From assembly GCF_030732065.1 (NCBI RefSeq), contig NZ_JAVBHX010000002.1, positions 1 through 64,000 on the forward strand: a stretch of DNA of 64,000 nt, given 5' to 3'. Below the pieces are notes generated by a model. That model was not told where the DNA came from. It saw only the letters and a list, made by a program, of their open reading frames with translations, and ran no database searches. Shown here piece by piece: positions 1 through 64,000 of the stretch. The stretch comes from Oceanimonas aquatica. GTDB taxonomy: Bacteria; Pseudomonadota; Gammaproteobacteria; Enterobacterales; Aeromonadaceae. Positions within the stretch are counted from its first letter, which is position 1; every line of letters begins with the position of its first letter. Both the position numbers and the translations under genes were made by a program.

Positions 1-1
1 T

Positions 2-70
2 GTACTGCCGCCAGTTGCTGATGTTGTGCCGAGCTTTGCCCATCTGCCTGCTCCTGAGTCCGTTCGTTAG
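2..70 (+). CDS. Possible 3' tail of an upstream gene (partial)
   Basis: A reading frame is open from the window edge and stops at TAG 68-70, giving about 22 residues rich in Pro, Val and Ala. If real it is the C-terminus of a gene lying left of the window, which by context could be the effector or secretion component belonging to the paralogue array that follows. The stretch is too short to recognise, and an open frame of this length occurs readily by chance. Positions 71-139 hold nothing I can assign. Confidence 0.2.
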   Translation, partial: VLPPVADVVPSFAHLPAPESVR

Positions 71-139
71 GAGATCGGATCACGGCTGAGACAGATAGTT
101 CCCTGATTTAGGAAACAACGCCGCGCGAAACTGCCGGCC

Positions 140-1288
140 TTGCCGCCGGCATCAAAGGAACATCAAAGCCGGCTAAACAGCGCTCTGAATATCCCCTTGT
201 TCTGGGGAGACTATATACATTTAGATTCAGCAACCGAACTGGAACTGGGTGTAGAGATAGAGGAATCTCTGGTAAAAAATGAGCAGCCACCCACCACCAA
301 CTTAAGCATTGAAAACTGGAAATTCCAATATGACAGCCGCTGGCTTAATCTGTTAGTGATAATAAAGGTAATGGCAGCCTTTTTTGCTCCAGTTTGTTTT
401 GTAGTAGCTGTGGACATTACATCAATCATTTCTACAACAAGCCTTTTAATATCCTCAACCATAGGTGTTATTTCTGGGCTAACAGCATTGACGTTATGCT
501 TTAACACCAAACAGAAGTATAATCTTTACTTTCTTTCTGCAATATTTTTCTTCACATGTTCAATTTTATTATGGCAGCAAGGGTCATTGTTTAATTTTTG
601 GAATAACTCTCCGTCTTTCATTATTGGCTGTGTTCTATTCTTTCTAACAATTATCGGTTGCGACTTGCTGCTGGCACTGCATGCCCGCTTTTTTAAACAC
701 GACGGCAGCCAGTTTAACCGCCGCACCGGCATGGTGCACCTGGTCGGCAAGCGCTGGCGCAAACCTTTTGTGGCCCCCTTTTACGAGTTCGATCCGGTGA
801 TGCAGGTGCAGGTCATGCCCCATGGTCAGCGCGATTATGTGCTCTGGCTTTATCATCGCTACACCGACAAGAAGGTGTGCCTGGCCAACAGAATACACAG
901 CCTGGGGCTGGATCAGAACAACCTACGCGCCTTCTGGGATACCCTGCAACGCTATATGGACGTCAGCCAGCCGCTGCCGGACTTGCCGGTGCTGGAGCCC
1001 TGCCGCCAGCAGGATCCGGTCACCGCCGCTTATGATCAGGCACAAAACCGCCCGCCCCGTTACTGGCGCGACATGAGCGAACGACACTTTAAGCAGGAGG
1101 TATTGCCCCGACTGCGGGAACAACTGCGCAACGCCAGCTGGCCCAGCGGCCCCGGCCTGATTGCCGCGCATACCGATCCTGCCTTAAGCGTGGCCGACTA
1201 CTACCGCGCCCAGCAGGCCCGCGGCATACACGCCACCCCACAACCACAAGCGTTTGAACACACACATTCGCAAGCTGCCGTTGAGTAA
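140..1288 (+). CDS. Membrane protein, tandem paralogue 1 (DUF6708-like)
   Basis: A protein of about 382 residues, unknown in function. Residues 70-180 hold three to four hydrophobic segments; the rest is a soluble C-terminal domain with the signature FNRRTGMVHL and APFYEFDPV. It resembles, from memory, DUF6708 membrane proteins found beside type VI secretion effector genes; this was not searched. The start is uncertain. The frame is open back to 107 without an ATG, and TTG 140 is the first usual start codon, whereas paralogue 2 begins with an ATG followed by extra residues aligning upstream of position 140. The 5' end may therefore have been lost by recombination. From about 660 to 1270 it is nearly identical to paralogue 2. 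The stop lies 2 bases before the paralogue 2 ATG. Confidence 0.6.
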   Translation: MPPASKEHQSRLNSALNIPLFWGDYIHLDSATELELGVEIEESLVKNEQPPTTNLSIENWKFQYDSRWLNLLVIIKVMAAFFAPVCFVVAVDITSIISTTSLLISSTIGVISGLTALTLCFNTKQKYNLYFLSAIFFFTCSILLWQQGSLFNFWNNSPSFIIGCVLFFLTIIGCDLLLALHARFFKHDGSQFNRRTGMVHLVGKRWRKPFVAPFYEFDPVMQVQVMPHGQRDYVLWLYHRYTDKKVCLANRIHSLGLDQNNLRAFWDTLQRYMDVSQPLPDLPVLEPCRQQDPVTAAYDQAQNRPPRYWRDMSERHFKQEVLPRLREQLRNASWPSGPGLIAAHTDPALSVADYYRAQQARGIHATPQPQAFEHTHSQAAVE

Positions 1289-1290
1289 AC

Positions 1291-2465
1291 ATGACTCCCT
1301 CTGCCTTTAACAGCACAAGTCTGCCGGACTTGCCGCCGGCATCAACAGAGCACCAAAACCGCCTTTACAGCGCACTGAATATTCCTCTGTTCTGGGGAGA
1401 CTGTACAAATCTGGACTCGGCAACCGAGCTGGAGCTGGATTTTAAAATAGAACAGGAACTAGCCAAAGATGATCAGGATAGTTCCAGAAGCATGAATGCG
1501 GAAAGGTGGAACTTTCAGTACGATAATAAGTGGGCTCATTTTTATTTATTTTTCAGTTATTGTCGTCTGGTTTTATCCCGTTTTTTGTTTTTTCAGCATT
1601 TGATAGCACTACAACAGGAAGTTTTTTTTTAGATATATTAGTAGTCTCATCCGCCTTGCTTTCACTGGGACTATTTATGACCGCCAAGGCAAAGTATTAC
1701 ATAACCTTCTTAACCCTAATTGTGCTTATCAACGCGGGCCTATTAGCTTGGCATAAGCAAACTCTATGGGGTTTCTGGCTCGGCCACTCATTTTTCATCA
1801 CCGGTTGTATTTTATACTTTCTGGCGGTGGTGGGTTGTAACCTGTTACTGACACTGCATGCCCGCTTTTTTAAACACGACGGCAGCCAGTTTAACCGCCT
1901 CACCGGCATGGTGCACCTGGCCGGCAAGCGCTGGCTCAAACCTTTTGTGGCCCCCTTTTACGAGTTCGATCCTGTGATGCAGGTGCAGGTCATGCCCCAT
2001 GGTCAGCGCGATTATGTGCTCTGGCTCTATCACCGTTACACAGATAAAAAGGTGTGTCTGGCCAACAGAATACACAGCCTGGGGCTGGATCAGAAGAACC
2101 TGCGCGCCTTCTGGGATACCCTGCAACGCTATATGGACGTCAGCCAGCCGCTGCCGGACTTGCCGGTGCTGGAGGCCTGCCGCCAGCAGGATCCGGTGAC
2201 GGCGGCTTATGACCAGGCACAAAACCGCCCGCCTCGCTACTGGCGCGACATGAGCGAACGCCGCTTTAAACAGGAAGTCTTGCCCCGATTGCGGGAACAA
2301 CTGCGCAACGCCAGCTGGCCCCGCGGCCCCGGCCTGATTGCCGCCCATACCGACTCAAGCTTAAGTGTGGCCGACTACTACCGCGCCCAGCAGGCCCGCG
2401 GCATAAACGCCACCCCACAACCACAAGCGTTTGAACACGCTCACCCGCAAACTGCCGTTGAATAA
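1291..2465 (+). pseudogene. Membrane protein, tandem paralogue 2, frameshifted
   Basis: The 5' part (1291-1632) and the 3' part (1530-2465) match consecutive regions of paralogue 1 but lie in different frames. The match leaves frame 1 soon after the FQYDNKW residues (about 1535) and continues in the frame starting at 1530, so the sequence lacks one base (or has two extra) within or near the T-rich run 1539-1553. Restored, it would be about 390 residues with the same layout: a short N-terminal cytoplasmic region, a hydrophobic middle and a soluble domain with FNRLTGMVHL and APFYEFDPV. The change may be a real inactivation, phase variation in the T runs, or a sequencing indel. Confidence 0.65.
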
Positions 2466-2472
2466 ATCACTC

Positions 2473-3498
2473 ATGAACAAAACACCTTACCGGGGTAACG
2501 CCATCCCCCCGCTGCCCGCCGCTCCCAAAAGCCGCCATCGTGCCATGCAGACGCTGATGGGCTTTGGGAGTTACGCCGGTCTGGATCCCAATACCATGCA
2601 GCAGGAAGATGCCGACACAGTGCAATATGCCGAAGCCCAGGACAAAGAGTTCTACAAAAAAGACTGGTGGTGGGATCATCAGCGCATTCGGTTTTTAAAT
2701 GATGGCGGCATGATTAAGCTATTTTTGTTTATAATACCAGGGATTATATGGTTCCTTTTCAATGGCACTATACTTTTTACCACAATAAATTTATTTGAGA
2801 CTTACAGGCTTCCTATAGCGGTATTTTTCTTATTATTAATACTCTTCTTTTTTATATTTATGGAATCGGTGATATTTTCTTTTCCATTAATATTCAATGG
2901 TTTTTTCAAGTTCTTCGAGATACTTTCCAAACCATTTCATAAACAGGTGGAGGCCGGTCTGGATCGGGCACTGGAGAAAAAGTGCAGTGAGTTTAATCGT
3001 ACCGATGGCATGGTGCGGCTGGCGATATCCGCCAAAGAGAAATTTGAAGCGCCCTTTATCGAGTTCGATCCCTACATTGAGAGTGTGGTGCAAAGCGGTG
3101 GCGTGTATTACCGGCTGGTGCACCGTTACACCGGTAAGACCTTCACCAAAATTAACCTCACCGGCCTGAGTGCCACGCAGCACGAGGTCTTTGCGCTGTG
3201 GGACATGCTGCAACGCTTTATGGACGTGACTCAGCCCCTGCCCGATATGCCCAGGCTTGAGCCTTTCCGGCATCTGGATCCACTCACCGCCGAGCACGAC
3301 CGCAGCACCGGCCGCCATCCCCGCTTCTGGCGCGATCTGGATCTTAAAGCCTGGGGTGATAATGAAGGCGCAGAGCGGGCCAAAGCCCAACGAGCTTTTG
3401 AATGGAACAAGCTGAAGTGCCAGCTCACACCCCTGCTTGGCAGAATCAGCATGGAAGAATACAGGGTCACGTTTCCAAATCACCATGATGAACGATAA
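2473..3498 (+). CDS. Membrane protein, tandem paralogue 3 (DUF6708-like)
   Basis: A 341-residue protein, diverged from paralogues 1 and 2 but sharing the core FNRTDGMVRL, APFIEFDP and the MLQRFMDVTQPLPDMP stretch near residue 250. Two hydrophobic segments lie at about residues 78-140. ATG 2473 is preferred over the upstream TTG 2431, because the latter lies inside paralogue 2 and would add residues with no counterpart. The hydrophobic part is AT-rich while both flanks are GC-rich. Tandem divergent copies are a common pattern for immunity genes that follow a changing toxin, but no toxin is visible here, so the role is inferred. Confidence 0.65.
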   Translation: MNKTPYRGNAIPPLPAAPKSRHRAMQTLMGFGSYAGLDPNTMQQEDADTVQYAEAQDKEFYKKDWWWDHQRIRFLNDGGMIKLFLFIIPGIIWFLFNGTILFTTINLFETYRLPIAVFFLLLILFFFIFMESVIFSFPLIFNGFFKFFEILSKPFHKQVEAGLDRALEKKCSEFNRTDGMVRLAISAKEKFEAPFIEFDPYIESVVQSGGVYYRLVHRYTGKTFTKINLTGLSATQHEVFALWDMLQRFMDVTQPLPDMPRLEPFRHLDPLTAEHDRSTGRHPRFWRDLDLKAWGDNEGAERAKAQRAFEWNKLKCQLTPLLGRISMEEYRVTFPNHHDER

Positions 3499-3841
3499 AG
3501 CGCTGTGTGCAGCCCTCTCTGACTTATTTATCGATAATCAGATCGATTACGATGCCATTGCAACAATTGCCAAATACTTTCCTGTTGAGCATGTCGAAAC
3601 TGTGCTGTTCGAATGGGTCGCCCCGGTATGTTATACCAACGCACTGGCTCCAATCCCTTCGGTCTGGTCCGGTTTTGAACCTGAGCAGTTATGGTCTGAG
3701 ATTGTTGAATACCGCAGAAAACTTGCCGCTGCTGGATTTATCGGCCGGTGGATCTCACGCGGGCGGCAAATCTACCTTCGTCACAAGTTCGCCCAAGAGT
3801 GGGAGGAGTTAGCCAAATGCATAAGAAAAGTATCTGCGTAA
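3485..3841 (+). CDS. Small DUF7079-like protein
   Basis: About 118 residues starting at ATG 3485 (or the adjacent ATG 3488), overlapping the end of paralogue 3 by 14 bases. The N-terminal half, with LSDLFIDNQIDYDAIA and VLFEWVAPVCYTN followed by PIPSVWSGF, resembles the small family I know as DUF7079, which often sits among polymorphic-toxin and type VI accessory genes. No signal peptide or membrane segment is visible, so it is probably cytoplasmic. The overlap suggests translational coupling with paralogue 3. The function is not established, and the family assignment is from recognition of the motif order only. Confidence 0.55.
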   Translation: MMNDKALCAALSDLFIDNQIDYDAIATIAKYFPVEHVETVLFEWVAPVCYTNALAPIPSVWSGFEPEQLWSEIVEYRRKLAAAGFIGRWISRGRQIYLRHKFAQEWEELAKCIRKVSA

Positions 3842-4086
3842 AAGTTAGGGTGTGGCGACTGGATCTCGGTATGTATCCAGCGAGCGCCTGCGGCCAATAC
3901 TGCGGTGAGCCGGTGATTCTGGCACCATTACCCGAGCCTGAACTGCCGGAGCCGCCCAAACGTTCCCCGCGACGCAAACCCGCTCCTGAGCTGCTTGCAC
4001 CATTCCGGCGAGTGTTTGATTCACTGGTAACTGCCAGTCTGCAGGTCTGCCTGTGGAATGCTCTGGTGGAAACCTTTAGTACCTGA
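3817..4086 (+). pseudogene. Truncated duplicate of part of the PoNi-like gene
   Basis: An 89-codon frame whose middle and end, from about 3869 to 4075, repeat 4953-5160 of the PoNi-like gene at high nucleotide identity. Both carry the proline-rich PEPELPEPPKRSPRRKPAPE stretch and the CLWNALV motif. The fragment lacks the N-terminal immunity domains and breaks off after CLWNALVETF, and it also lacks about 9 bases present in the full copy. It is most likely a remnant of an earlier immunity gene or a recombination scar. Translation as a short protein from ATG 3817, overlapping the previous gene, cannot be excluded. Confidence 0.6.
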
Positions 4087-4221
4087 TGATATAAAACGAT
4101 CTAGATTGGAAAGTAAGGTATCTATTGCAACAAGTATTAAGAAGTTAATGTCAGGCCAGATGAAAATATGAAACCACTTTACACTGCGAATGAATACAGA
4201 TTTTAAAATTAGGAGTTTTAA

Positions 4222-5592
4222 GTGAGGAATAATAAGTTCTTTCAGGATATTGACCTTGATGAGGCTATTGATAATGGCCTGAAAAGAGCTGAGGAATATT
4301 GTACCGAAACATACATCACAAACCGCATTAGCCAATGTAATGGCGATCAAAAACAGCGTGTTCTCTGCTACCGTATGGCGTATTCGCGTTTAATGAATAT
4401 GCTCCAAAAGCAGTATGTGCGTGGTGATAGCCTTGACTCTATTCAGCCTTACTATCTGCAAACCCGAGAGTGCCTGCGCCTGCTTGAAGAGGCTATCCAT
4501 GTCTGTGGTATGGAAAATGCCAAAATGGATATTATTAATCCGATTAATGTTGGCTTCTTGCTCGCTCTGGGCCATGCCCTGGGTGAAAGCCGAAATGAAA
4601 TCGGCCGCAATACCCGTGCTATGTCTGCCGGTTATGACCTTTTTATCGATCGCCTGCTGAGTGTTTATGAGCCTGAGCGTCCGCTTGCAGATGGTCTGTC
4701 ACATAAGGCCGTATATAAAAATCTCTACGCAGTCTTTGATGCACCTGCTGAAGAGCGCCCGGGTATGATCGCCCGCTATCTGGATGAGTGGGAAAAACTG
4801 CTGCTGAAAAATAAACTTCCTGGGCATCTCTATCCAGTGCCAGAGCGTCTGCAAAAAGAGTGGGAAGGCTTCTGGTGTTACCCCGCTGCAGCTGTGGTGG
4901 CGGCGCTGAATATCGATGACAGCACCTTTATTGACCATGAGTTTTACCCTACCGATCTGATGCGCGCCTGCGCCCAATACCGCGGTGAGCCGGTGATTCT
5001 GCCGCCATTACCTGAGCCTGAACTTCCGGAGCCGCCCAAGCGTTCTCCGCGACGCAAACCCGCCCCTGAGCGGCTCGCGTCATTCCAGCCAATGTTTGAT
5101 TCACTGGTGACCGCCTTGCCTAAAAGTCTGCAGGCCTGCCTGTGGAATGCTCTGGTGGACTGGCTGAACGAAGAGGGGGAAGAGGCGTGCCTTGAAGCTG
5201 TCGATCTGCCCGGGATCGTGGTCGAAGCTCAGTGGGACATGGAGCTGCGCGAAAACTACCGCCGTTTGGCCCTGCTGCAGGTGGACTGGAAAGATGATGA
5301 AAGCGCCCTGAGCTTCTGCGCGGATCTGGCCCGCACTCTGGGTATTAAAGAAGCCTTCGAACCGGACCCACTCAGCCTGACGCGCCCTGAACGTGTATGG
5401 GAGGTTCTGAACACCTTCCACCAGTGGCTGGCACCCCACGATTACTGTCTGATCTCGCCGTTTACCGGCGAAGATGCCTACTATGCGCTGCCACTGAAAA
5501 CCCGAACGGCCAAAAAACACATCGCCGTGCTGGAGCAGGCCGGGCTGAAGGTGAATACCTTTGCGGGCGGTCATGCTGTACAGCCGGGTTGA
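4222..5592 (+). CDS. PoNi-type immunity protein (DUF1910/DUF1911) with C-terminal extension
   Basis: A 456-residue protein. Residues 20-180 fit the helical PoNi N-terminal domain (DUF1910). Residues 190-247, with WEKLLLKN, WEGFWCYPAAAVV and the IDDSTF-FYPTDLM block, fit the DUF1911 C-terminal domain. Family members are immunity proteins for PoNe-type DNase toxins delivered by type VI or polymorphic systems. After it come a proline-rich linker (258-283) and about 170 residues that I do not recognise. The start is GTG 4222, with AGGAG six bases upstream. No PoNe toxin gene lies in the window. A stretch of 135 AT-rich bases precedes it and may hold its promoter. Confidence 0.7.
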   Translation: MRNNKFFQDIDLDEAIDNGLKRAEEYCTETYITNRISQCNGDQKQRVLCYRMAYSRLMNMLQKQYVRGDSLDSIQPYYLQTRECLRLLEEAIHVCGMENAKMDIINPINVGFLLALGHALGESRNEIGRNTRAMSAGYDLFIDRLLSVYEPERPLADGLSHKAVYKNLYAVFDAPAEERPGMIARYLDEWEKLLLKNKLPGHLYPVPERLQKEWEGFWCYPAAAVVAALNIDDSTFIDHEFYPTDLMRACAQYRGEPVILPPLPEPELPEPPKRSPRRKPAPERLASFQPMFDSLVTALPKSLQACLWNALVDWLNEEGEEACLEAVDLPGIVVEAQWDMELRENYRRLALLQVDWKDDESALSFCADLARTLGIKEAFEPDPLSLTRPERVWEVLNTFHQWLAPHDYCLISPFTGEDAYYALPLKTRTAKKHIAVLEQAGLKVNTFAGGHAVQPG

Positions 5593-5690
5593 TACAGGCT
5601 CCTCATCCAGAAGAAGATGTTCGGCCAATTGGTGTATGACTGTTTGTGAAACTGCGGTCATACGTACTTTTCATACAACGGGATAATATT

Positions 5691-6746
5691 ATGTTCAGCA
5701 GGCTTTTACTTTGTTTGTTATTACTCAGCCCCCTGGCACAGGCCCAGCAGGAAACACTGAAAGTGGGCATTACCCAGGTGCCGCCCTTTGTCATGCAAAC
5801 CGAGGATGGCCGCTGGGAAGGCATCAGCATTGATTTGTGGAAAGACATTGCCAGCGGCATGGAGCAGAACTATGAGCTGGTACCCATGCCATTTAGTGAA
5901 CTGCTGGATGCGGTAGAGGCCGGTGATGTGGACGTGGCCGTGGGCGCCCTGACCATGACTGCCGACCGTGAAACCCGCTTTGATTTCAGCCACCCCTTCT
6001 ACCAGACCGGGCTGTCGATTGCGGTGCCGCCGGTGCCGGAGCAAAGCCTGCTGTCCAGTCTCAAGGCCATGCTGAGCTGGCAGTTTCTGAGCGTGGTGCT
6101 GGCCCTGGGCGGCCTGCTGCTGGCGGTGGGCTTTTTGCTCTGGCTGGTGGAGCGGCGCCGCAACACCGAGCAGTTTGGCGGCTCGGCGGCAGAAGGCATT
6201 GGCGCCAGCTTCTGGTGGGCAGCCGTCACCATGACTACCGTGGGTTACGGCGACAAGGCACCGGTGACCTTTGCCGGTCGGTTGATTGGTCTGGTATGGA
6301 TGTTTGCGGGCATTATTATGGTGGCCAGCTTTACCGCTGCCATTACCTCGTCCCTCACCGTGAACAACCTGCGCACCGGCATTCAGGGCGTCAATGATCT
6401 GCCCGGCAGCGTGGTGGCCACCATTGCCGATACCGCCAGCCAGCGTTATCTGGAAGAAGAGCGCATTCGCTACCAGACCTACCCCAACCTGACCGCCGCC
6501 ATGGAATCGGTGGTGAACGGCGAAACCGATGCCATTGTGTATGACCGCGCCCTGATGCAGTACCGCAACCTGCAACTGGGCCCGCAACAGCTGACCATAC
6601 TGCCCGGCGTATTTGCCCAGCAGCTCTATGCGCTGGCCCTGCCCGACCGCAGCCCGCTGCGGGCCGAGGTGTCGGAAGAGGTATTGCGGGTAACGGAAGC
6701 AGACGGCTGGGCGGACGTACGCGCCGCCTATCTGGGCAAGGAATAA
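5691..6746 (+). CDS. Ionotropic-glutamate-receptor-like K+ channel
   Basis: A 351-residue membrane protein. A signal peptide (residues 1-19, ending AQA) is followed by the first half of a periplasmic solute-binding fold (about 22-115, with PPFVMQ and RFDFSHPFYQT). Next come a transmembrane helix (131-154), a re-entrant pore with the K+ selectivity filter TTVGYGD (182-188) and a second helix (196-220), then the second half of the binding fold. This is the arrangement of GluR0-type bacterial ligand-gated potassium channels. The ligand cannot be read from sequence, though an amino acid is likely. ATG 5691 is chosen over 5646 because it begins the signal peptide. The gene stands alone and ends at a shared terminator. 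Confidence 0.85.
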   Translation: MFSRLLLCLLLLSPLAQAQQETLKVGITQVPPFVMQTEDGRWEGISIDLWKDIASGMEQNYELVPMPFSELLDAVEAGDVDVAVGALTMTADRETRFDFSHPFYQTGLSIAVPPVPEQSLLSSLKAMLSWQFLSVVLALGGLLLAVGFLLWLVERRRNTEQFGGSAAEGIGASFWWAAVTMTTVGYGDKAPVTFAGRLIGLVWMFAGIIMVASFTAAITSSLTVNNLRTGIQGVNDLPGSVVATIADTASQRYLEEERIRYQTYPNLTAAMESVVNGETDAIVYDRALMQYRNLQLGPQQLTILPGVFAQQLYALALPDRSPLRAEVSEEVLRVTEADGWADVRAAYLGKE

Positions 6747-6776
6747 AACCAGACGACTCAAACATTTGTTCAGGCT

Positions 6777-6818
6777 GTCATCCTGACGAAAGATACCGGG
6801 TCAGGCCCGGTATGACGG
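6777..6818 (+). repeat. Intergenic palindromic repeat (GTCAT...ATGAC)
   Basis: This is a short palindrome with an ATACCGGG / CCCGGTAT stem inside GTCAT...ATGAC ends, lying between two convergent genes. Similar GTCAT/GTCAC-flanked palindromes recur elsewhere in the window. Confidence 0.5.
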
Positions 6819-6831
6819 CACAATGGCAATG

Positions 6832-6859
6832 AAAAAGGCTGCGCAAGGCAGCCTTTTTT
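6832..6859. terminator. Bidirectional rho-independent terminator
   Basis: The stem GGCTGC / GCAGCC has a 5-base loop and is flanked by an A5 run on the left and a T6 run on the right, so it can work on both strands. It separates the convergent channel and chemoreceptor genes. Confidence 0.85.
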
Positions 6860-6860
6860 A

Positions 6861-8528
6861 TTAGTGAACCGGAACCAGTGGCCCATTCGGGCCGGGCTCG
6901 TCGCCATTGTCTGTTTCCTGCTGCAGCCGGTAATGAGCAATCATCTGCTCCAGTATTCGGCATTCTTCCACCAGTTGCAGACTGGCGGTGGCGGCAGCGT
7001 CGGCCTGAGACAGGGTCTCGCCGGATGAATCGCGCACCCGGGTAATGTTGCGGCTGACTTCCGAGCACACCGAGCTTTGCTCATCCGCTGAGGCCGAGAC
7101 CTGGGCGTTCAACTCATTAATGCGCGCCACCTGCTCGATAATGGCCTGCAGCGAGCTCATGGCATCCTGAGTACGGGCCACGCTGTCGGTGGCCTGGCCT
7201 TCGGCCTTTTCAATGGCGTGCACCGCATCCTTGGCTTCGTTCTGCAGCAGGCGGATCATGCCGGTGATCTCTTCCGCCGATTGCTGGGTACGCAGCGCCA
7301 GGGTCCGTACTTCGTCGGCCACCACGGCAAAGCCCCGGCCCGACTCCCCTGCCCGCGCCGCTTCAATCGCAGCGTTCAGGGCCAGCAGGTTGGTCTGCTC
7401 GGCAATGCCCTTGATCATGTCGAGTACCTTGTCGACCTGGTCACAGCGCCCGTCCAGCTCGCGAATGACCCGATCGATGCGGTTAATCTCGCCGCTCAGG
7501 GTCTGAATGCCTTCCACCGCCACTCTGGCCTGATCACTGGCGGTCAGGGCAAAGGCATGGCTCTGCTCCGAGGTTTCGGCGGTGAGCCGGGCGTTTTCCC
7601 GCACTTCCCGGGCAGAAGCTTCCATCTCGTTGACGGCGGTGGCAATGAGTGCGGTTTCGTTGTCCTGAGCCTTGGCCGAATTGTCGGTCTGCTCGGATGA
7701 GTGCTGAATTTGGTCTGCGGCGGTATAAATGCGATCGGTCACCCGGCGCACCTCGGTCAGGCTGTTCTGAAAACTGCCAAGCAGGCCGTTGATGGCGCTC
7801 ACCAGGCCGCCGAGCTCGTCCTTGCCCAAGGGCGTAAGCCGGGTAGACAGATCCCGCTCTTTTGCCACCTGCTGCAACCGCTGGCTGATGTTAAGGATCG
7901 GGCGCTTGAGATAATGGTTCTGCACCAGCCAGAGCACCGCAAACGCCACCAGAAATACGCCGATCAGCACGGCGGCCAGGCGCAGGTTGTTGCCTTTTAT
8001 CTGGCCAAAGGTGTCGCTGAGGTCGTAACTGATGCGTACCGCACCCATCACGGTGCCTTCTGGCACCTGATGGCATTGCAGACACGCCGTGCCGCGGTAT
8101 TCCTTGTAGGCCTTGAACGGCTTGACCAGGGTCAGGTTGGGAATATCGTCTTCCAGATGCAGTTCCAGTACGGTTTCGCCCTGCTCAATGGCGCGCCGGT
8201 CAAGCTCGTCTTCAATGCCCTGATCCGGGGCCCCCGGACCAAAAAGCTTGGTCACCGCCGGCCCACGGATCACCCGCGCCTGATCAATGCCTTTTTCTTC
8301 CTGTATTTTGGTCTGCACCAGGCCACGCTGGTGAATGGCCCCGTTGACCATCAGCACATTGAGCTGATCCATATAGAGGTTGGCGGTGGTCTCGATTTTT
8401 TCCTCGGCCAGGTGCAGGGCCAGGCTGCGCTGCAGCTGGGTCGACACACCGTAACAGAGCGCGAACACCAGCACGAAAATCACCAGCAGCGGCAAAAAGA
8501 TTTTCCAGTTGAGAGAAAGGTTACGCAT
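6861..8528 (-). CDS. Methyl-accepting chemotaxis protein with periplasmic heme-c motif
   Basis: A 555-residue chemoreceptor. Transmembrane helices lie at about 10-30 and 182-202 and bracket a periplasmic sensor of about 150 residues. The sensor carries CLQCH (149-153), the CXXCH motif for covalent heme attachment. A HAMP domain (about 203-257) follows, then the coiled-coil signalling domain with its conserved hairpin tip (about 374-413, including [19 protein letters not shown]). No C-terminal NWETF-type CheR pentapeptide is present. Heme-bearing chemoreceptors are known redox or gas sensors in, for example, Geobacter. The gene is monocistronic, and a perfect FNR box lies about 85 bases upstream. 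Confidence 0.88.
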
Positions 8529-8610
8529 TCCTTGTAGGCCTCTGGATGAGTCCGAAAAGAATCCATTCTAGAGTAATTGCCCCGCATGAAAATGACATTC
8601 GGTGGCGTCC

Positions 8611-8624
8611 TTGATCTGGATCAA
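8611..8624. promoter_or_regulatory. FNR/Anr box between divergent genes
   Basis: TTGATCTGGATCAA matches the FNR consensus TTGAT-N4-ATCAA exactly. It lies in the 200-base gap between the heme chemoreceptor (minus) and the YbaK-like gene (plus). On the minus strand a TAGAAT -10-like element at 8565-8570 would place the box near -60, a usual class I activator position. On the plus strand a TATACT at 8670-8675 would place it near -64. The direction of control is therefore open; the chemoreceptor is the more natural target. Confidence 0.65.
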
Positions 8625-8729
8625 CAAGCCCATTCGGCGCCATTTTGCTGCGACCAGATTCGCGCGAACTATACTTAGTGTGCTGTTACAGAAAGCAGGG
8701 TTCTTTATGCCTGCTTTCGGGAGGTAATC

Positions 8730-9230
8730 ATGGGTATGTCACTCAGACTGAAACAATTTCTCGACCAGCGCCATATTTCTTACGACATGGTACATCACCC
8801 TTATGCCGAAGGGGCCGCCCAGAGTGCCATTGCCAGCCATGTGCCCCTGGCACAGATGGCCAAGGCAATCATGCTGGAAGATGACAACGGCAGAAGCATG
8901 ATGGCAATCATTCCCGCCGCCGATCGCATCGACATGCGCCGGCTGAGTTATCTGGTGCACGATGAAATGCAACTGGCGCCCGAGCACCACCTGGGCAACT
9001 GGTTCGACGATTGCGATCCCGGCGCCATTCCCGCCATCGGCGATGCCTACTCGGTAGACACCCTGGTGGATGACGAGCTGCTGGGCATGGCCGACATCTA
9101 TCTGGAAAGCGGCGACCACCGTGATCTGGTACACCTGAGCGGGGAAGACTTCCGCCGGCTGGCCAGTGGCTGGAAGCACGGCCACTTCAGCCGCAAACCG
9201 GATCCCTGGAGCCGGGTTGAGAGAATGTAA
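8730..9230 (+). CDS. YbaK/ProX-type aminoacyl-tRNA deacylase
   Basis: A 166-residue cytoplasmic protein of the YbaK/aaRS-associated domain family, which hydrolyses mischarged aminoacyl-tRNA in trans. The fold is recognised from the N-terminal MSLRLKQFLDQRHISYDMV stretch, the lysine-bearing MAKAIMLED strand expected at the active site (about residue 47), and the GxIPAIGDAYSV segment. The length fits the stand-alone family. The amino acid or tRNA acted on cannot be told. ATG 8730 follows a good GGGAGG ribosome site. An additional ATG two codons later is possible. Confidence 0.75.
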   Translation: MGMSLRLKQFLDQRHISYDMVHHPYAEGAAQSAIASHVPLAQMAKAIMLEDDNGRSMMAIIPAADRIDMRRLSYLVHDEMQLAPEHHLGNWFDDCDPGAIPAIGDAYSVDTLVDDELLGMADIYLESGDHRDLVHLSGEDFRRLASGWKHGHFSRKPDPWSRVERM

Positions 9231-9249
9231 TTCGCAAACCCCCTCCCAA

Positions 9250-9324
9250 CCTCCCCCTTGGAAAGGGGGAGGAGCTAAAGGGAAAGAAGCTAAAGAAGGT
9301 TCCCTCCCCTTTTTAAGGGGAGGG
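9250..9324 (+). repeat. CCCTCCCC-type palindromic repeats (two units)
   Basis: There are two G/C-rich palindromes in a row: CCTCCCCCTT / AAGGGGGAGG at 9250-9272, and CCCTCCCCT / AGGGGAGGG at 9302-9324. The same second unit occurs at 55590-55612. It is an intergenic element with no coding capacity. Confidence 0.65.
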
Positions 9325-9352
9325 TCAGGATGGGGTTTGTTTTATAGTCATT

Positions 9353-9378
9353 AAAAAAGGAGCCTTACGGCTCCTTTC
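9353..9378 (-). terminator. Terminator of the sdh-suc operon
   Basis: The stem AAAGGAGCC / GGCTCCTTT has a 4-base loop. Read on the minus strand it is followed by a T run, and it lies 40 bases after the sucD stop. Between it and sucD, at 9380-9412, are GCTTCAAGC-type direct and inverted short repeats like those at 29447-29482. Confidence 0.8.
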
Positions 9379-9415
9379 TACTTCCAGCTTCAAGCTTCTC
9401 GCTTCAAGCTTTCTT

Positions 9416-10288
9416 TTACCAGCCGGTCACTTCGCGCAGGGCGGAGCCGATGTCGGCCAGGGAACGCACGGTTTTTACACCGGCGTCCTGCAGGGCGGCA
9501 AACTTCTCGTCTGCGGTGCCCTTGCCACCGGAGATGATGGCGCCGGCATGGCCCATACGCTTGCCCGGAGGGGCAGTCACACCGGCGATGTAGGAAACCA
9601 CCGGCTTGGTGACGTTTTCCTTGATGAAGGCAGCGGCTTCTTCTTCGGCGGTGCCGCCGATTTCACCGATCATCACGATGGCTTCGGTTTCCGGATCTTC
9701 CTGGAACAGCTTCAGAATATCAATGAAGTTGGAGCCGGGAATGGGGTCGCCGCCAATGCCGATACAGCTGGACTGGCCGAAACCTTCGTCGGTGGTCTGC
9801 TTGACCGCTTCGTAGGTCAGGGTGCCGGAGCGGGACACTATGCCCACCTTGCCCTTCTTGTGAATGTGACCGGGCATGATGCCGATCTTGCACTCGTCGG
9901 GAGTGATTACGCCCGGGCAGTTGGGGCCAATCATGCGCACGCCGGCTTCGTCCAGCTTCACTTTCACGTCCAGCATGTCGAGGGTAGGAATGCCCTCGGT
10001 GATGGTAACGATCAGCTCAATACCGGCATCAATGGCTTCCAGAATGGCGTCTTTACAGAACGGCGCCGGCACATAGATCACGGTGGCGGTGGCGCCGGTG
10101 GCTTCCACGGCTTCGCGTACGGTGTTGAATACCGGCAGGCCCAGATGGGTGGTGCCGCCCTTGCCCGGGGACACGCCACCGACCATTTGCGTGCCATATT
10201 CAATGGCCTGCTCGGAGTGGAAGGTACCCTGGCCGCCGGTGAAACCCTGGCAGATAACCTTGGTGTCTTTGTTGATCAGAATGCTCAT
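9416..10288 (-). CDS. sucD: Succinyl-CoA synthetase alpha subunit
   Basis: A 290-residue subunit that binds CoA and carries the phosphohistidine in the TCA-cycle step succinyl-CoA + NDP + Pi to succinate + CoA + NTP. The N-terminal CoA-binding Rossmann domain contains [15 protein letters not shown]. The phosphorylated histidine lies in the [17 protein letters not shown] stretch near residue 247. Length and sequence match the E. coli protein closely. It is the last gene of sdhCDAB-sucABCD; its start lies 4 bases after the sucC stop, pointing to coupled translation of the two subunits. Confidence 0.97.
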
Positions 10289-10292
10289 GCTG

Positions 10293-11459
10293 TTATTTCC
10301 CCTGTGCGGCGTTAACGACCTGAACGGCGGCGTCGGTCAGGCTGGTGGCGGCGATGATGTTGAGGCCGGATTCATCCAGCTTGGCGGTACCGGCTTCGGC
10401 ATTGTTGCCTTCCAGACGCACCACAACCGGGACTTTTACGCCCACTTCCTTCACCGCACCGATGATACCTTCGGCAATCATGTCGCAACGCACAATGCCA
10501 CCAAAGATGTTCACCAGTACCGCTTTTACATTGCTGTCGGAGAGAATAATCTTGAACGCTTCGGTCACCCGCTCCTTGGTGGCGCCACCGCCCACGTCCA
10601 GGAAGTTGGCAGGCGAGCCGCCGTGCAGGTTAACGATGTCCATGGTGCCCATGGCCAGACCGGCACCGTTCACCATGCAGCCAATGTTGCCGTCCAGAGC
10701 CACGTAGTTCAGTTCCCACTGAGCGGCGTGGGCTTCACGGGCATCGTCCTGAGACGGATCGTGCATGTCGCGCAGTTTGGCCTGACGGTACAGGGCGTTG
10801 GAGTCGATGTTGATCTTGCCGTCCAGGCAGTGCAGGTTGCCGGCGTCGGTGATCACCAGGGGGTTGATTTCGAGCAGGGCGAAATCGTAGTCCAGGAACA
10901 TCTGTCCCAGACCGAGGAAAATCTTGGTGAACTGCTTGATCTGGTCGCCTTTCAGGCCCAGTTTGAATGCCAGTTCACGTCCCTGATAAGGCTGCGGGCC
11001 TACCAGAGGATCGATGGCGGCCTTGTGGATCAGTTCGGGGGTCTCTTCGGCCACCTTTTCGATCTCAACGCCACCTTCGGTTGATGCCATGAACACCACG
11101 CGACGGGTACCACGGTCCACGACCGCACCCAGGTAAAGTTCCTTGGCGATGTCGGTGCACGACTCCACCAGGATCTTGGCCACCGGCTGTCCCTTGGCAT
11201 CGGTCTGGTAGGTCACCAGATTCTTGCCCAGCCAGTTTTCCGCGAACTCGCGGATTTCTTCCTTGCTCTTGGCCAGCTTTACGCCGCCTGCCTTGCCACG
11301 GCCACCGGCGTGGACCTGACATTTTACCACCCACATGTCGCCGCCAATCTTGCTGGCCGCTTCTACCGCTTCCTGCGGGTTATCACATGCGTAGCCTTCG
11401 GATACGGGCAGGCCGTATTCGGCGAACAGCTGTTTTGCCTGATATTCATGCAAATTCAT
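10293..11459 (-). CDS. sucC: Succinyl-CoA synthetase beta subunit
   Basis: A 388-residue ATP-grasp subunit, the same length as in E. coli, which binds nucleotide and succinate. The start [19 protein letters not shown] is family-typical; [17 protein letters not shown] carries the nucleotide-binding glycines, and [10 protein letters not shown] lies at the subunit interface. It works as a heterotetramer with SucD, encoded directly after it. The 69 bases before it, after sucB, show no clear terminator, consistent with one long transcript. Confidence 0.97.
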
Positions 11460-11528
11460 GTTGTGTTTCCGTTGTTGTTGGGTTCAGGGCATGGGGCGGA
11501 ACCGGTCCGCCCTCTTGTTATTGTTGGC

Positions 11529-12737
11529 TTATACGTCCAGCAGCAGACGGGTCGGATCTTCCAGCAGCTCCTTGATGGAGACCAGATAGCTGACCGACTC
11601 GCGGCCGTCGATCAGACGGTGATCGTAAGACAGAGCCAGGTACATCATCGGCAAAATTTCCACCTTGCCGTCTACCGCCATGGGACGGTCCTGGATCTTG
11701 TGCATACCCAGAATGGCGCTCTGCGGCGGGTTGATGATGGGGGTGGACATCAGCGAGCCGAACACACCGCCGTTGGTGATGGTGAAGTTACCGCCGGACA
11801 GCTCGTCCACGGTCAGCTTGCCGTCACGGCCCTTGATGGCCAGCTCTTTAATGCCCTTCTCGATGTCGGCCAGGCTCAGGCGATCGCAGTCGCGCAGCAC
11901 CGGGGTCACCAGACCACGGGGGGTGGACACGGCGATGCTGACATCAAAGTAGTTGTGGTAAACGATTTCGTCACCGTCGATGGAGGCGTTCACTTCCGGG
12001 AAGCGCTTGAGCGACTCCACCACCGCCTTCACGTAGAAGGACATAAAGCCCAGACGAATGCCGTGACGCTTCTCGAAGATGTCCTGGTACTGCTTGCGCA
12101 GCTCCATGATCGGCTTCATGTTGACTTCGTTGAAGGTAGTCAGCATGGCGGTGGTGTTCTTGGCTTCGAGCAGGCGCTCGGCCACCCGCTTGCGCAAACG
12201 GGTCATGGGCACCCGCTTCTGATCGCGTTCACCCGGTGACACCAGCGGCAGTTCGGCCTTGGCCGCAACCGGCGCCGGCTTGTCTGCGCTCTTGGCCTGA
12301 CCGCCATCCTTGATAAAGGCTTCCACGTCTTCCTTGGTGATGCGACCGCCCTTGCCGGAGCCGGAAAGCTTGCTTACATCGATGTTGTGTTCGGCCACCA
12401 GGCGGCGTACCGCCGGGCTCAGGTCCTCGCTCTCACCGGCATCGGCCTTGGCTTCGCCATTGGTGGCGGGCTTTTCCTTGGTCTCTTCACCGGCCTTGGC
12501 GCCCTGCTTGAGCTTGCCGATCACCTGCTGACCCAGTACGGTGGCGCCGGCGTCTTCCATGATGGCTTCCAGAACACCGGCCTCGGGAGCCGGCACTTCC
12601 AGTACCACCTTGTCGGTTTCAATATCGACGATCACTTCGTCGCGCTCTACGCTGTCGCCGGGCTGCTTGTGCCAGGTGGCGATGGTGGCGTCGGCAACGG
12701 ATTCGGGGAGGTCGGGAACCTTGATTTCGATGCTCAT
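11529..12737 (-). CDS. sucB: 2-oxoglutarate dehydrogenase E2 (dihydrolipoyl succinyltransferase)
   Basis: A 402-residue core subunit of the 2-oxoglutarate dehydrogenase complex. The N-terminal lipoyl domain has the lipoylated lysine in [11 protein letters not shown] (about residue 43). An Ala/Lys/Glu-rich linker leads to the peripheral subunit-binding domain (about 103-140, with [14 protein letters not shown]), then another linker and the catalytic acyltransferase domain ending in the DHRLIDGRE motif. ATG 12737 is used; the in-frame TTG at 12740 just upstream is an unlikely start. There is one lipoyl domain, as in E. coli. Confidence 0.96.
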
Positions 12738-12755
12738 CAATATGTCCTTAGTGCA

Positions 12756-15569
12756 TTAAGCTTTGATCGGCGTCAGTGCATCTTCCACCAACGCTTTTTG
12801 TTGTTGTAAGTGAACCGAGGTGTAACCCACCGCCGGAGAAGCCGAGGCTTCGCGACCGGCATAGCTCAGTTTCGCGCCTTCCGGAATAGCGGCCCGGAAG
12901 TGGTGCTGGCTGCAATACCAGGCGCCCTGGTTTTGCGGCTCTTCCTGACACCAGACGAAGTCGGTCACGTGCTGGTAATCAGCAAAAATGGCGGCCACTT
13001 CTTCCTGCGGGAAGGGGTACAGCTGTTCAATTCGAATAATCGCCACATCCGTTTGTTCGTTCTTGCGACGCGCTTCGAGCAAATCGTAATACACCTTGCC
13101 GGAACAAAGAATCACACGCTTGACGCCTTTGGGATCCAGATCATCTATTTCGCCGATGGCGTTCTGGAATGTGCCCTGGGCCAAAGTTTCCAGCTCGGAA
13201 ACAGCCAGCGGATGACGCAGCAGCGACTTGGGCGTCATGACCACTAGCGGGCGGCGCATGGGGCGCAGCACCTGGCGACGCAGCATGTGGAACACCTGAG
13301 CCGGGGTGGTGGGCACACACACCTGCATGTTGTGCTCGGCGCACAGCTGCAGGTAACGCTCCAGACGGGCACTGGAGTGCTCTGGGCCCTGGCCTTCGTA
13401 GCCATGGGGCAGCAGCAGGGTCAGTCCGCACATGCGGCCCCACTTCTGCTCACCGGAGCTCAGGAACTGGTCGATCACCACCTGGGCACCGTTGGCAAAG
13501 TCACCGAACTGGGCTTCCCAGATGGTCAGACCCACGGGCTCGGCGGTGGCATAGCCGTATTCAAAGGCCATGACCGCTTCTTCACTCAGCACCGAGTCGT
13601 ACACCTGGAACTGGCCCTGATCCTCGGACAGGTAGCACAGCGGCGTGTAGATACTGGCATCGTTCTGGTTGTGCAGCACCGCATGGCGGTGGAAGAAGGT
13701 GCCGCGGCCGGAGTCCTGGCCGGTAAGGCGCACTTCGTAGCCGTTGTCACACAGGGTGGCGTAGGCCAGGGTCTCGGCAAAGCCCCAGTCCACCAGCTTC
13801 TCGCCCTGAGCCATGAGCTTGCGGTCGGCGTAAATCTTGGCCACCTGACGCTGCAGGGTGTGGGTTTCCGGATAGCGGGTAAGGCGGTCACCCAGATCCT
13901 TGAGCTGCTTAAGGTCGTAGGTGGAGTCGTAGACCATGTCCCACTCGTGACCCAGGTAAGGAGACCAGTCCACCGAGTGCTTCTGCATCGGTCGCCACTC
14001 CTTGACCACGCATTCGCCGTGATCCAGGGCATCCCGGTATTCGTTGATCTGGGTGGTCACCTGCTCCGCCGACACGGTGCCCTTGTCGATCAGGCGATCG
14101 GCGTAAATCTTGCGCGGCGTGGGGTGTTTCTTGATTTTCTGGTACATCAGCGGCTGGGTGGCGCTCGGCTCATCGGCCTCGTTGTGACCGTGACGACGGT
14201 AGCACACCAGGTCGATAACCACATCGCGACCAAACTCGTTACGGAAGTCCAGGGCCAGCTGAGTCACCTGCACCACGGCTTCCGGATCGTCGGCGTTCAC
14301 GTGGAAGATCGGCGCCTGTACCATCTTGGCGATGTCGGTACAGTATTCGGTAGAACGGGTATCGCGCGGATTAGAGGTGGTAAAGCCCACCTGGTTGTTG
14401 ATCACGATGCGGATGGTACCGCCCACCCCGTAGCCCCGGGTCAGGGACATGTTGAAGGTTTCTGCCACCACACCCTGACCGGCAAAGGCCGAGTCGCCGT
14501 GAATGGTCACCGGCAGTACCTGGCGGCCATCGGGGTTGTCGAGACGGTCCATGCGGGCGCGGACCGAGCCGATAACCACCGGGTTGACGATTTCCAGGTG
14601 CGACGGGTTGAACGCCAGCGCCAGGTGAACGGGGCCTCCGGGAGTGTCGAAATCGGAGCTGAAACCCATGTGGTATTTCACGTCACCGGAACTCTGGGTG
14701 TCGTACTTGCCGGCAAAGGCGTCAAACAAATCTTGCGGACGCTTGCCCAGCACGTTGACCAGCATGTTCAGACGACCCCGGTGAGCCATGCCGATCACCA
14801 CTTCACGGCCGCCCTTTTCACCAAAGCGGCGAATGAGCTCCTTGGTCATGGGGATCAGGGCATCGCCCCCTTCCAGGGAGAAGCGCTTGGCCCCCGGGAA
14901 CTTGGCACCCAGGTATTTTTCCAGGCCTTCGGCGGCGGTCAGGCTGTCGAGGAAACGCACCTTGTCTTCGTCGGTGTACTGGGGCGCCCCCACTACCGGC
15001 TCGAGCTGGCTCTGGATCCAGCGCTTTTCGCGGGTGCTGGTGATATGCATGTATTCCGCACCCACGGAGCCACAGTAGGTTTTCTTCAGCGCCGACACCA
15101 GATCCTTCAGCTTCATGGTCTCGGTGCCGATGGCGTAGGAGCCCACGTTGAAGGTGGCGTCGAGATCGGCGCCGGTCAGATTATGAAAGGCCGGGTCCAG
15201 CTCGGCCACCGGCTCGCGATTCCACAGATCCAGCGGGTCCAGGTTGGCATTCTGATGGCCACGGAAACGGTAGGCGTTGATCAGCTGCAAAACCTTGACT
15301 TGCTTGGCGTCAGTGTGGGGATCACTGACCGGGGTGGCATAGCGGGAGGTGTCTTTGGCGAGGCGGCGGAAATAATCTCTCACTTGAGAATGGGGCTGAT
15401 CCTGCACCGGCTCCTCGGCGGATGGCAGGCCGTCAAACACGGCGCGCCATTCTTCGGGAACAGAGTCGGGATCGGCCAGGTAGGCCTCGTACAGGTCTTC
15501 TACATAGGTCGCATTGGCACCGGCCAGGTGAGAAGAATCCAGCCAGGCTTGCATTACGCCATTGTGCAT
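12756..15569 (-). CDS. sucA: 2-oxoglutarate dehydrogenase E1
   Basis: A 937-residue thiamine-diphosphate enzyme that decarboxylates 2-oxoglutarate and passes the succinyl group to the SucB lipoyl arm. The N-terminus (QAWLDSSHLAGANATYVEDL) is the short element that binds the E2 core in this family. Further in are the MAHRGRLNML and GDSAFAGQGVV segments and the ThDP/Mg region around NNQVGFTTSNPRDTRST. Length is close to the E. coli 933. A very long open frame on the opposite strand (13287-15695) is a codon-bias shadow. Confidence 0.97.
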   Translation of the reverse strand: MHNGVMQAWLDSSHLAGANATYVEDLYEAYLADPDSVPEEWRAVFDGLPSAEEPVQDQPHSQVRDYFRRLAKDTSRYATPVSDPHTDAKQVKVLQLINAYRFRGHQNANLDPLDLWNREPVAELDPAFHNLTGADLDATFNVGSYAIGTETMKLKDLVSALKKTYCGSVGAEYMHITSTREKRWIQSQLEPVVGAPQYTDEDKVRFLDSLTAAEGLEKYLGAKFPGAKRFSLEGGDALIPMTKELIRRFGEKGGREVVIGMAHRGRLNMLVNVLGKRPQDLFDAFAGKYDTQSSGDVKYHMGFSSDFDTPGGPVHLALAFNPSHLEIVNPVVIGSVRARMDRLDNPDGRQVLPVTIHGDSAFAGQGVVAETFNMSLTRGYGVGGTIRIVINNQVGFTTSNPRDTRSTEYCTDIAKMVQAPIFHVNADDPEAVVQVTQLALDFRNEFGRDVVIDLVCYRRHGHNEADEPSATQPLMYQKIKKHPTPRKIYADRLIDKGTVSAEQVTTQINEYRDALDHGECVVKEWRPMQKHSVDWSPYLGHEWDMVYDSTYDLKQLKDLGDRLTRYPETHTLQRQVAKIYADRKLMAQGEKLVDWGFAETLAYATLCDNGYEVRLTGQDSGRGTFFHRHAVLHNQNDASIYTPLCYLSEDQGQFQVYDSVLSEEAVMAFEYGYATAEPVGLTIWEAQFGDFANGAQVVIDQFLSSGEQKWGRMCGLTLLLPHGYEGQGPEHSSARLERYLQLCAEHNMQVCVPTTPAQVFHMLRRQVLRPMRRPLVVMTPKSLLRHPLAVSELETLAQGTFQNAIGEIDDLDPKGVKRVILCSGKVYYDLLEARRKNEQTDVAIIRIEQLYPFPQEEVAAIFADYQHVTDFVWCQEEPQNQGAWYCSQHHFRAAIPEGAKLSYAGREASASPAVGYTSVHLQQQKALVEDALTPIKA

Positions 15570-15663
15570 CTTTATCCCTTTGTCACTTCTCGACAGGGCT
15601 ACTGTCGTTCTGGTCGTCGAGTCAATGCCGCCCTTGCGGGCGGCAACGTTTTATTCGGGACGT

Positions 15664-16380
15664 TTATACTGCCCGTTTCAGCAGCATGGACTTGATGTTG
15701 CCAATGGCCTTGGTGGGGTTCAGGCCCTTGGGACACACGTTCACGCAGTTCATGATGCCGTGACAGCGGAACACGCTGAAGGCGTCATCCAGGTTGGACA
15801 AACGCTCGTCGGTCGCGGTATCGCGGCTGTCGATCAGCCAGCGATAGGCGGCCAGCAGGCCGGCCGGACCGATAAATTTATCCGGGTTCCACCAGAAGGA
15901 CGGGCAGGAAGTGGAGCAGCAGGCGCACAGAATGCACTCGTACAGACCATCCAGCTTGGACCGCTCTTCCGGAGATTGCAGGCGCTCACGCGCCGGCGGC
16001 TGCTTGTCTTCGGCAATGAGGAAGGGCTTGACCTTCTCCCACTGGGTGTAGAACTGGGTCATGTCGACCACCAGGTCGCGCACCACCGGCAGGCCCGGCA
16101 GCGGACGAATGACCACGGTGTTGTCCTTGCCCAGCAGGTCGGACAGCGGCGTGATACAGGCCAGGCCGTTCTTGCCGTTCATGTTGAGGCCGTCGGAGCC
16201 GCACACGCCTTCACGGCAGGAGCGACGGAACGCCAGGCTCGGCTCCTGCTCTTTCAGTTGCAGCAGGGCGTCGAGCACCATCATGTCGGAGCCTTCGGCC
16301 ACGTCGAGCCGGTAGTCCTTCATGTAGGGCTTGGCATCGGTTTCCGGATTGTAGCGATAGACGGAAATGGTAACTTGCAT
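15664..16380 (-). CDS. sdhB: Succinate dehydrogenase iron-sulfur subunit
   Basis: A 238-residue subunit, equal in length to E. coli SdhB, that passes electrons from SdhA flavin to quinone. The N-terminal 2Fe-2S ferredoxin domain has CREGVCGSDG with further cysteines. The C-terminal domain has CILCACCSTSCPSFWWN and CHGIMNCVNVCPKGLNP, ligands for the 4Fe-4S and 3Fe-4S clusters. It acts on the cytoplasmic face of the inner membrane. It follows sdhA by 12 bases; 94 bases then separate it from sucA, with no convincing terminator. Confidence 0.97.
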   Translation of the reverse strand: MQVTISVYRYNPETDAKPYMKDYRLDVAEGSDMMVLDALLQLKEQEPSLAFRRSCREGVCGSDGLNMNGKNGLACITPLSDLLGKDNTVVIRPLPGLPVVRDLVVDMTQFYTQWEKVKPFLIAEDKQPPARERLQSPEERSKLDGLYECILCACCSTSCPSFWWNPDKFIGPAGLLAAYRWLIDSRDTATDERLSNLDDAFSVFRCHGIMNCVNVCPKGLNPTKAIGNIKSMLLKRAV

Positions 16381-16392
16381 TATCGCCTCCCC

Positions 16393-18159
16393 TTAGTAAG
16401 TACGTGCTTTGGGCGGGAATGCGTCACGGGTAACCGGTGACATATTCACGGAACGTCGGGTCATGGACTCGGTTTCGGGGCTGTACAGCGAGTGGCACAG
16501 CCAGTTCTCGTCATCACGCTCCGGATAGTCGAAGCGGGAGTGAGCACCACGGGACTCGGTACGGTAGTTCGCAGCCACGGCGGTGGCGTAAGCGGTTTCC
16601 ATCAGGTTGTCCAGTTCCAGACATTCAATCCGCTGGGTGTTGAAGTCACGGCTGGTGTCATCCAGGCGGGCATTTTTCAGCCGCTCGCGAATTTCCTTCA
16701 GTTCAGCCAGACCGGCAGCCATGGCATCGCCTTCCCGGAACACGGAGAAGTTGTTCTGCATGCAGTTCTGCAGGTCTTTCTTGATTTGCACCGGATCTTC
16801 ACCGCTTTGGGTGCTTTCCCAGCGGTTGTAGCGGGCCAGTGACGCTTCCAGATCGGACTCGGACGCGGCACGGCTGTCGCCCAGCTCGTTCAGAGCCTCG
16901 GTCAGGTGACGACCCACGGCACGACCGAACACCACCAGATCCAGCAGCGAGTTGCCGCCCAGACGGTTGGCACCGTGTACCGATACGCAGGCGATCTCGC
17001 CCACCGCAAACAGGCCTTTCACCGGCACATCGTTGCCGTTGGCATCCTGCTTCAGCGCCTGACCTTTCACGTTGGTGGGAATGCCGCCCATCATGTAGTG
17101 GCAGGTGGGGATAACGGGAATCGGCTCTTTCACCGGATCCACGTGAGCAAAGGTACGGGACAGTTCACAGATACCGGGCAGACGGCTTTCCAGCACGTCC
17201 TTGCCCAGATGATCCAGCTTCAGCTTGATGTGCGGACCCCAGGGGCCGTCGCAGCCGCGGCCTTCGCGGATTTCGATCATCATGGAGCGGGCCACCACGT
17301 CACGACCGGCCAGGTCTTTGGCGTTGGGAGCATAACGCTCCATAAAGCGCTCGCCGTCCTTGTTCAGCAGGTAACCGCCCTCGCCCCGGCACCCTTCGGT
17401 CACCAGGGTACCGGCACCGGCGATGCCGGTGGGGTGGAACTGCCACATTTCCATGTCCTGTACCGGCACGCCGGCACGCAGCGCCATGCCGACACCGTCA
17501 CCGGTGTTGATGTGGGCATTAGTGGTGGACTGGAAGATACGACCGGCACCGCCGGTGGCCAGAATGGTGGCCTTGGACTTGAAGTAAACCACTTCACCGG
17601 TTTCGATGTCGATGGCGGTACAGCCAACCACGTCACCGTCCTGGTTTTTTACCAGATCCAGCGCGTACCACTCGGAAAACACTGTGGTCTGATGCTTGAC
17701 GTTCTGCTGATACAGGGTGTGCAGCAGGGCGTGGCCGGTACGGTCGGACGCCGCCGCGGTTCGGGCCGCCTGCTCGCCACCGAAGGCCTTGGACTGGCCA
17801 CCGAAGGGACGCTGATACACCTTGCCATTGTCAAAACGGGAGAACGGCAGGCCCATTTTTTCCAGCTCGAGGATGGCCTCGGGGCCGGTCTGACACATAA
17901 ATTCGATGGCGTCCTGGTCACCGATGTAGTCGGAGCCCTTGACGGTGTCGTACATGTGCCATTCCCAGTTATCGTCGTGGGCATTGCCCAGCGCGACCGT
18001 GATACCGCCCTGGGCAGACACGGTATGAGAACGGGTCGGAAATACCTTGGACAGCAGCGCACAGCTTTTGCCCGATTCAGCAATCTGAAGGGCGGCGCGC
18101 ATACCGGCACCGCCGGCGCCGATTACCACGGCGTCGAATTCTCGAATAGCAATAGTCAC
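16393..18159 (-). CDS. sdhA: Succinate dehydrogenase flavoprotein subunit
   Basis: A 588-residue subunit with the FAD-binding [15 protein letters not shown] motif near the start, the covalent FAD histidine in [11 protein letters not shown], and the substrate-site residues around [15 protein letters not shown]. The start is set at GTG 18159, one base after the sdhD stop. This gives exactly the E. coli length, while upstream codons in the frame overlap sdhD and have no homology. It oxidises succinate to fumarate and hands electrons to SdhB. Confidence 0.96.
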
Positions 18160-18160
18160 C

Positions 18161-18505
18161 TTATACACCCCACAATACAACGATACCGGTCAGCAGATAG
18201 GACAGCAGCATTACCACTACGCCAAACTGGGCGAGGCCGCGCCACAGCGCCGGCTTGACGTAGTCGGACAGCACCTGCCAGGCACCAATCCAGCCGTGCA
18301 TCAGCACGCTGAACAAGGCCAGCAGGGTAAACACCTTGGTAAAGGTGCGGTCGAAGAAGCCCGTCCACACCTCAAAGGTGATGTCGTTAAAGGCGATAAA
18401 GCCGACCAGATACAGGGTGTACAGGGTCATGATGACAGCCGTTGCACGAAGCAGCATAAAGTCGTGCACACCGCTGCGGCCGAAAGTTGCAGAATTGCTT
18501 ACCAT
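18161..18505 (-). CDS. sdhD: Succinate dehydrogenase membrane anchor
   Basis: A 114-residue hydrophobic subunit with three transmembrane helices (about 18-38, 57-78, 90-112). With SdhC it forms the heme b and ubiquinone site. The [16 protein letters not shown] stretch, with its histidine heme ligand and the conserved DY pair, is typical of enterobacterial-type SdhD. Its ATG overlaps the end of sdhC by 7 bases, and sdhA starts one base after its stop. Confidence 0.95.
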
Positions 18506-18897
18506 ACCAGTACCCCCGCCAGCAATGACAGAACAATGGTCACACCGAATGCCACCTTGGCACTCAGGGCGCCCGATTCAATCTCCTCGCAATAGCCCAG
18601 ATCCATGATAAGGTGGCGAATGCCGCCTACAATGTGATAGGCCAGAGCGGTCAGCACACCCCAGAGGATGAAGCCGACAAAGAAGCCGTCCATGATCTCC
18701 ACCACTGCGTTGAAGCCCTGCTCGGAAGAGAGGGATTCACTAAGCAGCCACAACAGGATGGCGAGCGCGAACAGGGTGATCACGCCGGATACCCGGTGCA
18801 GAATGGATGAAATGGCGGCGACGGGCTGGCGAATGGTCCGTAGGTCGAGGTTTACAGGTCTCTGTTTTTTAGTCACGGTCTTGCCCACTAGCTCCAT
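18499..18897 (-). CDS. sdhC: Succinate dehydrogenase cytochrome b556 subunit
   Basis: A 132-residue anchor subunit. [14 protein letters not shown] and the SILHRVSG quinone-site motif lead into three transmembrane helices; the histidine of [16 protein letters not shown] ligates heme b. It is the first gene of sdhCDAB-sucABCD. The start could be ATG 18897 or GTG 18876; the latter gives [12 protein letters not shown], which agrees better in length with E. coli ([13 protein letters not shown]). Neither has a strong ribosome site. It is transcribed away from gltA across a 400-base control region. Confidence 0.93.
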
Positions 18898-19297
18898 GGA
18901 GCACGTTAGTTATTGTTTTGACAGACTTTACCCGGATATTCGGACTATGATCATGACCGAGAACAAGCTGCTGCGACTGCTCTTGCCCAGGGGGCTGAAA
19001 CAGCACCAGCAGTACGACTGCGGCATGGCCACAACTGCGTCCTATACCCTCGGAAAACCAGTATAAGGAGGGAATCAACAAATACAACGAAGCACCTGAA
19101 TCAATTGCGAATTCTGTAAAGTCGATCGCACTACGGCGTTAACAGCCTGTTGCGGGCGGAGAGGAAAATTGACATTACCCCCTGCTTTGTTTTCAATATG
19201 CCGGCACCATGAGAAGCAGAAGTGATTAAAAATTCAGTCATTCTGTGTGAAAATGCCTTACTCATGGACCTAATTATAAAAGCAAAGGAGACGTGCT
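18898..19297. promoter_or_regulatory. Shared sdhC/gltA control region
   Basis: This 400-base gap lies between the divergent sdhC and gltA genes and shows no credible gene. For gltA, a TTGACA (19169-19174) with a 17-base spacer before TTCAAT (19192-19197) is a plausible sigma-70 promoter, and AAAGGAG ahead of ATG 19298 is the ribosome site. A minus-strand promoter for sdhC was not clear. In E. coli this region carries CRP and ArcA sites; I found only a TGTGTGA half-site and no full match. Confidence 0.6.
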
Positions 19298-20587
19298 ATG
19301 GCTGACCAAAAGGCCACTCTGCATCTGCCCGGCAAGGAACCCGTTGAGCTTCCGATTGCCTCCGGCACCGCTGGCTACGATGTGATCGATATCAGTTCTC
19401 TCGGCTCACACGGTTACTTCACCTACGACCCCGGTTTCCTCGCGACCGCTTCCTGCCGGTCCGACATTACCTATATCGACGGTGACAAGGGTATTCTGCT
19501 GCATCGCGGCTACCCCATCGACCAACTGGCCCAGGACGCCAGCTACCTGGAAGTGTGCTATCTGCTGCTGTACGGCGAAGCCCCCACCGCCAAACAGTAT
19601 GAGCAGTTCCGCAACGACATCATGCGCCACACCATGGTGCACGAGCAGCTGTCTTCCTTCTTTAAAGGCTACCGCCGCGACGCCCACCCCATGTCCATCG
19701 TGTGTGGTGTTATCGCCGGCCTGTCCGCCTTCTATCACGATCCCATGGACATCAATGATCCGGTACACCGCGAACTGGCCGCCCAGCGCCTGATCGCCAA
19801 AATGCCGACCATTGCCGCCATGGCGTATAAATATTCCGTGGGTCAGCCGTTCGTCTATCCGCGTAACGAGCTGAGCTACGCCGGCAACTTCCTGCAAATG
19901 ATGTTTGCCGTGCCCTGCGAAGACTACCGGGTGAATCCGGTGGTTGAAAAAGCCATGGACCGCATCTTTACCCTGCATGCGGATCACGAGCAGAACGCCT
20001 CTACCTCTACCGTGCGTCTGTCCGGCTCCAGCGGCGCCAACCCGTTCGCCTGTATCGCCGCCGGTATTGCTTCCCTGTGGGGACCGGCTCACGGTGGCGC
20101 CAACGAGGCCTGCCTGCGCATGCTGGAAGAGATCGGCTCCGTGGATCGCATTCCCGAGTTTATCGAGCGCGCCAAGGACAAGGACGACCCCTTCCGCCTG
20201 ATGGGCTTTGGTCACCGGGTTTACAAGAACTTCGACCCCCGTGCCAAGGTCATGCGCGAAACCTGTCACGAAGTGCTGGACGACCTGAAGATTCAGGATC
20301 CGCTGCTGGACGTGGCCATGGAGCTGGAGCGCATTGCGCTGTCCGACGAGTACTTTGTGGAGCGCAAGCTGTACCCGAACGTCGACTTCTACTCAGGTAT
20401 CATTCTGAAGGCCATCGGCATTCCGACCAGCATGTTCACCGTGATCTTTGCTCTGGCCCGTACCGTGGGCTGGATGTCACACTGGAACGAAATGATGTCC
20501 GATCCCAAGCAGAAGATCGGTCGTCCGCGCCAGCTGTACACCGGTGCTGCGGAGCGCGACTTCAACAGCCAGGTGGCCGACAAGTAA
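19298..20587 (+). CDS. gltA: Citrate synthase
   Basis: A 429-residue type II (hexameric, NADH-sensitive type) citrate synthase, condensing acetyl-CoA and oxaloacetate. Catalytic and substrate residues lie in the [19 protein letters not shown] block, in [11 protein letters not shown] (active-site histidine), and in [14 protein letters not shown] followed by the aspartate region. The N-terminal beta domain ([12 protein letters not shown]) is the one that binds NADH in this type. It is divergent from sdhC, as in E. coli, and is followed by a strong terminator. Confidence 0.97.
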
Positions 20588-20608
20588 TACTTGTTGTTAC
20601 CCCTGTGC

Positions 20609-20637
20609 AAAGGCCGGCATTTGCCGGCCTTTTTTTG
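20609..20637 (+). terminator. gltA terminator
   Basis: The stem AAAGGCCGGCA / TGCCGGCCTTT has a 2-base apical gap and is followed by a T7 run, 22 bases after the gltA stop. Its A-rich left side could also serve hsp20 on the other strand. Confidence 0.9.
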
Positions 20638-20655
20638 CGTCTGTGCCAGAGCTAC

Positions 20656-21162
20656 TCAGCCGTTAATACCGATACTGCGGCCGTTATCACCGTCCCCTGC
20701 CTTTCGTGGCACCGTGACCGTGAGCACCCCATCCTTGAAGTCGGCCTTGATGGCGCCGCTGTCGGCATCGGCCGGAAGCGCCAGCACCCGCTGAAAATGG
20801 CCATAGCTGCGCTCAATACGATGCAGCTTGTCGGTTTTTTCCTCATGCTCCTGCTTTTTCTCGCCCTGGATCACCAGCTGATCACCCTGCTGGGTGAGCT
20901 GAATGTCGTCCTTGCTGACACCGGGAATTTCCACGCTGATCACATAGCTCTCGTCACGCTCGCTGATGTCCAGGTTCGGCTTGAGCAGGCTCATGTCCGG
21001 CCAGCCCTTGCTGCCACCCTGCAGGCTGTGTTCAAACAGCCGGTCCATCTCCCGCTGCAGACGCAAAATGGGATGTGCGTCCTGCTCAGTGCCTTCTTCC
21101 TGCTCGTGACGAAACCAGTTCCAGGGCATCAACCTGGATCCGCGGCTTTGCTTACCTGCCAT
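20656..21162 (-). CDS. Small heat-shock protein (Hsp20 family)
   Basis: A 168-residue alpha-crystallin-domain chaperone. The crystallin fold runs from about residue 60 (KPNLDISERDESYVISVEIPG) through the GVSKDDIQLT and QGEKKQE strands to GVLTVTVPRKAG. A C-terminal IGI resembles the IxI/V anchoring motif used in oligomer assembly. The N-terminal part contains a WNWF stretch typical of class A-like bacterial Hsp20s. It is probably monocistronic: fbp upstream ends in its own terminator. No heat-shock (sigma-32) promoter was evident in the 190 bases upstream. Confidence 0.88.
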   Translation of the reverse strand: MAGKQSRGSRLMPWNWFRHEQEEGTEQDAHPILRLQREMDRLFEHSLQGGSKGWPDMSLLKPNLDISERDESYVISVEIPGVSKDDIQLTQQGDQLVIQGEKKQEHEEKTDKLHRIERSYGHFQRVLALPADADSGAIKADFKDGVLTVTVPRKAGDGDNGRSIGING

Positions 21163-21269
21163 AATACTGCTCCTTGCATTAACAAACTCTGTTCAATTAT
21201 TAACCAACCGTATCATCTTTCAAGGTGGGACAGCATGCGAATACCGTGCTGGCTAAAGTAACGGTTAAC

Positions 21270-21295
21270 GTCACTCCCACGAAGGCGGGAGTCCA
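21270..21295 (+). repeat. Intergenic repeat, GTCACTCCCGCGAAGGCGGGAGTCCA type
   Basis: This short palindrome has the stem CTCCC / GGGAG around CACGAAGGC and is followed by TCCA. Close relatives occur at 39678-39704, 47503-47530 and 53502-53529, always between genes. Confidence 0.65.
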
Positions 21296-21355
21296 GGGCG
21301 GCTTGCACAGCCACTTGCGGAAGAACAACGCACGGCTGGAACAATATCGAGCAAT

Positions 21356-21381
21356 AAAAAAGGCGCCGAAGCGCCTTTTTT
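21356..21381 (-). terminator. fbp terminator
   Basis: The stem AAAAAAGGCGC / GCGCCTTTTTT around CGAA lies 15 bases after the fbp stop. It has T runs on either strand but serves fbp on the minus strand. Confidence 0.88.
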
Positions 21382-21395
21382 ATCATCCCCTTGCC

Positions 21396-22415
21396 TTATT
21401 CGGCGACGGGGCTGGAATATTCGGCCATCATGCTTTCGGCCTTTTCCACCATGGCGGTGGAGCCCACGAAATAAGGCGTGCGCTGATGCAGCTCGGTCGG
21501 TTTGATTTCCATGATACGCTGAAAGCCGTCACTGGCCTTGCCGCCGGCCTGCTCGGCCAGGAACGCCAGGGGGTTGCACTCATACAGCAGACGCAGTTTG
21601 CCGTTGGGCGCACTGGTGCCGGACGGGTAAATGTAAATGCCGCCCTTGAGCATGTTGCGATGGAAGTCGGACACCAGGGAGCCGATATAGCGCGAAGTGT
21701 AGGGGCGCTTGGTGGTTTCGTCCTGCTCCTGACAGTACTTGAGGTACTTCTTCACCCCCTCGGGGAACTTGATGTAGTTACCCTCGTTGATGGAGTAGAT
21801 TTTGCCTTCTTCGGGAATGCGAATGTTCTCGTGAGACAGGCAGAAGGAGCCCAGCGACGGATCGTAGGTAAAGCCGTGTACGCCGTTACCGGTGGTGTAC
21901 ACCAGCATGGTGGAGGAGCCGTACACCACGTAGCCGGCGGCCACCTGGTTGACGCCCGGCTGCAGAAAGTCTTCCATCACCACAGGGGTACCCGGCTCGC
22001 TGACACGACGGTAGATGGAGAAAATGGTACCCACGGACACGTTCACGTCGATGTTGGATGAGCCGTCGAGGGGGTCCATCAGCACCACGTATTTGGCGTC
22101 GCTGCGCTTGGCGCTGTCGAAACACACGAAGTAGTCTTCTTCTTCGGAGGCAATGCCGCACACTTCGCCACGGGCTTCCAGGGCCGCCTTGAACTTGTCG
22201 TTGGCGAACACATCCAGCTTCTGCTGCACTTCCCCCTGCACGTTTTCGCTGCCATTGCTGCCGCCGATAATGTCGGTGACCAGGCCGGCGCGGTTGATCT
22301 CGCGGTTGACGATCTTGGCGGCGCGACGAATGGACGACAGCAGCGAGGTCAGCTCACCGGTGGCGCCGGGGTGTTCGGACTGTGTCTTTACGATGTATTC
22401 ACCCAGGGTAATCAT
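21396..22415 (-). CDS. fbp: Fructose-1,6-bisphosphatase class I
   Basis: A 339-residue gluconeogenic enzyme that dephosphorylates fructose 1,6-bisphosphate. The metal-binding acidic residues lie in [10 protein letters not shown] and the [20 protein letters not shown] core. The substrate region includes [38 protein letters not shown] and [17 protein letters not shown] 22415 is chosen because GAGGAAA stands just upstream and MITLGEYIV matches the family start; the longer frame begins with TTG. The 114 bases between it and kdsB show no clear terminator. Confidence 0.96.
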
Positions 22416-22529
22416 ACTTTTCCTCAAACATTTCCGTTGCGGGCGGCAGCGCCACCCCGTTTAGCGGGCAATGTACCCGTTTAACTTTTTTTTTGCAGTT
22501 AATTTAGTCAGCGAAACAAGATAACCGGC

Positions 22530-23279
22530 TCAGCCTTGAGCCAGATGCCTGCGTACCGCCTCCAGATCCGCCGGGGTATCCACCCCTGCCGGCGGCGCTT
22601 GCCGGGCCACGCCCAGGGCAATGTCTTCGCCGTGCCACAGCACCCGCAGTTGCTCGAGTTTCTCCAGCCGCTCCAGGGGGCCGGCGGGCAAGGCCACGTA
22701 ACGGCAAATAAAGCCCGCCCGGTAAGCATAGATGCCAATATGGCGCAGACAATGGTCAAGGCAGGGCTTGTTTTCGTTGATGCCATCGCGATCAAAGGGA
22801 ATGGGGGCCCGGCTGAAATACAGTGCCTTGCCGTGCAGGCTGTGCACCACCTTGACCACGTTGGGATCGGACAGTTCGTGGGCTTCCAGCAGCGGCGTGC
22901 CCAGAGTGGCCATGGGCGCATCGCTGGCCGCCAGCAGACCGGCCACCTGATCCACCAGGGCTGGCGGCAACAGGGGCTCGTCGCCCTGCACGTTGACCAC
23001 TATGTCGTCGGGCGCCAATTGCAGCTGCTCCACCACTTCCGCCAGCCGCTCGGTGCCGGACTCATGATGGCTGCCGGTGAGGCACACCTCCACGTTGCAG
23101 TCGGCCAGGGCCTCCTTGATCCGCTCGTCATCGGTGGCCACCACCACCCGGGCCGCACCGCTTTTCAGCGCCTGCTCGGCCACGTGCCGGATCATGGGCT
23201 TGCCGTGAATATCGGCCAGCGGCTTGCCCGGCAGCCGGGTAGACTGCATGCGGGCGGGGATCACGACGATAAAGCTCAT
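22530..23279 (-). CDS. kdsB: CMP-Kdo synthetase
   Basis: A 249-residue cytidylyltransferase that activates Kdo with CTP for lipopolysaccharide core synthesis. Signature stretches are [17 protein letters not shown] (nucleotide binding), [20 protein letters not shown] and [11 protein letters not shown] with the metal-binding aspartate. Its start overlaps ycaR by 4 bases. It belongs to the cluster msbA-lpxK-ycaR-kdsB for lipid A/Kdo synthesis and export, the same order as in E. coli apart from ycaQ. Confidence 0.96.
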
Positions 23280-23464
23280 CCCGGCAGCTCGTCCAGATCC
23301 AGCTTGCGGGCCCGGCTTTCCAGCAGTACCGGAATGTTTTCGGTAATGGGATAGGCCAGACGGTCAAAGCGACACACCAGCTCGTTGTGCTCCCGGTCCA
23401 GTTGCAGCTTGCCCTTGCACACCGGGCAGGCAATGATTTCCACCAGCTTGGCGTCAATCGCCAT
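23276..23464 (-). CDS. ycaR: YcaR/Trm112-family zinc-ribbon-like small protein
   Basis: A 62-residue protein of the UPF0434/Trm112 fold. The N-terminal [18 protein letters not shown] has the CPVCKG knuckle, and a single downstream cysteine (LVCRFD) matches the degraded second half usual in YcaR. The [16 protein letters not shown] end is conserved. Its molecular role is not settled. It overlaps lpxK by 11 bases upstream and kdsB by 4 downstream, so the three are probably translated as a coupled unit. Confidence 0.93.
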
Positions 23465-24416
23465 GATTCAGCTCCTTCAGTCGGTTAAGCAACAAATGTT
23501 CAAATTCGGTGGGCAGGCGCGCATCCACCGGCAAATACCAGCAATGTTCATGGCCGCCCGGCCATTTGACCGCGTCCTTTTCGGTGATCAGCAGGGGGGC
23601 GTCGGCAAGACCCGCCAGTTGTGCAGGTGTTACTGCCTGGTGATCACCCAGCGCCAGTTGCCGGTCCAGTATAAAGCCCTGCTCGCTCAGGGTGGTAAAA
23701 AAACGCGGCGGATGGCCGATGCCGGCCAGGGCATGCACGCTTGTTCCTGGTTCTGGCGCATTCCCCTCGCCGCTTACCGGACGCAGGGTGCCGGGGGCCA
23801 GGGTCATTAAATGCTCGCCGGGCTCACAGGGCCCGCCGTTGTTGATCACCGCATCCACCGATTCAAGCCGCCACGTGCCTTCGCGCAGCGGCCCCATGGG
23901 CAGCAAGTGGCCATTACCAAAACGGCGTTTGCCATCCACCACCACCAGCTCAATGTCACGGGCCAAGGCATAGTGCTGCAGGCCGTCATCGCTGATGATG
24001 ATGTCGGCGCCAAGACTGGCGAGCCGGGCGGCGGCCTCGGCTCGCCTGGGCCCCACCACCACCGGGCAGCCGGTGCGTTTAAAAATGAGTACCGGTTCGT
24101 CGCCGGCCTGGGCGGCGGTGGTGCTGTCACTCAGCGTCAGCGGATACTGTGCACTTTTGCCGCCATAGCCCCGGCTGATCACGCCAGGGGTGTAGCCCTG
24201 AGATCGCAGCCATTCAACCAGCCAGATCACCAGGGGGGTTTTGCCGTTGCCGCCCACGGTGAGGTTGCCCACCACGATCACCGGCACCGGTGCGCGATAA
24301 ACGCGCTTCAGTCCGTGACGAAACAGCCGGCGGCGCAGGCCGCTCACCAGCCCGAACAGCAGGCTGAGCGGCCATAGCAGCCAGAGCCAGGCAGCGCCTT
24401 GGTACCAGGCCGGCAT
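23454..24416 (-). CDS. lpxK: Tetraacyldisaccharide 4'-kinase
   Basis: A 320-residue inner-membrane-associated kinase of lipid A synthesis (Raetz pathway) that adds the 4'-phosphate. An N-terminal hydrophobic helix (about 6-27) anchors it. The P-loop [14 protein letters not shown] lies near residue 55, and the [19 protein letters not shown] stretch is family-typical. Its start overlaps the msbA stop by one base (TGATG-like junction). MsbA then flips the finished lipid A-core, so the neighbours act in sequence. Confidence 0.95.
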
Positions 24417-26167
24417 CAGTGCTCGCCGAACTGAATGGTTCGAAGCTGGGCGTAAGCGCCATTGTGAGCCATCAGCTCGGCGTGGTTGCCCCGCTCCACG
24501 ATGCGGCCTTCATCGATCACCAGGATCTCGTCGGCGTTCTCGATGGTGGACAGCCGGTGAGCAATCACCAGGGCGGTTCTGTCCTTGCGCAGCTCGTCCA
24601 GTGCGGCCTGAATGTGGCGTTCCGATTCGGTATCCAGCGCCGAGGTAGCTTCATCCAGAATCAACAGCGGCGCATTGCGCAGCAGCGCACGGGCAATGGC
24701 AATGCGCTGACGCTGGCCACCGGACAGGCTGGCGCCGTTTTCACCGATGACGGTGTCGTAACCCTGCTCCAGTTTGTTGATGAATTCGTCGGCATAGGCC
24801 ACCTTGGCCGCCGCCTCGATTTGCGCGCGGCTGTACTGGCCCTCGGCGGCATAGGCGATGTTGTTGGCGATGGTGTCGTTAAACAGATGCACATGCTGAG
24901 ACACCAGAGCAAACTGGCGACGCAGATCGCTGAGTTTATAGTCCTGAATATTGACGCCATCGAGACGAATTTCGCCCTCACTGATGTCGTAAAAACGGGT
25001 CAGCAGGCTGGCGATGGTGCTCTTGCCCGAGCCGGAGCGGCCCACCAGGGCGATGGTTTTGCCCGGCGCCAGGGTAAAGCTCACGTCCTTGAGGGCCGCC
25101 GCTTCCTTGGTGGGATAACGGAAGGTCACACCGTCAAACTCGATGCGGCCCTCGGCCCGTGCCAGCGGCTTGGTGCCGTTGTCGGGCTCGGAGTCGCTGT
25201 CGAGCAGCTCAAACAGGCTCTGACAGGCGGCAATGCCGCGCTGGTAGGGGCCATTGATCTGGGTCAGGCTCTTCAGCGGACGCATCAGCATCATCATGGA
25301 GGTGACGATCACGGTAAAGGTGCCCGGGGTCAGCTGCTCCTGCATACCGTCGAAGCTGGCCACATACAGCAGAATGGCCAGGGCGGTGGAGGCGATCACC
25401 TGTACCAGAGGGGTGCCCACGGCATTGGCGGCCACCATTTTCATGTTTTGCTGGCGCACCTTGTTGCTCACCTTGAAGAAACGATCGCCTTCCACCTGCT
25501 GGCCGTTGAACATCAGCACTTCCTTGTGGCCTTTCAGCATCTGCTCGGTGCTGCTGGTGATATTGCCCATGGCCGCCTGAATACCCTTGCTAATGCGGCG
25601 GAAACGACGGCTGATCACCGCGATCATCACGCCGACCACCGGACCCACCACAAAGAAGATCAACGACAGTTGCCAGGAGTGGTAGAACATCAGCCCCAGC
25701 AGGCCAATGACGGTGGCGCCTTCACGCACCAGGGTGACCAGGGTGGAGCTGGCCGCCGACGACACCTGAGATGAGTCGTAGGTCACCTTGGAGAGCAGAT
25801 TGCCGGTGTTGTGCTTGTCGAAAAACGCCACCGGCATGGCCATCAGCTTGTCGAACACCTGCTGTTGCAGCGCCATCACCACATGGTTGCCGACCCAGGC
25901 CATGCAATAACCCGAGAGAAAGGTACATACGCCGCGCAGGAACACGATGCCAATCACGAAAAACGGCATCCATTTCAGCACCGCCGGATTATCGCCGGTC
26001 AGGCCTTCGTCGATCAGCGGTTTGATGGAATAAACAAAGGTGGTGTCAACGGCGGCATAGCCGGCCATGCCGATAATGGCGGCCACCAGGCCGAGCTTGC
26101 GCTCCTTTACATAAGCCAGCAGGCGCTTGAGCACCGGCCAGGATGAGGAGTGTGCATCTTGGGACAT
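24416..26167 (-). CDS. msbA: Lipid A flippase, ABC transporter
   Basis: A 583-residue half-transporter with six transmembrane helices (about residues 20-310) fused to a nucleotide-binding domain. The latter has Walker A GRSGSGKST, signature LSGGQRQR and Walker B LLILDEATSALD followed by the H-loop IAHRLST. It flips core-lipid A across the inner membrane. Length and motifs equal E. coli MsbA (582). It is the first gene of the lpxK-ycaR-kdsB run and lies 27 bases after comEC. Confidence 0.96.
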   Translation of the reverse strand: MSQDAHSSSWPVLKRLLAYVKERKLGLVAAIIGMAGYAAVDTTFVYSIKPLIDEGLTGDNPAVLKWMPFFVIGIVFLRGVCTFLSGYCMAWVGNHVVMALQQQVFDKLMAMPVAFFDKHNTGNLLSKVTYDSSQVSSAASSTLVTLVREGATVIGLLGLMFYHSWQLSLIFFVVGPVVGVMIAVISRRFRRISKGIQAAMGNITSSTEQMLKGHKEVLMFNGQQVEGDRFFKVSNKVRQQNMKMVAANAVGTPLVQVIASTALAILLYVASFDGMQEQLTPGTFTVIVTSMMMLMRPLKSLTQINGPYQRGIAACQSLFELLDSDSEPDNGTKPLARAEGRIEFDGVTFRYPTKEAAALKDVSFTLAPGKTIALVGRSGSGKSTIASLLTRFYDISEGEIRLDGVNIQDYKLSDLRRQFALVSQHVHLFNDTIANNIAYAAEGQYSRAQIEAAAKVAYADEFINKLEQGYDTVIGENGASLSGGQRQRIAIARALLRNAPLLILDEATSALDTESERHIQAALDELRKDRTALVIAHRLSTIENADEILVIDEGRIVERGNHAELMAHNGAYAQLRTIQFGEH

Positions 26168-26194
26168 AAGGACTCTGCCGTAAAAAACGAGGCG

Positions 26195-28399
26195 CTATTC
26201 TAACGGCTTGGGGGGGTTCCCGCCAGTCGTGCGCCAGGCAGCCAGCCGATGATACCAGGGTCCGGGGCGGCCATGCCCCAGTCTGCGCCATCTGGTGCCG
26301 TTTGCCACCAGATGGATCATGCCGTCATCACCGGTGATCCACTGCTCAACACCGGCATGCCGGTAACGGGCCACCACCTCGGGCGCGGGAAAGCTCCAGC
26401 GGTTGGTAAAGCCCGCGGTATGCACCACCGCAGCCGGCGCCACCACACCGATAAAGCGTTCACTCGACGAACTGCGGCTGCCATGATGAGGGCTCAGCAA
26501 CAATTGCGCCCGAAGCGGCGCACCGTGCGCCAGAAGCGCCTGCTCTGCCCGCTTTTCAATATCACCGGTCAGCAGCAGCGCGAGCCGGCCATCGGTGATG
26601 CGCAGTACGCAGGAGTCGTTATTGCTGTGCCCGCTGATGGCCACCGGCCACAGCATTTCCAGCCTGAGATGTCCCCACTGCCGCCACTGGCCGGCCCGGC
26701 ACGGCATACCGTGAGGCCAGGCCCCCCAGCGGTGGCGCACCGGCAGTTGGGTAGCCAGGTAATCCCGGTTGGCACTGTGATCGCTGTCGTGATGGCTGAC
26801 AACCAGATAATCGAGCTCCTTGATCCCCAGCCGTGCCAGCAATGGCAAAATCACCCCGTCCGCCATATTGAACCCGGACGGAAAGCGGTTACCGGTGTCA
26901 TACAACAACGCCCGCTGGCCCTGAGTGACCAGCACCGACAGCCCCTGCCCCACATCCAGTACCCGCACCTGCCAGGCCGGTCCGGGCCAAAGAGCCAGAA
27001 TTCCCAGCCAGCCAAGGGCCAACCCCAGCCAGCGTGCCGACGGCAGCGCCGTCAGCAATGGCAGCAACAGCGCCAGCAACACCATGCCCTGTATCCATGC
27101 CGGCAGTTCGGCCCAGGGTGAAACTCTGTCGGCCAGCCAGTGCAACCCGCTCATCAGTGGCGTAAACAAGGCATTCAGCACCCCAAACACCGGCGCCGCC
27201 GCACCCGGCCCTATCAACAACAGGCCACAGGCCAGCAGCAACAGGGGGATCAGCAACACGGAAAACAGCGGGATCAGCACCAGATTGGCCGGTACCGACA
27301 GCCAGCTGATGCCGCCAAACAACAACATCACCAAGGGCAGCAGCAATATGCCCAGCCCCAGTTGCAGGCGCAGCAGCCCGTAACGGCCCCGGCCACCGGC
27401 CAGCCACAGCAGGGCCGCTACTGCCAGCACCGATAACCAGAACCCCTGATTCAGCGCCAACCAGGGATTGAACAACAGCAACAGGGCCATGGTCAGCAAC
27501 AGAATACGCCGGCCGCTCCAGAACCGGCCCCACCACAACAGCCCCAGCCATAACACCAGCATCAACAGAGCGCGCTGGGTGGCCACGCCAAAGCCCGCGA
27601 GCCAGGCATAACCGGTGGCCAGTGTCAGTGCCGCCATCAACCCGATGGAGTGATGACCACTGATCCGTCCTGCCAGCCAGCCCAGCGCCGCCACCAGACC
27701 AATATGCAGGCCGGAAATGGCAAACAGGTGACTGACGCCCAATGCCCGCAGCATGTCCCAGTCCTTCGGTTGCAGCTCGCCGCGTTCACCAAAGCCCAGC
27801 GCGCGCAGCCAGGGGCGCGCCTCCAGTTCAGTGGTGGCCGCATGAAATCGCGTCAGCAATACCGCTCTGGCGCCGGGGGCAACCTGCTGATGAGCAAGGG
27901 TGCCGGTAATATAACCCCGGGCGGTGATCCCCTGCCCCAGCATCCAGCGGGCACTGTTAAAACTGCCCGGGTTGGCCAGGGCATGAGGCACATAAAGTCG
28001 AGTGATGGCGCTGAAGGAATCCCCTTTTTGCGGTGGCGCCGCCGTGCCATACCAGCTCAGCAGAACACGAGGCCGGGGCAAAAGTGCTTGACCATCAAGG
28101 TGCGACAGACCGACAATCAGCCGGCTGGCGCCGTCGTGCCGGGGCTGAACCTCGACTACACTGGCAGTGATGAGTTGGCTGCGTTCCCCCACCCCGGGTG
28201 TTTTAAGCCAGGCCAGGTGCCAGTGACTGACACACAGCACCCAGACCAACCCCAGCAGAAAACCGGCCAGCGCGGGCCGGGAGCGCCAGCACACAACGCC
28301 GATGATCGCCGGCAGCAGCCAGGCGTCCCAGGCCGGCAACCAGGGCCAGACCAGGGTGCTGGTTACTCCGGCACAAAAAAAGAACAGCCGCTTGTCCAT
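26195..28399 (-). CDS. comEC: DNA uptake channel ComEC/Rec2
   Basis: A 734-residue membrane protein. The N-terminal DUF4131 region with early helices and an OB-like segment (about 20-170) is followed by the competence domain with many helices (about 215-470; FAISGLHIGLVAALGWLAG is conserved). The C-terminal metallo-beta-lactamase-like domain (about 490-720) has VVSHHDSDHS and the LLSPHHGSRSSSS motif. It forms the inner-membrane pore for transforming DNA. ATG 28399 is used, as upstream codons in the frame lie antisense to the next gene. E. coli has this gene (ycaI) in the same place. Confidence 0.92.
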   Translation of the reverse strand: MDKRLFFFCAGVTSTLVWPWLPAWDAWLLPAIIGVVCWRSRPALAGFLLGLVWVLCVSHWHLAWLKTPGVGERSQLITASVVEVQPRHDGASRLIVGLSHLDGQALLPRPRVLLSWYGTAAPPQKGDSFSAITRLYVPHALANPGSFNSARWMLGQGITARGYITGTLAHQQVAPGARAVLLTRFHAATTELEARPWLRALGFGERGELQPKDWDMLRALGVSHLFAISGLHIGLVAALGWLAGRISGHHSIGLMAALTLATGYAWLAGFGVATQRALLMLVLWLGLLWWGRFWSGRRILLLTMALLLLFNPWLALNQGFWLSVLAVAALLWLAGGRGRYGLLRLQLGLGILLLPLVMLLFGGISWLSVPANLVLIPLFSVLLIPLLLLACGLLLIGPGAAAPVFGVLNALFTPLMSGLHWLADRVSPWAELPAWIQGMVLLALLLPLLTALPSARWLGLALGWLGILALWPGPAWQVRVLDVGQGLSVLVTQGQRALLYDTGNRFPSGFNMADGVILPLLARLGIKELDYLVVSHHDSDHSANRDYLATQLPVRHRWGAWPHGMPCRAGQWRQWGHLRLEMLWPVAISGHSNNDSCVLRITDGRLALLLTGDIEKRAEQALLAHGAPLRAQLLLSPHHGSRSSSSERFIGVVAPAAVVHTAGFTNRWSFPAPEVVARYRHAGVEQWITGDDGMIHLVANGTRWRRLGHGRPGPWYHRLAAWRTTGGNPPKPLE

Positions 28400-28426
28400 C
28401 CGGTAAGTATTGCGGACCTGGAGCAG

Positions 28427-28939
28427 ATGCCAAGAAAGATCCTGAAACGTCTGATGCCCGAACACGGTACCATCAGAAACCATAAATACCTGAGCCTGTT
28501 TGGCCACCGGCTGCATGACACCAACCTCTGGCACCTGAACCGCCATTCGGCCGCCGGCGCCTTTGCCGTGGGCCTGTTCTGTGCCTGGATGCCCATTCCC
28601 TTTCAGATGGTGGCGGCGGCCTGTGGCGCCATGCTGTTTCGGGTCAACCTGCCGTTGTCGGCGGTGCTGGTGTGGTTCACCAACCCGCTCACCATGCCGC
28701 CCATGTTTTACTTCGCCTACCGGCTGGGCTCCTTTCTGCTGAATCGCCCTCCACACTACCAGCATTTTGAAGTCAGCCTGAGCTGGCTGGCCGGGGCCAT
28801 GACCAGTGCCGGCCCGCCCTTTCTGCTTGGGTGCGTGGTGCTGGGGCTGGTAAGCTCGGCCATCGGCTACATGTTTATTCACGGCCTGTGGCGCTGGTCG
28901 GTGTCGCGCCAGTGGAAACGCCGGCGCCGGGGCCGCTGA
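28427..28939 (+). CDS. DUF2062 membrane protein, copy A
   Basis: A 170-residue inner-membrane protein of the DUF2062 family, function unknown. The conserved core is LWHLNRHSAAGAFAVGLFC, WFTNPLTMPPMFYFAYRLG (about 83-101), and a last helix near 130-155 followed by a basic tail. The ATG has GGAG seven bases before it. Only 27 bases separate this start from the divergent comEC start, so at least one promoter must lie inside the other gene. Copy B follows with a one-base overlap. Confidence 0.85.
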   Translation: MPRKILKRLMPEHGTIRNHKYLSLFGHRLHDTNLWHLNRHSAAGAFAVGLFCAWMPIPFQMVAAACGAMLFRVNLPLSAVLVWFTNPLTMPPMFYFAYRLGSFLLNRPPHYQHFEVSLSWLAGAMTSAGPPFLLGCVVLGLVSSAIGYMFIHGLWRWSVSRQWKRRRRGR

Positions 28940-29448
28940 TGTTGCGCCAGTGGGTTCGCAGCAGAATGCCCAGCCAGGAGACGCTGCGCCAACACAAGGC
29001 CCTGCGCCTGTTCGGGGATCGCTTGCTCGACCCGGACTACTGGTTCTGCAACCGCCATTCCGCCGCCGTGGCGGTAGCCGCCGGCCTGTTTGCCGCCTGG
29101 CTGCCCCTGCCCATGCACACCCTGGTTGCCATTGCCCTCGCGGTGCTGATGCGTGGCTACCTGCCGCTGGCCATTGCCATGGTATGGGTCAACAACCCGC
29201 TGACCATAGCCCCCATGTTTTATTTCGCCTACCAGCTGGGCCGGCAGTTGCTGGGCCACCCGGAAGTGGTGTTTACCGCCACCTTTTCACTGGAGCACGA
29301 CGCCCTGGCCGTGGCCCTGCCCCTGCTGACCGGCTGCGCGCTGCTGGCCCTGGTCTCGGCGGCGCTGGGCTGGGCTCTCACCCGCCTGGGCTGGCGCTGG
29401 AAGGTGCAGCTGGCATTACTGCGCCGGCGTGCACGGCGAGAGCCGTAG
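28939..29448 (+). CDS. DUF2062 membrane protein, copy B
   Basis: A 169-residue paralogue of copy A, sharing the FGDRLLDPDYWFCNRHSAA start region and WVNNPLTIAPMFYFAYQLG. Its ATG overlaps the stop of copy A (TGATG), so the two are translationally coupled. Hydrophobic helices lie at about 42-75 and 120-150, with a basic end. Family members are frequent in gammaproteobacteria near comEC or msbA; the role is not known. A hairpin follows at the stop. Confidence 0.85.
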   Translation: MLRQWVRSRMPSQETLRQHKALRLFGDRLLDPDYWFCNRHSAAVAVAAGLFAAWLPLPMHTLVAIALAVLMRGYLPLAIAMVWVNNPLTIAPMFYFAYQLGRQLLGHPEVVFTATFSLEHDALAVALPLLTGCALLALVSAALGWALTRLGWRWKVQLALLRRRARREP

Positions 29449-29482
29449 CTGGAAGCTTTTACTTCAAGCTTCCAGCTTCAAG
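29447..29482. terminator. Hairpin between convergent genes (GCTTCAAGC repeat)
   Basis: AGCTGGAAGCTT (29447-29458) and AAGCTTCCAGCT (29466-29477) form a perfect 12-base stem with a 7-base loop, followed by another CAAGCT unit. It lacks a strong T run and resembles the repeats at 9380-9412, so it may be a repeat used as a convergent terminator. Confidence 0.6.
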
Positions 29483-29489
29483 CTATGTT

Positions 29490-30731
29490 TTACGCTTCAC
29501 CCAGCAATTGCCTCGGCAGCAGGCGGCCGGCGCGCCAGGCCGGGTACAGGGTGGCGATAAAAATCAGCACCAGGGCCGAGCCGGTCACCAGCCACAGATC
29601 CGCCCAGTGAAACTCGGTGGGAATAAAGTCGATAAAATACACGTCCGGGTTCAGCATACGGTGGCCGGTAAACTGCTCCAGGCCCGCCACCAGCTCCGAC
29701 AGCCGGTTGGCCAGCAGGGCACCCAGCAGGCCACCCACCAACACGCCCACCACACCATTGAGCATGCCCTGCACCACAAAGGCGCCGCGAATTTGCCAGG
29801 GGCCAGCGCCCATGGTCTTGAGAATGGCGATGTCGCCTTTTTTCTCGTTCACCGCCATCACTAGGGTGGAGACGATGTTGAAACTGGCCACCGCCATCAC
29901 CAGCAGCAGCACCACTATCATCAGGGTGCGCACCAGCTGAATGTCACGGTAGATATTGCCCTGACTGTTCATCCAGCTGGTCACGTAAAAGCCCGCCGGC
30001 AGCGGCATGGCCGCATCAAAACTGATGCGATCGGCACGCAGCACCTCGTTCACCTTCAGATGAAAGCCGCTGACCCTGTCATCAAGATCACGCAATTCCT
30101 GGGCATCCCGTATATGGGTGTAACCCAGCACGGTGTCGAGCTGGCCGCCCAGGCGCAGCACGCCCACCAGGGTGAAGGCATGGCGGCGGGGCGAGCCAAA
30201 GCCCTGCTCACCGGGCGCCGGCAACAGCAGGGATACCCTGTCCCCCGTTTTCAAATTCAGCTTGTCGGCAATGGCTTGCCCCAGGATCAGCCCCCGCTCG
30301 CCGGGCTTGAGCGCGTCCAGATTACCGCCATCCAGGTAGGGCCCCAGTGCCGAGATGCGCATTTCCCGTTGTGGGTCCACGCCCTGCAGCCGCACCGCCT
30401 TCAGTGTGGCGCCCTTGCTGAGCAGGCCTTCCAGTGGCACAAAGGGAGCCACCGCCTCCACCCCGGAAGCATGTTCAAGGCTTGACTGCATACCCTGCCA
30501 GCCGGCCACCGGACCGTCGGCGGCGTAAAGCTGACCGTGGGGAAGTACCGACAGAATGCGGTTCTCGAGTTCGCGCTGAAAGCCATTCATGGCCGACAAC
30601 CCCAAAATCAATGCACTCACCCCGATGGCGATACCCAAAATGGAGGCCACCGAAATAAAGGAAATAAAGCGGTTGCGCCGCCGCGCCCGGCTGAAACGCC
30701 AGCCCAGGTACACCGGTAATGGCCGAAACAT
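29490..30731 (-). CDS. lolE: Lipoprotein-releasing ABC permease LolE
   Basis: A 413-residue inner-membrane permease of the LolCDE complex, which extracts outer-membrane lipoproteins and gives them to LolA. There are four transmembrane helices (about 25-48, 268-295, 315-345, 375-398) with a large periplasmic domain between the first two. FISFISVASILGIAIGVSALI and LSAMNGFQRELENRIL match LolE rather than LolC, and it is the last of the three genes as in E. coli. ATG 30731 shares a base with the lolD stop; the GTG one codon upstream is unlikely. Confidence 0.92.
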   Translation of the reverse strand: MFRPLPVYLGWRFSRARRRNRFISFISVASILGIAIGVSALILGLSAMNGFQRELENRILSVLPHGQLYAADGPVAGWQGMQSSLEHASGVEAVAPFVPLEGLLSKGATLKAVRLQGVDPQREMRISALGPYLDGGNLDALKPGERGLILGQAIADKLNLKTGDRVSLLLPAPGEQGFGSPRRHAFTLVGVLRLGGQLDTVLGYTHIRDAQELRDLDDRVSGFHLKVNEVLRADRISFDAAMPLPAGFYVTSWMNSQGNIYRDIQLVRTLMIVVLLLVMAVASFNIVSTLVMAVNEKKGDIAILKTMGAGPWQIRGAFVVQGMLNGVVGVLVGGLLGALLANRLSELVAGLEQFTGHRMLNPDVYFIDFIPTEFHWADLWLVTGSALVLIFIATLYPAWRAGRLLPRQLLGEA

Positions 30732-31411
30732 CACTGCTCCTCCAGATGGCCGCCCACCAGCCTGGCCTGACGGTCAAGCCGTCCCGCCAATGCCAGATCG
30801 TGGGTCACCACCACCAGGCCGGTGCCCAGCTCGCTTTGCAACTCTGCCAGCAGTTCAAACACGTCCGCCGCGCTGTGCGCGTCCAGGTTACCGGTGGGCT
30901 CGTCGGCCAGTACCAGCCGGGGCTTGTTGACCAGCGCCCGGGCAATGGCCACCCGCTGACGCTCTCCGCCGGAAAGCTGGGCCGGGCGATGATCGAGCCG
31001 GTGTGACAGGCCCACTCGGCCCAGCAACGCCTCGGCCCGTGCTTTGGCCTCGGCCACCGGGCGACCGGCGATCAGCAGCGGCATGGCGGCATTTTCCAGG
31101 GCGCTGAATTCGCCCAGCAGGTGATGAAACTGGTATACAAAGCCCAGTTTCTGGTTGCGAAAGCGGGCCTGGGCCCGGTCCGGCAACTGGTGCAGATCCT
31201 GCCCTTCCACCAGCACCCGGCCGGAACTGGGTGTATCCAGGCTGCCCACCAGGTGCAGCAGGGTGCTCTTGCCCGAGCCCGAGCTGCCCACCACCGCCAG
31301 GCTCTCGCCGGCGTTCAGGCCGAGGCTGACCCCGTGCAGTATGCTGACCGAACGTTCGCCGTCGCGGTGGGTTTTGGTCAGGTTCTCAACCGTCAACAAC
31401 GGATTACTCAT
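30731..31411 (-). CDS. lolD: Lipoprotein-releasing ATPase LolD
   Basis: A 226-residue ABC ATPase powering LolCE. It has Walker A VVGSSGSGKST, signature LSGGERQRVAIARAL, Walker B LVLADEPTGNLD and H-loop VVTHD. The start at ATG 31411 (MSNPLLTVENLTK) is chosen over longer in-frame codons lying within lolC; it overlaps lolC by 8 bases. The FVYQFHHLLGEFSALENAAMPLL stretch (broken here for reference only) carries the Q-loop typical of the LolD/MacB subfamily. Confidence 0.95.
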   Translation of the reverse strand: MSNPLLTVENLTKTHRDGERSVSILHGVSLGLNAGESLAVVGSSGSGKSTLLHLVGSLDTPSSGRVLVEGQDLHQLPDRAQARFRNQKLGFVYQFHHLLGEFSALENAAMPLLIAGRPVAEAKARAEALLGRVGLSHRLDHRPAQLSGGERQRVAIARALVNKPRLVLADEPTGNLDAHSAADVFELLAELQSELGTGLVVVTHDLALAGRLDRQARLVGGHLEEQ

Positions 31412-32615
31412 AGCGCAGGGCCTCGGCAGGTTGCACCCAGGACGCCCGCCAGGCCGGATACAGGCTGGCCAGCACGCACAGGGCAAGGGTGGAAAACAAA
31501 ATGGTTATCAGCTGGGCGGGCAGCAGCAGCACCGGCAGCTGACTGCCCCCGGCGGAAGAATAAAAGTTGATACCGAGCACATTGAGCACCGCATCCAGGT
31601 TGAGGGTCAGCAATAACCCCAGGCCAAAGCCCAGCAGGCTGCCCAGCACGCCGCTGAAGCCCCCTTGAATCATGAACACCGCCATCACGCGGCGCCGGCT
31701 CAGTCCCAGGGTTTGCAGCATGGCGATCTCGGCTTCCTTGTCGGTCACCACCATCACCATGGCGGAGAGAATATTGAACGCCGCCACCAGTATGATCAGC
31801 GCCAGCATCAGGCTCATCAGCCGTTTTTCCATGGCCACCGCCTGGAACAGCTCGCCCCGGCTGTGCTGCCAGCTCTCGTATTTGAGGCCGTTATCAAGGG
31901 CCGGCAACCGCTCAAGCTCAAAAGGATCATTCAGCCACAGTCGCAGCCCCGAGGCCTGACCGGGCCGGTAGCGCAGCAGCCGTCCGGCGTCTTCGAGCCG
32001 GGCCAGGGCCACCTGCCGGTCCACGTCCTGGCCGGTAACAAAGGTGCCCACCACGGTAAACAGCCGCTGACTCGGTACGCGCCCAAGCGGCGTAAAGCGG
32101 CTGCCTTCGGTCACCGTGACCCGCACCTTGTCGCCAGGGCCCACTTTCAGCTCCCGGGCCAGACCCGCCCCCAGCACCAGGCTATAGGGCAAATCGCGAA
32201 AATACCCCAGCGTCTGCTCATCCAGCGCGCCCAGCAGCCGGTCGGCCGGGTTGCCCGGCTCCACCCCGTACAGCTCGGCGCCGGTCAGCGCGCCGGGCCC
32301 CTGCACCATGGCCTCGGCGCTGATAAAGGGCGAGCTTGCCACCACCTCGGGCACTCCGGCAAAGCGGTCTGCCTGAGAGGCAGGCTCAGCCAGGCGACGG
32401 GCGTCGTTGGTCACCAGGGCGTGAGGGATCACTCCCAGCAGGTTGGTTTTAAGCTGCTGCTCAAAACCGTTCATCACCGACGACACCAGCATCAGTGCCG
32501 CTACCCCCAGCAAAATGCCGATGGTGGAGAAACCGGAAACAAAGGAGGCAAAACTGCGCCGCCCCCGGGCTCCGGCATAGCGCAGGCCCAGCATCAGCGT
32601 CAGGGGTTGAAACAT
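31404..32615 (-). CDS. lolC: Lipoprotein-releasing ABC permease LolC
   Basis: A 403-residue permease with the same four-helix layout as LolE. The start MFQPLTLMLGLRYAGARG and FSTIGILLGVAALMLVSSVM correspond to E. coli LolC. The periplasmic domain between helices 1 and 2 contains the PHALVTNDARR stretch in the region that in LolC forms the hook for LolA. It is first in lolCDE and divergent from the PilZ-like gene across 92 bases, which must hold both promoters. Confidence 0.93.
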   Translation of the reverse strand: MFQPLTLMLGLRYAGARGRRSFASFVSGFSTIGILLGVAALMLVSSVMNGFEQQLKTNLLGVIPHALVTNDARRLAEPASQADRFAGVPEVVASSPFISAEAMVQGPGALTGAELYGVEPGNPADRLLGALDEQTLGYFRDLPYSLVLGAGLARELKVGPGDKVRVTVTEGSRFTPLGRVPSQRLFTVVGTFVTGQDVDRQVALARLEDAGRLLRYRPGQASGLRLWLNDPFELERLPALDNGLKYESWQHSRGELFQAVAMEKRLMSLMLALIILVAAFNILSAMVMVVTDKEAEIAMLQTLGLSRRRVMAVFMIQGGFSGVLGSLLGFGLGLLLTLNLDAVLNVLGINFYSSAGGSQLPVLLLPAQLITILFSTLALCVLASLYPAWRASWVQPAEALRYE

Positions 32616-32707
32616 GGCATAATCATCCGTTTTTCAAAGGGTTTTACGTCACCCGCAAGTTGCGGAATAATAAAGGCTTGTGACAGGCGCAACAAGAGCA
32701 GCACAGC

Positions 32708-33280
32708 ATGGCAGACCCCTATTTCAGTGTGGAATACAGTGCCCAGGTGAATCTGATCCCCCTTGGCGAGAACGAAACCGTACCCGAGGTGGCGGATCTC
32801 GAGGCCGATATTCCGGCGCCGTTCCGGCTTATCAGCGAAGTCACCCGCATCGATACCAATCAGGCGCGGCTGCTGCGCAACCTGGATGAACACGCCAGTG
32901 AGCTGGTGGACATCATCAACCAGCAGTCCCGCAAAATTGACCTGGTGCTGAGCCATGTACTGGCAGGCCAGGACGATCCGGACTGCCGCTACCGCACCCT
33001 CACTATTGGCGGCGGCGGCTTTGGCTTTGTCTCGCGACATGCCATGACCGAAGGGCAGATTGTGCGCATCAAACTGTTTCTGCCCGAACACTCGGTGGCG
33101 GTATACGGCTATGGTGAAGTACATGCCGAGCCCGAAGCCGATCACTACCGCTGTGACTTTACCGTTATTCGCGAGCAGGACAGAGACGCCCTGATCCGTG
33201 CCAGCCTGCAGCAACAGGCCCGGCAGCTTAAAGCCCGTGCCGAACAACGCGCCCAACAAGACAACAAGCCCGCCTCATGA
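32708..33280 (+). CDS. PilZ-like (cyclic-di-GMP-binding family) protein
   Basis: A 190-residue cytoplasmic protein. A helical N-terminal part (about 40-95, coiled-coil-like) precedes a beta domain (about 97-165) with TIGGGGFGFVSRHAMTEGQ, where the GGG-F-F pattern corresponds to the D/N-x-S-x-x-G face of PilZ domains. The canonical RxxxR motif is not clear: the CRYRTLTIGG start has R-Y-R only. It ends in a Gln/Ala-rich helix. Its stop overlaps the mfd start by 4 bases (ATGA), an arrangement seen in related genera. Binding of cyclic di-GMP is uncertain. Confidence 0.65.
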   Translation: MADPYFSVEYSAQVNLIPLGENETVPEVADLEADIPAPFRLISEVTRIDTNQARLLRNLDEHASELVDIINQQSRKIDLVLSHVLAGQDDPDCRYRTLTIGGGGFGFVSRHAMTEGQIVRIKLFLPEHSVAVYGYGEVHAEPEADHYRCDFTVIREQDRDALIRASLQQQARQLKARAEQRAQQDNKPAS

Positions 33281-36200
33281 TTAACATTTCCAGCCCCGTT
33301 CCCAAGCCCAGGGCCAGCCTGGGCGGCCTGATTGGCAGCAGTCTGGCCCTGGCCATTGCCAACCAGGTAAAACAGCAATCGCAGCGGATGCTGCTGGTGG
33401 TGCCCGACACCCCCACCGCCCTGCGCCTGGAGCAGGAAGTGCGCCATCTGCTCAATGATGACGCCCTGCCGGTGCAACTGCTGCCCGACTGGGAAACCCT
33501 GCCCTTTGATCAGTTCTCGCCCCATCAGGACATTATCTCCCAGCGGCTGGAAACCCTGTACGGCCTGCCCGCACTGAGCCGTGGCCTGCTGATCGTGCCG
33601 GTGACCACCCTGATGCTGCGCACCCCGCCCAGGGACTGGCTGGAGCAAAACAGCCTGCTGCTGAAGGTGGGCGACCGGCTCGACCTGCACCATCTGCGCC
33701 AGCGCCTGGAGCAGGCCGGATACCGGGCGGTGGAGCAGGTGCTGGAGCATGGCGAATTTGCCGCCCGTGGCGCCCTGCTCGACCTGTTCCCCATGGGCGC
33801 CGAAGAGCCGGTACGTATCGACTTTTTCGATGACGAAATCGACACCCTGCGCCCCTTTGACCCGGACACCCAGCGCTCCAAAGACAAGGTCAAGGAAGTG
33901 CGGCTGCTGCCAGCACGGGAGTTCCCTACCGACAGCGCCGCCATCGAGCTGTTCCGCGGCCAGTATCGCGAGCGCTTTGCCCTGCGCAACGAGCCCGAGT
34001 CGCTTTATCACCGCGTCAGCCACGGCCAGCTGCCGCCGGGCATTGAATATTATTTTCCGCTGTTTTTTGAACACACCCAGACCCTGTTCGACGCCCTGCC
34101 CGAGAACATGCAGGTGCTGGCGGTGGGCGACACCGAGCCGGCGGCGCAGGCCTTCTGGCAGGATGTGAACGAACGCTATGAAGACCGCCGCCACGACCTG
34201 CTGCGCCCGCTGCTGGCCCCCGACGAGCTGTATTTAAAGCCCGATGCCCTGATGCACCAGCTTAACCGCTGGCCCCGGCTGCAGCTGAGTCAGGATCCGG
34301 TGCTGGAAAAGGGCGACCGCGTTAATGCCCCGGTGCGGGTGCTGCCCGAGCTTGAAGTAGAACACCAGAAAACCGAGCCCCTGGCGCGGCTGCTGGCCTT
34401 TTGCGAGCAGTTTGCCGGCCGCATTCTGTTTTCGGTGGAAAGCGCCGGCCGGCGTGAAGCCCTGACCGAGCTGCTGGCGGGCTCGTCCCTAAAACTCTCA
34501 CCGGTGAACAGCCTTAACGACTTTGCCGCCGGAACAGACAAGTTTGGCCTGCTGGTCGGCCCGCTGGCGCAGGGCTTTGTGCTGGGCGAGGAATTTGCGC
34601 TGATCTGCGAAGGCGACTTGCTCGGCGGCCGGGTGATCCAGCGCCGGCGGCGGGAAAAGTCCGCCGCCCTCAGCCCGGATACCCTGATCCGCAACCTGGC
34701 GGAGCTGTCCATCGGTCAGCCCGTGGTACACCTGGATCACGGCGTGGGCCGCTACATGGGCCTGCAAAGCCTGGACGCCGGCGGCATGAAGTCGGAATAC
34801 CTGACCCTGGAATACGCCGGCGGCGACAAGCTTTATGTGCCGGTGACCGCCCTGCATCTGGTGGGGCGCTACAGCGGCGCCGACGATCCCACGTTAAACC
34901 GCCTCGGCAACGATGCCTGGGCCAAGGCCAAGCGCAAGGCTGCCGAAAAGGTGCGCGACGTGGCCGCCGAGCTGCTCGACGTGTATGCCCGCCGGGCCGC
35001 CAAGCCGGGCCAGGCAATCAGCCACGACAAGAGCGCCTACCGCCAGTTCTGCGATGCTTTTCCCTTTGAGGAAACCGACGATCAGCTCAAGGCCATTAAC
35101 GCCGTGCTCACCGACATGACCCAACCCAAGGCCATGGACCGGCTGGTGTGCGGCGACGTTGGCTTTGGCAAGACCGAGGTGGCCATGCGTGCCGCCTTTG
35201 TGGCGGTACACGGCAGCAAGCAGGTGGCGGTGCTGGTGCCCACCACCTTGCTGGCCCAGCAGCATTACGACAACTTCCGTGACCGTTTTGCCAACTGGCC
35301 GGTGAAGGTGGAGCTGATCAGCCGCTTCAAGACCGGCAAGGAGCAGGACAAGGCACTGGAAGGGCTGGCGGATGGCAGCATCGACATTGTGATTGGCACC
35401 CACAAGCTGCTGAGCCAGGACGTGCGCTTTAAAGACCTCGGCCTGCTGATCGTGGACGAGGAACACCGCTTTGGCGTGCGCCAGAAAGACAAGATCAAGG
35501 CCCTGCGCGCCGACGTGGACATTCTTACCCTCACCGCCACCCCCATTCCGCGCACCCTCAACATGGCCATGGGCGGCATGCGGGACTTGTCCATTATCGC
35601 CACGCCCCCGGCCAAGCGACTGGCGGTAAAGACCTTTGTGCGCGAGTCGGATCCCACCGTGATCCGCGAGGCGATTCTGCGGGAGCTGAAGCGCGGCGGC
35701 CAGGTGTACTATCTGCACAACGAGGTGCAGACCATCGAAAACAGCCTGGACGCCCTGCGCACCCTGGTGCCCGAGGCCCGCATTGGCATTGCCCACGGCC
35801 AGATGCGCGAGCGCGAGCTGGAAAAGGTGATGTCGGACTTCTATCACCAGCGCTTTAACGTGCTGCTGTGCTCCACCATCATTGAAACCGGCATCGACGT
35901 GCCCACCGCCAACACCATTATCATGGACAGGGCCGACAAGCTGGGCCTGGCGCAACTGCACCAGCTGCGCGGCCGGGTGGGTCGCTCCCATCATCAGGCC
36001 TACGCCTATTTGCTCACCCCCCACCCCAAGCGCATGACCGCCGACGCCAAAAAACGGCTTGAAGCCATTGCCGCGCTGGAAGACCTGGGCGCCGGCTTTG
36101 CCCTGGCCACCCATGATCTGGAAATTCGCGGCGCCGGCGAGCTGCTGGGGGACGAGCAGAGCGGCCAGATCACCGCCATTGGCTTCAGCCTCTACATGGA

Positions 36201-36714
36201 AATGCTGGAGCAGGCGGTGAAGGCACTGCAATCCGGCAAGGAGCCGGCGCTGGATCAGCTGCTGGGCAGCCAGACCGAGATTGAGCTGCGCCTGCCCGCC
36301 CTGTTGCCGGACGACTACATTCCCGATGTTAACATGCGGCTTTCCATGTACAAGCGCATTGCCGCCGCCGAGAACGATGCCGTCCTGCGCGAGCTGCAGG
36401 TGGAGCTGATCGACCGCTTTGGCCTGCTGCCGGAGCCGGGCAAGAACCTGATTGCGCTGTCCGGCCTCAAGGCCCGGGCCAGCGAGCTTGGCATTGAGAA
36501 AATCGACGCCGGCCCGCAAGGGGGAGCCATTACCTTCAGCCAGGACGCCAGGGTCGACCCCGGCTACCTGGTGGGCCTGTTGCAAAGTCAGCCCCGCATC
36601 TACAAAATGGAGGGGCCGACCAAACTGCGCTTTGCCATTCCAAGCAATGATGCCAAGGCTCGACTGGCCCTGGTGGGCGACATGCTGAATGAATTTGCCG
36701 CGCATCAGGCCTGA
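33277..36714 (+). CDS. mfd: Transcription-repair coupling factor
   Basis: An 1145-residue ATPase that removes stalled RNA polymerase and recruits UvrA. The N-terminal UvrB-like module spans about 1-340 and the RNA-polymerase-interacting domain about 470-540. The RecG-like translocase has Walker A GDVGFGKTEVAMRA, LLIVDEEHRFG and the TATPIPRTLNMA motif III. The LGLAQLHQLRGRVGRS and TRG-type motifs come next, and a C-terminal regulatory domain closes it. Length is near the E. coli 1148. Translation is probably coupled to the PilZ-like gene. Confidence 0.97.
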   Translation: MINISSPVPKPRASLGGLIGSSLALAIANQVKQQSQRMLLVVPDTPTALRLEQEVRHLLNDDALPVQLLPDWETLPFDQFSPHQDIISQRLETLYGLPALSRGLLIVPVTTLMLRTPPRDWLEQNSLLLKVGDRLDLHHLRQRLEQAGYRAVEQVLEHGEFAARGALLDLFPMGAEEPVRIDFFDDEIDTLRPFDPDTQRSKDKVKEVRLLPAREFPTDSAAIELFRGQYRERFALRNEPESLYHRVSHGQLPPGIEYYFPLFFEHTQTLFDALPENMQVLAVGDTEPAAQAFWQDVNERYEDRRHDLLRPLLAPDELYLKPDALMHQLNRWPRLQLSQDPVLEKGDRVNAPVRVLPELEVEHQKTEPLARLLAFCEQFAGRILFSVESAGRREALTELLAGSSLKLSPVNSLNDFAAGTDKFGLLVGPLAQGFVLGEEFALICEGDLLGGRVIQRRRREKSAALSPDTLIRNLAELSIGQPVVHLDHGVGRYMGLQSLDAGGMKSEYLTLEYAGGDKLYVPVTALHLVGRYSGADDPTLNRLGNDAWAKAKRKAAEKVRDVAAELLDVYARRAAKPGQAISHDKSAYRQFCDAFPFEETDDQLKAINAVLTDMTQPKAMDRLVCGDVGFGKTEVAMRAAFVAVHGSKQVAVLVPTTLLAQQHYDNFRDRFANWPVKVELISRFKTGKEQDKALEGLADGSIDIVIGTHKLLSQDVRFKDLGLLIVDEEHRFGVRQKDKIKALRADVDILTLTATPIPRTLNMAMGGMRDLSIIATPPAKRLAVKTFVRESDPTVIREAILRELKRGGQVYYLHNEVQTIENSLDALRTLVPEARIGIAHGQMRERELEKVMSDFYHQRFNVLLCSTIIETGIDVPTANTIIMDRADKLGLAQLHQLRGRVGRSHHQAYAYLLTPHPKRMTADAKKRLEAIAALEDLGAGFALATHDLEIRGAGELLGDEQSGQITAIGFSLYMEMLEQAVKALQSGKEPALDQLLGSQTEIELRLPALLPDDYIPDVNMRLSMYKRIAAAENDAVLRELQVELIDRFGLLPEPGKNLIALSGLKARASELGIEKIDAGPQGGAITFSQDARVDPGYLVGLLQSQPRIYKMEGPTKLRFAIPSNDAKARLALVGDMLNEFAAHQA

Positions 36715-36807
36715 TGCGCACTCCCAGGGACGGGACTTGATAACACACACAACCGCGCCAGCCACACCGGCGCTGACGTTGCGCTATATCACCCTGACCG
36801 AGACGTA

Positions 36808-38253
36808 ATGAACACAACATCCTGCGCCGCTTATGCCCAGCGCCCGCTTAGGGTAGGCATTCTGGGAGGCGGCATTGCCGGCGCCACCGTGGCGCTGCGC
36901 CTGACCGACATGGGCATTCACACCCTGCTGCTGGAAAGCAGCACCGGCCTGGTCAACGGCCCGCCCATCTGCCACCTGCACGCGGGGGGCAACCTCTACC
37001 GCGAGATTAGCGACCAGCAGTGCCTGACCCTGCTGCGCCAGTCCATTGCCTCGGTACGGGCCTACCCCCACAGCATTAACCGCCGCCCCACCGTGATTGC
37101 AGTGCCGGTGACCGACGCCGGTGATCCCGAGGCGTTATTGCCCCGGTTGCGCCAGGTGGCGCGGGAATACCAGCTGCTGGTGAACGAAGACCCTGCCAAC
37201 AAAGTGCTGGGCGAGCCAGACGACTACTACCGCTGCTATGAGCGCGAAGAATTTGAAGCGCTGGCAAAGCGGCCACTGCCGGCCCGCGCCGAAAGTCACG
37301 ACGACTGGATGATCCCCCTGGCGCACCAGCTGGATGCGGACAGGCTGAAGTTTCCGCTGATCCTGGTGCAGGAATACGGCTGGAGCCTGTTTCGCATGGC
37401 CGCCACCGCCACCCTGGCGCTGAGCGACTCCCCCCTGTGCGATCTGCGCCTGAACACCCGCGCCACTCACCTGGAGCAGCACGAATGCAGCTGGCTGGTG
37501 CAAAGCGTGGGCCCACGGGGAGAGCGGGTGGATGAAGTGGACTTTCTGGTGAACGCCTGCGGTTTTCGCACCGGGCTGGTGGACGACATGGCCGGCTACC
37601 GCCGCCAGCGGCTGGTGGAATACAAGGCCGCCTACCTGGCCCGCTGGTCCGGTGCCGCCGACTGGCCCGAAGTCATTTTTCACGGCGAGCGCGGCACCCC
37701 CGAAGGCATGGCTCAGCTGACCCCCTACCCCGGCGGCCTGTTTCAGCTGCACGGCATGACCGACGCCATTACCCTGTTCAAGAACGGTCTGGTGGCCAGC
37801 CCCGAGCACAGCGCCCAGCCGCGCCTGCCTGAACCCTATCGCCAGCAGCTGGATCAGGGCTGGAGCCAGGACGACAGCGAGGCCCGCACCCAGCGCGCCA
37901 TTGAACACCTGGCCCGGCTGCTGCCGGACTTTGGCCGTGCCACTCCCGGTGGCAAACCGCTGTTTGGCGCCCAGCAAATACCGGGCAGCGATCCCAAACT
38001 GCGCGCCGCCGATGTGTCCTTTGAAGGCCACCACTACGCCCGGGTGGAAATCGTCAAGGCCAGCTCCGCCCTTACCGCCGCCGACCGCATTGTGGACAAG
38101 CTCACCGAGCTGGGATGGCTCACCAGTACCGGTCCGCTCAGCCCGGTTCTGGCCCTGAGCCAGCAGCAAAGCGCCACCGAGGTGGAAAGCACCGCCATAA
38201 AGCTGGCCGAGGCCCGCGGCTACCCTCGGGAGCTCGCCGAAAACGGCTGGTGA
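36808..38253 (+). CDS. FAD-dependent oxidoreductase (DAO-like)
   Basis: A 481-residue flavoprotein. VGILGGGIAGATVALRLTD near residue 16 is the dinucleotide-binding motif with LLLESS as its second strand; NACGFRTGLVDDMAGYR near 252 is a later conserved flavin-fold segment. No signal peptide is present. The substrate is not evident; the FxxEYGWSLFRMA and HAGGNLYREIS stretches may help place it in a family search. It is downstream of mfd by 93 bases on the same strand and is followed by a palindromic repeat. Confidence 0.7.
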   Translation: MNTTSCAAYAQRPLRVGILGGGIAGATVALRLTDMGIHTLLLESSTGLVNGPPICHLHAGGNLYREISDQQCLTLLRQSIASVRAYPHSINRRPTVIAVPVTDAGDPEALLPRLRQVAREYQLLVNEDPANKVLGEPDDYYRCYEREEFEALAKRPLPARAESHDDWMIPLAHQLDADRLKFPLILVQEYGWSLFRMAATATLALSDSPLCDLRLNTRATHLEQHECSWLVQSVGPRGERVDEVDFLVNACGFRTGLVDDMAGYRRQRLVEYKAAYLARWSGAADWPEVIFHGERGTPEGMAQLTPYPGGLFQLHGMTDAITLFKNGLVASPEHSAQPRLPEPYRQQLDQGWSQDDSEARTQRAIEHLARLLPDFGRATPGGKPLFGAQQIPGSDPKLRAADVSFEGHHYARVEIVKASSALTAADRIVDKLTELGWLTSTGPLSPVLALSQQQSATEVESTAIKLAEARGYPRELAENGW

Positions 38254-38286
38254 GGCTGTAAAGGGGATTGGAGACTCGAAACAGTC

Positions 38287-38311
38287 GTCATGCCGGCCCC
38301 CGAGCCGGCAT
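38287..38311 (+). repeat. GTCATGCCGGC...GCCGGCAT palindrome
   Basis: ATGCCGGC / GCCGGCAT around CCCCGA in the gap after the FAD oxidoreductase. It is related in form to the repeats at 39654 and 47449 and may act as a terminator stem, though no T run follows. Confidence 0.55.
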
Positions 38312-38397
38312 CTGCTCCTCCCCCAAAAAACAAGAGGCCTGTCACAAAATTCTGGTAAATTACGCTCATTGCGACTGACAGCAGCAAAGGAGTATTA

Positions 38398-39642
38398 ATG
38401 CGCAGTCATCCCTTGCGTGAACAGATTATTGCCGAAGTTCATGCCCGCCCGTTTCAGGAGCTGCAGGGCCCCCTGGGCATGCGGCATATTGCCGTTACTT
38501 ACGACGACACCCCCCTCAATGAAGTACGGGAAAGCGTGACGCAACTCAGCAAGATGCTGGAGCTCACCGAGACCATCAGCAAGCCCCGCTTCTGGCAGGG
38601 TAAAAACGAAAGCCTCACCCTGCGCTTTGAAGCCCACCACGAGTTTTATACCCTCACCCTGACTGCGCTCAACACTCTGGAGCTTCCCCAACTGCCAAAA
38701 GCCTGGCTGGACACCGCCCCGGGCAGCTTTCTCTGTGGTGCCGAAATTCTGTTTCGCGATCATCAGGCCGGCGCCGATGAAACCACCTGGCTGGAGCAGC
38801 ACTTTGGTGAGAATCAGGTCAACAGCTCCATGGTGATGTCAAAAGTAGGCCAGATCTGGACCGACTTTTACCCCCGGCAAGACAGCGGCCTGGTGCGGGT
38901 ACTGGTAGAAGACCACGGCCTGCAACTGCGCCAGGCCGGACGACTGCTGCAACGTATTTGCGAAATAGAAACCTACCGCCATGTGGCTCTGCTGGCCCTG
39001 CCGCTGGCCAATGAAGTGGTGCCGGTGATTAACCAGCTGGAAGCCGAGCTGGTGGAGCTCTCCACCCGGGTGGCGTCGGAAGAGCCGTCGGTGCTGCTGC
39101 ATCAGCTGATGGATCTGGCGGAGCGGCTGGAAGCGCTGTCGGCACAAACGTCCAACCGCTTCTCGGCGGCGGACGCCTACTTTGCCTTGGTGAACAAACG
39201 TATTGGCGAACTGCGGGAAACCCGCATAGAAGGCCGCCAGACCGTGGAGCAGTTTATGGACCGCCGGCTGGATCCGGCCACCCGCACCTGCCGTACCGCC
39301 GGCCTGCGCATAGAGCAGCTGTCCCGCCGGCTGGCCCGTACCACTCAGCTGGTTCGCTCTCAGGTGGATCTGTCGGTTGAGCAGCAAAACCGCGACATGC
39401 TCAGCACTCTTAGCAAACGCGCGGGCGAGCAGCTGCGGCTGCAGGCCAAGCTGGAAAGCTTCACCATTATCGTGGTGACCTACTACGCCTTTGACCTGAT
39501 AGACCGCACCCTGCGCAACCTGGTCAATAACGAAGAATACCGCCACCTGCTGGAAGCCGGCTTAAGCCTGTCGGTGCCCTTTATTGCCCTGGTGTTGTGG
39601 CTCTATATTCGCCGGCTGCTGCGCGGCGTGGGTGAAGACTGA
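38398..39642 (+). CDS. DUF3422 membrane protein
   Basis: A 414-residue protein of the DUF3422 family, function unknown. The soluble N-terminal part starts HPLREQIIAEVHARPF, a hallmark of the family. The middle (about 230-345) is a long helical/coiled-coil region. Two transmembrane helices lie near the C-terminus (about 350-370 and 385-408), so the soluble part probably faces the cytoplasm. AAAGGAG before ATG 38398 supports the start. It appears to be monocistronic. Confidence 0.85.
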   Translation: MRSHPLREQIIAEVHARPFQELQGPLGMRHIAVTYDDTPLNEVRESVTQLSKMLELTETISKPRFWQGKNESLTLRFEAHHEFYTLTLTALNTLELPQLPKAWLDTAPGSFLCGAEILFRDHQAGADETTWLEQHFGENQVNSSMVMSKVGQIWTDFYPRQDSGLVRVLVEDHGLQLRQAGRLLQRICEIETYRHVALLALPLANEVVPVINQLEAELVELSTRVASEEPSVLLHQLMDLAERLEALSAQTSNRFSAADAYFALVNKRIGELRETRIEGRQTVEQFMDRRLDPATRTCRTAGLRIEQLSRRLARTTQLVRSQVDLSVEQQNRDMLSTLSKRAGEQLRLQAKLESFTIIVVTYYAFDLIDRTLRNLVNNEEYRHLLEAGLSLSVPFIALVLWLYIRRLLRGVGED

Positions 39643-39653
39643 CCTGTGATCGT

Positions 39654-39705
39654 CATGCCGGCCCTGCGCCGCCCTTTGTCACTCCGGCGAAAGCCGGAGT
39701 CCATT
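39654..39705 (+). repeat. Two joined intergenic palindromic repeats
   Basis: GTCATGCCGGCCCTGCG is followed at 39678-39704 by a GTCACTCCGGCGAAAGCCGGAGTCC unit, a variant of the repeat seen at 21270, 47503 and 53502. The base changes on both arms keep the stem (CTCCGGC / GCCGGAG), which argues that pairing matters. Confidence 0.65.
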
Positions 39706-39772
39706 CAGCAGACAGCGCGAACAACCACCCTCACGGAACTACAATTAACAGTGCAGTGGCAAGGAGGTTGTT

Positions 39773-40051
39773 ATGCCCAAATATGTTATTGAACGGGATG
39801 TGGAAGGCGCCGGCGATCTCAGCGCCGACGACCTCAGAGACATCTCGAAAAAGTCCTGCGATGTGTTGGAAGAGCTGGGCCCCAAAATCCAGTGGGTAGA
39901 AAGCTTTGTAACGCCCAACAAGATCTACTGTGTGTACATCGCCCCCGATGAAGCCCTTATCCGCAAACACGCGGAAATGGGGGGATTCCCCATCACCTCG
40001 ATCAGCGAAGTGGGCAGCGTCATCGACCCCACCACATCAGAAGGCAGTTGA
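39773..40051 (+). CDS. DUF4242 small protein
   Basis: A 92-residue protein of the DUF4242 family (ferredoxin-like fold; an actinobacterial member, SCO4226, binds nickel). MPKYVIERDVEGAG, WVESFVTPNKIYCVYIAP and IRKHAEMGGFPI are typical. The conserved histidine is in KHAEMGGFP (about residue 67). It is cytoplasmic with no signal peptide. AAGGAGG stands just upstream of ATG 39773. A perfect 11-base hairpin follows 15 bases after the stop. Confidence 0.85.
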   Translation: MPKYVIERDVEGAGDLSADDLRDISKKSCDVLEELGPKIQWVESFVTPNKIYCVYIAPDEALIRKHAEMGGFPITSISEVGSVIDPTTSEGS

Positions 40052-40066
40052 GGCAAACCATGCAAA

Positions 40067-40095
40067 GGCGATTCGAATCTCATGTTCGAATCGCC
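40067..40095. terminator. Perfect hairpin downstream of DUF4242 gene
   Basis: GGCGATTCGAA (40067-40077) and TTCGAATCGCC (40085-40095) form an 11-base perfect stem with a 7-base loop. The tract after it (CCTTGCTG) has no T run, so it is either a weak terminator or a repeat/RNA processing element. Confidence 0.55.
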
Positions 40096-40377
40096 CTTGC
40101 TGTCAGTAAAGCTCGACCTGCCCGCTCAAACTGCTCACAAAACCACCACTCAAGCAATTTACATCTCACTTCATCCTTTTTGCAATTGCCCTGCTGACTT
40201 CCAGCGGCCAGAATAGACGCGTTTGAAAACCTTTAGTGCAGGTATGGCGGCCTGAAACGCCGGGGCGGTAGCTTGGAAAAATACCAGCCAGCACAGACCT
40301 GGACGCTGCTGCTTTAGCTGGCAGAGCCCGCGCGGCAGGCTGAATGCGCAGTATTATAATGTTAGGCATACGGGATT
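40096..40377. other. Gene-free stretch ending in an attC-like core site
   Basis: About 280 bases without a credible gene between the DUF4242 hairpin and the next gene. It ends with GTTAGGC at 40361-40367, which matches the integron core site consensus GTTRRRY and sits 10 bases before ATG 40378, where the boundary of a gene cassette would be. GCCAGC...GCTGGC at about 40287-40322 may be part of a decayed hairpin. No matching inverse core was found upstream. Confidence 0.4.
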
Positions 40378-40911
40378 ATGAGTACAGAATTAATAACACA
40401 ACTGATTATTCTGGCCACAGCGGTTGTAGGTTTATATAAAGCAGCAACCTACAAACCTGCCGATGCGGAACATTCTGATTCAAAAGAGCCTGGCCCGCTC
40501 TCCGAGGCACTGGCTGGCCTCATAAGCTTTTTTGGTGTATTCGCATTTATGCTGGCGATGCCGGCATTTATTTGGGCTTTCACATGGATAACTGGAAATA
40601 TTGGGTCTTCAGGCTCAAGAAAGCCAGTTGTTCAATATGAAGTTGCATATAAACGATCAGAAAAGCCAAGCGATATTGAGCTCATGCTAATTGCGGCCTC
40701 TCAAATCCCTAGTGAACATTCTCGTGGTCAAGCACTAGAAATAGTTTCAGAGCGCGCTGTAAGTGAGGGTAACTTTCAAGTTGCTACCGCTGCAGCCTCT
40801 GCAATCCCTAGTGAATATTCGCGCGGCAATCAGCTCAGGGAAATTGTGGATTACCTGAATAATATGCCTGACAAATCAATGCAGCCGTCCGCTAAAGCGT
40901 CGGCTGATTGA
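40378..40911 (+). CDS. Integron-cassette-like membrane protein of unknown function
   Basis: A 177-residue protein with two hydrophobic segments (about 5-22 and 45-72) and a soluble tail. The tail carries two copies of a roughly 30-residue unit, AASQIPSEHSRGQALEIV and AASAIPSEYSRGNQLREIV. The family is not recognised. Its base composition is clearly richer in A and T than its neighbours. The last codons (QPSAKASAD) run through a hairpin that resembles an attC site, as cassette genes often do. No good ribosome site precedes the ATG. The features together suggest acquisition as an integron cassette. Confidence 0.65.
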   Translation: MSTELITQLIILATAVVGLYKAATYKPADAEHSDSKEPGPLSEALAGLISFFGVFAFMLAMPAFIWAFTWITGNIGSSGSRKPVVQYEVAYKRSEKPSDIELMLIAASQIPSEHSRGQALEIVSERAVSEGNFQVATAAASAIPSEYSRGNQLREIVDYLNNMPDKSMQPSAKASAD

Positions 40912-40914
40912 GGC
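40866..40914 (+). other. attC-like recombination site (decayed right side)
   Basis: GCCTGAC (40866-40872) resembles the inverse core (RYYYAAC with one change). Then TCAAT-G-CAGCCG (40876-40887) pairs with CGGCTG-ATTGA (40901-40911), leaving one unpaired G (40881). This is the extrahelical base expected of attC. The right-hand GTTRRRY core is missing: GGC follows directly after ATTGA, as if about 7 bases were deleted. Confidence 0.5.
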
Positions 40915-40950
40915 TTTGCAAGCCACTCACTCAATAAGCAGGAAAAGTAT

Positions 40951-41145
40951 ATGTCTATAGAAAACGAAAAACAGCAGGTCACCGTGGTAGATATCAAAAT
41001 GCCGTTTATGTCGATGGTGATATTTATGGTTAAGTTGGCCATTGCCTCCATTCCCGCCTTTATCATTATCTCTGTCGTCTTTGGGGTGCTGGCGGCAATC
41101 TTTGGCGGCATTTTTCATGGTATGGGTATGATGGGGCGATACTGA
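40951..41145 (+). CDS. Small single-helix membrane protein
   Basis: A 64-residue protein: a polar N-terminus (MSIENEKQQVTVVDIKMP), then one or two closely packed hydrophobic stretches (about 20-56) rich in Ile, Phe and Gly, ending GMGMMGRY. AGGAAAAG precedes ATG 40951 at good spacing. The function is unknown. It lies 39 bases after the cassette-like gene and may or may not belong to the same insertion. Nothing else is visible in the 78 bases up to the next gene. Confidence 0.6.
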   Translation: MSIENEKQQVTVVDIKMPFMSMVIFMVKLAIASIPAFIIISVVFGVLAAIFGGIFHGMGMMGRY

Positions 41146-41223
41146 GATCACCATTATCGGACAGGCTCAGACTTCCGGAAAAACTGGTGTCATTTATAAC
41201 CTGCGTATTAGCCGTCCCTTTGC

Positions 41224-41859
41224 TCACTCTCTCACTTGTGAATGTACCCGTGTCTGATACTCGGGCAGCTGCGCTCTTAATCCCTGAAAGGTGTTGAATG
41301 CACTGGTCACCGAGAGCTGGTTGGTCAACCAGCCGGGTAAGTTACCTCCGGGATCGGCAAAGGCGACATATTCGATATGGGTCAGCCCGTTGGTCAGTTT
41401 TGCCAGTGTCCAGGTGACCTTCACATCTCTAATCCGAATGTAACCGGGTTGCCGTGGGTAGGCATGGAAAGCATCTTCAATGGTCAGCACCAGGGCTCCC
41501 GGTGGTTGTTCAAATCGGGAATAGGTGACCATATCACGGTCCTGTACCGGCCAGGGCGCACGAAAGCGGGTGTAAACGATATTCTCAGTGGGCGAAAGCT
41601 GCTCAAGTACCCGGCTTGAGGAAACGTTATCTACCCAGCTGGGAATATTGGGGCTGTCTTCCAGTAGTGCCATAAAGGCGCCATAACTGGTAGCGACAAA
41701 CATGCGGGCACGGATCTCCACCAGGCCAGCCTGGTGGGGCCGGGTGTAAATGGTAATGCCGTCCTGGCTTTTTGCCATTTCCCAGCGTGGTGAGCTGTCT
41801 GCCATGGCAGAAAAAACCACAAATAAAGAAAGCATCAGTAACCCGCGTGCCAGCATCAT
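41224..41859 (-). CDS. START-domain lipid-binding-like periplasmic protein
   Basis: A 211-residue protein with an N-terminal signal peptide (about 1-20, MLSLFVVFSAMADS). The rest fits the START/SRPBCC fold: WEMAKSQDGITIYTR at the start, then PWPVQDRDMVTYSR, and GLTHIEYVAFADPGGNLPGWL, a characteristic START end section. Such proteins bind hydrophobic ligands; the ligand here is unknown. Two ATGs open the frame, and the first is used. It is a lone gene on the minus strand. Confidence 0.8.
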   Translation of the reverse strand: MMLARGLLMLSLFVVFSAMADSSPRWEMAKSQDGITIYTRPHQAGLVEIRARMFVATSYGAFMALLEDSPNIPSWVDNVSSSRVLEQLSPTENIVYTRFRAPWPVQDRDMVTYSRFEQPPGALVLTIEDAFHAYPRQPGYIRIRDVKVTWTLAKLTNGLTHIEYVAFADPGGNLPGWLTNQLSVTSAFNTFQGLRAQLPEYQTRVHSQVRE

Positions 41860-41978
41860 TGCTCCTTATCACCCGACAGACCGGTAAGCCGGCCTTGTCT
41901 CTGCTTAGCTTAGGGTGAAAACGGGTCACGCACCCGGCATATACAGACAGGCCGAAGCAAATGCCCCGGCCTAAATGG

Positions 41979-42479
41979 TTAGTACGCCCCTTCGCTGTAA
42001 ATCAGCTCGTAGCTGTGGCTGTAGATCTCCACAATATTGCCGAACGGGTCTTCCATATAGATCATGCGGTAGGGCTTTTTACCCGGGTAGTAGTAGCGCG
42101 GTTTGTCCATGCGCGCCTTGCCGCCGGCGGCCACAATGCGCTCGGCCAGGCCTTCCACGTCCGGATCCTGCACACAGAAGTGAAACACCCCTGTTTTCCA
42201 GTATTCAAAGTTGTTGTCGGGGTTTTGCTGCCCCTGAAACTGGAACAGCTCCACGCCAATACGATCACCGGTAGACAGGTGGGCAATGCGGAAGCTGCCC
42301 CAGCCAGCGCCGAACACGTCGGTGCACATTTCGCCAATGGCGCTGTCGTCTTCGGTAATTTCAGTCGGCTTCATGATCAGATACCAGCCCATGACCTGGG
42401 TGTAGAACTCCACCGCCTTGTCGAGATCCGGCACCGAAATGCCAATGTGGGAAAAGTTTCTCGGATATACCTTGCTCAT
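41979..42479 (-). CDS. VOC-superfamily dioxygenase/glyoxalase-like protein
   Basis: A 166-residue protein with a vicinal-oxygen-chelate fold. FSHIGISVPDLDKAVEFYTQ gives the first metal-side histidine, HFCVQDPDVEGLAERI the second half, and YMEDPFGNIVEIYSHS the closing glutamate motif. Metal ligands His, His and Glu appear intact. The substrate is unknown. ATG 42479 is preferred to GTG 42488 because GGTGAG stands five bases before it. It is divergent from a LysR regulator across about 95 AT-rich bases, so LysR control is likely. Confidence 0.82.
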   Translation of the reverse strand: MSKVYPRNFSHIGISVPDLDKAVEFYTQVMGWYLIMKPTEITEDDSAIGEMCTDVFGAGWGSFRIAHLSTGDRIGVELFQFQGQQNPDNNFEYWKTGVFHFCVQDPDVEGLAERIVAAGGKARMDKPRYYYPGKKPYRMIYMEDPFGNIVEIYSHSYELIYSEGAY

Positions 42480-42521
42480 AACACTCACCTTGTTTGTTGG
42501 GGTTGAGGTGAGCTTACGCTC

Positions 42522-42534
42522 ATGATTTAATCAT
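42522..42534. promoter_or_regulatory. Candidate LysR operator
   Basis: ATGATTTAATCAT is a perfect palindrome (ATGAT-N3-ATCAT) in the AT-rich gap between the divergent VOC and LysR genes. A second partial copy (ATTATCAT, 42540-42547) follows. The T-N11-A form fits LysR-type boxes. Confidence 0.45.
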
Positions 42535-42574
42535 TAAAAATTATCATTTTTTATATATATGAGAACTATTTTTG

Positions 42575-43465
42575 ATGATTAATCCGGTCTGGCTGCGCAG
42601 CTTTTGCGCCCTGGTGGAGGTGGGCCATTTCACCCGTACCGCCGAGCGCTTGCACATGACCCAGTCCGGAGTCAGCCAGCATGTGCGCAAGCTGGAAGAT
42701 CATTTTGGCGTGGCACTGCTGGTGCGCCAGGGCAAGGGCTTTACCCTGACCGATGCCGGCGAACGGCTGTTTGCCGAGGCCCGGCAGATTTTACAGTCGT
42801 TGTCGGGTCTGGAGCAGCGGGTGGGCTTTGATGCGCCCTTTGAAGGGCTGGTGCGGGTGATGTCGCCGGGCAGCGTGGGCCTCAAGCTGTATCCGCAACT
42901 GCTGGCCTTGCAGTGCCAGCATGCCGGACTCATCATCAACTATCGCTTTGCCCCCAACGCCAGTGTGGAGCAGGCGGTGGCCGGCAACTCGGTGGAGCTG
43001 GGGCTGATGACCCGGCCCTCCACCCATGAGGCGGTGCAGTGCCGGGCCATTGCGGAAGAGGCGCTGCTGCTGGTGACCCCCGCCACCATGACTGAGCCGG
43101 ACTGGCTTTCTTTGCTGAAGCTGGGCTTTATTGATCATCCGGACGGCAGCCACCACGCCGGCCTGCTGCTGGGTGCCAACTTTGCCGAGTTTGAGCATGT
43201 AAGCCAGTTTGCCTGCACCGGTTTTTCTAATCAGATCGGCCTGATTCTGGCGCCGGTGAGCCTGGGGCTGGGCTTTACCGTGCTGCCGGCCCATGCGGTG
43301 GCGGCCTTTCCTCAGCCGGAACTCATTCGTGCCCATGCCCTGCCCCACCCGATCAGTGAAACCATTTATGCGGCCACCCATCGTCACAAGCCGGTGCCCA
43401 GCCGGGTTAACACCGTGCAGAACGTGGCCGAAACCTCGTTAACTCAACAAAGGAAGCAATCATGA
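42575..43465 (+). CDS. LysR-family transcriptional regulator
   Basis: A 296-residue regulator. The N-terminal winged helix-turn-helix (about 3-62) has FCALVEVGHFTRTAERLHMTQ followed by SGVSQHVRKLE, and the C-terminal inducer-binding domain runs from about 90 to 290. ATG 42575 is used; the frame's TTG directly before it is not needed. The usual LysR arrangement, regulator divergent from its target, makes the VOC gene the likely target. It overlaps the HIT gene by 4 bases, so the two are co-transcribed. Confidence 0.92.
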   Translation: MINPVWLRSFCALVEVGHFTRTAERLHMTQSGVSQHVRKLEDHFGVALLVRQGKGFTLTDAGERLFAEARQILQSLSGLEQRVGFDAPFEGLVRVMSPGSVGLKLYPQLLALQCQHAGLIINYRFAPNASVEQAVAGNSVELGLMTRPSTHEAVQCRAIAEEALLLVTPATMTEPDWLSLLKLGFIDHPDGSHHAGLLLGANFAEFEHVSQFACTGFSNQIGLILAPVSLGLGFTVLPAHAVAAFPQPELIRAHALPHPISETIYAATHRHKPVPSRVNTVQNVAETSLTQQRKQS

Positions 43466-43929
43466 GCTGCATTTTCTGCGATATCGTGGCGGGCAAGGCG
43501 CCCTGCCACAAGGTGTGGGAAGACGACGAACACCTGGCATTTTTGTCGATTTTTCCCAATACCAAGGGCTTTACCGTGGTGATCCCCAAGGAGCATCACC
43601 CCAGTTATGCGTTCGATGCGCCGGATGAAGTATTGAGCAAGCTGGCCATTGCCACCAAACGGGTGGCCAAACTGCTGGATCAGTCCTTTGACGATGTGGC
43701 CCGCACAGGCCTGTTTTTTGAGGGCTACGGCGTCGATCACCTGCACAGCAAACTGTTTCCCATGCACGGCACCGGCAGCAATTCGGCATTTCAGGCCATT
43801 GAGTCGGTGCGGGAAAAGTACTTTGAGCGTTACGAGGGCTATTTGTCGTCCCACGACAGCCACCGCGCCGATGACGCCGAGCTGGCCGCCCTGGCCGCGC
43901 ATATTCGCAGCGTGGCGGAACAAGGCTAA
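43462..43929 (+). CDS. HIT-family protein with altered histidine triad
   Basis: A 155-residue nucleotide-binding protein of the HIT superfamily. CIFCDIVAGKAPCHKVWEDD at the start and GFTVVIPKEH fit the family. The triad region near residue 95 reads DHLHSKLFPMHG: the first two histidines are present, but the third of the HxHxH pattern is replaced by lysine. The middle, catalytic histidine is kept, so activity is possible. It is coupled to LysR (ATG overlapping its end) and convergent with the next gene, sharing stop-codon bases. Confidence 0.8.
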   Translation: MSCIFCDIVAGKAPCHKVWEDDEHLAFLSIFPNTKGFTVVIPKEHHPSYAFDAPDEVLSKLAIATKRVAKLLDQSFDDVARTGLFFEGYGVDHLHSKLFPMHGTGSNSAFQAIESVREKYFERYEGYLSSHDSHRADDAELAALAAHIRSVAEQG

Positions 43930-44201
43930 AGAATTTGGTTGCGCACCAGGCCGCGTTTGACGCTTTTGCACAGCTTGCCGAAGCGACGGATTTCGTCAAA
44001 ATGGGGCACAATGCCACGCTTTACCTGGTGCTCCCAGTAGCTGAGTTCGGAGTCGAGCAACTCCATCAGCTTTTTGGGGCAGCCAATACAGTTGTTGCCG
44101 GTGCCGCATACAAAGGTGTCGGACTCGTAAAGGGGAAAGGTTTGCTTGGCCTGGTCAATCAGCTCGCTCATGGCGGTAAGCCGGTCGGGCTTGCGAGGCA
44201 T
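43926..44201 (-). CDS. Small cysteine-containing conserved protein
   Basis: A 91-residue cytoplasmic protein of unknown function. Its middle has CGTGNNCIGCPKKLMELLD (about 32-50), a C-x6-C-x2-C group that could bind metal or a cluster, followed by helical segments and a basic end. A start at ATG 44201 is supported by AGGAG just upstream; longer in-frame starts have no such site. An FNR-like site lies in the gap upstream. I do not recognise a named family. Confidence 0.6.
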   Translation of the reverse strand: MPRKPDRLTAMSELIDQAKQTFPLYESDTFVCGTGNNCIGCPKKLMELLDSELSYWEHQVKRGIVPHFDEIRRFGKLCKSVKRGLVRNQIL

Positions 44202-44275
44202 GGCGTTCTCCTGCCACAAGGGGCGGTAACACGAAATCAAACCCCGCCAGCATACACCTGCCGCAGCCCCTCGCC

Positions 44276-44289
44276 CTGATCTGCATCAA
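44276..44289. promoter_or_regulatory. FNR-like box
   Basis: CTGATCTGCATCAA differs by one base from the FNR consensus TTGAT-N4-ATCAA. It lies between two divergent genes, 75 bases upstream of the minus-strand cysteine-containing gene and 60 bases upstream of the plus-strand membrane gene. Confidence 0.45.
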
Positions 44290-44348
44290 GCCCATCCCGC
44301 ACTGGCTCAACTAGGCTGTAGGTAATCACTGCCAAGGCGGGAGGCATT

Positions 44349-44576
44349 ATGTCCGATACCATGCTGATCCGGGTGCTGAAAATCATCATGCTCGTTGGCA
44401 TTACCCTGATTTTGCTGGGGGTCTACCTGCACAACAGCGCCCACATGGAAGCACTGGGGGTAAAAGGCATTTTGATCAGCGCCGGCTGCGTGGCGGTGGG
44501 CATGATCCTCTCGCTGCCCACCAAAATGTACCTCACCTTTGTGCTGATGAAGCGGGAGAACGAACGGTCTTCGTGA
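44349..44576 (+). CDS. Small two-helix membrane protein
   Basis: A 75-residue protein with two transmembrane helices (about 8-27 and 38-56) and a short charged C-terminal tail (MKRENERSS). The function is unknown. CGGGAGG stands eight bases upstream of ATG 44349. It is divergent from the cysteine-containing gene, and the gap holds an FNR-like site. Confidence 0.6.
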   Translation: MSDTMLIRVLKIIMLVGITLILLGVYLHNSAHMEALGVKGILISAGCVAVGMILSLPTKMYLTFVLMKRENERSS

Positions 44577-44671
44577 TTTCCCTCACCGGCTTATTGCTGG
44601 CTCTCTATTATCTCTTTCGTCTCAACACGTTATCTTGTGACACAAACCCACACCAGCCACCATGAGGTCCC

Positions 44672-45091
44672 ATGATAATTTCGTTGTTCATCAAGCTTGC
44701 TGCAGGCAGGTGCGCACAGGATGATTGGTCCTGTGAACTGGAAGTAGCCGAAAGCATGACTCTGGATGATCTGCATTATGCCATTCAGAACGTGGTCGCA
44801 TTCGATAACGATCACCTGTATGCATATTTTATTGCTCGAAAGGTGTTTGGCTCAAAACGAGCCATGATCGATGACGAAGACGAGCTGGAAAACACATCCA
44901 TCGCGGCCTTGTTTCCTTTGCCCAAGGACCGGAAACTGTTCTACTGGTTTGATTTTGGCGATGACTGGATGTTTCAGATCTCCAGATCCCGCAAAAAGCC
45001 CAGAGAGCCACTGCCGGGTCGCCACTATCCCTTTATTGTCTCCGAGTCCGGCAACAAGCCGGAACAATATCCGGGAGACGAGGAGTGGTAA
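44672..45091 (+). CDS. pRiA4b ORF-3-like protein
   Basis: A 139-residue protein of the plasmid pRiA4b ORF-3-like family, named from an Agrobacterium plasmid and related to a part of the IS1096 resolvase region. Hallmarks are the early TLDDLHYAIQ segment, the DDEDELENTSIAALF stretch, and FYWFDFGDDWMFQI with its FDFGDDW core. The function is unknown. No transposon ends or recombinase are nearby, so the family name does not imply mobility here. Confidence 0.75.
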   Translation: MIISLFIKLAAGRCAQDDWSCELEVAESMTLDDLHYAIQNVVAFDNDHLYAYFIARKVFGSKRAMIDDEDELENTSIAALFPLPKDRKLFYWFDFGDDWMFQISRSRKKPREPLPGRHYPFIVSESGNKPEQYPGDEEW

Positions 45092-45209
45092 TACAGGGAT
45101 AAGAATCCAGGAGCCTGGCGCCGGGCTGTGAAGCTGCGCCGGGCCACACATGGCCCCGTCCCCGTCTACACGGTGAATGACGTTCCTTCGCGGGGGTCAC
45201 AAACCCAAC

Positions 45210-45827
45210 TCAGTAATCAAAACCTTGCTGGGCCTTTACGCCGGCTTCAAAGGCGTGCTTCACCGACTGCACTTCGCTGACGGTGTCGGCCAGCTCAATG
45301 ATAGATCGGTGGCAGCCACGGCCGGTGATCACCACATGCTGATGCGCCGGACGGTTTTTCAGGGCGTTCAGCACCCGGTCCAGATCCAGGTAATGGTAGG
45401 CCACCATGTAGGTGAGCTCGTCTAGCAGCACCAGATCGATGCTCGGGTCGGCCAGCATTTTTTCCGCCGGCAGCCAGGTCTGCTCGCAGGCTTCCATGTC
45501 TTTTTCACGGTTCTGGGTTTCCCAGGTAAAACCGGTGTTCATCACCACAAAAGGCACCCCTACCTGTTGCAGCAGATTGCGCTCGCCGCAGTCCCAGCCC
45601 CCCTTGATGAACTGCACCACGGCCGCCTTTTTACCATGGCCCACGGCCCGCGCCACGGTGCCAAAGCCGGCGGTGCTCTTGCCCTTGCCATTGCCGGTGA
45701 TCACCATGAGCACACCGCGCTCCTCGGTGGCGGCCGCCACTTTGGCGTCTACCGCTTCCTTTACCTTTTGCTGGCGCTGCTGATGACGCTCGGCCTTTAT
45801 CTGCTCACGATGCTGCTCATTGCTCAT
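45210..45827 (-). CDS. cobO: Corrinoid adenosyltransferase
   Basis: A 205-residue BtuR/CobO-type enzyme that transfers adenosyl from ATP to cobalamin or cobinamide. The P-loop [15 protein letters not shown] lies near residue 41, [14 protein letters not shown] follows, and [16 protein letters not shown] is the Walker B region. A basic N-terminal tail is typical. ATG 45827 lies inside the end of cobQ (11-base overlap), so earlier in-frame codons are rejected. With cobQ it suggests corrinoid salvage rather than full de novo synthesis, since no other cob genes are nearby. Confidence 0.93.
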
Positions 45828-47367
45828 GGTGGTTTCCTTGTTGCGTATTCGGTTGCATGAAATGTTCGAGTAATTCCAGATCCAGGTGTTGCTCAAGGGT
45901 GTCCGCCAGCCGGTTGATGCTGGCTTCGCGCAACTCGTCCAGGGCCACCGCCTGCTGGCTGTCATGCAGACCGGCCCAGGCCAGCAGCGCATTGCAGGCG
46001 TCCACGCTGTCAAACAGGCCATGCAGGTAGGTGCCCAGCACCTGATTATCGGTTGAGACCATGCCGTCCGGCTGTGGTGCCCCGCTTTCGGTGGCCAGCA
46101 TCAACGGCGCCTCATGTTCCACCAGTGCGCTACTCTGCCCGCAGTGAATTTCATAGCCGTGCACGGCGCAGGGCTCACCGCCAAGACTCAGGCTGCCGGT
46201 CACATTACGCAGTTGCTTGCCGGCTTCAAGAGTAGTGGTCATCGGCAAATAGCCCAGCCCTTCGCTGCTGCCGGCGGTGCTTTCAATGCCCTGAGGATCG
46301 TCAATCACATCACCCAGCATCTGGTAACCGCCACAAATGCCAATGAGCTTGCCGCCATAGCGCAGGTGGCGATCCAGCCACGCCTTCCAGCCATTGGCCT
46401 TGAGCACGGCCAGATCGTCCCGTACCGCCTTGCTGCCGGGCAGAATCACCAGATCGACGGCTGAGCAATGGGCAGGGCTCGAGCCCGCGTGCACCATGGT
46501 CAGCTCCACCCGCGGGTGCAGGCGCAGGACATCAAAGTCGGTGTGGTTGCTGATGCGCGGGGTGACCAGCACCACCACCCTGAGGGGCCGTTCGTCGCTA
46601 CTGGCGGCGCTGTGGTGAACAATGGCGTCTTCAGCGTCCAGCACCAGGTTGTCGAGGTAGGGCAGCACCCCCAGCACCGGCTTGCCGGTGAGCTCTTCAA
46701 TCATGGTCAGGCCGTTTTCCAGCAGGCGAATATCACCGCGAAACCGGTTGATCACCATTCCCTTTATCCGCGCCCGCTCCGCCTCACTCAGCAGCATCAG
46801 GGTGCCGTAAAGCTGGGCGAACACACCACCCTTGTCGATGTCGGCCACCAGGATCACCGGGCAGTCGGCGGCCTCGGCAAAGCCCATGTTGGCAATGTCG
46901 TTGTCGCGGAGGTTGATCTCCGCCGGGCTGCCCGCGCCTTCCACCAACACCAGCTCGTAAGCCTGGCGCAGGCGGTCAAAGGAATCGAGCACCGCCGTCA
47001 TCACCCGCTGCTTGTAGTGGCGGGCGCCGGGGCCGAAAAAGTCCTTGGCCTCCACCACCGACAGCGCCTTTCCCTGCACGATAACCTGAGCACAGGTATT
47101 GCTCTGGGGCTTGAGCAGCACCGGGTTGAAGTCGGTATGAGCCGGTACGCCACAGGCCACCGCCTGCAGGGCCTGGGCCCGGCCAATTTCACCGCCATCG
47201 CTGGTAACGGCGCTGTTCAGGGCCATGTTCTGGGGTTTGAAGGGGGCCACATGCAGGCCGCGCCGGGCAAATACCCGGCACAGTCCGGCCACCAGGGTGG
47301 TTTTGCCGGCGTCAGAGGCCGTGCCCTGCACCATCAGGGTGAATGCACTGGAAGCGGTTGTGGTCAT
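45817..47367 (-). CDS. cobQ: Cobyric acid synthase
   Basis: A 516-residue glutamine-dependent amidotransferase that amidates adenosylcobyrinic a,c-diamide to adenosylcobyric acid. The N-terminal dethiobiotin-synthetase-like domain has [15 protein letters not shown] and [20 protein letters not shown]. The C-terminal class I amidotransferase domain has the catalytic cysteine in [11 protein letters not shown] and the histidine in YEIHCG and TYLHGLFD regions. ATG 47367 is used, though its ribosome site is weak and an ATG 11 codons later is possible. No cobalamin riboswitch was found upstream. Confidence 0.92.
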
Positions 47368-47448
47368 GACTGAACTGGGCTTGTTTGAAACTGGGGCGCA
47401 CCTTAGCACGAATGGCCGTGAGGCTTAAGGTTTGTCCACTTGCCCATA

Positions 47449-47532
47449 GTCATTCCGGCCTGCGAGCCGGAATCCATGCTGCGGCCCCTCGTGCAATACG
47501 CCCTGGACTCCCGCCTTCGCGGGAGTCCAGGG
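47449..47532 (+). repeat. Two intergenic palindromic repeats
   Basis: GTCATTCCGGCCTGCGAGCCGGAATCC (from 47449) is followed at 47503-47530 by CTGGACTCCCGCCTTCGCGGGAGTCCAG in inverted orientation relative to the copies at 21270 and 53502. They fill the gap between cobQ and ndh. Confidence 0.7.
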
Positions 47533-47541
47533 CGTATAAAC

Positions 47542-48834
47542 TCAGTGCAGTTTCAGCCGCGGTCGCAGAAAGCGGTTAATACGGCCCACCAGCATCATCA
47601 GGCCGGTGCGGGTGTAGCCGTGCAGCGCCACCTGGTGCATCCGATACAGCGACACATACACGGTACGGGCGATGCGGCCTTCCACCATCATGGAGCCGCG
47701 CATCAGGTTGCCCATCAAGGATCCCACGGTCGAGTAGCGGCTCAGGTTCACCAGCGAGCCGTGATCCTTGTACACATAGGGCTTGAGTGCCTTGCCGCCG
47801 AGGCTGGCGAGAATGTTCTCAAAGGCCAGGCTTGCCATCTGGTGGGCCGACTGGGCCCGCGGCGGCACCGGCTTGCCGTCGGCCTGCAGGCAGAAGGCGC
47901 AGTCGCCAATGACGAAAATGCTGTCGTCACGGGTGGTTTGCAGGGTGTCCTTTACCGCCAACTGATTGATGCGGTTGGTCTCAAGCCCGGCGATGTCCTT
48001 CATGAAGTCCGGCGCCTTGATGCCGGCCGCCCACACCATGAGATTGGCGGGGATCAACTCGTCGCTTTTGGTTTTCAGGCCCTTGTCGGTGGCTTCCACC
48101 ACCATGGTGTTGATGCGAACGTCCACACCCAGCTCACGCAGCTCCTTATGGGCCATGGCGGAAATGCGCTCGGGCAACGCCGGCAAAATGCGCGGACCGG
48201 CTTCCACCAGGGTCAGGCGCAGGCAGTCGCGGTTGAGCTTTTTAAAGCCGTAGGCGTTCAGGTGCTCCACGGCGTTATAGAGCTCGGCAGAGAGCTCCAC
48301 TCCGGTGGCGCCGCCGCCCACAATGGCGATGTCGACCTTTTCGTCCACGGTGTCACTTTCGGCATACTGCAAAAAGCGGTTCATCAGCTCTTGATTGAAG
48401 CGCTCGGCCTGCTGGGGGCTGTCGAGGAAAATGCAGTGGTCGCGCACGCCCGGGGTGCCAAAGTCGTTGGACACCGAGCCCAGCGCCATTACCAGAATGT
48501 CGTAACTCAGGGTACGCTCGCCCACCATCTGCTTGCCGCTGTCATCGGCGAGCGGAGCCAGCTTGATCTGTTTGTTCTCCCTGTCGATGTCGGTCAGGGT
48601 ACCCAGGTGAAAACTGAAGCCATGATTATGAGCGTGGGAGCGGTAGCTCAGCCCATCCAGACCGGTGTCCATGGCACCGGTGGCCACTTCGTGCAGCAGC
48701 GGCTTCCACAGGTGGGTGCGGTTGCGGTCCACCAGGATCACTTCCGCCTTGCCCTTGCGTCCCAGCTGACGACCCAGTTTGGTTACCAGCTCCAGCCCGC
48801 CGGCGCCGCCGCCAACCACTATGATGCGTGTCAT
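47542..48834 (-). CDS. ndh: NADH dehydrogenase type II
   Basis: A 430-residue membrane-associated flavoprotein that passes electrons from NADH to quinone without pumping protons. The FAD site [17 protein letters not shown] opens the protein; the second dinucleotide site [19 protein letters not shown] lies near 170; FVIGDCAFC near 300 is the FAD-contact motif. The C-terminal part has a membrane-binding helix region. ATG 48834 is favoured over the upstream in-frame start because family proteins begin at this point. A consensus CRP site lies about 100 bases upstream. Confidence 0.94.
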
Positions 48835-48932
48835 TGTCAAACCTCGTTCAAGATAAAAAAACCTGCGGCTATGGCGCATCCATAGCGGCAGATTCTTGGA
48901 ATGCCGCCTTTACTGAGGCGGCTGCCATTGTA

Positions 48933-48958
48933 AAAGTTGTGACTGATTTCACAACTTT
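48933..48958. promoter_or_regulatory. Consensus CRP site / palindrome upstream of ndh
   Basis: AAAGTTGTGACTGATTTCACAACTTT is a perfect 10-base inverted repeat around 6 bases and contains TGTGA-N6-TCACA, the exact CRP core. On the minus strand it is followed by TTTT, so it could also act as a weak nagZ terminator; both roles are possible. Confidence 0.65.
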
Positions 48959-48984
48959 ATTTTTACATAAAAATAACTACCGGT

Positions 48985-49995
48985 TCAATCGTTCCAGCCC
49001 TGCTCGGCACCGATGCGCCGCAGCCGATCGGCGGCCTCGCGCCAGCGGCGGCTGCCATACAGGTGGGCCGGGCCGGCATTGTCTTTCTTGCGCAGGGAAG
49101 ACAAATCCCGCTGCAGATCGTGCGGCAGGCTGTCGATAATGGCCACGGCACCGGGCCTGTGATTGCAGGCCAGCAGCAGATCACAGCCCGCCGCCAGCGC
49201 CTGCTTAGCACGCTCGGCATAACCGCCGGCCACGGCGGCCCCTTCCATGGTGAGATCGTCACTGAAAATCAGCCCGTTAAAGCCCAGGCGGTTGCGCAGC
49301 ATGTCTTTCAGCCAGACGTCGGAAAAGCCCGCCGGCCGTTCGTCCACGTTCTGGTAAATCACGTGGGCCGGCATCACTCCCTGAATGGCGCCCTGAGCAA
49401 TCAGCTCACGAAACGGCACCATGTCGGCCTGCTCTATCTCGGCAAGCTCTCGTTTGTCCACCGGGCTTTCGATGTGAGAGTCGGCACGCACGCTGCCATG
49501 GCCGGGAAAATGCTTGGCCACCGCCGCCATGCCGGCTTCCTTCATGCCGCCGATATAAGCTCCGGCGTGGGCGATCACCGGCTCGGGATCGGCGCCGAAA
49601 CTGCGATCGCCAATCACCTCACTGCCCCGCTCCAGATCGAGCACGGGGGCAAAGCTGAGATCAATGTCGTGAGCCAGCAACTCGGCGGCCATCAGCCAGC
49701 CGGCATCGGCCAGCAGACCTTGGCGCTCGGGATGATGCAGGCCGGCCAGCCTGCCCGGTGCCGGCAGCGGAAAAAACCCGTTGCGAAAGCGCTGTACCCG
49801 GCCACCTTCGTGATCCACGGTCAGCAACAGGCCGGGCTTCACCGCCCGAATGGCTTTGACCAGGGCGGAAAGCTGCGCGCGGTCATGATAATTTCTGGCG
49901 AAAAATATTACTCCGCCCACCACCGGGTGCTCGAGCAATTCGCGCTCTTCCGCCTCCAGCTCGCAGCCGTTTACATCAAGAATAAAGGGACCCAT
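48985..49995 (-). CDS. nagZ: Beta-N-acetylglucosaminidase (peptidoglycan recycling)
   Basis: A 336-residue cytoplasmic glycoside hydrolase family 3 enzyme that removes GlcNAc from recycled anhydromuropeptides. The start MGPFILDVNGCELEAEE matches the family, and KHFPGHGSVRADSH holds the catalytic histidine on the mobile loop. GLIFSDDLTMEGA carries the aspartate nucleophile. In many Gram-negatives its product signals AmpC induction; no ampR/ampC is seen here. The order hinT-lpoB-thiK-nagZ-ndh is that of E. coli minus ycfL and ycfP. Confidence 0.96.
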   Translation of the reverse strand: MGPFILDVNGCELEAEERELLEHPVVGGVIFFARNYHDRAQLSALVKAIRAVKPGLLLTVDHEGGRVQRFRNGFFPLPAPGRLAGLHHPERQGLLADAGWLMAAELLAHDIDLSFAPVLDLERGSEVIGDRSFGADPEPVIAHAGAYIGGMKEAGMAAVAKHFPGHGSVRADSHIESPVDKRELAEIEQADMVPFRELIAQGAIQGVMPAHVIYQNVDERPAGFSDVWLKDMLRNRLGFNGLIFSDDLTMEGAAVAGGYAERAKQALAAGCDLLLACNHRPGAVAIIDSLPHDLQRDLSSLRKKDNAGPAHLYGSRRWREAADRLRRIGAEQGWND

Positions 49996-50037
49996 GTTTG
50001 CTCCGGGGCCGCGCCGCGGCCGTGTTGAATTGAAGTA

Positions 50038-50850
50038 TTACCCAAGGCTTTTAGTCAGCAGCGCCCGCGCCGCTTCAAGCCAGTCTTTATATTCCGCCTT
50101 GCCGCTGTGCTGATGCTGCACCATGGCCCACAACAGGGTGAGCAGTTGCACCCAGGGCAGCCGGGCCCGCAACCGGGCCGCGCTCATCTCACCGCCAGCG
50201 GCCCGGTAATGGGCCAGCAGCTCATTGCAGCCAGCGTCGTTCAGGCCCCTGTCGTCGGCGATCACGGCCAGTTCAAAGGCGGGATCCGCCAGTGCCGCGT
50301 ATTCCCAGTCCAGCAGCCAGGGCCGCGGGCCCAGTACATTGCCGGCGGTCAGATCGCAATGGCACAGGGCGGGCACAAAGGTCGGGTTGAGAGCCGGGCG
50401 CTCAAACGCCGCCAGCAGCGGCGCCAGCCAGGCCGGCAGTGAGTGTAACTGGTCGAGGTAATGCTGCACCCGCTGCGTCAGGCTCAGCAGCGGCAGGTCG
50501 GGTACCTTCAAGCCATGCAACTGAGCCACTTTGGGCATCAGTGCGGCAAGGGTTCCCGGCGCCTGCCGCCAGTCCGGCTCATTCAGCCAGTCCAGCACCA
50601 GCAGGCCGGAGCCGGCATCGGCATAACGAATGGCCGGAGCCAGCCCGGCCTCGGCCGCCAGACCGTGGGCCATGAGCTCAAGGTGACGATCAATGCCCAG
50701 GCTGGCGGGGGCCTCACAGCCCAGCCGCAACCAGTAACTCTGTGTTTCGGTATTCAGCCGAAAACAGCGGTTGGTATAACCGCCGGCAAGGGGAGTCAGC
50801 CTGCCACGCAGTGCGGGCGGCAGGCTCGCGAGCAGTGGTTCAGCGTCCAC
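50038..50850 (-). CDS. thiK: Thiamine kinase-like phosphotransferase
   Basis: A 270-residue kinase of the choline/aminoglycoside phosphotransferase fold. The Brenner motif ALCHCDLTAGNVL has its catalytic aspartate, WLLDWEYAALADPAFELA has the metal-binding aspartate, and GGYTNRCFRL is the nucleotide loop. Its place between lpoB and nagZ supports thiamine kinase (salvage of thiamine to thiamine phosphate). The start ATG overlaps the lpoB stop by 11 bases. Confidence 0.85.
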   Translation of the reverse strand: MDAEPLLASLPPALRGRLTPLAGGYTNRCFRLNTETQSYWLRLGCEAPASLGIDRHLELMAHGLAAEAGLAPAIRYADAGSGLLVLDWLNEPDWRQAPGTLAALMPKVAQLHGLKVPDLPLLSLTQRVQHYLDQLHSLPAWLAPLLAAFERPALNPTFVPALCHCDLTAGNVLGPRPWLLDWEYAALADPAFELAVIADDRGLNDAGCNELLAHYRAAGGEMSAARLRARLPWVQLLTLLWAMVQHQHSGKAEYKDWLEAARALLTKSLG

Positions 50851-51445
50851 TGACGCTGTCGGACCACAGCACCTCGCCGCTGGCCAGCTCCATCAGCTGG
50901 CCACGCAGGCTGAAGCCGCTGCCCGCCCGGTGCACACTGCCGGAAAGCAGGTAATCGGCGCCACTTTGCTTGCCCAGGCGCACCAGCGAGGCGATATCGG
51001 CCCGTCCGCCCTGATAGGCGAGTTGCTGGCGCAGGCTGTTCACCTCGGGGCCACTCACAAAGTTAAGCGAACCACTCAGCTGTGCCTGCAGCCGCTCGGT
51101 AAGCCCGCGCGTGTCCACCGGGCTGCCGGCCTGGTTGCGAATATCGTCGAGCAGCACCGGGCCGGTCACCTCGGTGACGGCGGCGCTGGCCCGAAGCCGG
51201 GCGGCCAGATTATCAGCCAGCCGCTGCATGGTGGCGTTGTTGGCTTCCGGCAGCGGTGCCGACGGTGCCTCGGGCAGTTCGATCACCGGTGGTGGCGACA
51301 CCGGCTGAGGCAGCTCGGGCGGGCGCACCGGCTCCGGCGTGGCAGGATAAACCGGCGCTGGCTTGGTCGAATAAGGGTTGGGCAGGGTACAGGCACTCAG
51401 GGCCAGCACCGCCGAGGCCAGGGTGGCAATGCGAAAAGGGGTCAT
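50840..51445 (-). CDS. lpoB: Penicillin-binding protein activator LpoB
   Basis: A 201-residue outer-membrane lipoprotein that activates PBP1b from outside the peptidoglycan. The signal peptide ends in the lipobox LSAC (cysteine at about 19), a proline-rich flexible arm (about 28-65) spans the periplasm, and a globular domain follows (LLDDIRNQAGSPVDTRGL, GADYLLSGSVH). ATG 51445 has AGGAG before it and directly precedes the signal peptide, so earlier codons are rejected. Confidence 0.93.
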   Translation of the reverse strand: MTPFRIATLASAVLALSACTLPNPYSTKPAPVYPATPEPVRPPELPQPVSPPPVIELPEAPSAPLPEANNATMQRLADNLAARLRASAAVTEVTGPVLLDDIRNQAGSPVDTRGLTERLQAQLSGSLNFVSGPEVNSLRQQLAYQGGRADIASLVRLGKQSGADYLLSGSVHRAGSGFSLRGQLMELASGEVLWSDSVSGR

Positions 51446-51455
51446 GTCAGCTCCT

Positions 51456-51806
51456 TTACACGGCCAGCATGGGGCCAAGCGGGCGACCACCCAGCAGGTG
51501 CATGTGAATGTGGTACACCTCCTGGCCGCCATGGCGGTTGCAGTTCACCATCAGGCGGTAGCCGTCTTCGGCAATACCGGCATCGGCGGCCAGCTTGCGC
51601 GCCACGGTAAACATGCGGCCCAGGGCCAGCTCATGCTCGGCCTCCACCTCGTTCACGGTGGGGATCACCACGTTGGGAATGATCAGCACATGAGTGGGTG
51701 CCTTGGGGGAGATATCGCGAAAGGCGGTGACCAGCTCATCCTGATACAGGATGTCGGCGGGAATTTCCTTGCGAATGATTTTGCTGAAAATGGTCTCTTC
51801 TGCCAT
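51456..51806 (-). CDS. hinT: Purine nucleoside phosphoramidase HinT
   Basis: A 116-residue HIT protein that hydrolyses adenosine phosphoramidates. [19 protein letters not shown] is the usual start, and [16 protein letters not shown] contains the intact His triad HIHMHLL. The C-terminal PLGPMLAV is conserved. ATG 51806 is chosen, as upstream in-frame codons extend into the tRNA region without similarity. It lies 10 bases upstream of lpoB, so they are probably co-transcribed. Confidence 0.96.
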
Positions 51807-51965
51807 GGCCTGTCTCCTTGAATGAATCGCCTGCCGGTGGGCAGGATGGCTATTATAGCTCGCCGGCCCGGCAAGTGAATGGGTAAGCCCTTGATGTACA
51901 ACAGGCCTCGTCGCCTGCAAGTGCGCAATTTGTCGGCAGTTGCATCCACACCGCAAGATTGGCTG

Positions 51966-51994
51966 TTGACAGCACCGGCCGCCTTTTCTATTAT
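51966..51994 (+). promoter_or_regulatory. Promoter of tRNA-Pro
   Basis: TTGACA (51966-51971), a 17-base spacer and TATTAT (51989-51994) are followed by the GC-rich discriminator GCGCCCCG, typical of stable-RNA promoters under stringent control. The tRNA begins 28 bases after the -10. Confidence 0.88.
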
Positions 51995-52021
51995 GCGCCC
52001 CGTCATCACGAATGACGTTCT

Positions 52022-52098
52022 CGGCGTGTAGCGCAGCCTGGTAGCGCACTGTCATGGGGTGTCAGGGGTCGGAGGTTCAAATCCTCTCACGCCGACCA
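52022..52098 (+). tRNA. proL: tRNA-Pro (GGG)
   Basis: This is a 77-base tRNA with CCA encoded. The acceptor CGGCGTG pairs with CACGCCG (then ACCA). The D-arm is GCGC...GCGC. The anticodon loop ATGGGGT has anticodon GGG at 52056-52058, and the T-arm is GGAGGTTCAAATCCTC. It differs from E. coli proL at only a few paired positions, with compensating changes in the acceptor stem. Confidence 0.96.
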
Positions 52099-52108
52099 AA
52101 TCATCCTC

Positions 52109-52141
52109 AAAAAGCCCACCTTGTCTCAAGGTGGGCTTTTT
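52109..52141 (+). terminator. tRNA-Pro terminator
   Basis: AAAAAGCCCACCTTG / CAAGGTGGGCTTTTT around TCT is a perfect 15-base stem ending in a T run, 10 bases after the tRNA. From here to 52296 no gene is visible. Confidence 0.93.
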
Positions 52142-52296
52142 GTATTCCGCGATCTGTCACTCCTGATGAGTCACAGAACAAGGCCCACCTGTCATGCGAT
52201 TGGTAGCTTTTTGCGTATTGGTCCATTAAAAGCCTGCCCGGTAACGCAACCCCTTCTAAACTTTAAAGATTCCATTTATTCATTGCGGGGGGCCCC

Positions 52297-52947
52297 ATGC
52301 AGCAACCCTTTACCGATCGCCACCAGGCCGGCGTAGCGCTGGCCAAAGAACTGAACCGCCTTCGCCACAAGTGCAAATGGCCGGCGCCGCTGATGGTACT
52401 GGCCCTTCCCCGGGGCGGTGTGCCCGTTGCCGCGCCGGTGGCCGACGCCCTGTCGGCACCGCTCGATGTAATGATGGTGCGCAAGCTGGGCTGTCCGGGT
52501 AACCCGGAGCTGGCCATGGGCGCCGTGGCCAGCGGCGGTGTGCACTTTCTCAATCATCATCTGATCCGGCAACTGAGCATCAGCCAGTACGAGATCGAAC
52601 GGGCCTTGCTGCAGGAGCAACGGGAGCTGGCCCGCCGTGAAGCCAAATACCGGCATCAACGCCCTCCCCTGGCCCTGGCCGGCAAAACGGTGATCCTGGT
52701 GGATGATGGTCTGGCCACGGGTGCCACCATGCGGGTGGCCATTGAAGCCACCCTGGCCCACCAGCCCGACCGGGTGCTGGTAGCGGTGCCGGTTGGCTCG
52801 GCCGATACCATTGCCGAACTGGCGCCGCTGGTAGACAGGGTGTGCTGTCTGGCCACCCCGTTGCCGTTTTTTGCCGTGGGGCAGTGGTATCTGGACTTTC
52901 CCCAGGTGGATGACGACGAGGTCATCGCCCTGATGGCGGAGCACTGA
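52297..52947 (+). CDS. Phosphoribosyltransferase-family protein
   Basis: A 216-residue type I phosphoribosyltransferase fold with the PRPP-binding motif VILVDDGLATGATM (132-145). The LALPRGGVPVAAPVADAL start and VRKLGCPGNPELAMGAVA are typical of the group often annotated as predicted phosphoribosyltransferases, sometimes fused to dienelactone hydrolase domains. Here it stands alone. The base or substrate is unknown. CGGGGGG precedes ATG 52297. Confidence 0.8.
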   Translation: MQQPFTDRHQAGVALAKELNRLRHKCKWPAPLMVLALPRGGVPVAAPVADALSAPLDVMMVRKLGCPGNPELAMGAVASGGVHFLNHHLIRQLSISQYEIERALLQEQRELARREAKYRHQRPPLALAGKTVILVDDGLATGATMRVAIEATLAHQPDRVLVAVPVGSADTIAELAPLVDRVCCLATPLPFFAVGQWYLDFPQVDDDEVIALMAEH

Positions 52948-53047
52948 CAGCGCCAGGCCCTGTCTGTTGGCATCAGCGAATCGGATTCAAGCCGCGCCAT
53001 TGTGCTATACACTCAAAAGGTTGATTTTCATTAAAAGAGGTATGGCT

Positions 53048-53440
53048 ATGGCAAGGTTCAAGCAAAAGACCCTGGCGCTGGCGCTGGCCGGCGTCATCAC
53101 TACCCAGCTGGCCGCCTGCGGCACCATTTTTTATCCCGAGCGCAAAGGCCAGAAAAGCGGTCGTATCGATCCGGTGGTGGCCATCGCCGACGGCGTGGGC
53201 CTGCTGTTTTTCCTGGTGCCGGGCGTGATCGCCTTTGCGGTGGACTTTTCCAACGGCACCATTTATCTGCCCGGTGGCCGCGCCGAGCATCAGCCCGAGC
53301 TGACTCCCGACAGCATTAACCAGACCCTTTATGCCGCCACCGGCCAGGAAGTGGACTGGTCGCAGCAGAACATCACCGTCACCTCCCTGCAGGGCGATGA
53401 CTCCCTCACCGGTTTTGACCTGATCCCCGCGCGGGGCTGA
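53048..53440 (+). CDS. Small lipoprotein
   Basis: About 130 residues. The signal peptide MARFKQKTLALALAGVITTQ ends in the lipobox LAAC (cysteine at about 24), followed by GTIFYPERKGQKSGRIDP. A hydrophobic stretch (about 44-66, LLFFLVPGVIAFAVDF) is unusual for a lipoprotein and may insert in a membrane. The end is acidic and polar. ATG 53048 is favoured because AGAGG lies eight bases before it; ATG 53042 is too close to that site. The function is unknown. Confidence 0.75.
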   Translation: MARFKQKTLALALAGVITTQLAACGTIFYPERKGQKSGRIDPVVAIADGVGLLFFLVPGVIAFAVDFSNGTIYLPGGRAEHQPELTPDSINQTLYAATGQEVDWSQQNITVTSLQGDDSLTGFDLIPARG

Positions 53441-53501
53441 GGCAACGCTGACCCAGGTTAGCTATTCTCCCCCTCTGCAAGTTACTGCTGCATTCGAGAC
53501 C

Positions 53502-53529
53502 GTCACTCCCGCGAAGGCGGGAGTCCATT
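53502..53529 (+). repeat. Intergenic repeat, GTCACTCCCGCGAAGGCGGGAGTCCA type
   Basis: The stem CTCCCGC / GCGGGAG around GAAG lies between convergent genes. It is the least changed copy of the family seen at 21270, 39678 and 47503. Confidence 0.7.
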
Positions 53530-53620
53530 CCGCCCGCCCCGCCGATACCTGATATTTACACCTGATCCATGGCTCAAGCGTCGTCTGCTCTGGATCTTCA
53601 CTCCACGGAGATGACGGTGT

Positions 53621-55438
53621 TCAATAAGCCCCGCCAATGGCGGGGCGCAAATTGTCGTACAGCGGCAGGTAGCTGTTGATACGGGTGGTGGTCATGCCCT
53701 GGTCGAGCTGGGCCAGCCGCCCCAGCGCCCGTTGAATGCTGGCCTGGCGCAGCAGTACCACATTGGGATACAGCCGCCGGGCCTCGGCCAGCAGGGCTTC
53801 GGCGCGGACCGGCTCGCCGGCGCGGATCAGCGCCAGATAGGTGTTGTAATAAATGCCGGCCCTGGAGGTATGGTGCAAAAAACGCCGTGCCCAGCTGGCG
53901 TAGTCGAGCAGCAGCCCCTGATCGGCGGTCAGCAGCCCTTGTTCCAGCTGGGCATGATGACGATAAAAAGCGGTGCGATCGTGCCACACCAGCGGGTTCA
54001 GTACGCCTTCAAGCTGTGCCGGCTCCCGCTGTGGCTGATGGGCAAAGGTGGTGATCTGCTGGCTGGCCACCAGCCCGCTGGCCATAAACAACATGACTCC
54101 CAGCCCCCAGGCCCGCACCGGCCAGCGGCTCCAGGCCGGGGGGGCCGGCAGCATGACCCGCTGACCGTGCTCGGCGTCAATCACATACAGCAACACCAGC
54201 ACCGTAAACCAGTGAGGCAGCGAGTGGTACACGGGAAACTCGGTCTGGCTGTGCACGAATATCGGCATCAGCAGCCCTACCCAGGCCAGCGCCCGCACCA
54301 GCGGCACCCGGCTTAACAGCCGCAGCACCAGCCAGATCATCAGCACCAGCCCCATCAGCGGCGCCAGCCCGCCTTCAATGGCCCACAGCAAAAACTCGTT
54401 GTGCGGGTGACCCATTTCGGTAAACAGCGGCTGAGCACCGGGAGTTTGCTCGCGCCACAGCGCATAAGTGCGGTAAAAGGCCGACTCGAAGCTGCCGTAG
54501 CCATAGCCCGCCCAGGGACGCTCCAGCCACATGCGCAGGCCGTGGGCATAAATATCAAAGCGGCCATCGGCCTGGGTGTAAATATCCAGGCTGCGCTTGC
54601 TCATGTCGAACACGTCGAGCCCGAATATGCCTACCACCACGCCCAGCGGGATCAATACCAGGCTGGCCAGCAAGCGCTTGGAGCGGGTTTTGACCAGGGT
54701 TTGCCACAGCAACGGCAGCAGCAGCAGCACCCCCAGCAGCAGGCCCAGCTGACCGGCCCGGGACTGCAGCAGCACCACCAGCATGGCCCCGGCCCCGAGC
54801 ACGGCGGCAAACCAGCACGACTTGAGCAAAAACGGCCAGCGGGGCGACTTGGCCTCGTTCGGCCACAGGTAGACGGCCAGCACCATGCCGGTGGCCACGA
54901 AACTGGCCATGACATTACGATGCTGAAAAATGCCGTAGGGCGAGCGCACCTCGGTGTTGTAACCAAAAACATTGCCCGGCTCCAGCACAAAAAACTGCAG
55001 CAGCCCCAGCAGCATTTCCATGCTCACCGCCAGCAAGAGGCCATAGAGCAGATAGCGGCGTCCGTGCGCGTTGAAGCGGCATTGTTGCAGGGCAAGAAAC
55101 AACAACAGGCCGCCGGTCAGCCCCAGCATACGCGGCAGCGCCTGGCCGGCCACCGAATTATTGTGCCAGTAGAAAAACGGCAGCCACAGCAGCAGGCTGG
55201 CCGCCATGGTCCCCAGCCAGAAGCGGCTGGTCAGCAGCCGGCGGCGATGCCAGTGCCACAGCCCCAGGGTGGTCATGGCGCCCACAAAAAACCAGCCGGC
55301 AATATTAAAGGGCAACTGCAGGCCGCTGCCAAAGAGATGGGGCAAATACAGGTGCATGCCAAACAGGGTATAGATCGCCACGCAGATCAGCATGACGCGG
55401 GCCAGACGCTCCTGTTTCAGCAATTGCACGGACATCAT
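53621..55438 (-). CDS. PglL/Wzy_C-family O-oligosaccharyltransferase or O-antigen ligase
   Basis: A 605-residue integral membrane protein with about 11-12 helices (residues 12-440). A periplasmic loop with GRFDIYAHGLRMWLERPWAG, MGHPHNEFLLWAIEGG and the HSQTEFPVYHSLPHWF stretch (about 400-414) is the Wzy_C region with its conserved Arg, His and Glu residues. A soluble C-terminal part (about 470-600) matches the extra domain of PglL ligases that glycosylate pilin or other proteins. No pilin gene is adjacent. Two ATGs stand together at the start. It appears to be monocistronic. Confidence 0.82.
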   Translation of the reverse strand: MMSVQLLKQERLARVMLICVAIYTLFGMHLYLPHLFGSGLQLPFNIAGWFFVGAMTTLGLWHWHRRRLLTSRFWLGTMAASLLLWLPFFYWHNNSVAGQALPRMLGLTGGLLLFLALQQCRFNAHGRRYLLYGLLLAVSMEMLLGLLQFFVLEPGNVFGYNTEVRSPYGIFQHRNVMASFVATGMVLAVYLWPNEAKSPRWPFLLKSCWFAAVLGAGAMLVVLLQSRAGQLGLLLGVLLLLPLLWQTLVKTRSKRLLASLVLIPLGVVVGIFGLDVFDMSKRSLDIYTQADGRFDIYAHGLRMWLERPWAGYGYGSFESAFYRTYALWREQTPGAQPLFTEMGHPHNEFLLWAIEGGLAPLMGLVLMIWLVLRLLSRVPLVRALAWVGLLMPIFVHSQTEFPVYHSLPHWFTVLVLLYVIDAEHGQRVMLPAPPAWSRWPVRAWGLGVMLFMASGLVASQQITTFAHQPQREPAQLEGVLNPLVWHDRTAFYRHHAQLEQGLLTADQGLLLDYASWARRFLHHTSRAGIYYNTYLALIRAGEPVRAEALLAEARRLYPNVVLLRQASIQRALGRLAQLDQGMTTTRINSYLPLYDNLRPAIGGAY

Positions 55439-55589
55439 GATGGGTTGAATACTCGCGAGCCGGTAGGCGATGACAGTTCGCCTACTTTACCCAAGGTGAG
55501 CGCAAAAAGCATGAGGCTGAACGCGGCGTGCGGGCAAAATCCGGCGCGCGGATACTCCTTCACGCCCCGTGAAAAGATGAGGTTTTGCT

Positions 55590-55612
55590 CCCTCCCCTTT
55601 TCGAGGGGAGGG
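55590..55612. repeat. CCCTCCCC-type palindromic repeat
   Basis: CCCTCCCCT / AGGGGAGGG around TTTCG lies directly after the tamB stop; it is the same unit as at 9302-9324. It may also end tamAB transcription. Confidence 0.65.
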
Positions 55613-55619
55613 TTACTCA

Positions 55620-58600
55620 TCAAAACTCAAACTTGTAGAACAGATCGATGGCCTGGCTCAGGCCACTGGTGGCCTGCAGGTAAAGCCGGGGCAGCAGCTC
55701 GTAACGCAGGCGCAGTTCACCAATGGAAGAAAACACCCCGACGCCGTAGCCAATTTGCAGCCCCGGCAGCACATAGGCGCTGATATTCACCGCCGTGTTT
55801 TCGCCCGAGCCGCTGGTGTCCACCGCCACGTCCTGAAAACCGAGCGCCTCGCCCACGCCGGTCACCAGTCCGCCCACCTTGCCGACACCGGCACCGAGCA
55901 GCATGGACTGTACCAGGGCGTTGCCGTCGGTTTCGTCGCCGCCTTCCAGGCCGCGGCCGCGCAGCAGCCAGGACAACTGCTCGGCCTGAGGCATGCCGGG
56001 TTCGGAGAATACTTCCAGCTCCGGCTGGGTGGCGCTGCCCGAGACCCGCACGCCCACCACGATACTGCTGTCGGCCATGCTCGACGGATTGCGAATGGCT
56101 TCCACCCGCAGGTTGGGCTGATCCAGCGGTCCGCTGAACAGTATGCTGCCATCGCGGATCAACAGGTTCTGGCCATAGGCCTTGAAGCGCCCTTGTTCCA
56201 GACGGATTTCACCGTTGGCGCGCATAATGCGGCCCGGCGGCTGCACCACCCGCAACTGACCGGTGAGGTGAGTGTTCAGGCCAAAGGCCTCCAGCCGCAC
56301 ATCCTCGCCCAGGCGCACCCGTACACGAATATCCAGCGGCAGCGTGGGAGTGATATCGGGCACCACGCCCGAGGGCTGCACAATGACCACGTCCGACGAT
56401 TTGCGCACCGCGCTCTCGGGCAGCTCTTTTACCTTGATGCGCGCCCAGGGGATCAGGATGTCGCCCCGCACCCGGGCCTGCTCGCCCAGGGTGATCTGCA
56501 GATCCGGGCTCACCTTTACCCGGCCCATACCCGGATAACCCGCTTCCAGCTCGCTGCCCTTGAGTCGAATTTCACCGCTCACCGGCAGCGCGCTCCAGTC
56601 CAGCTCACCATCGATGTTGAGCGGCCCCTCGCCCACCCGCAACTGACCGTTGACCACGGCCCGGTTGCCCTGCACCGTCAGCCGGGTGGTGAGATCCCGC
56701 ACCTTCACCATGTCGGCATAGGTGTCCACCTCGCCCCCGGTGAGGCTGATGTCGCCATACATCAGCGGCGCGGTCAGGGTGCCCGCCAGCCGCACATCGC
56801 CGGCCAGGCTGCCCTGCAGCCGCGCTACTTCCGGCAGCAGAGGGGTCAACCAGTCGAGGCGCAGATCCTGGATGGTCAGCTCGCCGTCCAGGTTACGCGC
56901 GGCGTCCAGCCCGTTCACCCGGGCATTCAGACGCATGCGGCCAAGGGGCTCGGAGTCAAACGCCAGCTCGCTGACCAGGCGGTTGTTGACCACCTCGCTT
57001 TGCAACTGCAACCGGTCATAACCCAACCGGGTATCGCCACTGACAAAGGTGCCCGCCGTGGTGCCGATTTGCGCATTGACTCTGGGGGCCTCGCCCTGCT
57101 GCCAGCGAACATTCGCCCGCCCTTCCAGTACCGCTTCCCAGGCGAAATCGTCGGGTAAAAACGGCTTGAGCCGGGCCAGGTCGAAGTCGTTGATGGTCAG
57201 GCCCGCCTGGCCCTCTTTGGCGCTGGCATTGAGTTCATCCAGACACACGCCGGCACCGTTGGAACGCCAGCAGTGGGCGGCGGCATTGAACACCCCGTCG
57301 GACTGGCGCCAGGCCAGGGCCACCGGCGCCGGCACGCGCCAGACTTCCAGCGGCGTGTTGAGCTCAGCCCGCTGCAGCCGGCCATTCCAGCCCTGCTCGT
57401 TGAGGCTGCCATTCAAGGCCAGATCCAGTGCCAGTGGCTCGCCTTCGGCGGTCAGGGTCAATTGGTGAGCGCGCTTGTCGCCATCGGCGGAAAGAGCAAG
57501 ATCATCAAAGCGCAGACTGCCCACGTTGAGCCGGTTTACGGTCAGAGTCAGCTCGCCGGCGGGGGCTTCACCCAGGGTGACATCGGCATTCAGCGCCAGC
57601 TGCCGGGCTTCGGTGTCGTTGAAACCGGCCCTGTTGCCGGCAAGGCTGGCGCGCACTCGAGGGGCCGCACGTACACTGGTGACGTTGAAGTCTCCCTGAA
57701 TGTCGCCAAACAGTCCCGGCGCATACACTGCCAGTTTGGGCGCATTCAGGCTGCCCTTCAGGGCCCAGTTCTGGTCAATACGTCCGGCCACCGCAAGCCG
57801 GTTGTTACCGTTGGCCAACAGCAGGTTATCGATTTCTCCTTCCAGATCCTGGTTAAGGCTGAGCGCACCGGTGAGGGACAACGGGTGGTTACGCAGCAGG
57901 CCGGTCACCTCGGGGCTGGCCTCCAGCTGCCATTGCTCACCGCTCAGCTCAAAGCGGCTGTTGATACGACCATTGAGCCGGCCTTCAAACCCGGCGGCAA
58001 ACGCACCCGGATCCACCTCGTTCAGGGTGAGTTCACCCTGCCAGCGCACGCCATCGGTCCAGCCGATATCGCCGGTCAGGCGAGTTTCCCCCTGGGGCAA
58101 CACCAGAGTAAGGGGTTCAATACGGGCCTGCTGCAGGTTGCCGGTGGCGGCCAGGGCAATGCCCACCGGCGGCAGCTCGGGACCACCGGCTTCGGTGTTC
58201 AGTGTCAGCCGGTAGTCTTCCAGCGCACCGGCAAGCTTCAGCTCCCCTTGCGTCAGGGTCCACTGGGGATCCGTCAGCGGCCAGCCCAGTTGCTGCCAGC
58301 TCAGGGTCAGGTCGAGCGGCAGTTCGGGTTTGAGCGGCTCGGCCTTGAGCCGAGCCCTAGCCGCCACCGGGCCCTTGAGGCTGAGATCGGCAGCCAGGTT
58401 CGCCAGACTGTCGTTCAGGGTCAGTGCCAGGGTCTGGCCCTTGAGCTGGCCGTCGAGCAGCGGCTCGTGCAGGGTGGCGTTGAGGCTGGCGCTGAGCGGA
58501 TAATCGCCGCTCAGGGTCACTTCGCCGGTCAGACTGGCGTCGGCCATGGCGTGGGCCAGCGCCAGCCGTTCAATACGGATCCGGCTGCCCTCGCCTTCCA

Positions 58601-59321
58601 ATGCCAGCGCCAGCCGGCTGAGCGCCTGCAGCTGACCATTTTGCACCAGGGTGCTGTCGGTCAGCGCCAGTTGCTCGATTTTCAGCGGGAACGGCAGCCG
58701 AATCTCCGGCAGGGTGATGGCTGTCCTGTCAGTAGAATTAGCTGGACCGGCGTCCGCAGTGGCCTCGCCGGTGGACTCCAGCTCAATCCGCAGCCCGCTC
58801 ATTTGCGGGCCTGTGATCACCATGCCGTCCTGATTCCAGCGGGCGGCGACCTGCAGGCTTTTCCAGCTGATGCGTTGCCCCGGCAGGGAGATGTTGACCC
58901 GTTCGGCGCGAATGTCATCCAGCTCAATATTGAGGGGCGGGCTGATGGCGCCAAGGGGCGTGCTCTCTGCGTCCGGCTCCGGCTCGCCTTCGGCAAATTC
59001 GCGAATCTCCACGTCGATGTCGGCGGCCTCCAGCCGGCGCAGCCAGAAGCGCCCGTCCACCACCTTGCCCAATTGCCAGTCGAGGGTGACCTGACGGGCA
59101 CGAAAGGCCAGCGAGTCCTGCTCATAGGCCAGTTCGGAAAATTCCCAGCCACTGAGCAGCTGGCCCGATACCAGGGTGCCGTCCAGGCCATCCACCTGTT
59201 TCTTGGCCAGCCCCCACAGCCACTGGTTGCCGGTGTGGGTCAGCAGCAGGCTGGCGACCAGCATCAGCAACAGGCACAGGGCGATCAAGGCCCCCCACAG
59301 CAGGCGTTTCAATCGCATCAT
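55620..59321 (-). CDS. tamB: Translocation and assembly module inner-membrane protein TamB
   Basis: A 1233-residue AsmA-like bridge protein linking inner and outer membranes, involved in phospholipid transport and outer-membrane protein assembly. A single N-terminal transmembrane helix (about 7-29) is followed by more than 1100 residues of repetitive beta-strand sequence. The conserved DUF490/TamB C-terminal domain (about 880-1233) has QGRFKAYGQNLLIRDGSILF and ends YLQATSGLSQAIDLFYKFEF. Length fits E. coli TamB (1259). It overlaps tamA by 4 bases. The very long frame on the other strand (57273-59459) is a shadow. Confidence 0.94.
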   Translation of the reverse strand: MMRLKRLLWGALIALCLLLMLVASLLLTHTGNQWLWGLAKKQVDGLDGTLVSGQLLSGWEFSELAYEQDSLAFRARQVTLDWQLGKVVDGRFWLRRLEAADIDVEIREFAEGEPEPDAESTPLGAISPPLNIELDDIRAERVNISLPGQRISWKSLQVAARWNQDGMVITGPQMSGLRIELESTGEATADAGPANSTDRTAITLPEIRLPFPLKIEQLALTDSTLVQNGQLQALSRLALALEGEGSRIRIERLALAHAMADASLTGEVTLSGDYPLSASLNATLHEPLLDGQLKGQTLALTLNDSLANLAADLSLKGPVAARARLKAEPLKPELPLDLTLSWQQLGWPLTDPQWTLTQGELKLAGALEDYRLTLNTEAGGPELPPVGIALAATGNLQQARIEPLTLVLPQGETRLTGDIGWTDGVRWQGELTLNEVDPGAFAAGFEGRLNGRINSRFELSGEQWQLEASPEVTGLLRNHPLSLTGALSLNQDLEGEIDNLLLANGNNRLAVAGRIDQNWALKGSLNAPKLAVYAPGLFGDIQGDFNVTSVRAAPRVRASLAGNRAGFNDTEARQLALNADVTLGEAPAGELTLTVNRLNVGSLRFDDLALSADGDKRAHQLTLTAEGEPLALDLALNGSLNEQGWNGRLQRAELNTPLEVWRVPAPVALAWRQSDGVFNAAAHCWRSNGAGVCLDELNASAKEGQAGLTINDFDLARLKPFLPDDFAWEAVLEGRANVRWQQGEAPRVNAQIGTTAGTFVSGDTRLGYDRLQLQSEVVNNRLVSELAFDSEPLGRMRLNARVNGLDAARNLDGELTIQDLRLDWLTPLLPEVARLQGSLAGDVRLAGTLTAPLMYGDISLTGGEVDTYADMVKVRDLTTRLTVQGNRAVVNGQLRVGEGPLNIDGELDWSALPVSGEIRLKGSELEAGYPGMGRVKVSPDLQITLGEQARVRGDILIPWARIKVKELPESAVRKSSDVVIVQPSGVVPDITPTLPLDIRVRVRLGEDVRLEAFGLNTHLTGQLRVVQPPGRIMRANGEIRLEQGRFKAYGQNLLIRDGSILFSGPLDQPNLRVEAIRNPSSMADSSIVVGVRVSGSATQPELEVFSEPGMPQAEQLSWLLRGRGLEGGDETDGNALVQSMLLGAGVGKVGGLVTGVGEALGFQDVAVDTSGSGENTAVNISAYVLPGLQIGYGVGVFSSIGELRLRYELLPRLYLQATSGLSQAIDLFYKFEF

Positions 59322-61033
59322 AATTCCGGTCCAAGGGTAAAGTGCAGGCGCCAGGGAGTGTCTTCTTCGGAGACGGCAAAAGCCAGGTCAAGGCGCACCG
59401 GACCCACCGGCGTCAGCCAGCGCAGGCCCAGGCCGGTGCCCACCTTCCAGTCGTCCTGATAGTCGTTGGTGGCGGTACCCGAGTCCACAAAGGTGGCCAC
59501 TCGCCACTTGGGCGCAAAGCGGTAGTCATACTCCAGACTGAGGGCAGTGGCGTATTTGGCACCCAGGCGGTCGCCGTTTTCATCCAGTGGGGTGATCGAC
59601 TGATAGCTGTAGCCGCGCACCGTGGTGTCGCCACCGGTAAAGAAACGCAGCGACGGCGGCAGATCTTCCACCTCTTCCACCCATACCGCGCCCTGCTCGG
59701 CCCGGGCCAGCAAACGGTGATCCTCGGCCAGGGTGCGCAGCCACTTGCTGCGGCCCCAGAAACGCACAAAACGGGTGTCGGAGCCCCACCAGGGCTCGGA
59801 TAACTCGAGGGTCGCGGTCTGGGCATCGCCCCAATAAGGGTCCAGACCGCCGCGCACCCGGGTACGGCTGAAGGTGGCGCCCGGGATCAGCAGAAAGCTG
59901 GTGTCTTCCTGCTCGCCCTGGGTATAGGACTCGTATTCGCTGCGCAAAAACACGTCCCGGGTCCAGCCGTTCTCCTGAATGTTCCAGCGGTGTACGCCGG
60001 CCACCAGGCGGTCACTGACAGTGTCGTCCTGATCGAGGCGCTGGTAACCGCCCTGAATGGTGTAGTAGTCCTCAAGAGGATGGCCCCGCGGGATCTTGTA
60101 CACCAGAGTGACGTCCTGGGACGGCGCCGACACCTTAAGGCTGGTGGTGAGGCTGTGGCCCAGGCTGTTGATCCAGGGTTTCTCCCAGTTGACCGAAACC
60201 CGGGGTCCTTCATCGGTCGAGACCCCCACCCCCACTTCCACCTCGTTGTCGGCCCGGGCTCGCAGCACCACCGACAGCGGCACCCGCTGCTGTTCGTCGG
60301 CATCCACCACCCTGGGCAGCACCTCCACCTGTTTGAAGTAGCGGGTGGACGACAATGAACGGCTGAGTTCCGCCAGCCGGCTGGCGTGATAGGGCTCTCC
60401 GGGCTTGATATCCACCAAGGGCTCGAGCAGCCGGTCTACCGGCCGGTCGGAGTCGACCATCAGCTCACCAAAGCGGTAGCGGGGCCCGGAGTCAAAGCTC
60501 AGATCCACGTCGGCGGCCTTTTCCCAGGGCATGACCCGCACCCGGCTGGTACGATAGGCGGCATCGAAATAGCCCCGGCGCAGGGCCAGGCTGAGCAGGC
60601 TGGCCTTGGCGGTTTCGTACTGATTGTGATGCAGCACCTCACCTTGCCTGATGGCAAAGTTTCCAAGCAGGTCGGCAAAGGCGGTGTCGGTTTCGGCATC
60701 ACCCTCAAGCCGCACATTCAGGGTGCGAATACGCACCGGCTCGCCGGCGTTGACCCGCACCGTGACCCGGGCGGGGTTCTGTTCGCTCTGAATGAGTTCA
60801 ATCTCGGGATTGTAATAACCCAGAGACTGCAGGCTGTCGGTCACCGCCGTGGTGATCTGCCGTTTAAATCGGGAAAACTGCTCCACCTCAATGGCGGGCA
60901 GCTGGTCGAGATAGACCTGAGTGTTGTCTTCCAGCTCGTCGTCGAGCCCGCTAAGGCGCAGATCCAGGTCTTCCGCCCGGGTTCCCAGGCTGATCAGCAT
61001 CAGCGCCATCAGTCCCCATTTTGTTACGCTCAT
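59318..61033 (-). CDS. tamA: Translocation and assembly module outer-membrane protein TamA
   Basis: A 571-residue Omp85-family barrel. The signal peptide (MALMLISLGTRA) ends near residue 20; three POTRA domains run from about 22 to 260, with DLDLRLSGLDDELEDNTQVY at the start; the 16-strand barrel follows, with RFFTGGDTTVRGYSYQSITP (the RGY lid-lock motif) near 465. ATG 61033 begins the signal peptide; longer starts overlap the divergent region. It works with TamB. In E. coli, msrA lies next to tamA; here a MsrA-like gene is one gene away. Confidence 0.93.
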   Translation of the reverse strand: MSVTKWGLMALMLISLGTRAEDLDLRLSGLDDELEDNTQVYLDQLPAIEVEQFSRFKRQITTAVTDSLQSLGYYNPEIELIQSEQNPARVTVRVNAGEPVRIRTLNVRLEGDAETDTAFADLLGNFAIRQGEVLHHNQYETAKASLLSLALRRGYFDAAYRTSRVRVMPWEKAADVDLSFDSGPRYRFGELMVDSDRPVDRLLEPLVDIKPGEPYHASRLAELSRSLSSTRYFKQVEVLPRVVDADEQQRVPLSVVLRARADNEVEVGVGVSTDEGPRVSVNWEKPWINSLGHSLTTSLKVSAPSQDVTLVYKIPRGHPLEDYYTIQGGYQRLDQDDTVSDRLVAGVHRWNIQENGWTRDVFLRSEYESYTQGEQEDTSFLLIPGATFSRTRVRGGLDPYWGDAQTATLELSEPWWGSDTRFVRFWGRSKWLRTLAEDHRLLARAEQGAVWVEEVEDLPPSLRFFTGGDTTVRGYSYQSITPLDENGDRLGAKYATALSLEYDYRFAPKWRVATFVDSGTATNDYQDDWKVGTGLGLRWLTPVGPVRLDLAFAVSEEDTPWRLHFTLGPEL

Positions 61034-61159
61034 CGCGCCACCCGCTTGATTGGTTGCTGTAAAGCCCGTTAAAACACCGGCTTTTATTGATCCTGTGCAT
61101 CGGCAATGGCGGCCAGCCATGGCACACTGGCGGCCTCGCTTTGGTTCTGGAGATCAGCC

Positions 61160-61702
61160 ATGACTCACTCCCCTTCGGCTTGCCACCTGCTCGGCATTGC
61201 CGGCTACAGCGGCAGCGGCAAAACCACTCTGCTGACCGCCCTGCTACCCCTGCTGCGTGCTCGCGGCCTGCGCCTTGGGGTCATCAAGCATACTCACCAC
61301 GATGTGGAGCAGGACACGCCCGGCAAGGACAGCTACGAGCTGCGCCACGCCGGCAGCAGCCAGACCCTGCTCGCCGGCCCCAAACGCAGCATTCTTACCC
61401 TTGAGTATGACGCCCCGGGCGAGCCTTCGCTGAGCGCCTCGCTGGCCTTGCTTAACACTCAAGACCTGGATCTGGTGCTGGTGGAAGGCTTTCGCGATCA
61501 GCCCCTGGCCAAGCTGGAAGTGCATCGCCCCGCCCACGGCAAGCCCCTGCTCAGCGCCACCGACTCGCATGTGCTGGCGGTGGCCACCGACGCTCCCGGA
61601 CTGGCAGCGCCGGTGCCCTTGCTGGATCTCAACCAGCCCGCCATCATTGCCGCGGCCATCATGGACTGGCGGGCATCGAACCGGCTCACGCCAGCTCGCT
61701 AA
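61160..61702 (+). CDS. mobB: Molybdopterin-guanine dinucleotide synthesis protein MobB
   Basis: A 180-residue GTP-binding protein that assists insertion of guanine dinucleotide into the molybdenum cofactor. The P-loop GIAGYSGSGKTTLL lies near residue 15; VIKHTHHDVEQDTPGKDSYE and the LVLVEGFRDQPLAKLEVHR motif are family-typical. MobA is not adjacent. ATG 61160 follows TGGAG; the frame's earlier start has no such site. It ends overlapping the convergent MsrA-like gene by 4 bases. Confidence 0.92.
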   Translation: MTHSPSACHLLGIAGYSGSGKTTLLTALLPLLRARGLRLGVIKHTHHDVEQDTPGKDSYELRHAGSSQTLLAGPKRSILTLEYDAPGEPSLSASLALLNTQDLDLVLVEGFRDQPLAKLEVHRPAHGKPLLSATDSHVLAVATDAPGLAAPVPLLDLNQPAIIAAAIMDWRASNRLTPAR

Positions 61703-62250
61703 TCTGCCTCCGCCAACAGGGGTTGCAGGCTGAAACGGCTGCCGTCCGGGTAACCGCACACACGGCGGTAGGCATAATACAAGAGCCCATGGCGGCGGTA
61801 ATATTGCTGATGGCGCGCCGCCGCCGGCACAAAACGGCTGACGGAAAAAATGCGCACATCCAGCCGCCGTCCCCGTTCCAGCCGTAGCCGTGACCGGCTT
61901 TGCCGGGCCCACTTCAGTTGCAGCGGACCGTCCACAAACAACGCCGGGCTGAACTCAATGCCGCGATCGCAATGCTGGCCGCCGGCATCATGAGCATCCA
62001 CCGCCTGCCAGTAGAGCCTGAGCAGATCGCCATAAGTCAGGATATCGTCCCGGTAATGCACTCGCACTACCTGCCGGCGCTGCAAGCGGCTTTCGCCCTG
62101 CATCCAGCCCGGCTCTACCTTTTCTATGCCCGGACGGCCGTCAAACAGGGCTTCCATGACCCAGAAACTGCCGCCGGCAAACACCGCCTGGCCAGCCAGG
62201 GCGGGCACCACGGGCAGCAGCAGCGCCGTCAGCATTAATAGTCGAATCAC
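61699..62250 (-). CDS. Secreted MsrA-like protein lacking the catalytic cysteine
   Basis: A 183-residue protein with a signal peptide (1-19, LLPVVPALAG) and the MsrA fold. The active-site GCFW motif reads GGSFWVME with serine (residue 28) in place of the catalytic cysteine; the following Phe-Trp and Glu are kept. Other family stretches are altered: VVRVHYRDDILTYGDLLRLYWQ matches the middle helix region, while the QYRSAI segment reads EFSPALF. Two other cysteines occur (GGQHCDRG, RRVCGYPDG). Reductase activity by the usual mechanism is unlikely. It may be a methionine-sulfoxide binding protein or a decaying copy. Confidence 0.72.
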   Translation of the reverse strand: MIRLLMLTALLLPVVPALAGQAVFAGGSFWVMEALFDGRPGIEKVEPGWMQGESRLQRRQVVRVHYRDDILTYGDLLRLYWQAVDAHDAGGQHCDRGIEFSPALFVDGPLQLKWARQSRSRLRLERGRRLDVRIFSVSRFVPAAARHQQYYRRHGLLYYAYRRVCGYPDGSRFSLQPLLAEAD

Positions 62251-62442
62251 GCCGCTTCCCTTGTTCTCTGTTCGGCCCTGTTCAGGCCACTATGCTAACC
62301 GATTGAAACCGAATAAAAACCCCCAGCCTGTAGGGCGATGGCCGCAAAAACACAATATTTCTGCCTGGGCCGCATAAACCCCGCAGGGCGGCTAAACTTT
62401 TTTCATAAGAACCCCGACAAAAAGGGGCACAGGGGCAAGGAC

Positions 62443-64000
62443 ATGAGCGCAACATCGCATTCGGAACACGCTTCGGCCGGGCTGACGGAACAGCCGCCGA
62501 AGCGACGCTCGTTATCAGGGCCAGCACGGCGCTGGCGCTGGCTGGCATGGTTACTGTTGTTTGTGGTGCTGGCGGCGGCACTGGCCGCTCTCGCCTATGA
62601 GCTGCGCACTTCGCACCTGCAATCCCGTGAGCTGTCCCGCTATGCTGCCACCCTGACCTATCAGCTTGAAGCCGGCCCCAGCAATGCCATTCGTTTTCCC
62701 GCGCATGGCCCCTTTGATCATCGCCTGGGCTATTCCCGGCTGCCGCAACTGATGGAACGGCTGCAGCGCCAGGACTTTACGGTGCAGCAACAAACCCAGT
62801 TTTCCACTGCCCTGCTCAACTACAGCCAGCACGGCTTTTTTATCCCCTACGCCGAAAAGACCCGGGCCGGCCTCAGCCTGAACGACTGCCGGGCCGAGCC
62901 GGTGTACGATCACCGCTATCCCCAGCGTCACTACGACCGCTTTGACGACATTGCTCCCCAGGTGCTGGCCACCCTGCTGTTTATCGAGAACCGCGCCCTG
63001 CTCAGCACCGAGCAGCCCTTGGCCAACCCGGCGGTAGACTGGCTGCGGTTTGCCCGGGCGGCCCTGTCTCAGGTGGGCCGGGCGCTGTCACTGCAGGATG
63101 ACTCTGCCGGTGGCAGTACCCTGGCCACCCAGATAGAAAAGTTTCGCCACTCGCCCGGCGGCCGGACTCACTCTCCCGCCGAAAAGATTCGCCAGATGAT
63201 CTCCGCCAGCGTGCGCGCCTATCAGCAGGGCCCGCACACCCTGGCCGCCCGCCGGCAAGTGGCGTTGTCTTACCTCAACTCGGTGCCGCTGGCCGCCGCT
63301 CCCGGCCATGGTGAGGTGCACGGCCTGGGCGATGGCCTGTGGCTGTGGTTTGGCGCCGAGCTGGAGCGGGTGAATACCCTGCTTGACCCCACCCGAAACG
63401 CCGGCCTGCCGCTGGCAGAGCAGGGCCTGGCCCTGCGCCGGGTGATGGCGCTGATGATTGCCCAGCGCCGGCCGTCCCATTACCTGTTTGCCGGACGTGA
63501 CGAGCTGGAGGCGCTCACCGACAGCTATCTGCGCGTGCAGGCCGACGCCGGCCTTATCGGCCCCGCCCTGCGGGACGCCGCCCTGGCCCAGCGGCTGAAC
63601 TTTCGTGACTTTTCCACCCACCCGGTGCAGCACAGGGTGGAGCAAAGCAAGCTGCTGTATGCCTCACGAGGCCGGCTGGCAAGCCTGCTGGGACTGAATT
63701 ATTACGAGCTCGACCGGCTGGATTTGCAGGCCGAAACCACACTCAATGGCCGGTTGCAACAAGAGGTGAGCCTCTACCTGCAGCAGCTGGCCGATCCCGA
63801 CGTGGCCCGAAGCATCGGCCTTTACGGCAAACGGCTGCTGTCTCCCGACAGCACTGCCGAGGTGCGCTACAGCTTTACCCTGTTTGAGCGCGACGAGCAT
63901 ACCTTCAAGGTGCGGGTACAGACCGACAACACCGGCCAGCCCTTTGATATTAACGAGAGCAGCAAGCTGGAGCTGGGCTCCACCGCCAAGCTCAGGGTGC
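62443..64000 (+). CDS. GT51 peptidoglycan glycosyltransferase-like protein (partial)
   Basis: The frame opens at ATG 62443 and runs through the right edge (519 codons visible, no stop). A cytoplasmic Arg-rich start (about 15-35) precedes one transmembrane helix (about 37-55). The glycosyltransferase 51 domain lies at about 165-310, with FIENRALL (the catalytic glutamate region; canonical EDxxF), GGSTLATQIEKF (canonical GGSTITQQ) and the SYLNSVPLA segment. Several GT51 motif residues differ from canonical forms, so activity may be changed. The usual transpeptidase domain would lie past the edge. The 192 bases before it show nothing clear. Confidence 0.7.
   Translation, partial: MSATSHSEHASAGLTEQPPKRRSLSGPARRWRWLAWLLLFVVLAAALAALAYELRTSHLQSRELSRYAATLTYQLEAGPSNAIRFPAHGPFDHRLGYSRLPQLMERLQRQDFTVQQQTQFSTALLNYSQHGFFIPYAEKTRAGLSLNDCRAEPVYDHRYPQRHYDRFDDIAPQVLATLLFIENRALLSTEQPLANPAVDWLRFARAALSQVGRALSLQDDSAGGSTLATQIEKFRHSPGGRTHSPAEKIRQMISASVRAYQQGPHTLAARRQVALSYLNSVPLAAAPGHGEVHGLGDGLWLWFGAELERVNTLLDPTRNAGLPLAEQGLALRRVMALMIAQRRPSHYLFAGRDELEALTDSYLRVQADAGLIGPALRDAALAQRLNFRDFSTHPVQHRVEQSKLLYASRGRLASLLGLNYYELDRLDLQAETTLNGRLQQEVSLYLQQLADPDVARSIGLYGKRLLSPDSTAEVRYSFTLFERDEHTFKVRVQTDNTGQPFDINESSKLELGSTAKLRV

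Follow-up and report, generated by a model that had tools for sequence, protein, structure and literature searches.

In the integron platforms described to date a Pc promoter lies near attI and most of the array is silent, and the expression of cassettes beyond the first few is an open question, large arrays being held to be mostly silent (both in the sections of PMC11023631 drawn on here). Clusters of cassettes that have no integrase are held to be degraded integrons, according to the part of PMC9024848 used here. In RfaH-dependent operons, a 12-nt ops element in the untranslated leader recruits RfaH, with less pausing and less termination, Rho-dependent termination included, and the targets described in the excerpts of PMC2871177 and PMC6391919 that underlie this account are single operons, such as those for capsule, LPS core, pili or toxins. 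Within the PMC library, none of the matches listed links integrons or gene cassettes with RfaH, ops, JUMPStart or antitermination.

The window analysed here, the whole stretch of 64,000 nucleotides on contig C12 of Oceanimonas aquatica, contains a short region that, judged from its sequence, is probably a single integron gene cassette attached to an attI-like site, itself part of an integron platform devoid of an integrase. Its parts, and the ORF that follows them, are:

40186-40214, forward strand: promoter-like box TTGCCC-17-CAGAAT ahead of the leader, read from the sequence
40228-40277, forward strand: leader with the ops core GGCGGTAGC at 40264-40272, then TTG, from leader alignment and pattern search
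40340-40367, forward strand: attI-like site whose last bases are the left core GTTAGGC (40361-40367) and which differs from the attI motif of the genus at 6 of 25 positions
40378-40911, forward strand: cassette gene for a protein of 177 aa with two hydrophobic helices and two IPSE[HY]SRG repeats
40866-40919, forward strand: attC site with a broken R' core, from covariance model, fold and alignment, the similarity reaching to about 40926
40951-41145, forward strand: hydrophobic ORF of 64 aa, with a counterpart in the same leader-headed locus of relative G013 and a remnant in G003

As its counterpart and remnant in these two relatives suggest, the 64-aa ORF is probably older local cargo and lies outside the cassette.

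The borders of the cassette were found as an earlier note on this DNA had described them. The ATG at 40378 follows the left core after exactly 10 bases, GCCTGAC is present at 40866-40872, and the ORF ends inside a hairpin, with the stop codon at 40909-40911. The gene is indeed AT-rich, the GC content dropping from about 0.60 to 0.45-0.50 across it. We searched for attC with a covariance model of 15 sites from other genomes of the genus, chosen by eye and mostly short ones, with the own genome and G041 left out; for 10 of the 14 base pairs that RNAalifold gives, at least one sequence has both partners changed, and two sites outside the model, the one on contig C18 of the own genome and the one behind the G041 homologue of the cassette gene, reached 40.3 and 27.2 bits. 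In the 64 kb the model gave one match, at 40866-40919, with 18.2 bits and an E value of 0.03. With the filters off, the same site scored 18.3 bits in the range 38000-43000, the runner-up 5.9. Note that the margin is modest, a bare palindrome elsewhere having scored 14.5 bits, and that the weak fit is explained by the broken R' core. The bottom strand of 40866-40926 folds with -16.5 kcal/mol against a mean of -8.3 for shuffled sequences (z -4.2, none of 200 shuffles as good), and an unpaired base, as had been claimed for the hairpin, appears in the stem of this fold. Aligned to the attC of C18, which is not part of the model, the site scores 29, the maximum in 2000 shuffles being 13. The region has the make-up of a gene cassette: a short promoterless ORF, then an attC in which R and L boxes as well as an unpaired base are recognised.

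The right core was reported as lost, and the R' of the window attC is in fact broken. Together with the loss of about 210 bp of the usual spacer between ops and attI this suggests that the cassette is no longer excisable and has become fixed, and the broken core predicts that IntI would neither excise nor insert it. With one attC the window falls short of the two or more that define a CALIN in IntegronFinder 2 by default, while other platforms of the genus do have two or more; nor does it hold a complete integron, as contig C12 carries no intI and the sole full copy of the genome is located on C18.

The IPSE[HY]SRG repeat occurs twice in the cassette protein, as first noticed, and is kept as IPY[DE]PSRG in the homologue from G041. 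The tail MPDKSMQPSAKASAD of the 177-aa protein is encoded by attC itself, and the same holds for the tail NKSIQQTAEAAAD of a 363-aa gene in the integron on C18. An AlphaFold model of the cassette protein, calculated from two sequences with a pLDDT of 70, predicts that the N-terminus forms two long helices; the C-terminal part, which holds both repeats, is helical and modelled with confidence. A Foldseek search of this model against the PDB returned nothing at E<=0.001. The suggestion of a role in defence found no support for this gene: neither PADLOC nor NCBIfam gave a match, and Pfam had none above its curated cut-off. Our guess would be a membrane-anchored accessory protein.

Two other cassettes of the genome do match defence models. 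The first cassette gene on C21 is GIY-YIG-like and matches PADLOC PDC-S11 and PD-T4-3, and the 363-aa gene on C18 matches putAbiC and AbiC. The cassette locus on C21 (L080 7469-10428) is headed by ops, has no integrase and contains four attC sites. Directly behind the C18 array (L011 15970-18723) we observed genes for SIR2 and HerA, a known defence pair, in a stretch that is found as 77% identical DNA on Serratia plasmids.

Among 61 related genomes the cassette gene is present in two, its own and that of G041, which belongs to a different family of the order. Over 394 genomes of the order the count is three, own included, the third being a weak partial match of 30% in G410, at a locus that was read as unrelated and in which no attC was seen by eye. 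The protein had no match in plasmids, in phages or in a first scan of genome contigs, and a phage or plasmid gene was considered as its identity and rejected. The earlier note had asked for the gene in other cassette contexts and for strains without the insert, and both were found: in the single case of G041 a 58%-identical homologue is directly followed by an intact attC, and the gene is absent from all 22 other genomes of the same genus, with a nearly empty site in G002, where the counterpart of window positions 40129-40192 runs directly into that of 41224. Other relatives carry different genes at this locus. In G019 the same leader is followed by two attI-like boxes and an ORF of 92 aa in place of the window gene, with a weak attC-like end that at 13.8 bits is at noise level. 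Beside the locus, a SCO4226-like gene (window 39672-40128) represents a separate indel, present with its flanks in G008 and missing from G002.

Upstream of the cassette, the elements of the window recur at other cassette loci. Among the 35 ops leaders linked to cassettes, 18 contain a promoter-like box of the same kind, as do 5 of 65 further ops sites and 0.2% of shuffled leaders. In all 35 aligned leaders, which had been selected by their ops core, GGCGGTAGC is invariant, and so is the TG separated from it by one base. The Rfam model JUMPstart (RF01707) scores 17.7 bits in the window, under its gathering score of 35, and gave no match at E<=1 in L080, L081, L113 or L116. The attI of the own C18 integron and the site in G019 both read TATTAAAATGTTA. 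Among the platforms the window is the weakest example, with an attC of 18.2 bits, 6 mismatches in its attI-like site, TTG rather than GTG after ops and a short spacer, the attI-like site lying 76 bp from ops. Taken alone its assignment as a platform is arguable; we count it as one because promoter-like box, ops, attI-like core, cassette and attC follow each other in this order and because of the related locus in G019. The notion of a solitary chromosomal cassette without integrase therefore holds in part: the cassette is chromosomal and no integrase gene is adjacent, but a full intI is encoded on C18, and the left end is an attI-like site behind a promoter-like box and ops, which places the cassette on an integrase-less platform and not at a random site.

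The pattern GGCGGTAGCNTG occurs 10 times in the own genome, its reversed control twice. The cassette loci of C1, C12 (the window), C18 and C21 account for four of these sites; by eye, three of the remaining six precede polysaccharide- or lipoprotein-like genes and three are chance-like within genes. A search of the whole genome for attC at E<=1 yielded four sites, two on C21 and one each on C18 and C1, the weaker one of the window lying outside this list. The four attC loci found in the genome, that of the window included, all carry the ops leader. Across the genus, 109 copies of GGCGGTAGCGTG were counted, spread over 22 of 23 genomes, against 22 of the reversed pattern. For 37 of the 109 exact ops sites in the 23 genomes an attC lies downstream on the ops strand. 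They comprise 26 of 91 regions, which were at most 5 kb long and in some cases shortened by the end of a contig, and in which 51 of 51 attC matches are on the ops strand. The remainder are 11 of the other 18 sites, which belong to larger loci; of the seven sites without attC there, four are intI loci located at the end of a contig. Nine random 5-kb regions contained no attC (0/9). The 72 ops sites without attC include other operons, chance occurrences and regions cut by contig ends. A second class of ops leader, of the GGGGGAA-GGCC type, is found once each in eight genomes of the genus (L224, L235, L243, L246, L254, L262, L278 and L285), with no attC downstream. In G008, near-identical ops-containing stretches that are not cassette-linked lie 3.3 kb apart (L211 146 and 3416) and again on another contig (L212, L213).

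An intI gene or its remnant was detected at 10 of the 37 ops-linked attC loci, the other 27 having no intI match. We scanned 34 loci, two with a broken intI included, from ops to the first attC, or else over 700 bp, with three attI motifs of the genus, and found an attI-like site in 28, against a mean of 0.35 for sequences shuffled in blocks of two bases, a rough control. The distance from ops to attI is 282-302 bp in 14 of the 28 and 282-338 bp in 20. When 13 of the spacers, with attI trimmed, were compared with the region between intI and attI of eight intI-bearing integrons, 12 matched at E<=1e-3 and L225 at 0.013. A spacer profile matches this region in all seven intI-bearing loci given to it, and on C18 the match begins at L011 12765, a little upstream of the start codon of an intI; the window, L080 and L081 gave no match. 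By this homology the platforms look like integrons minus the intI gene. They occupy many chromosomal places, as 32 leaders fall into 26 groups by their upstream flank. A search of viral contigs with the exact pattern of the platform, and one of plasmids with a single example of it, gave no match.

The own genome encodes a full integron integrase on C18 (405.6 bits, cut-off 265) with attI and array, and beyond its 3' end lies a like pair of promoter box and ops. In the genus, 17 of 23 genomes have intI matches at E<=1e-40, 15 of them over the cut-off. At 16 of the 17 intI loci an ops core follows the end of the intI match after 5-179 bp, on the strand of the array, so that it stands just past the 3' end of intI and reads through the gene into the array; the integron of G017 is the exception, without ops signal. 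The 12 intI sequences compared are 48-96% identical to the own one, and the association of ops with intI thus extends over several integron lineages. Of 76 integron loci of other organisms, all with a flank of 100 bp or more, two have the exact 8-base ops antisense within 300 bp, those of Halopseudomonas yangmingensis and Halomonas almeriensis (L113, L116), at 35-36 bp past the intI match and in both cases continuing as GGCGGTAGCGTG. The same loci gave none on the same strand and three on the 5' side (either strand), with 0.34 expected per strand, and allowing two mismatches in the 12-mer within 150 bp yielded three against one. With exact matches in only 2 of 76 foreign loci, the ops leader is not a general feature of integrons. 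The gene for RfaH is present in 23 of 23 genomes of the genus, in 22 over the cut-off, the own protein scoring 158.9 bits with a cut-off of 144.5.

From these data we infer the following course of events. The platform would be an integron that cleanly lacks the intI gene, and IntI acting in trans, from elsewhere in the genome, would have placed the cassette there. Transcription would start in the leader, RfaH would board RNA polymerase at ops and suppress pausing and Rho termination, and the AT-rich cassettes would in this way be expressed. In intI-bearing integrons the same transcript would cross intI antisense before it reaches the array. Note that G002 has four leader loci with attC yet no intI match, so that at present cassettes cannot be supplied in trans in that genome. 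The wider proposal, a dispersed family of integrase-less integrons in one gammaproteobacterial genus, composed of promoter, ops, conserved spacer and attI, fed in trans and using antitermination to express whole arrays, defence genes included, has in our estimate about an even chance of being right.

The most serious competing view, though an unlikely one, is that of an ordinary CALIN, a decayed integron that has lost intI and retains the ops leader as a passive relic. Such decay is seen in G001 and G019 (L229, L264), where the intI behind ops is broken, and the parts of the window itself are degraded. However, many platforms share the spacing of 282-302 bp (14/28) and lack intI cleanly, and the ops core is kept while its flanks diverge; shared spacing, clean absence of intI and a kept core suggest an upkeep of the platforms. 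As to the function of the leader, it might alternatively supply antisense RNA against intI rather than serve cassette expression, since in intI-bearing integrons it reads straight into the antisense strand of that gene. Its retention at the 27 of 37 ops-linked attC loci without an intI match makes this improbable.

Insertion at a secondary genomic site (attG), outside any integron platform, is a published route (Loot et al. 2024; PMC12444791) and would be compatible with the imperfect attI-like match of the window. Nevertheless we regard it as distinctly unlikely and have rejected it as the main reading, as promoter-like box, ops and attI-like core precede the cassette in the same order as elsewhere in the set of cassette loci, and a fuller platform exists at the same locus in G019. 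Finally, the motifs are short and the model score is modest, so that a chance hairpin with chance core motifs around an ordinary accessory gene might be invoked in place of a cassette. This is scarcely credible and was rejected: the only attC match in 64 kb sits exactly at the end of the gene, the homologue is followed by an intact attC, and the site of the window resembles the own attC of C18.

If the reading of a cassette on an expressed, integrase-less platform is true, the question of array expression would for one lineage be answered by an antitermination signal that the integron itself contains, and integrase-less cassette loci would be kept, expressed platforms rather than debris. The combination of ops and attI would also provide a sequence handle for single cassettes that searches for attC only will miss. 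Compared with known systems, the locus resembles a CALIN in having a cassette without a nearby integrase, but here an ops leader and an attI-like site precede the cassettes at a set spacing, and the window has a single attC. With cassettes inserted at attG it shares the location outside a full integron, whereas its left end is attI-like and part of a recurring platform. Like a sedentary chromosomal integron it has attI and cassettes in the orientation from intI to array, with intI-bearing examples in the genus, but the ops leader is placed beyond intI, and intI is missing from many platforms. With the operons controlled by RfaH the locus shares rfaH in the genome and an ops core, here in a putative untranslated leader; in contrast to them, ops here heads interchangeable cassette arrays.
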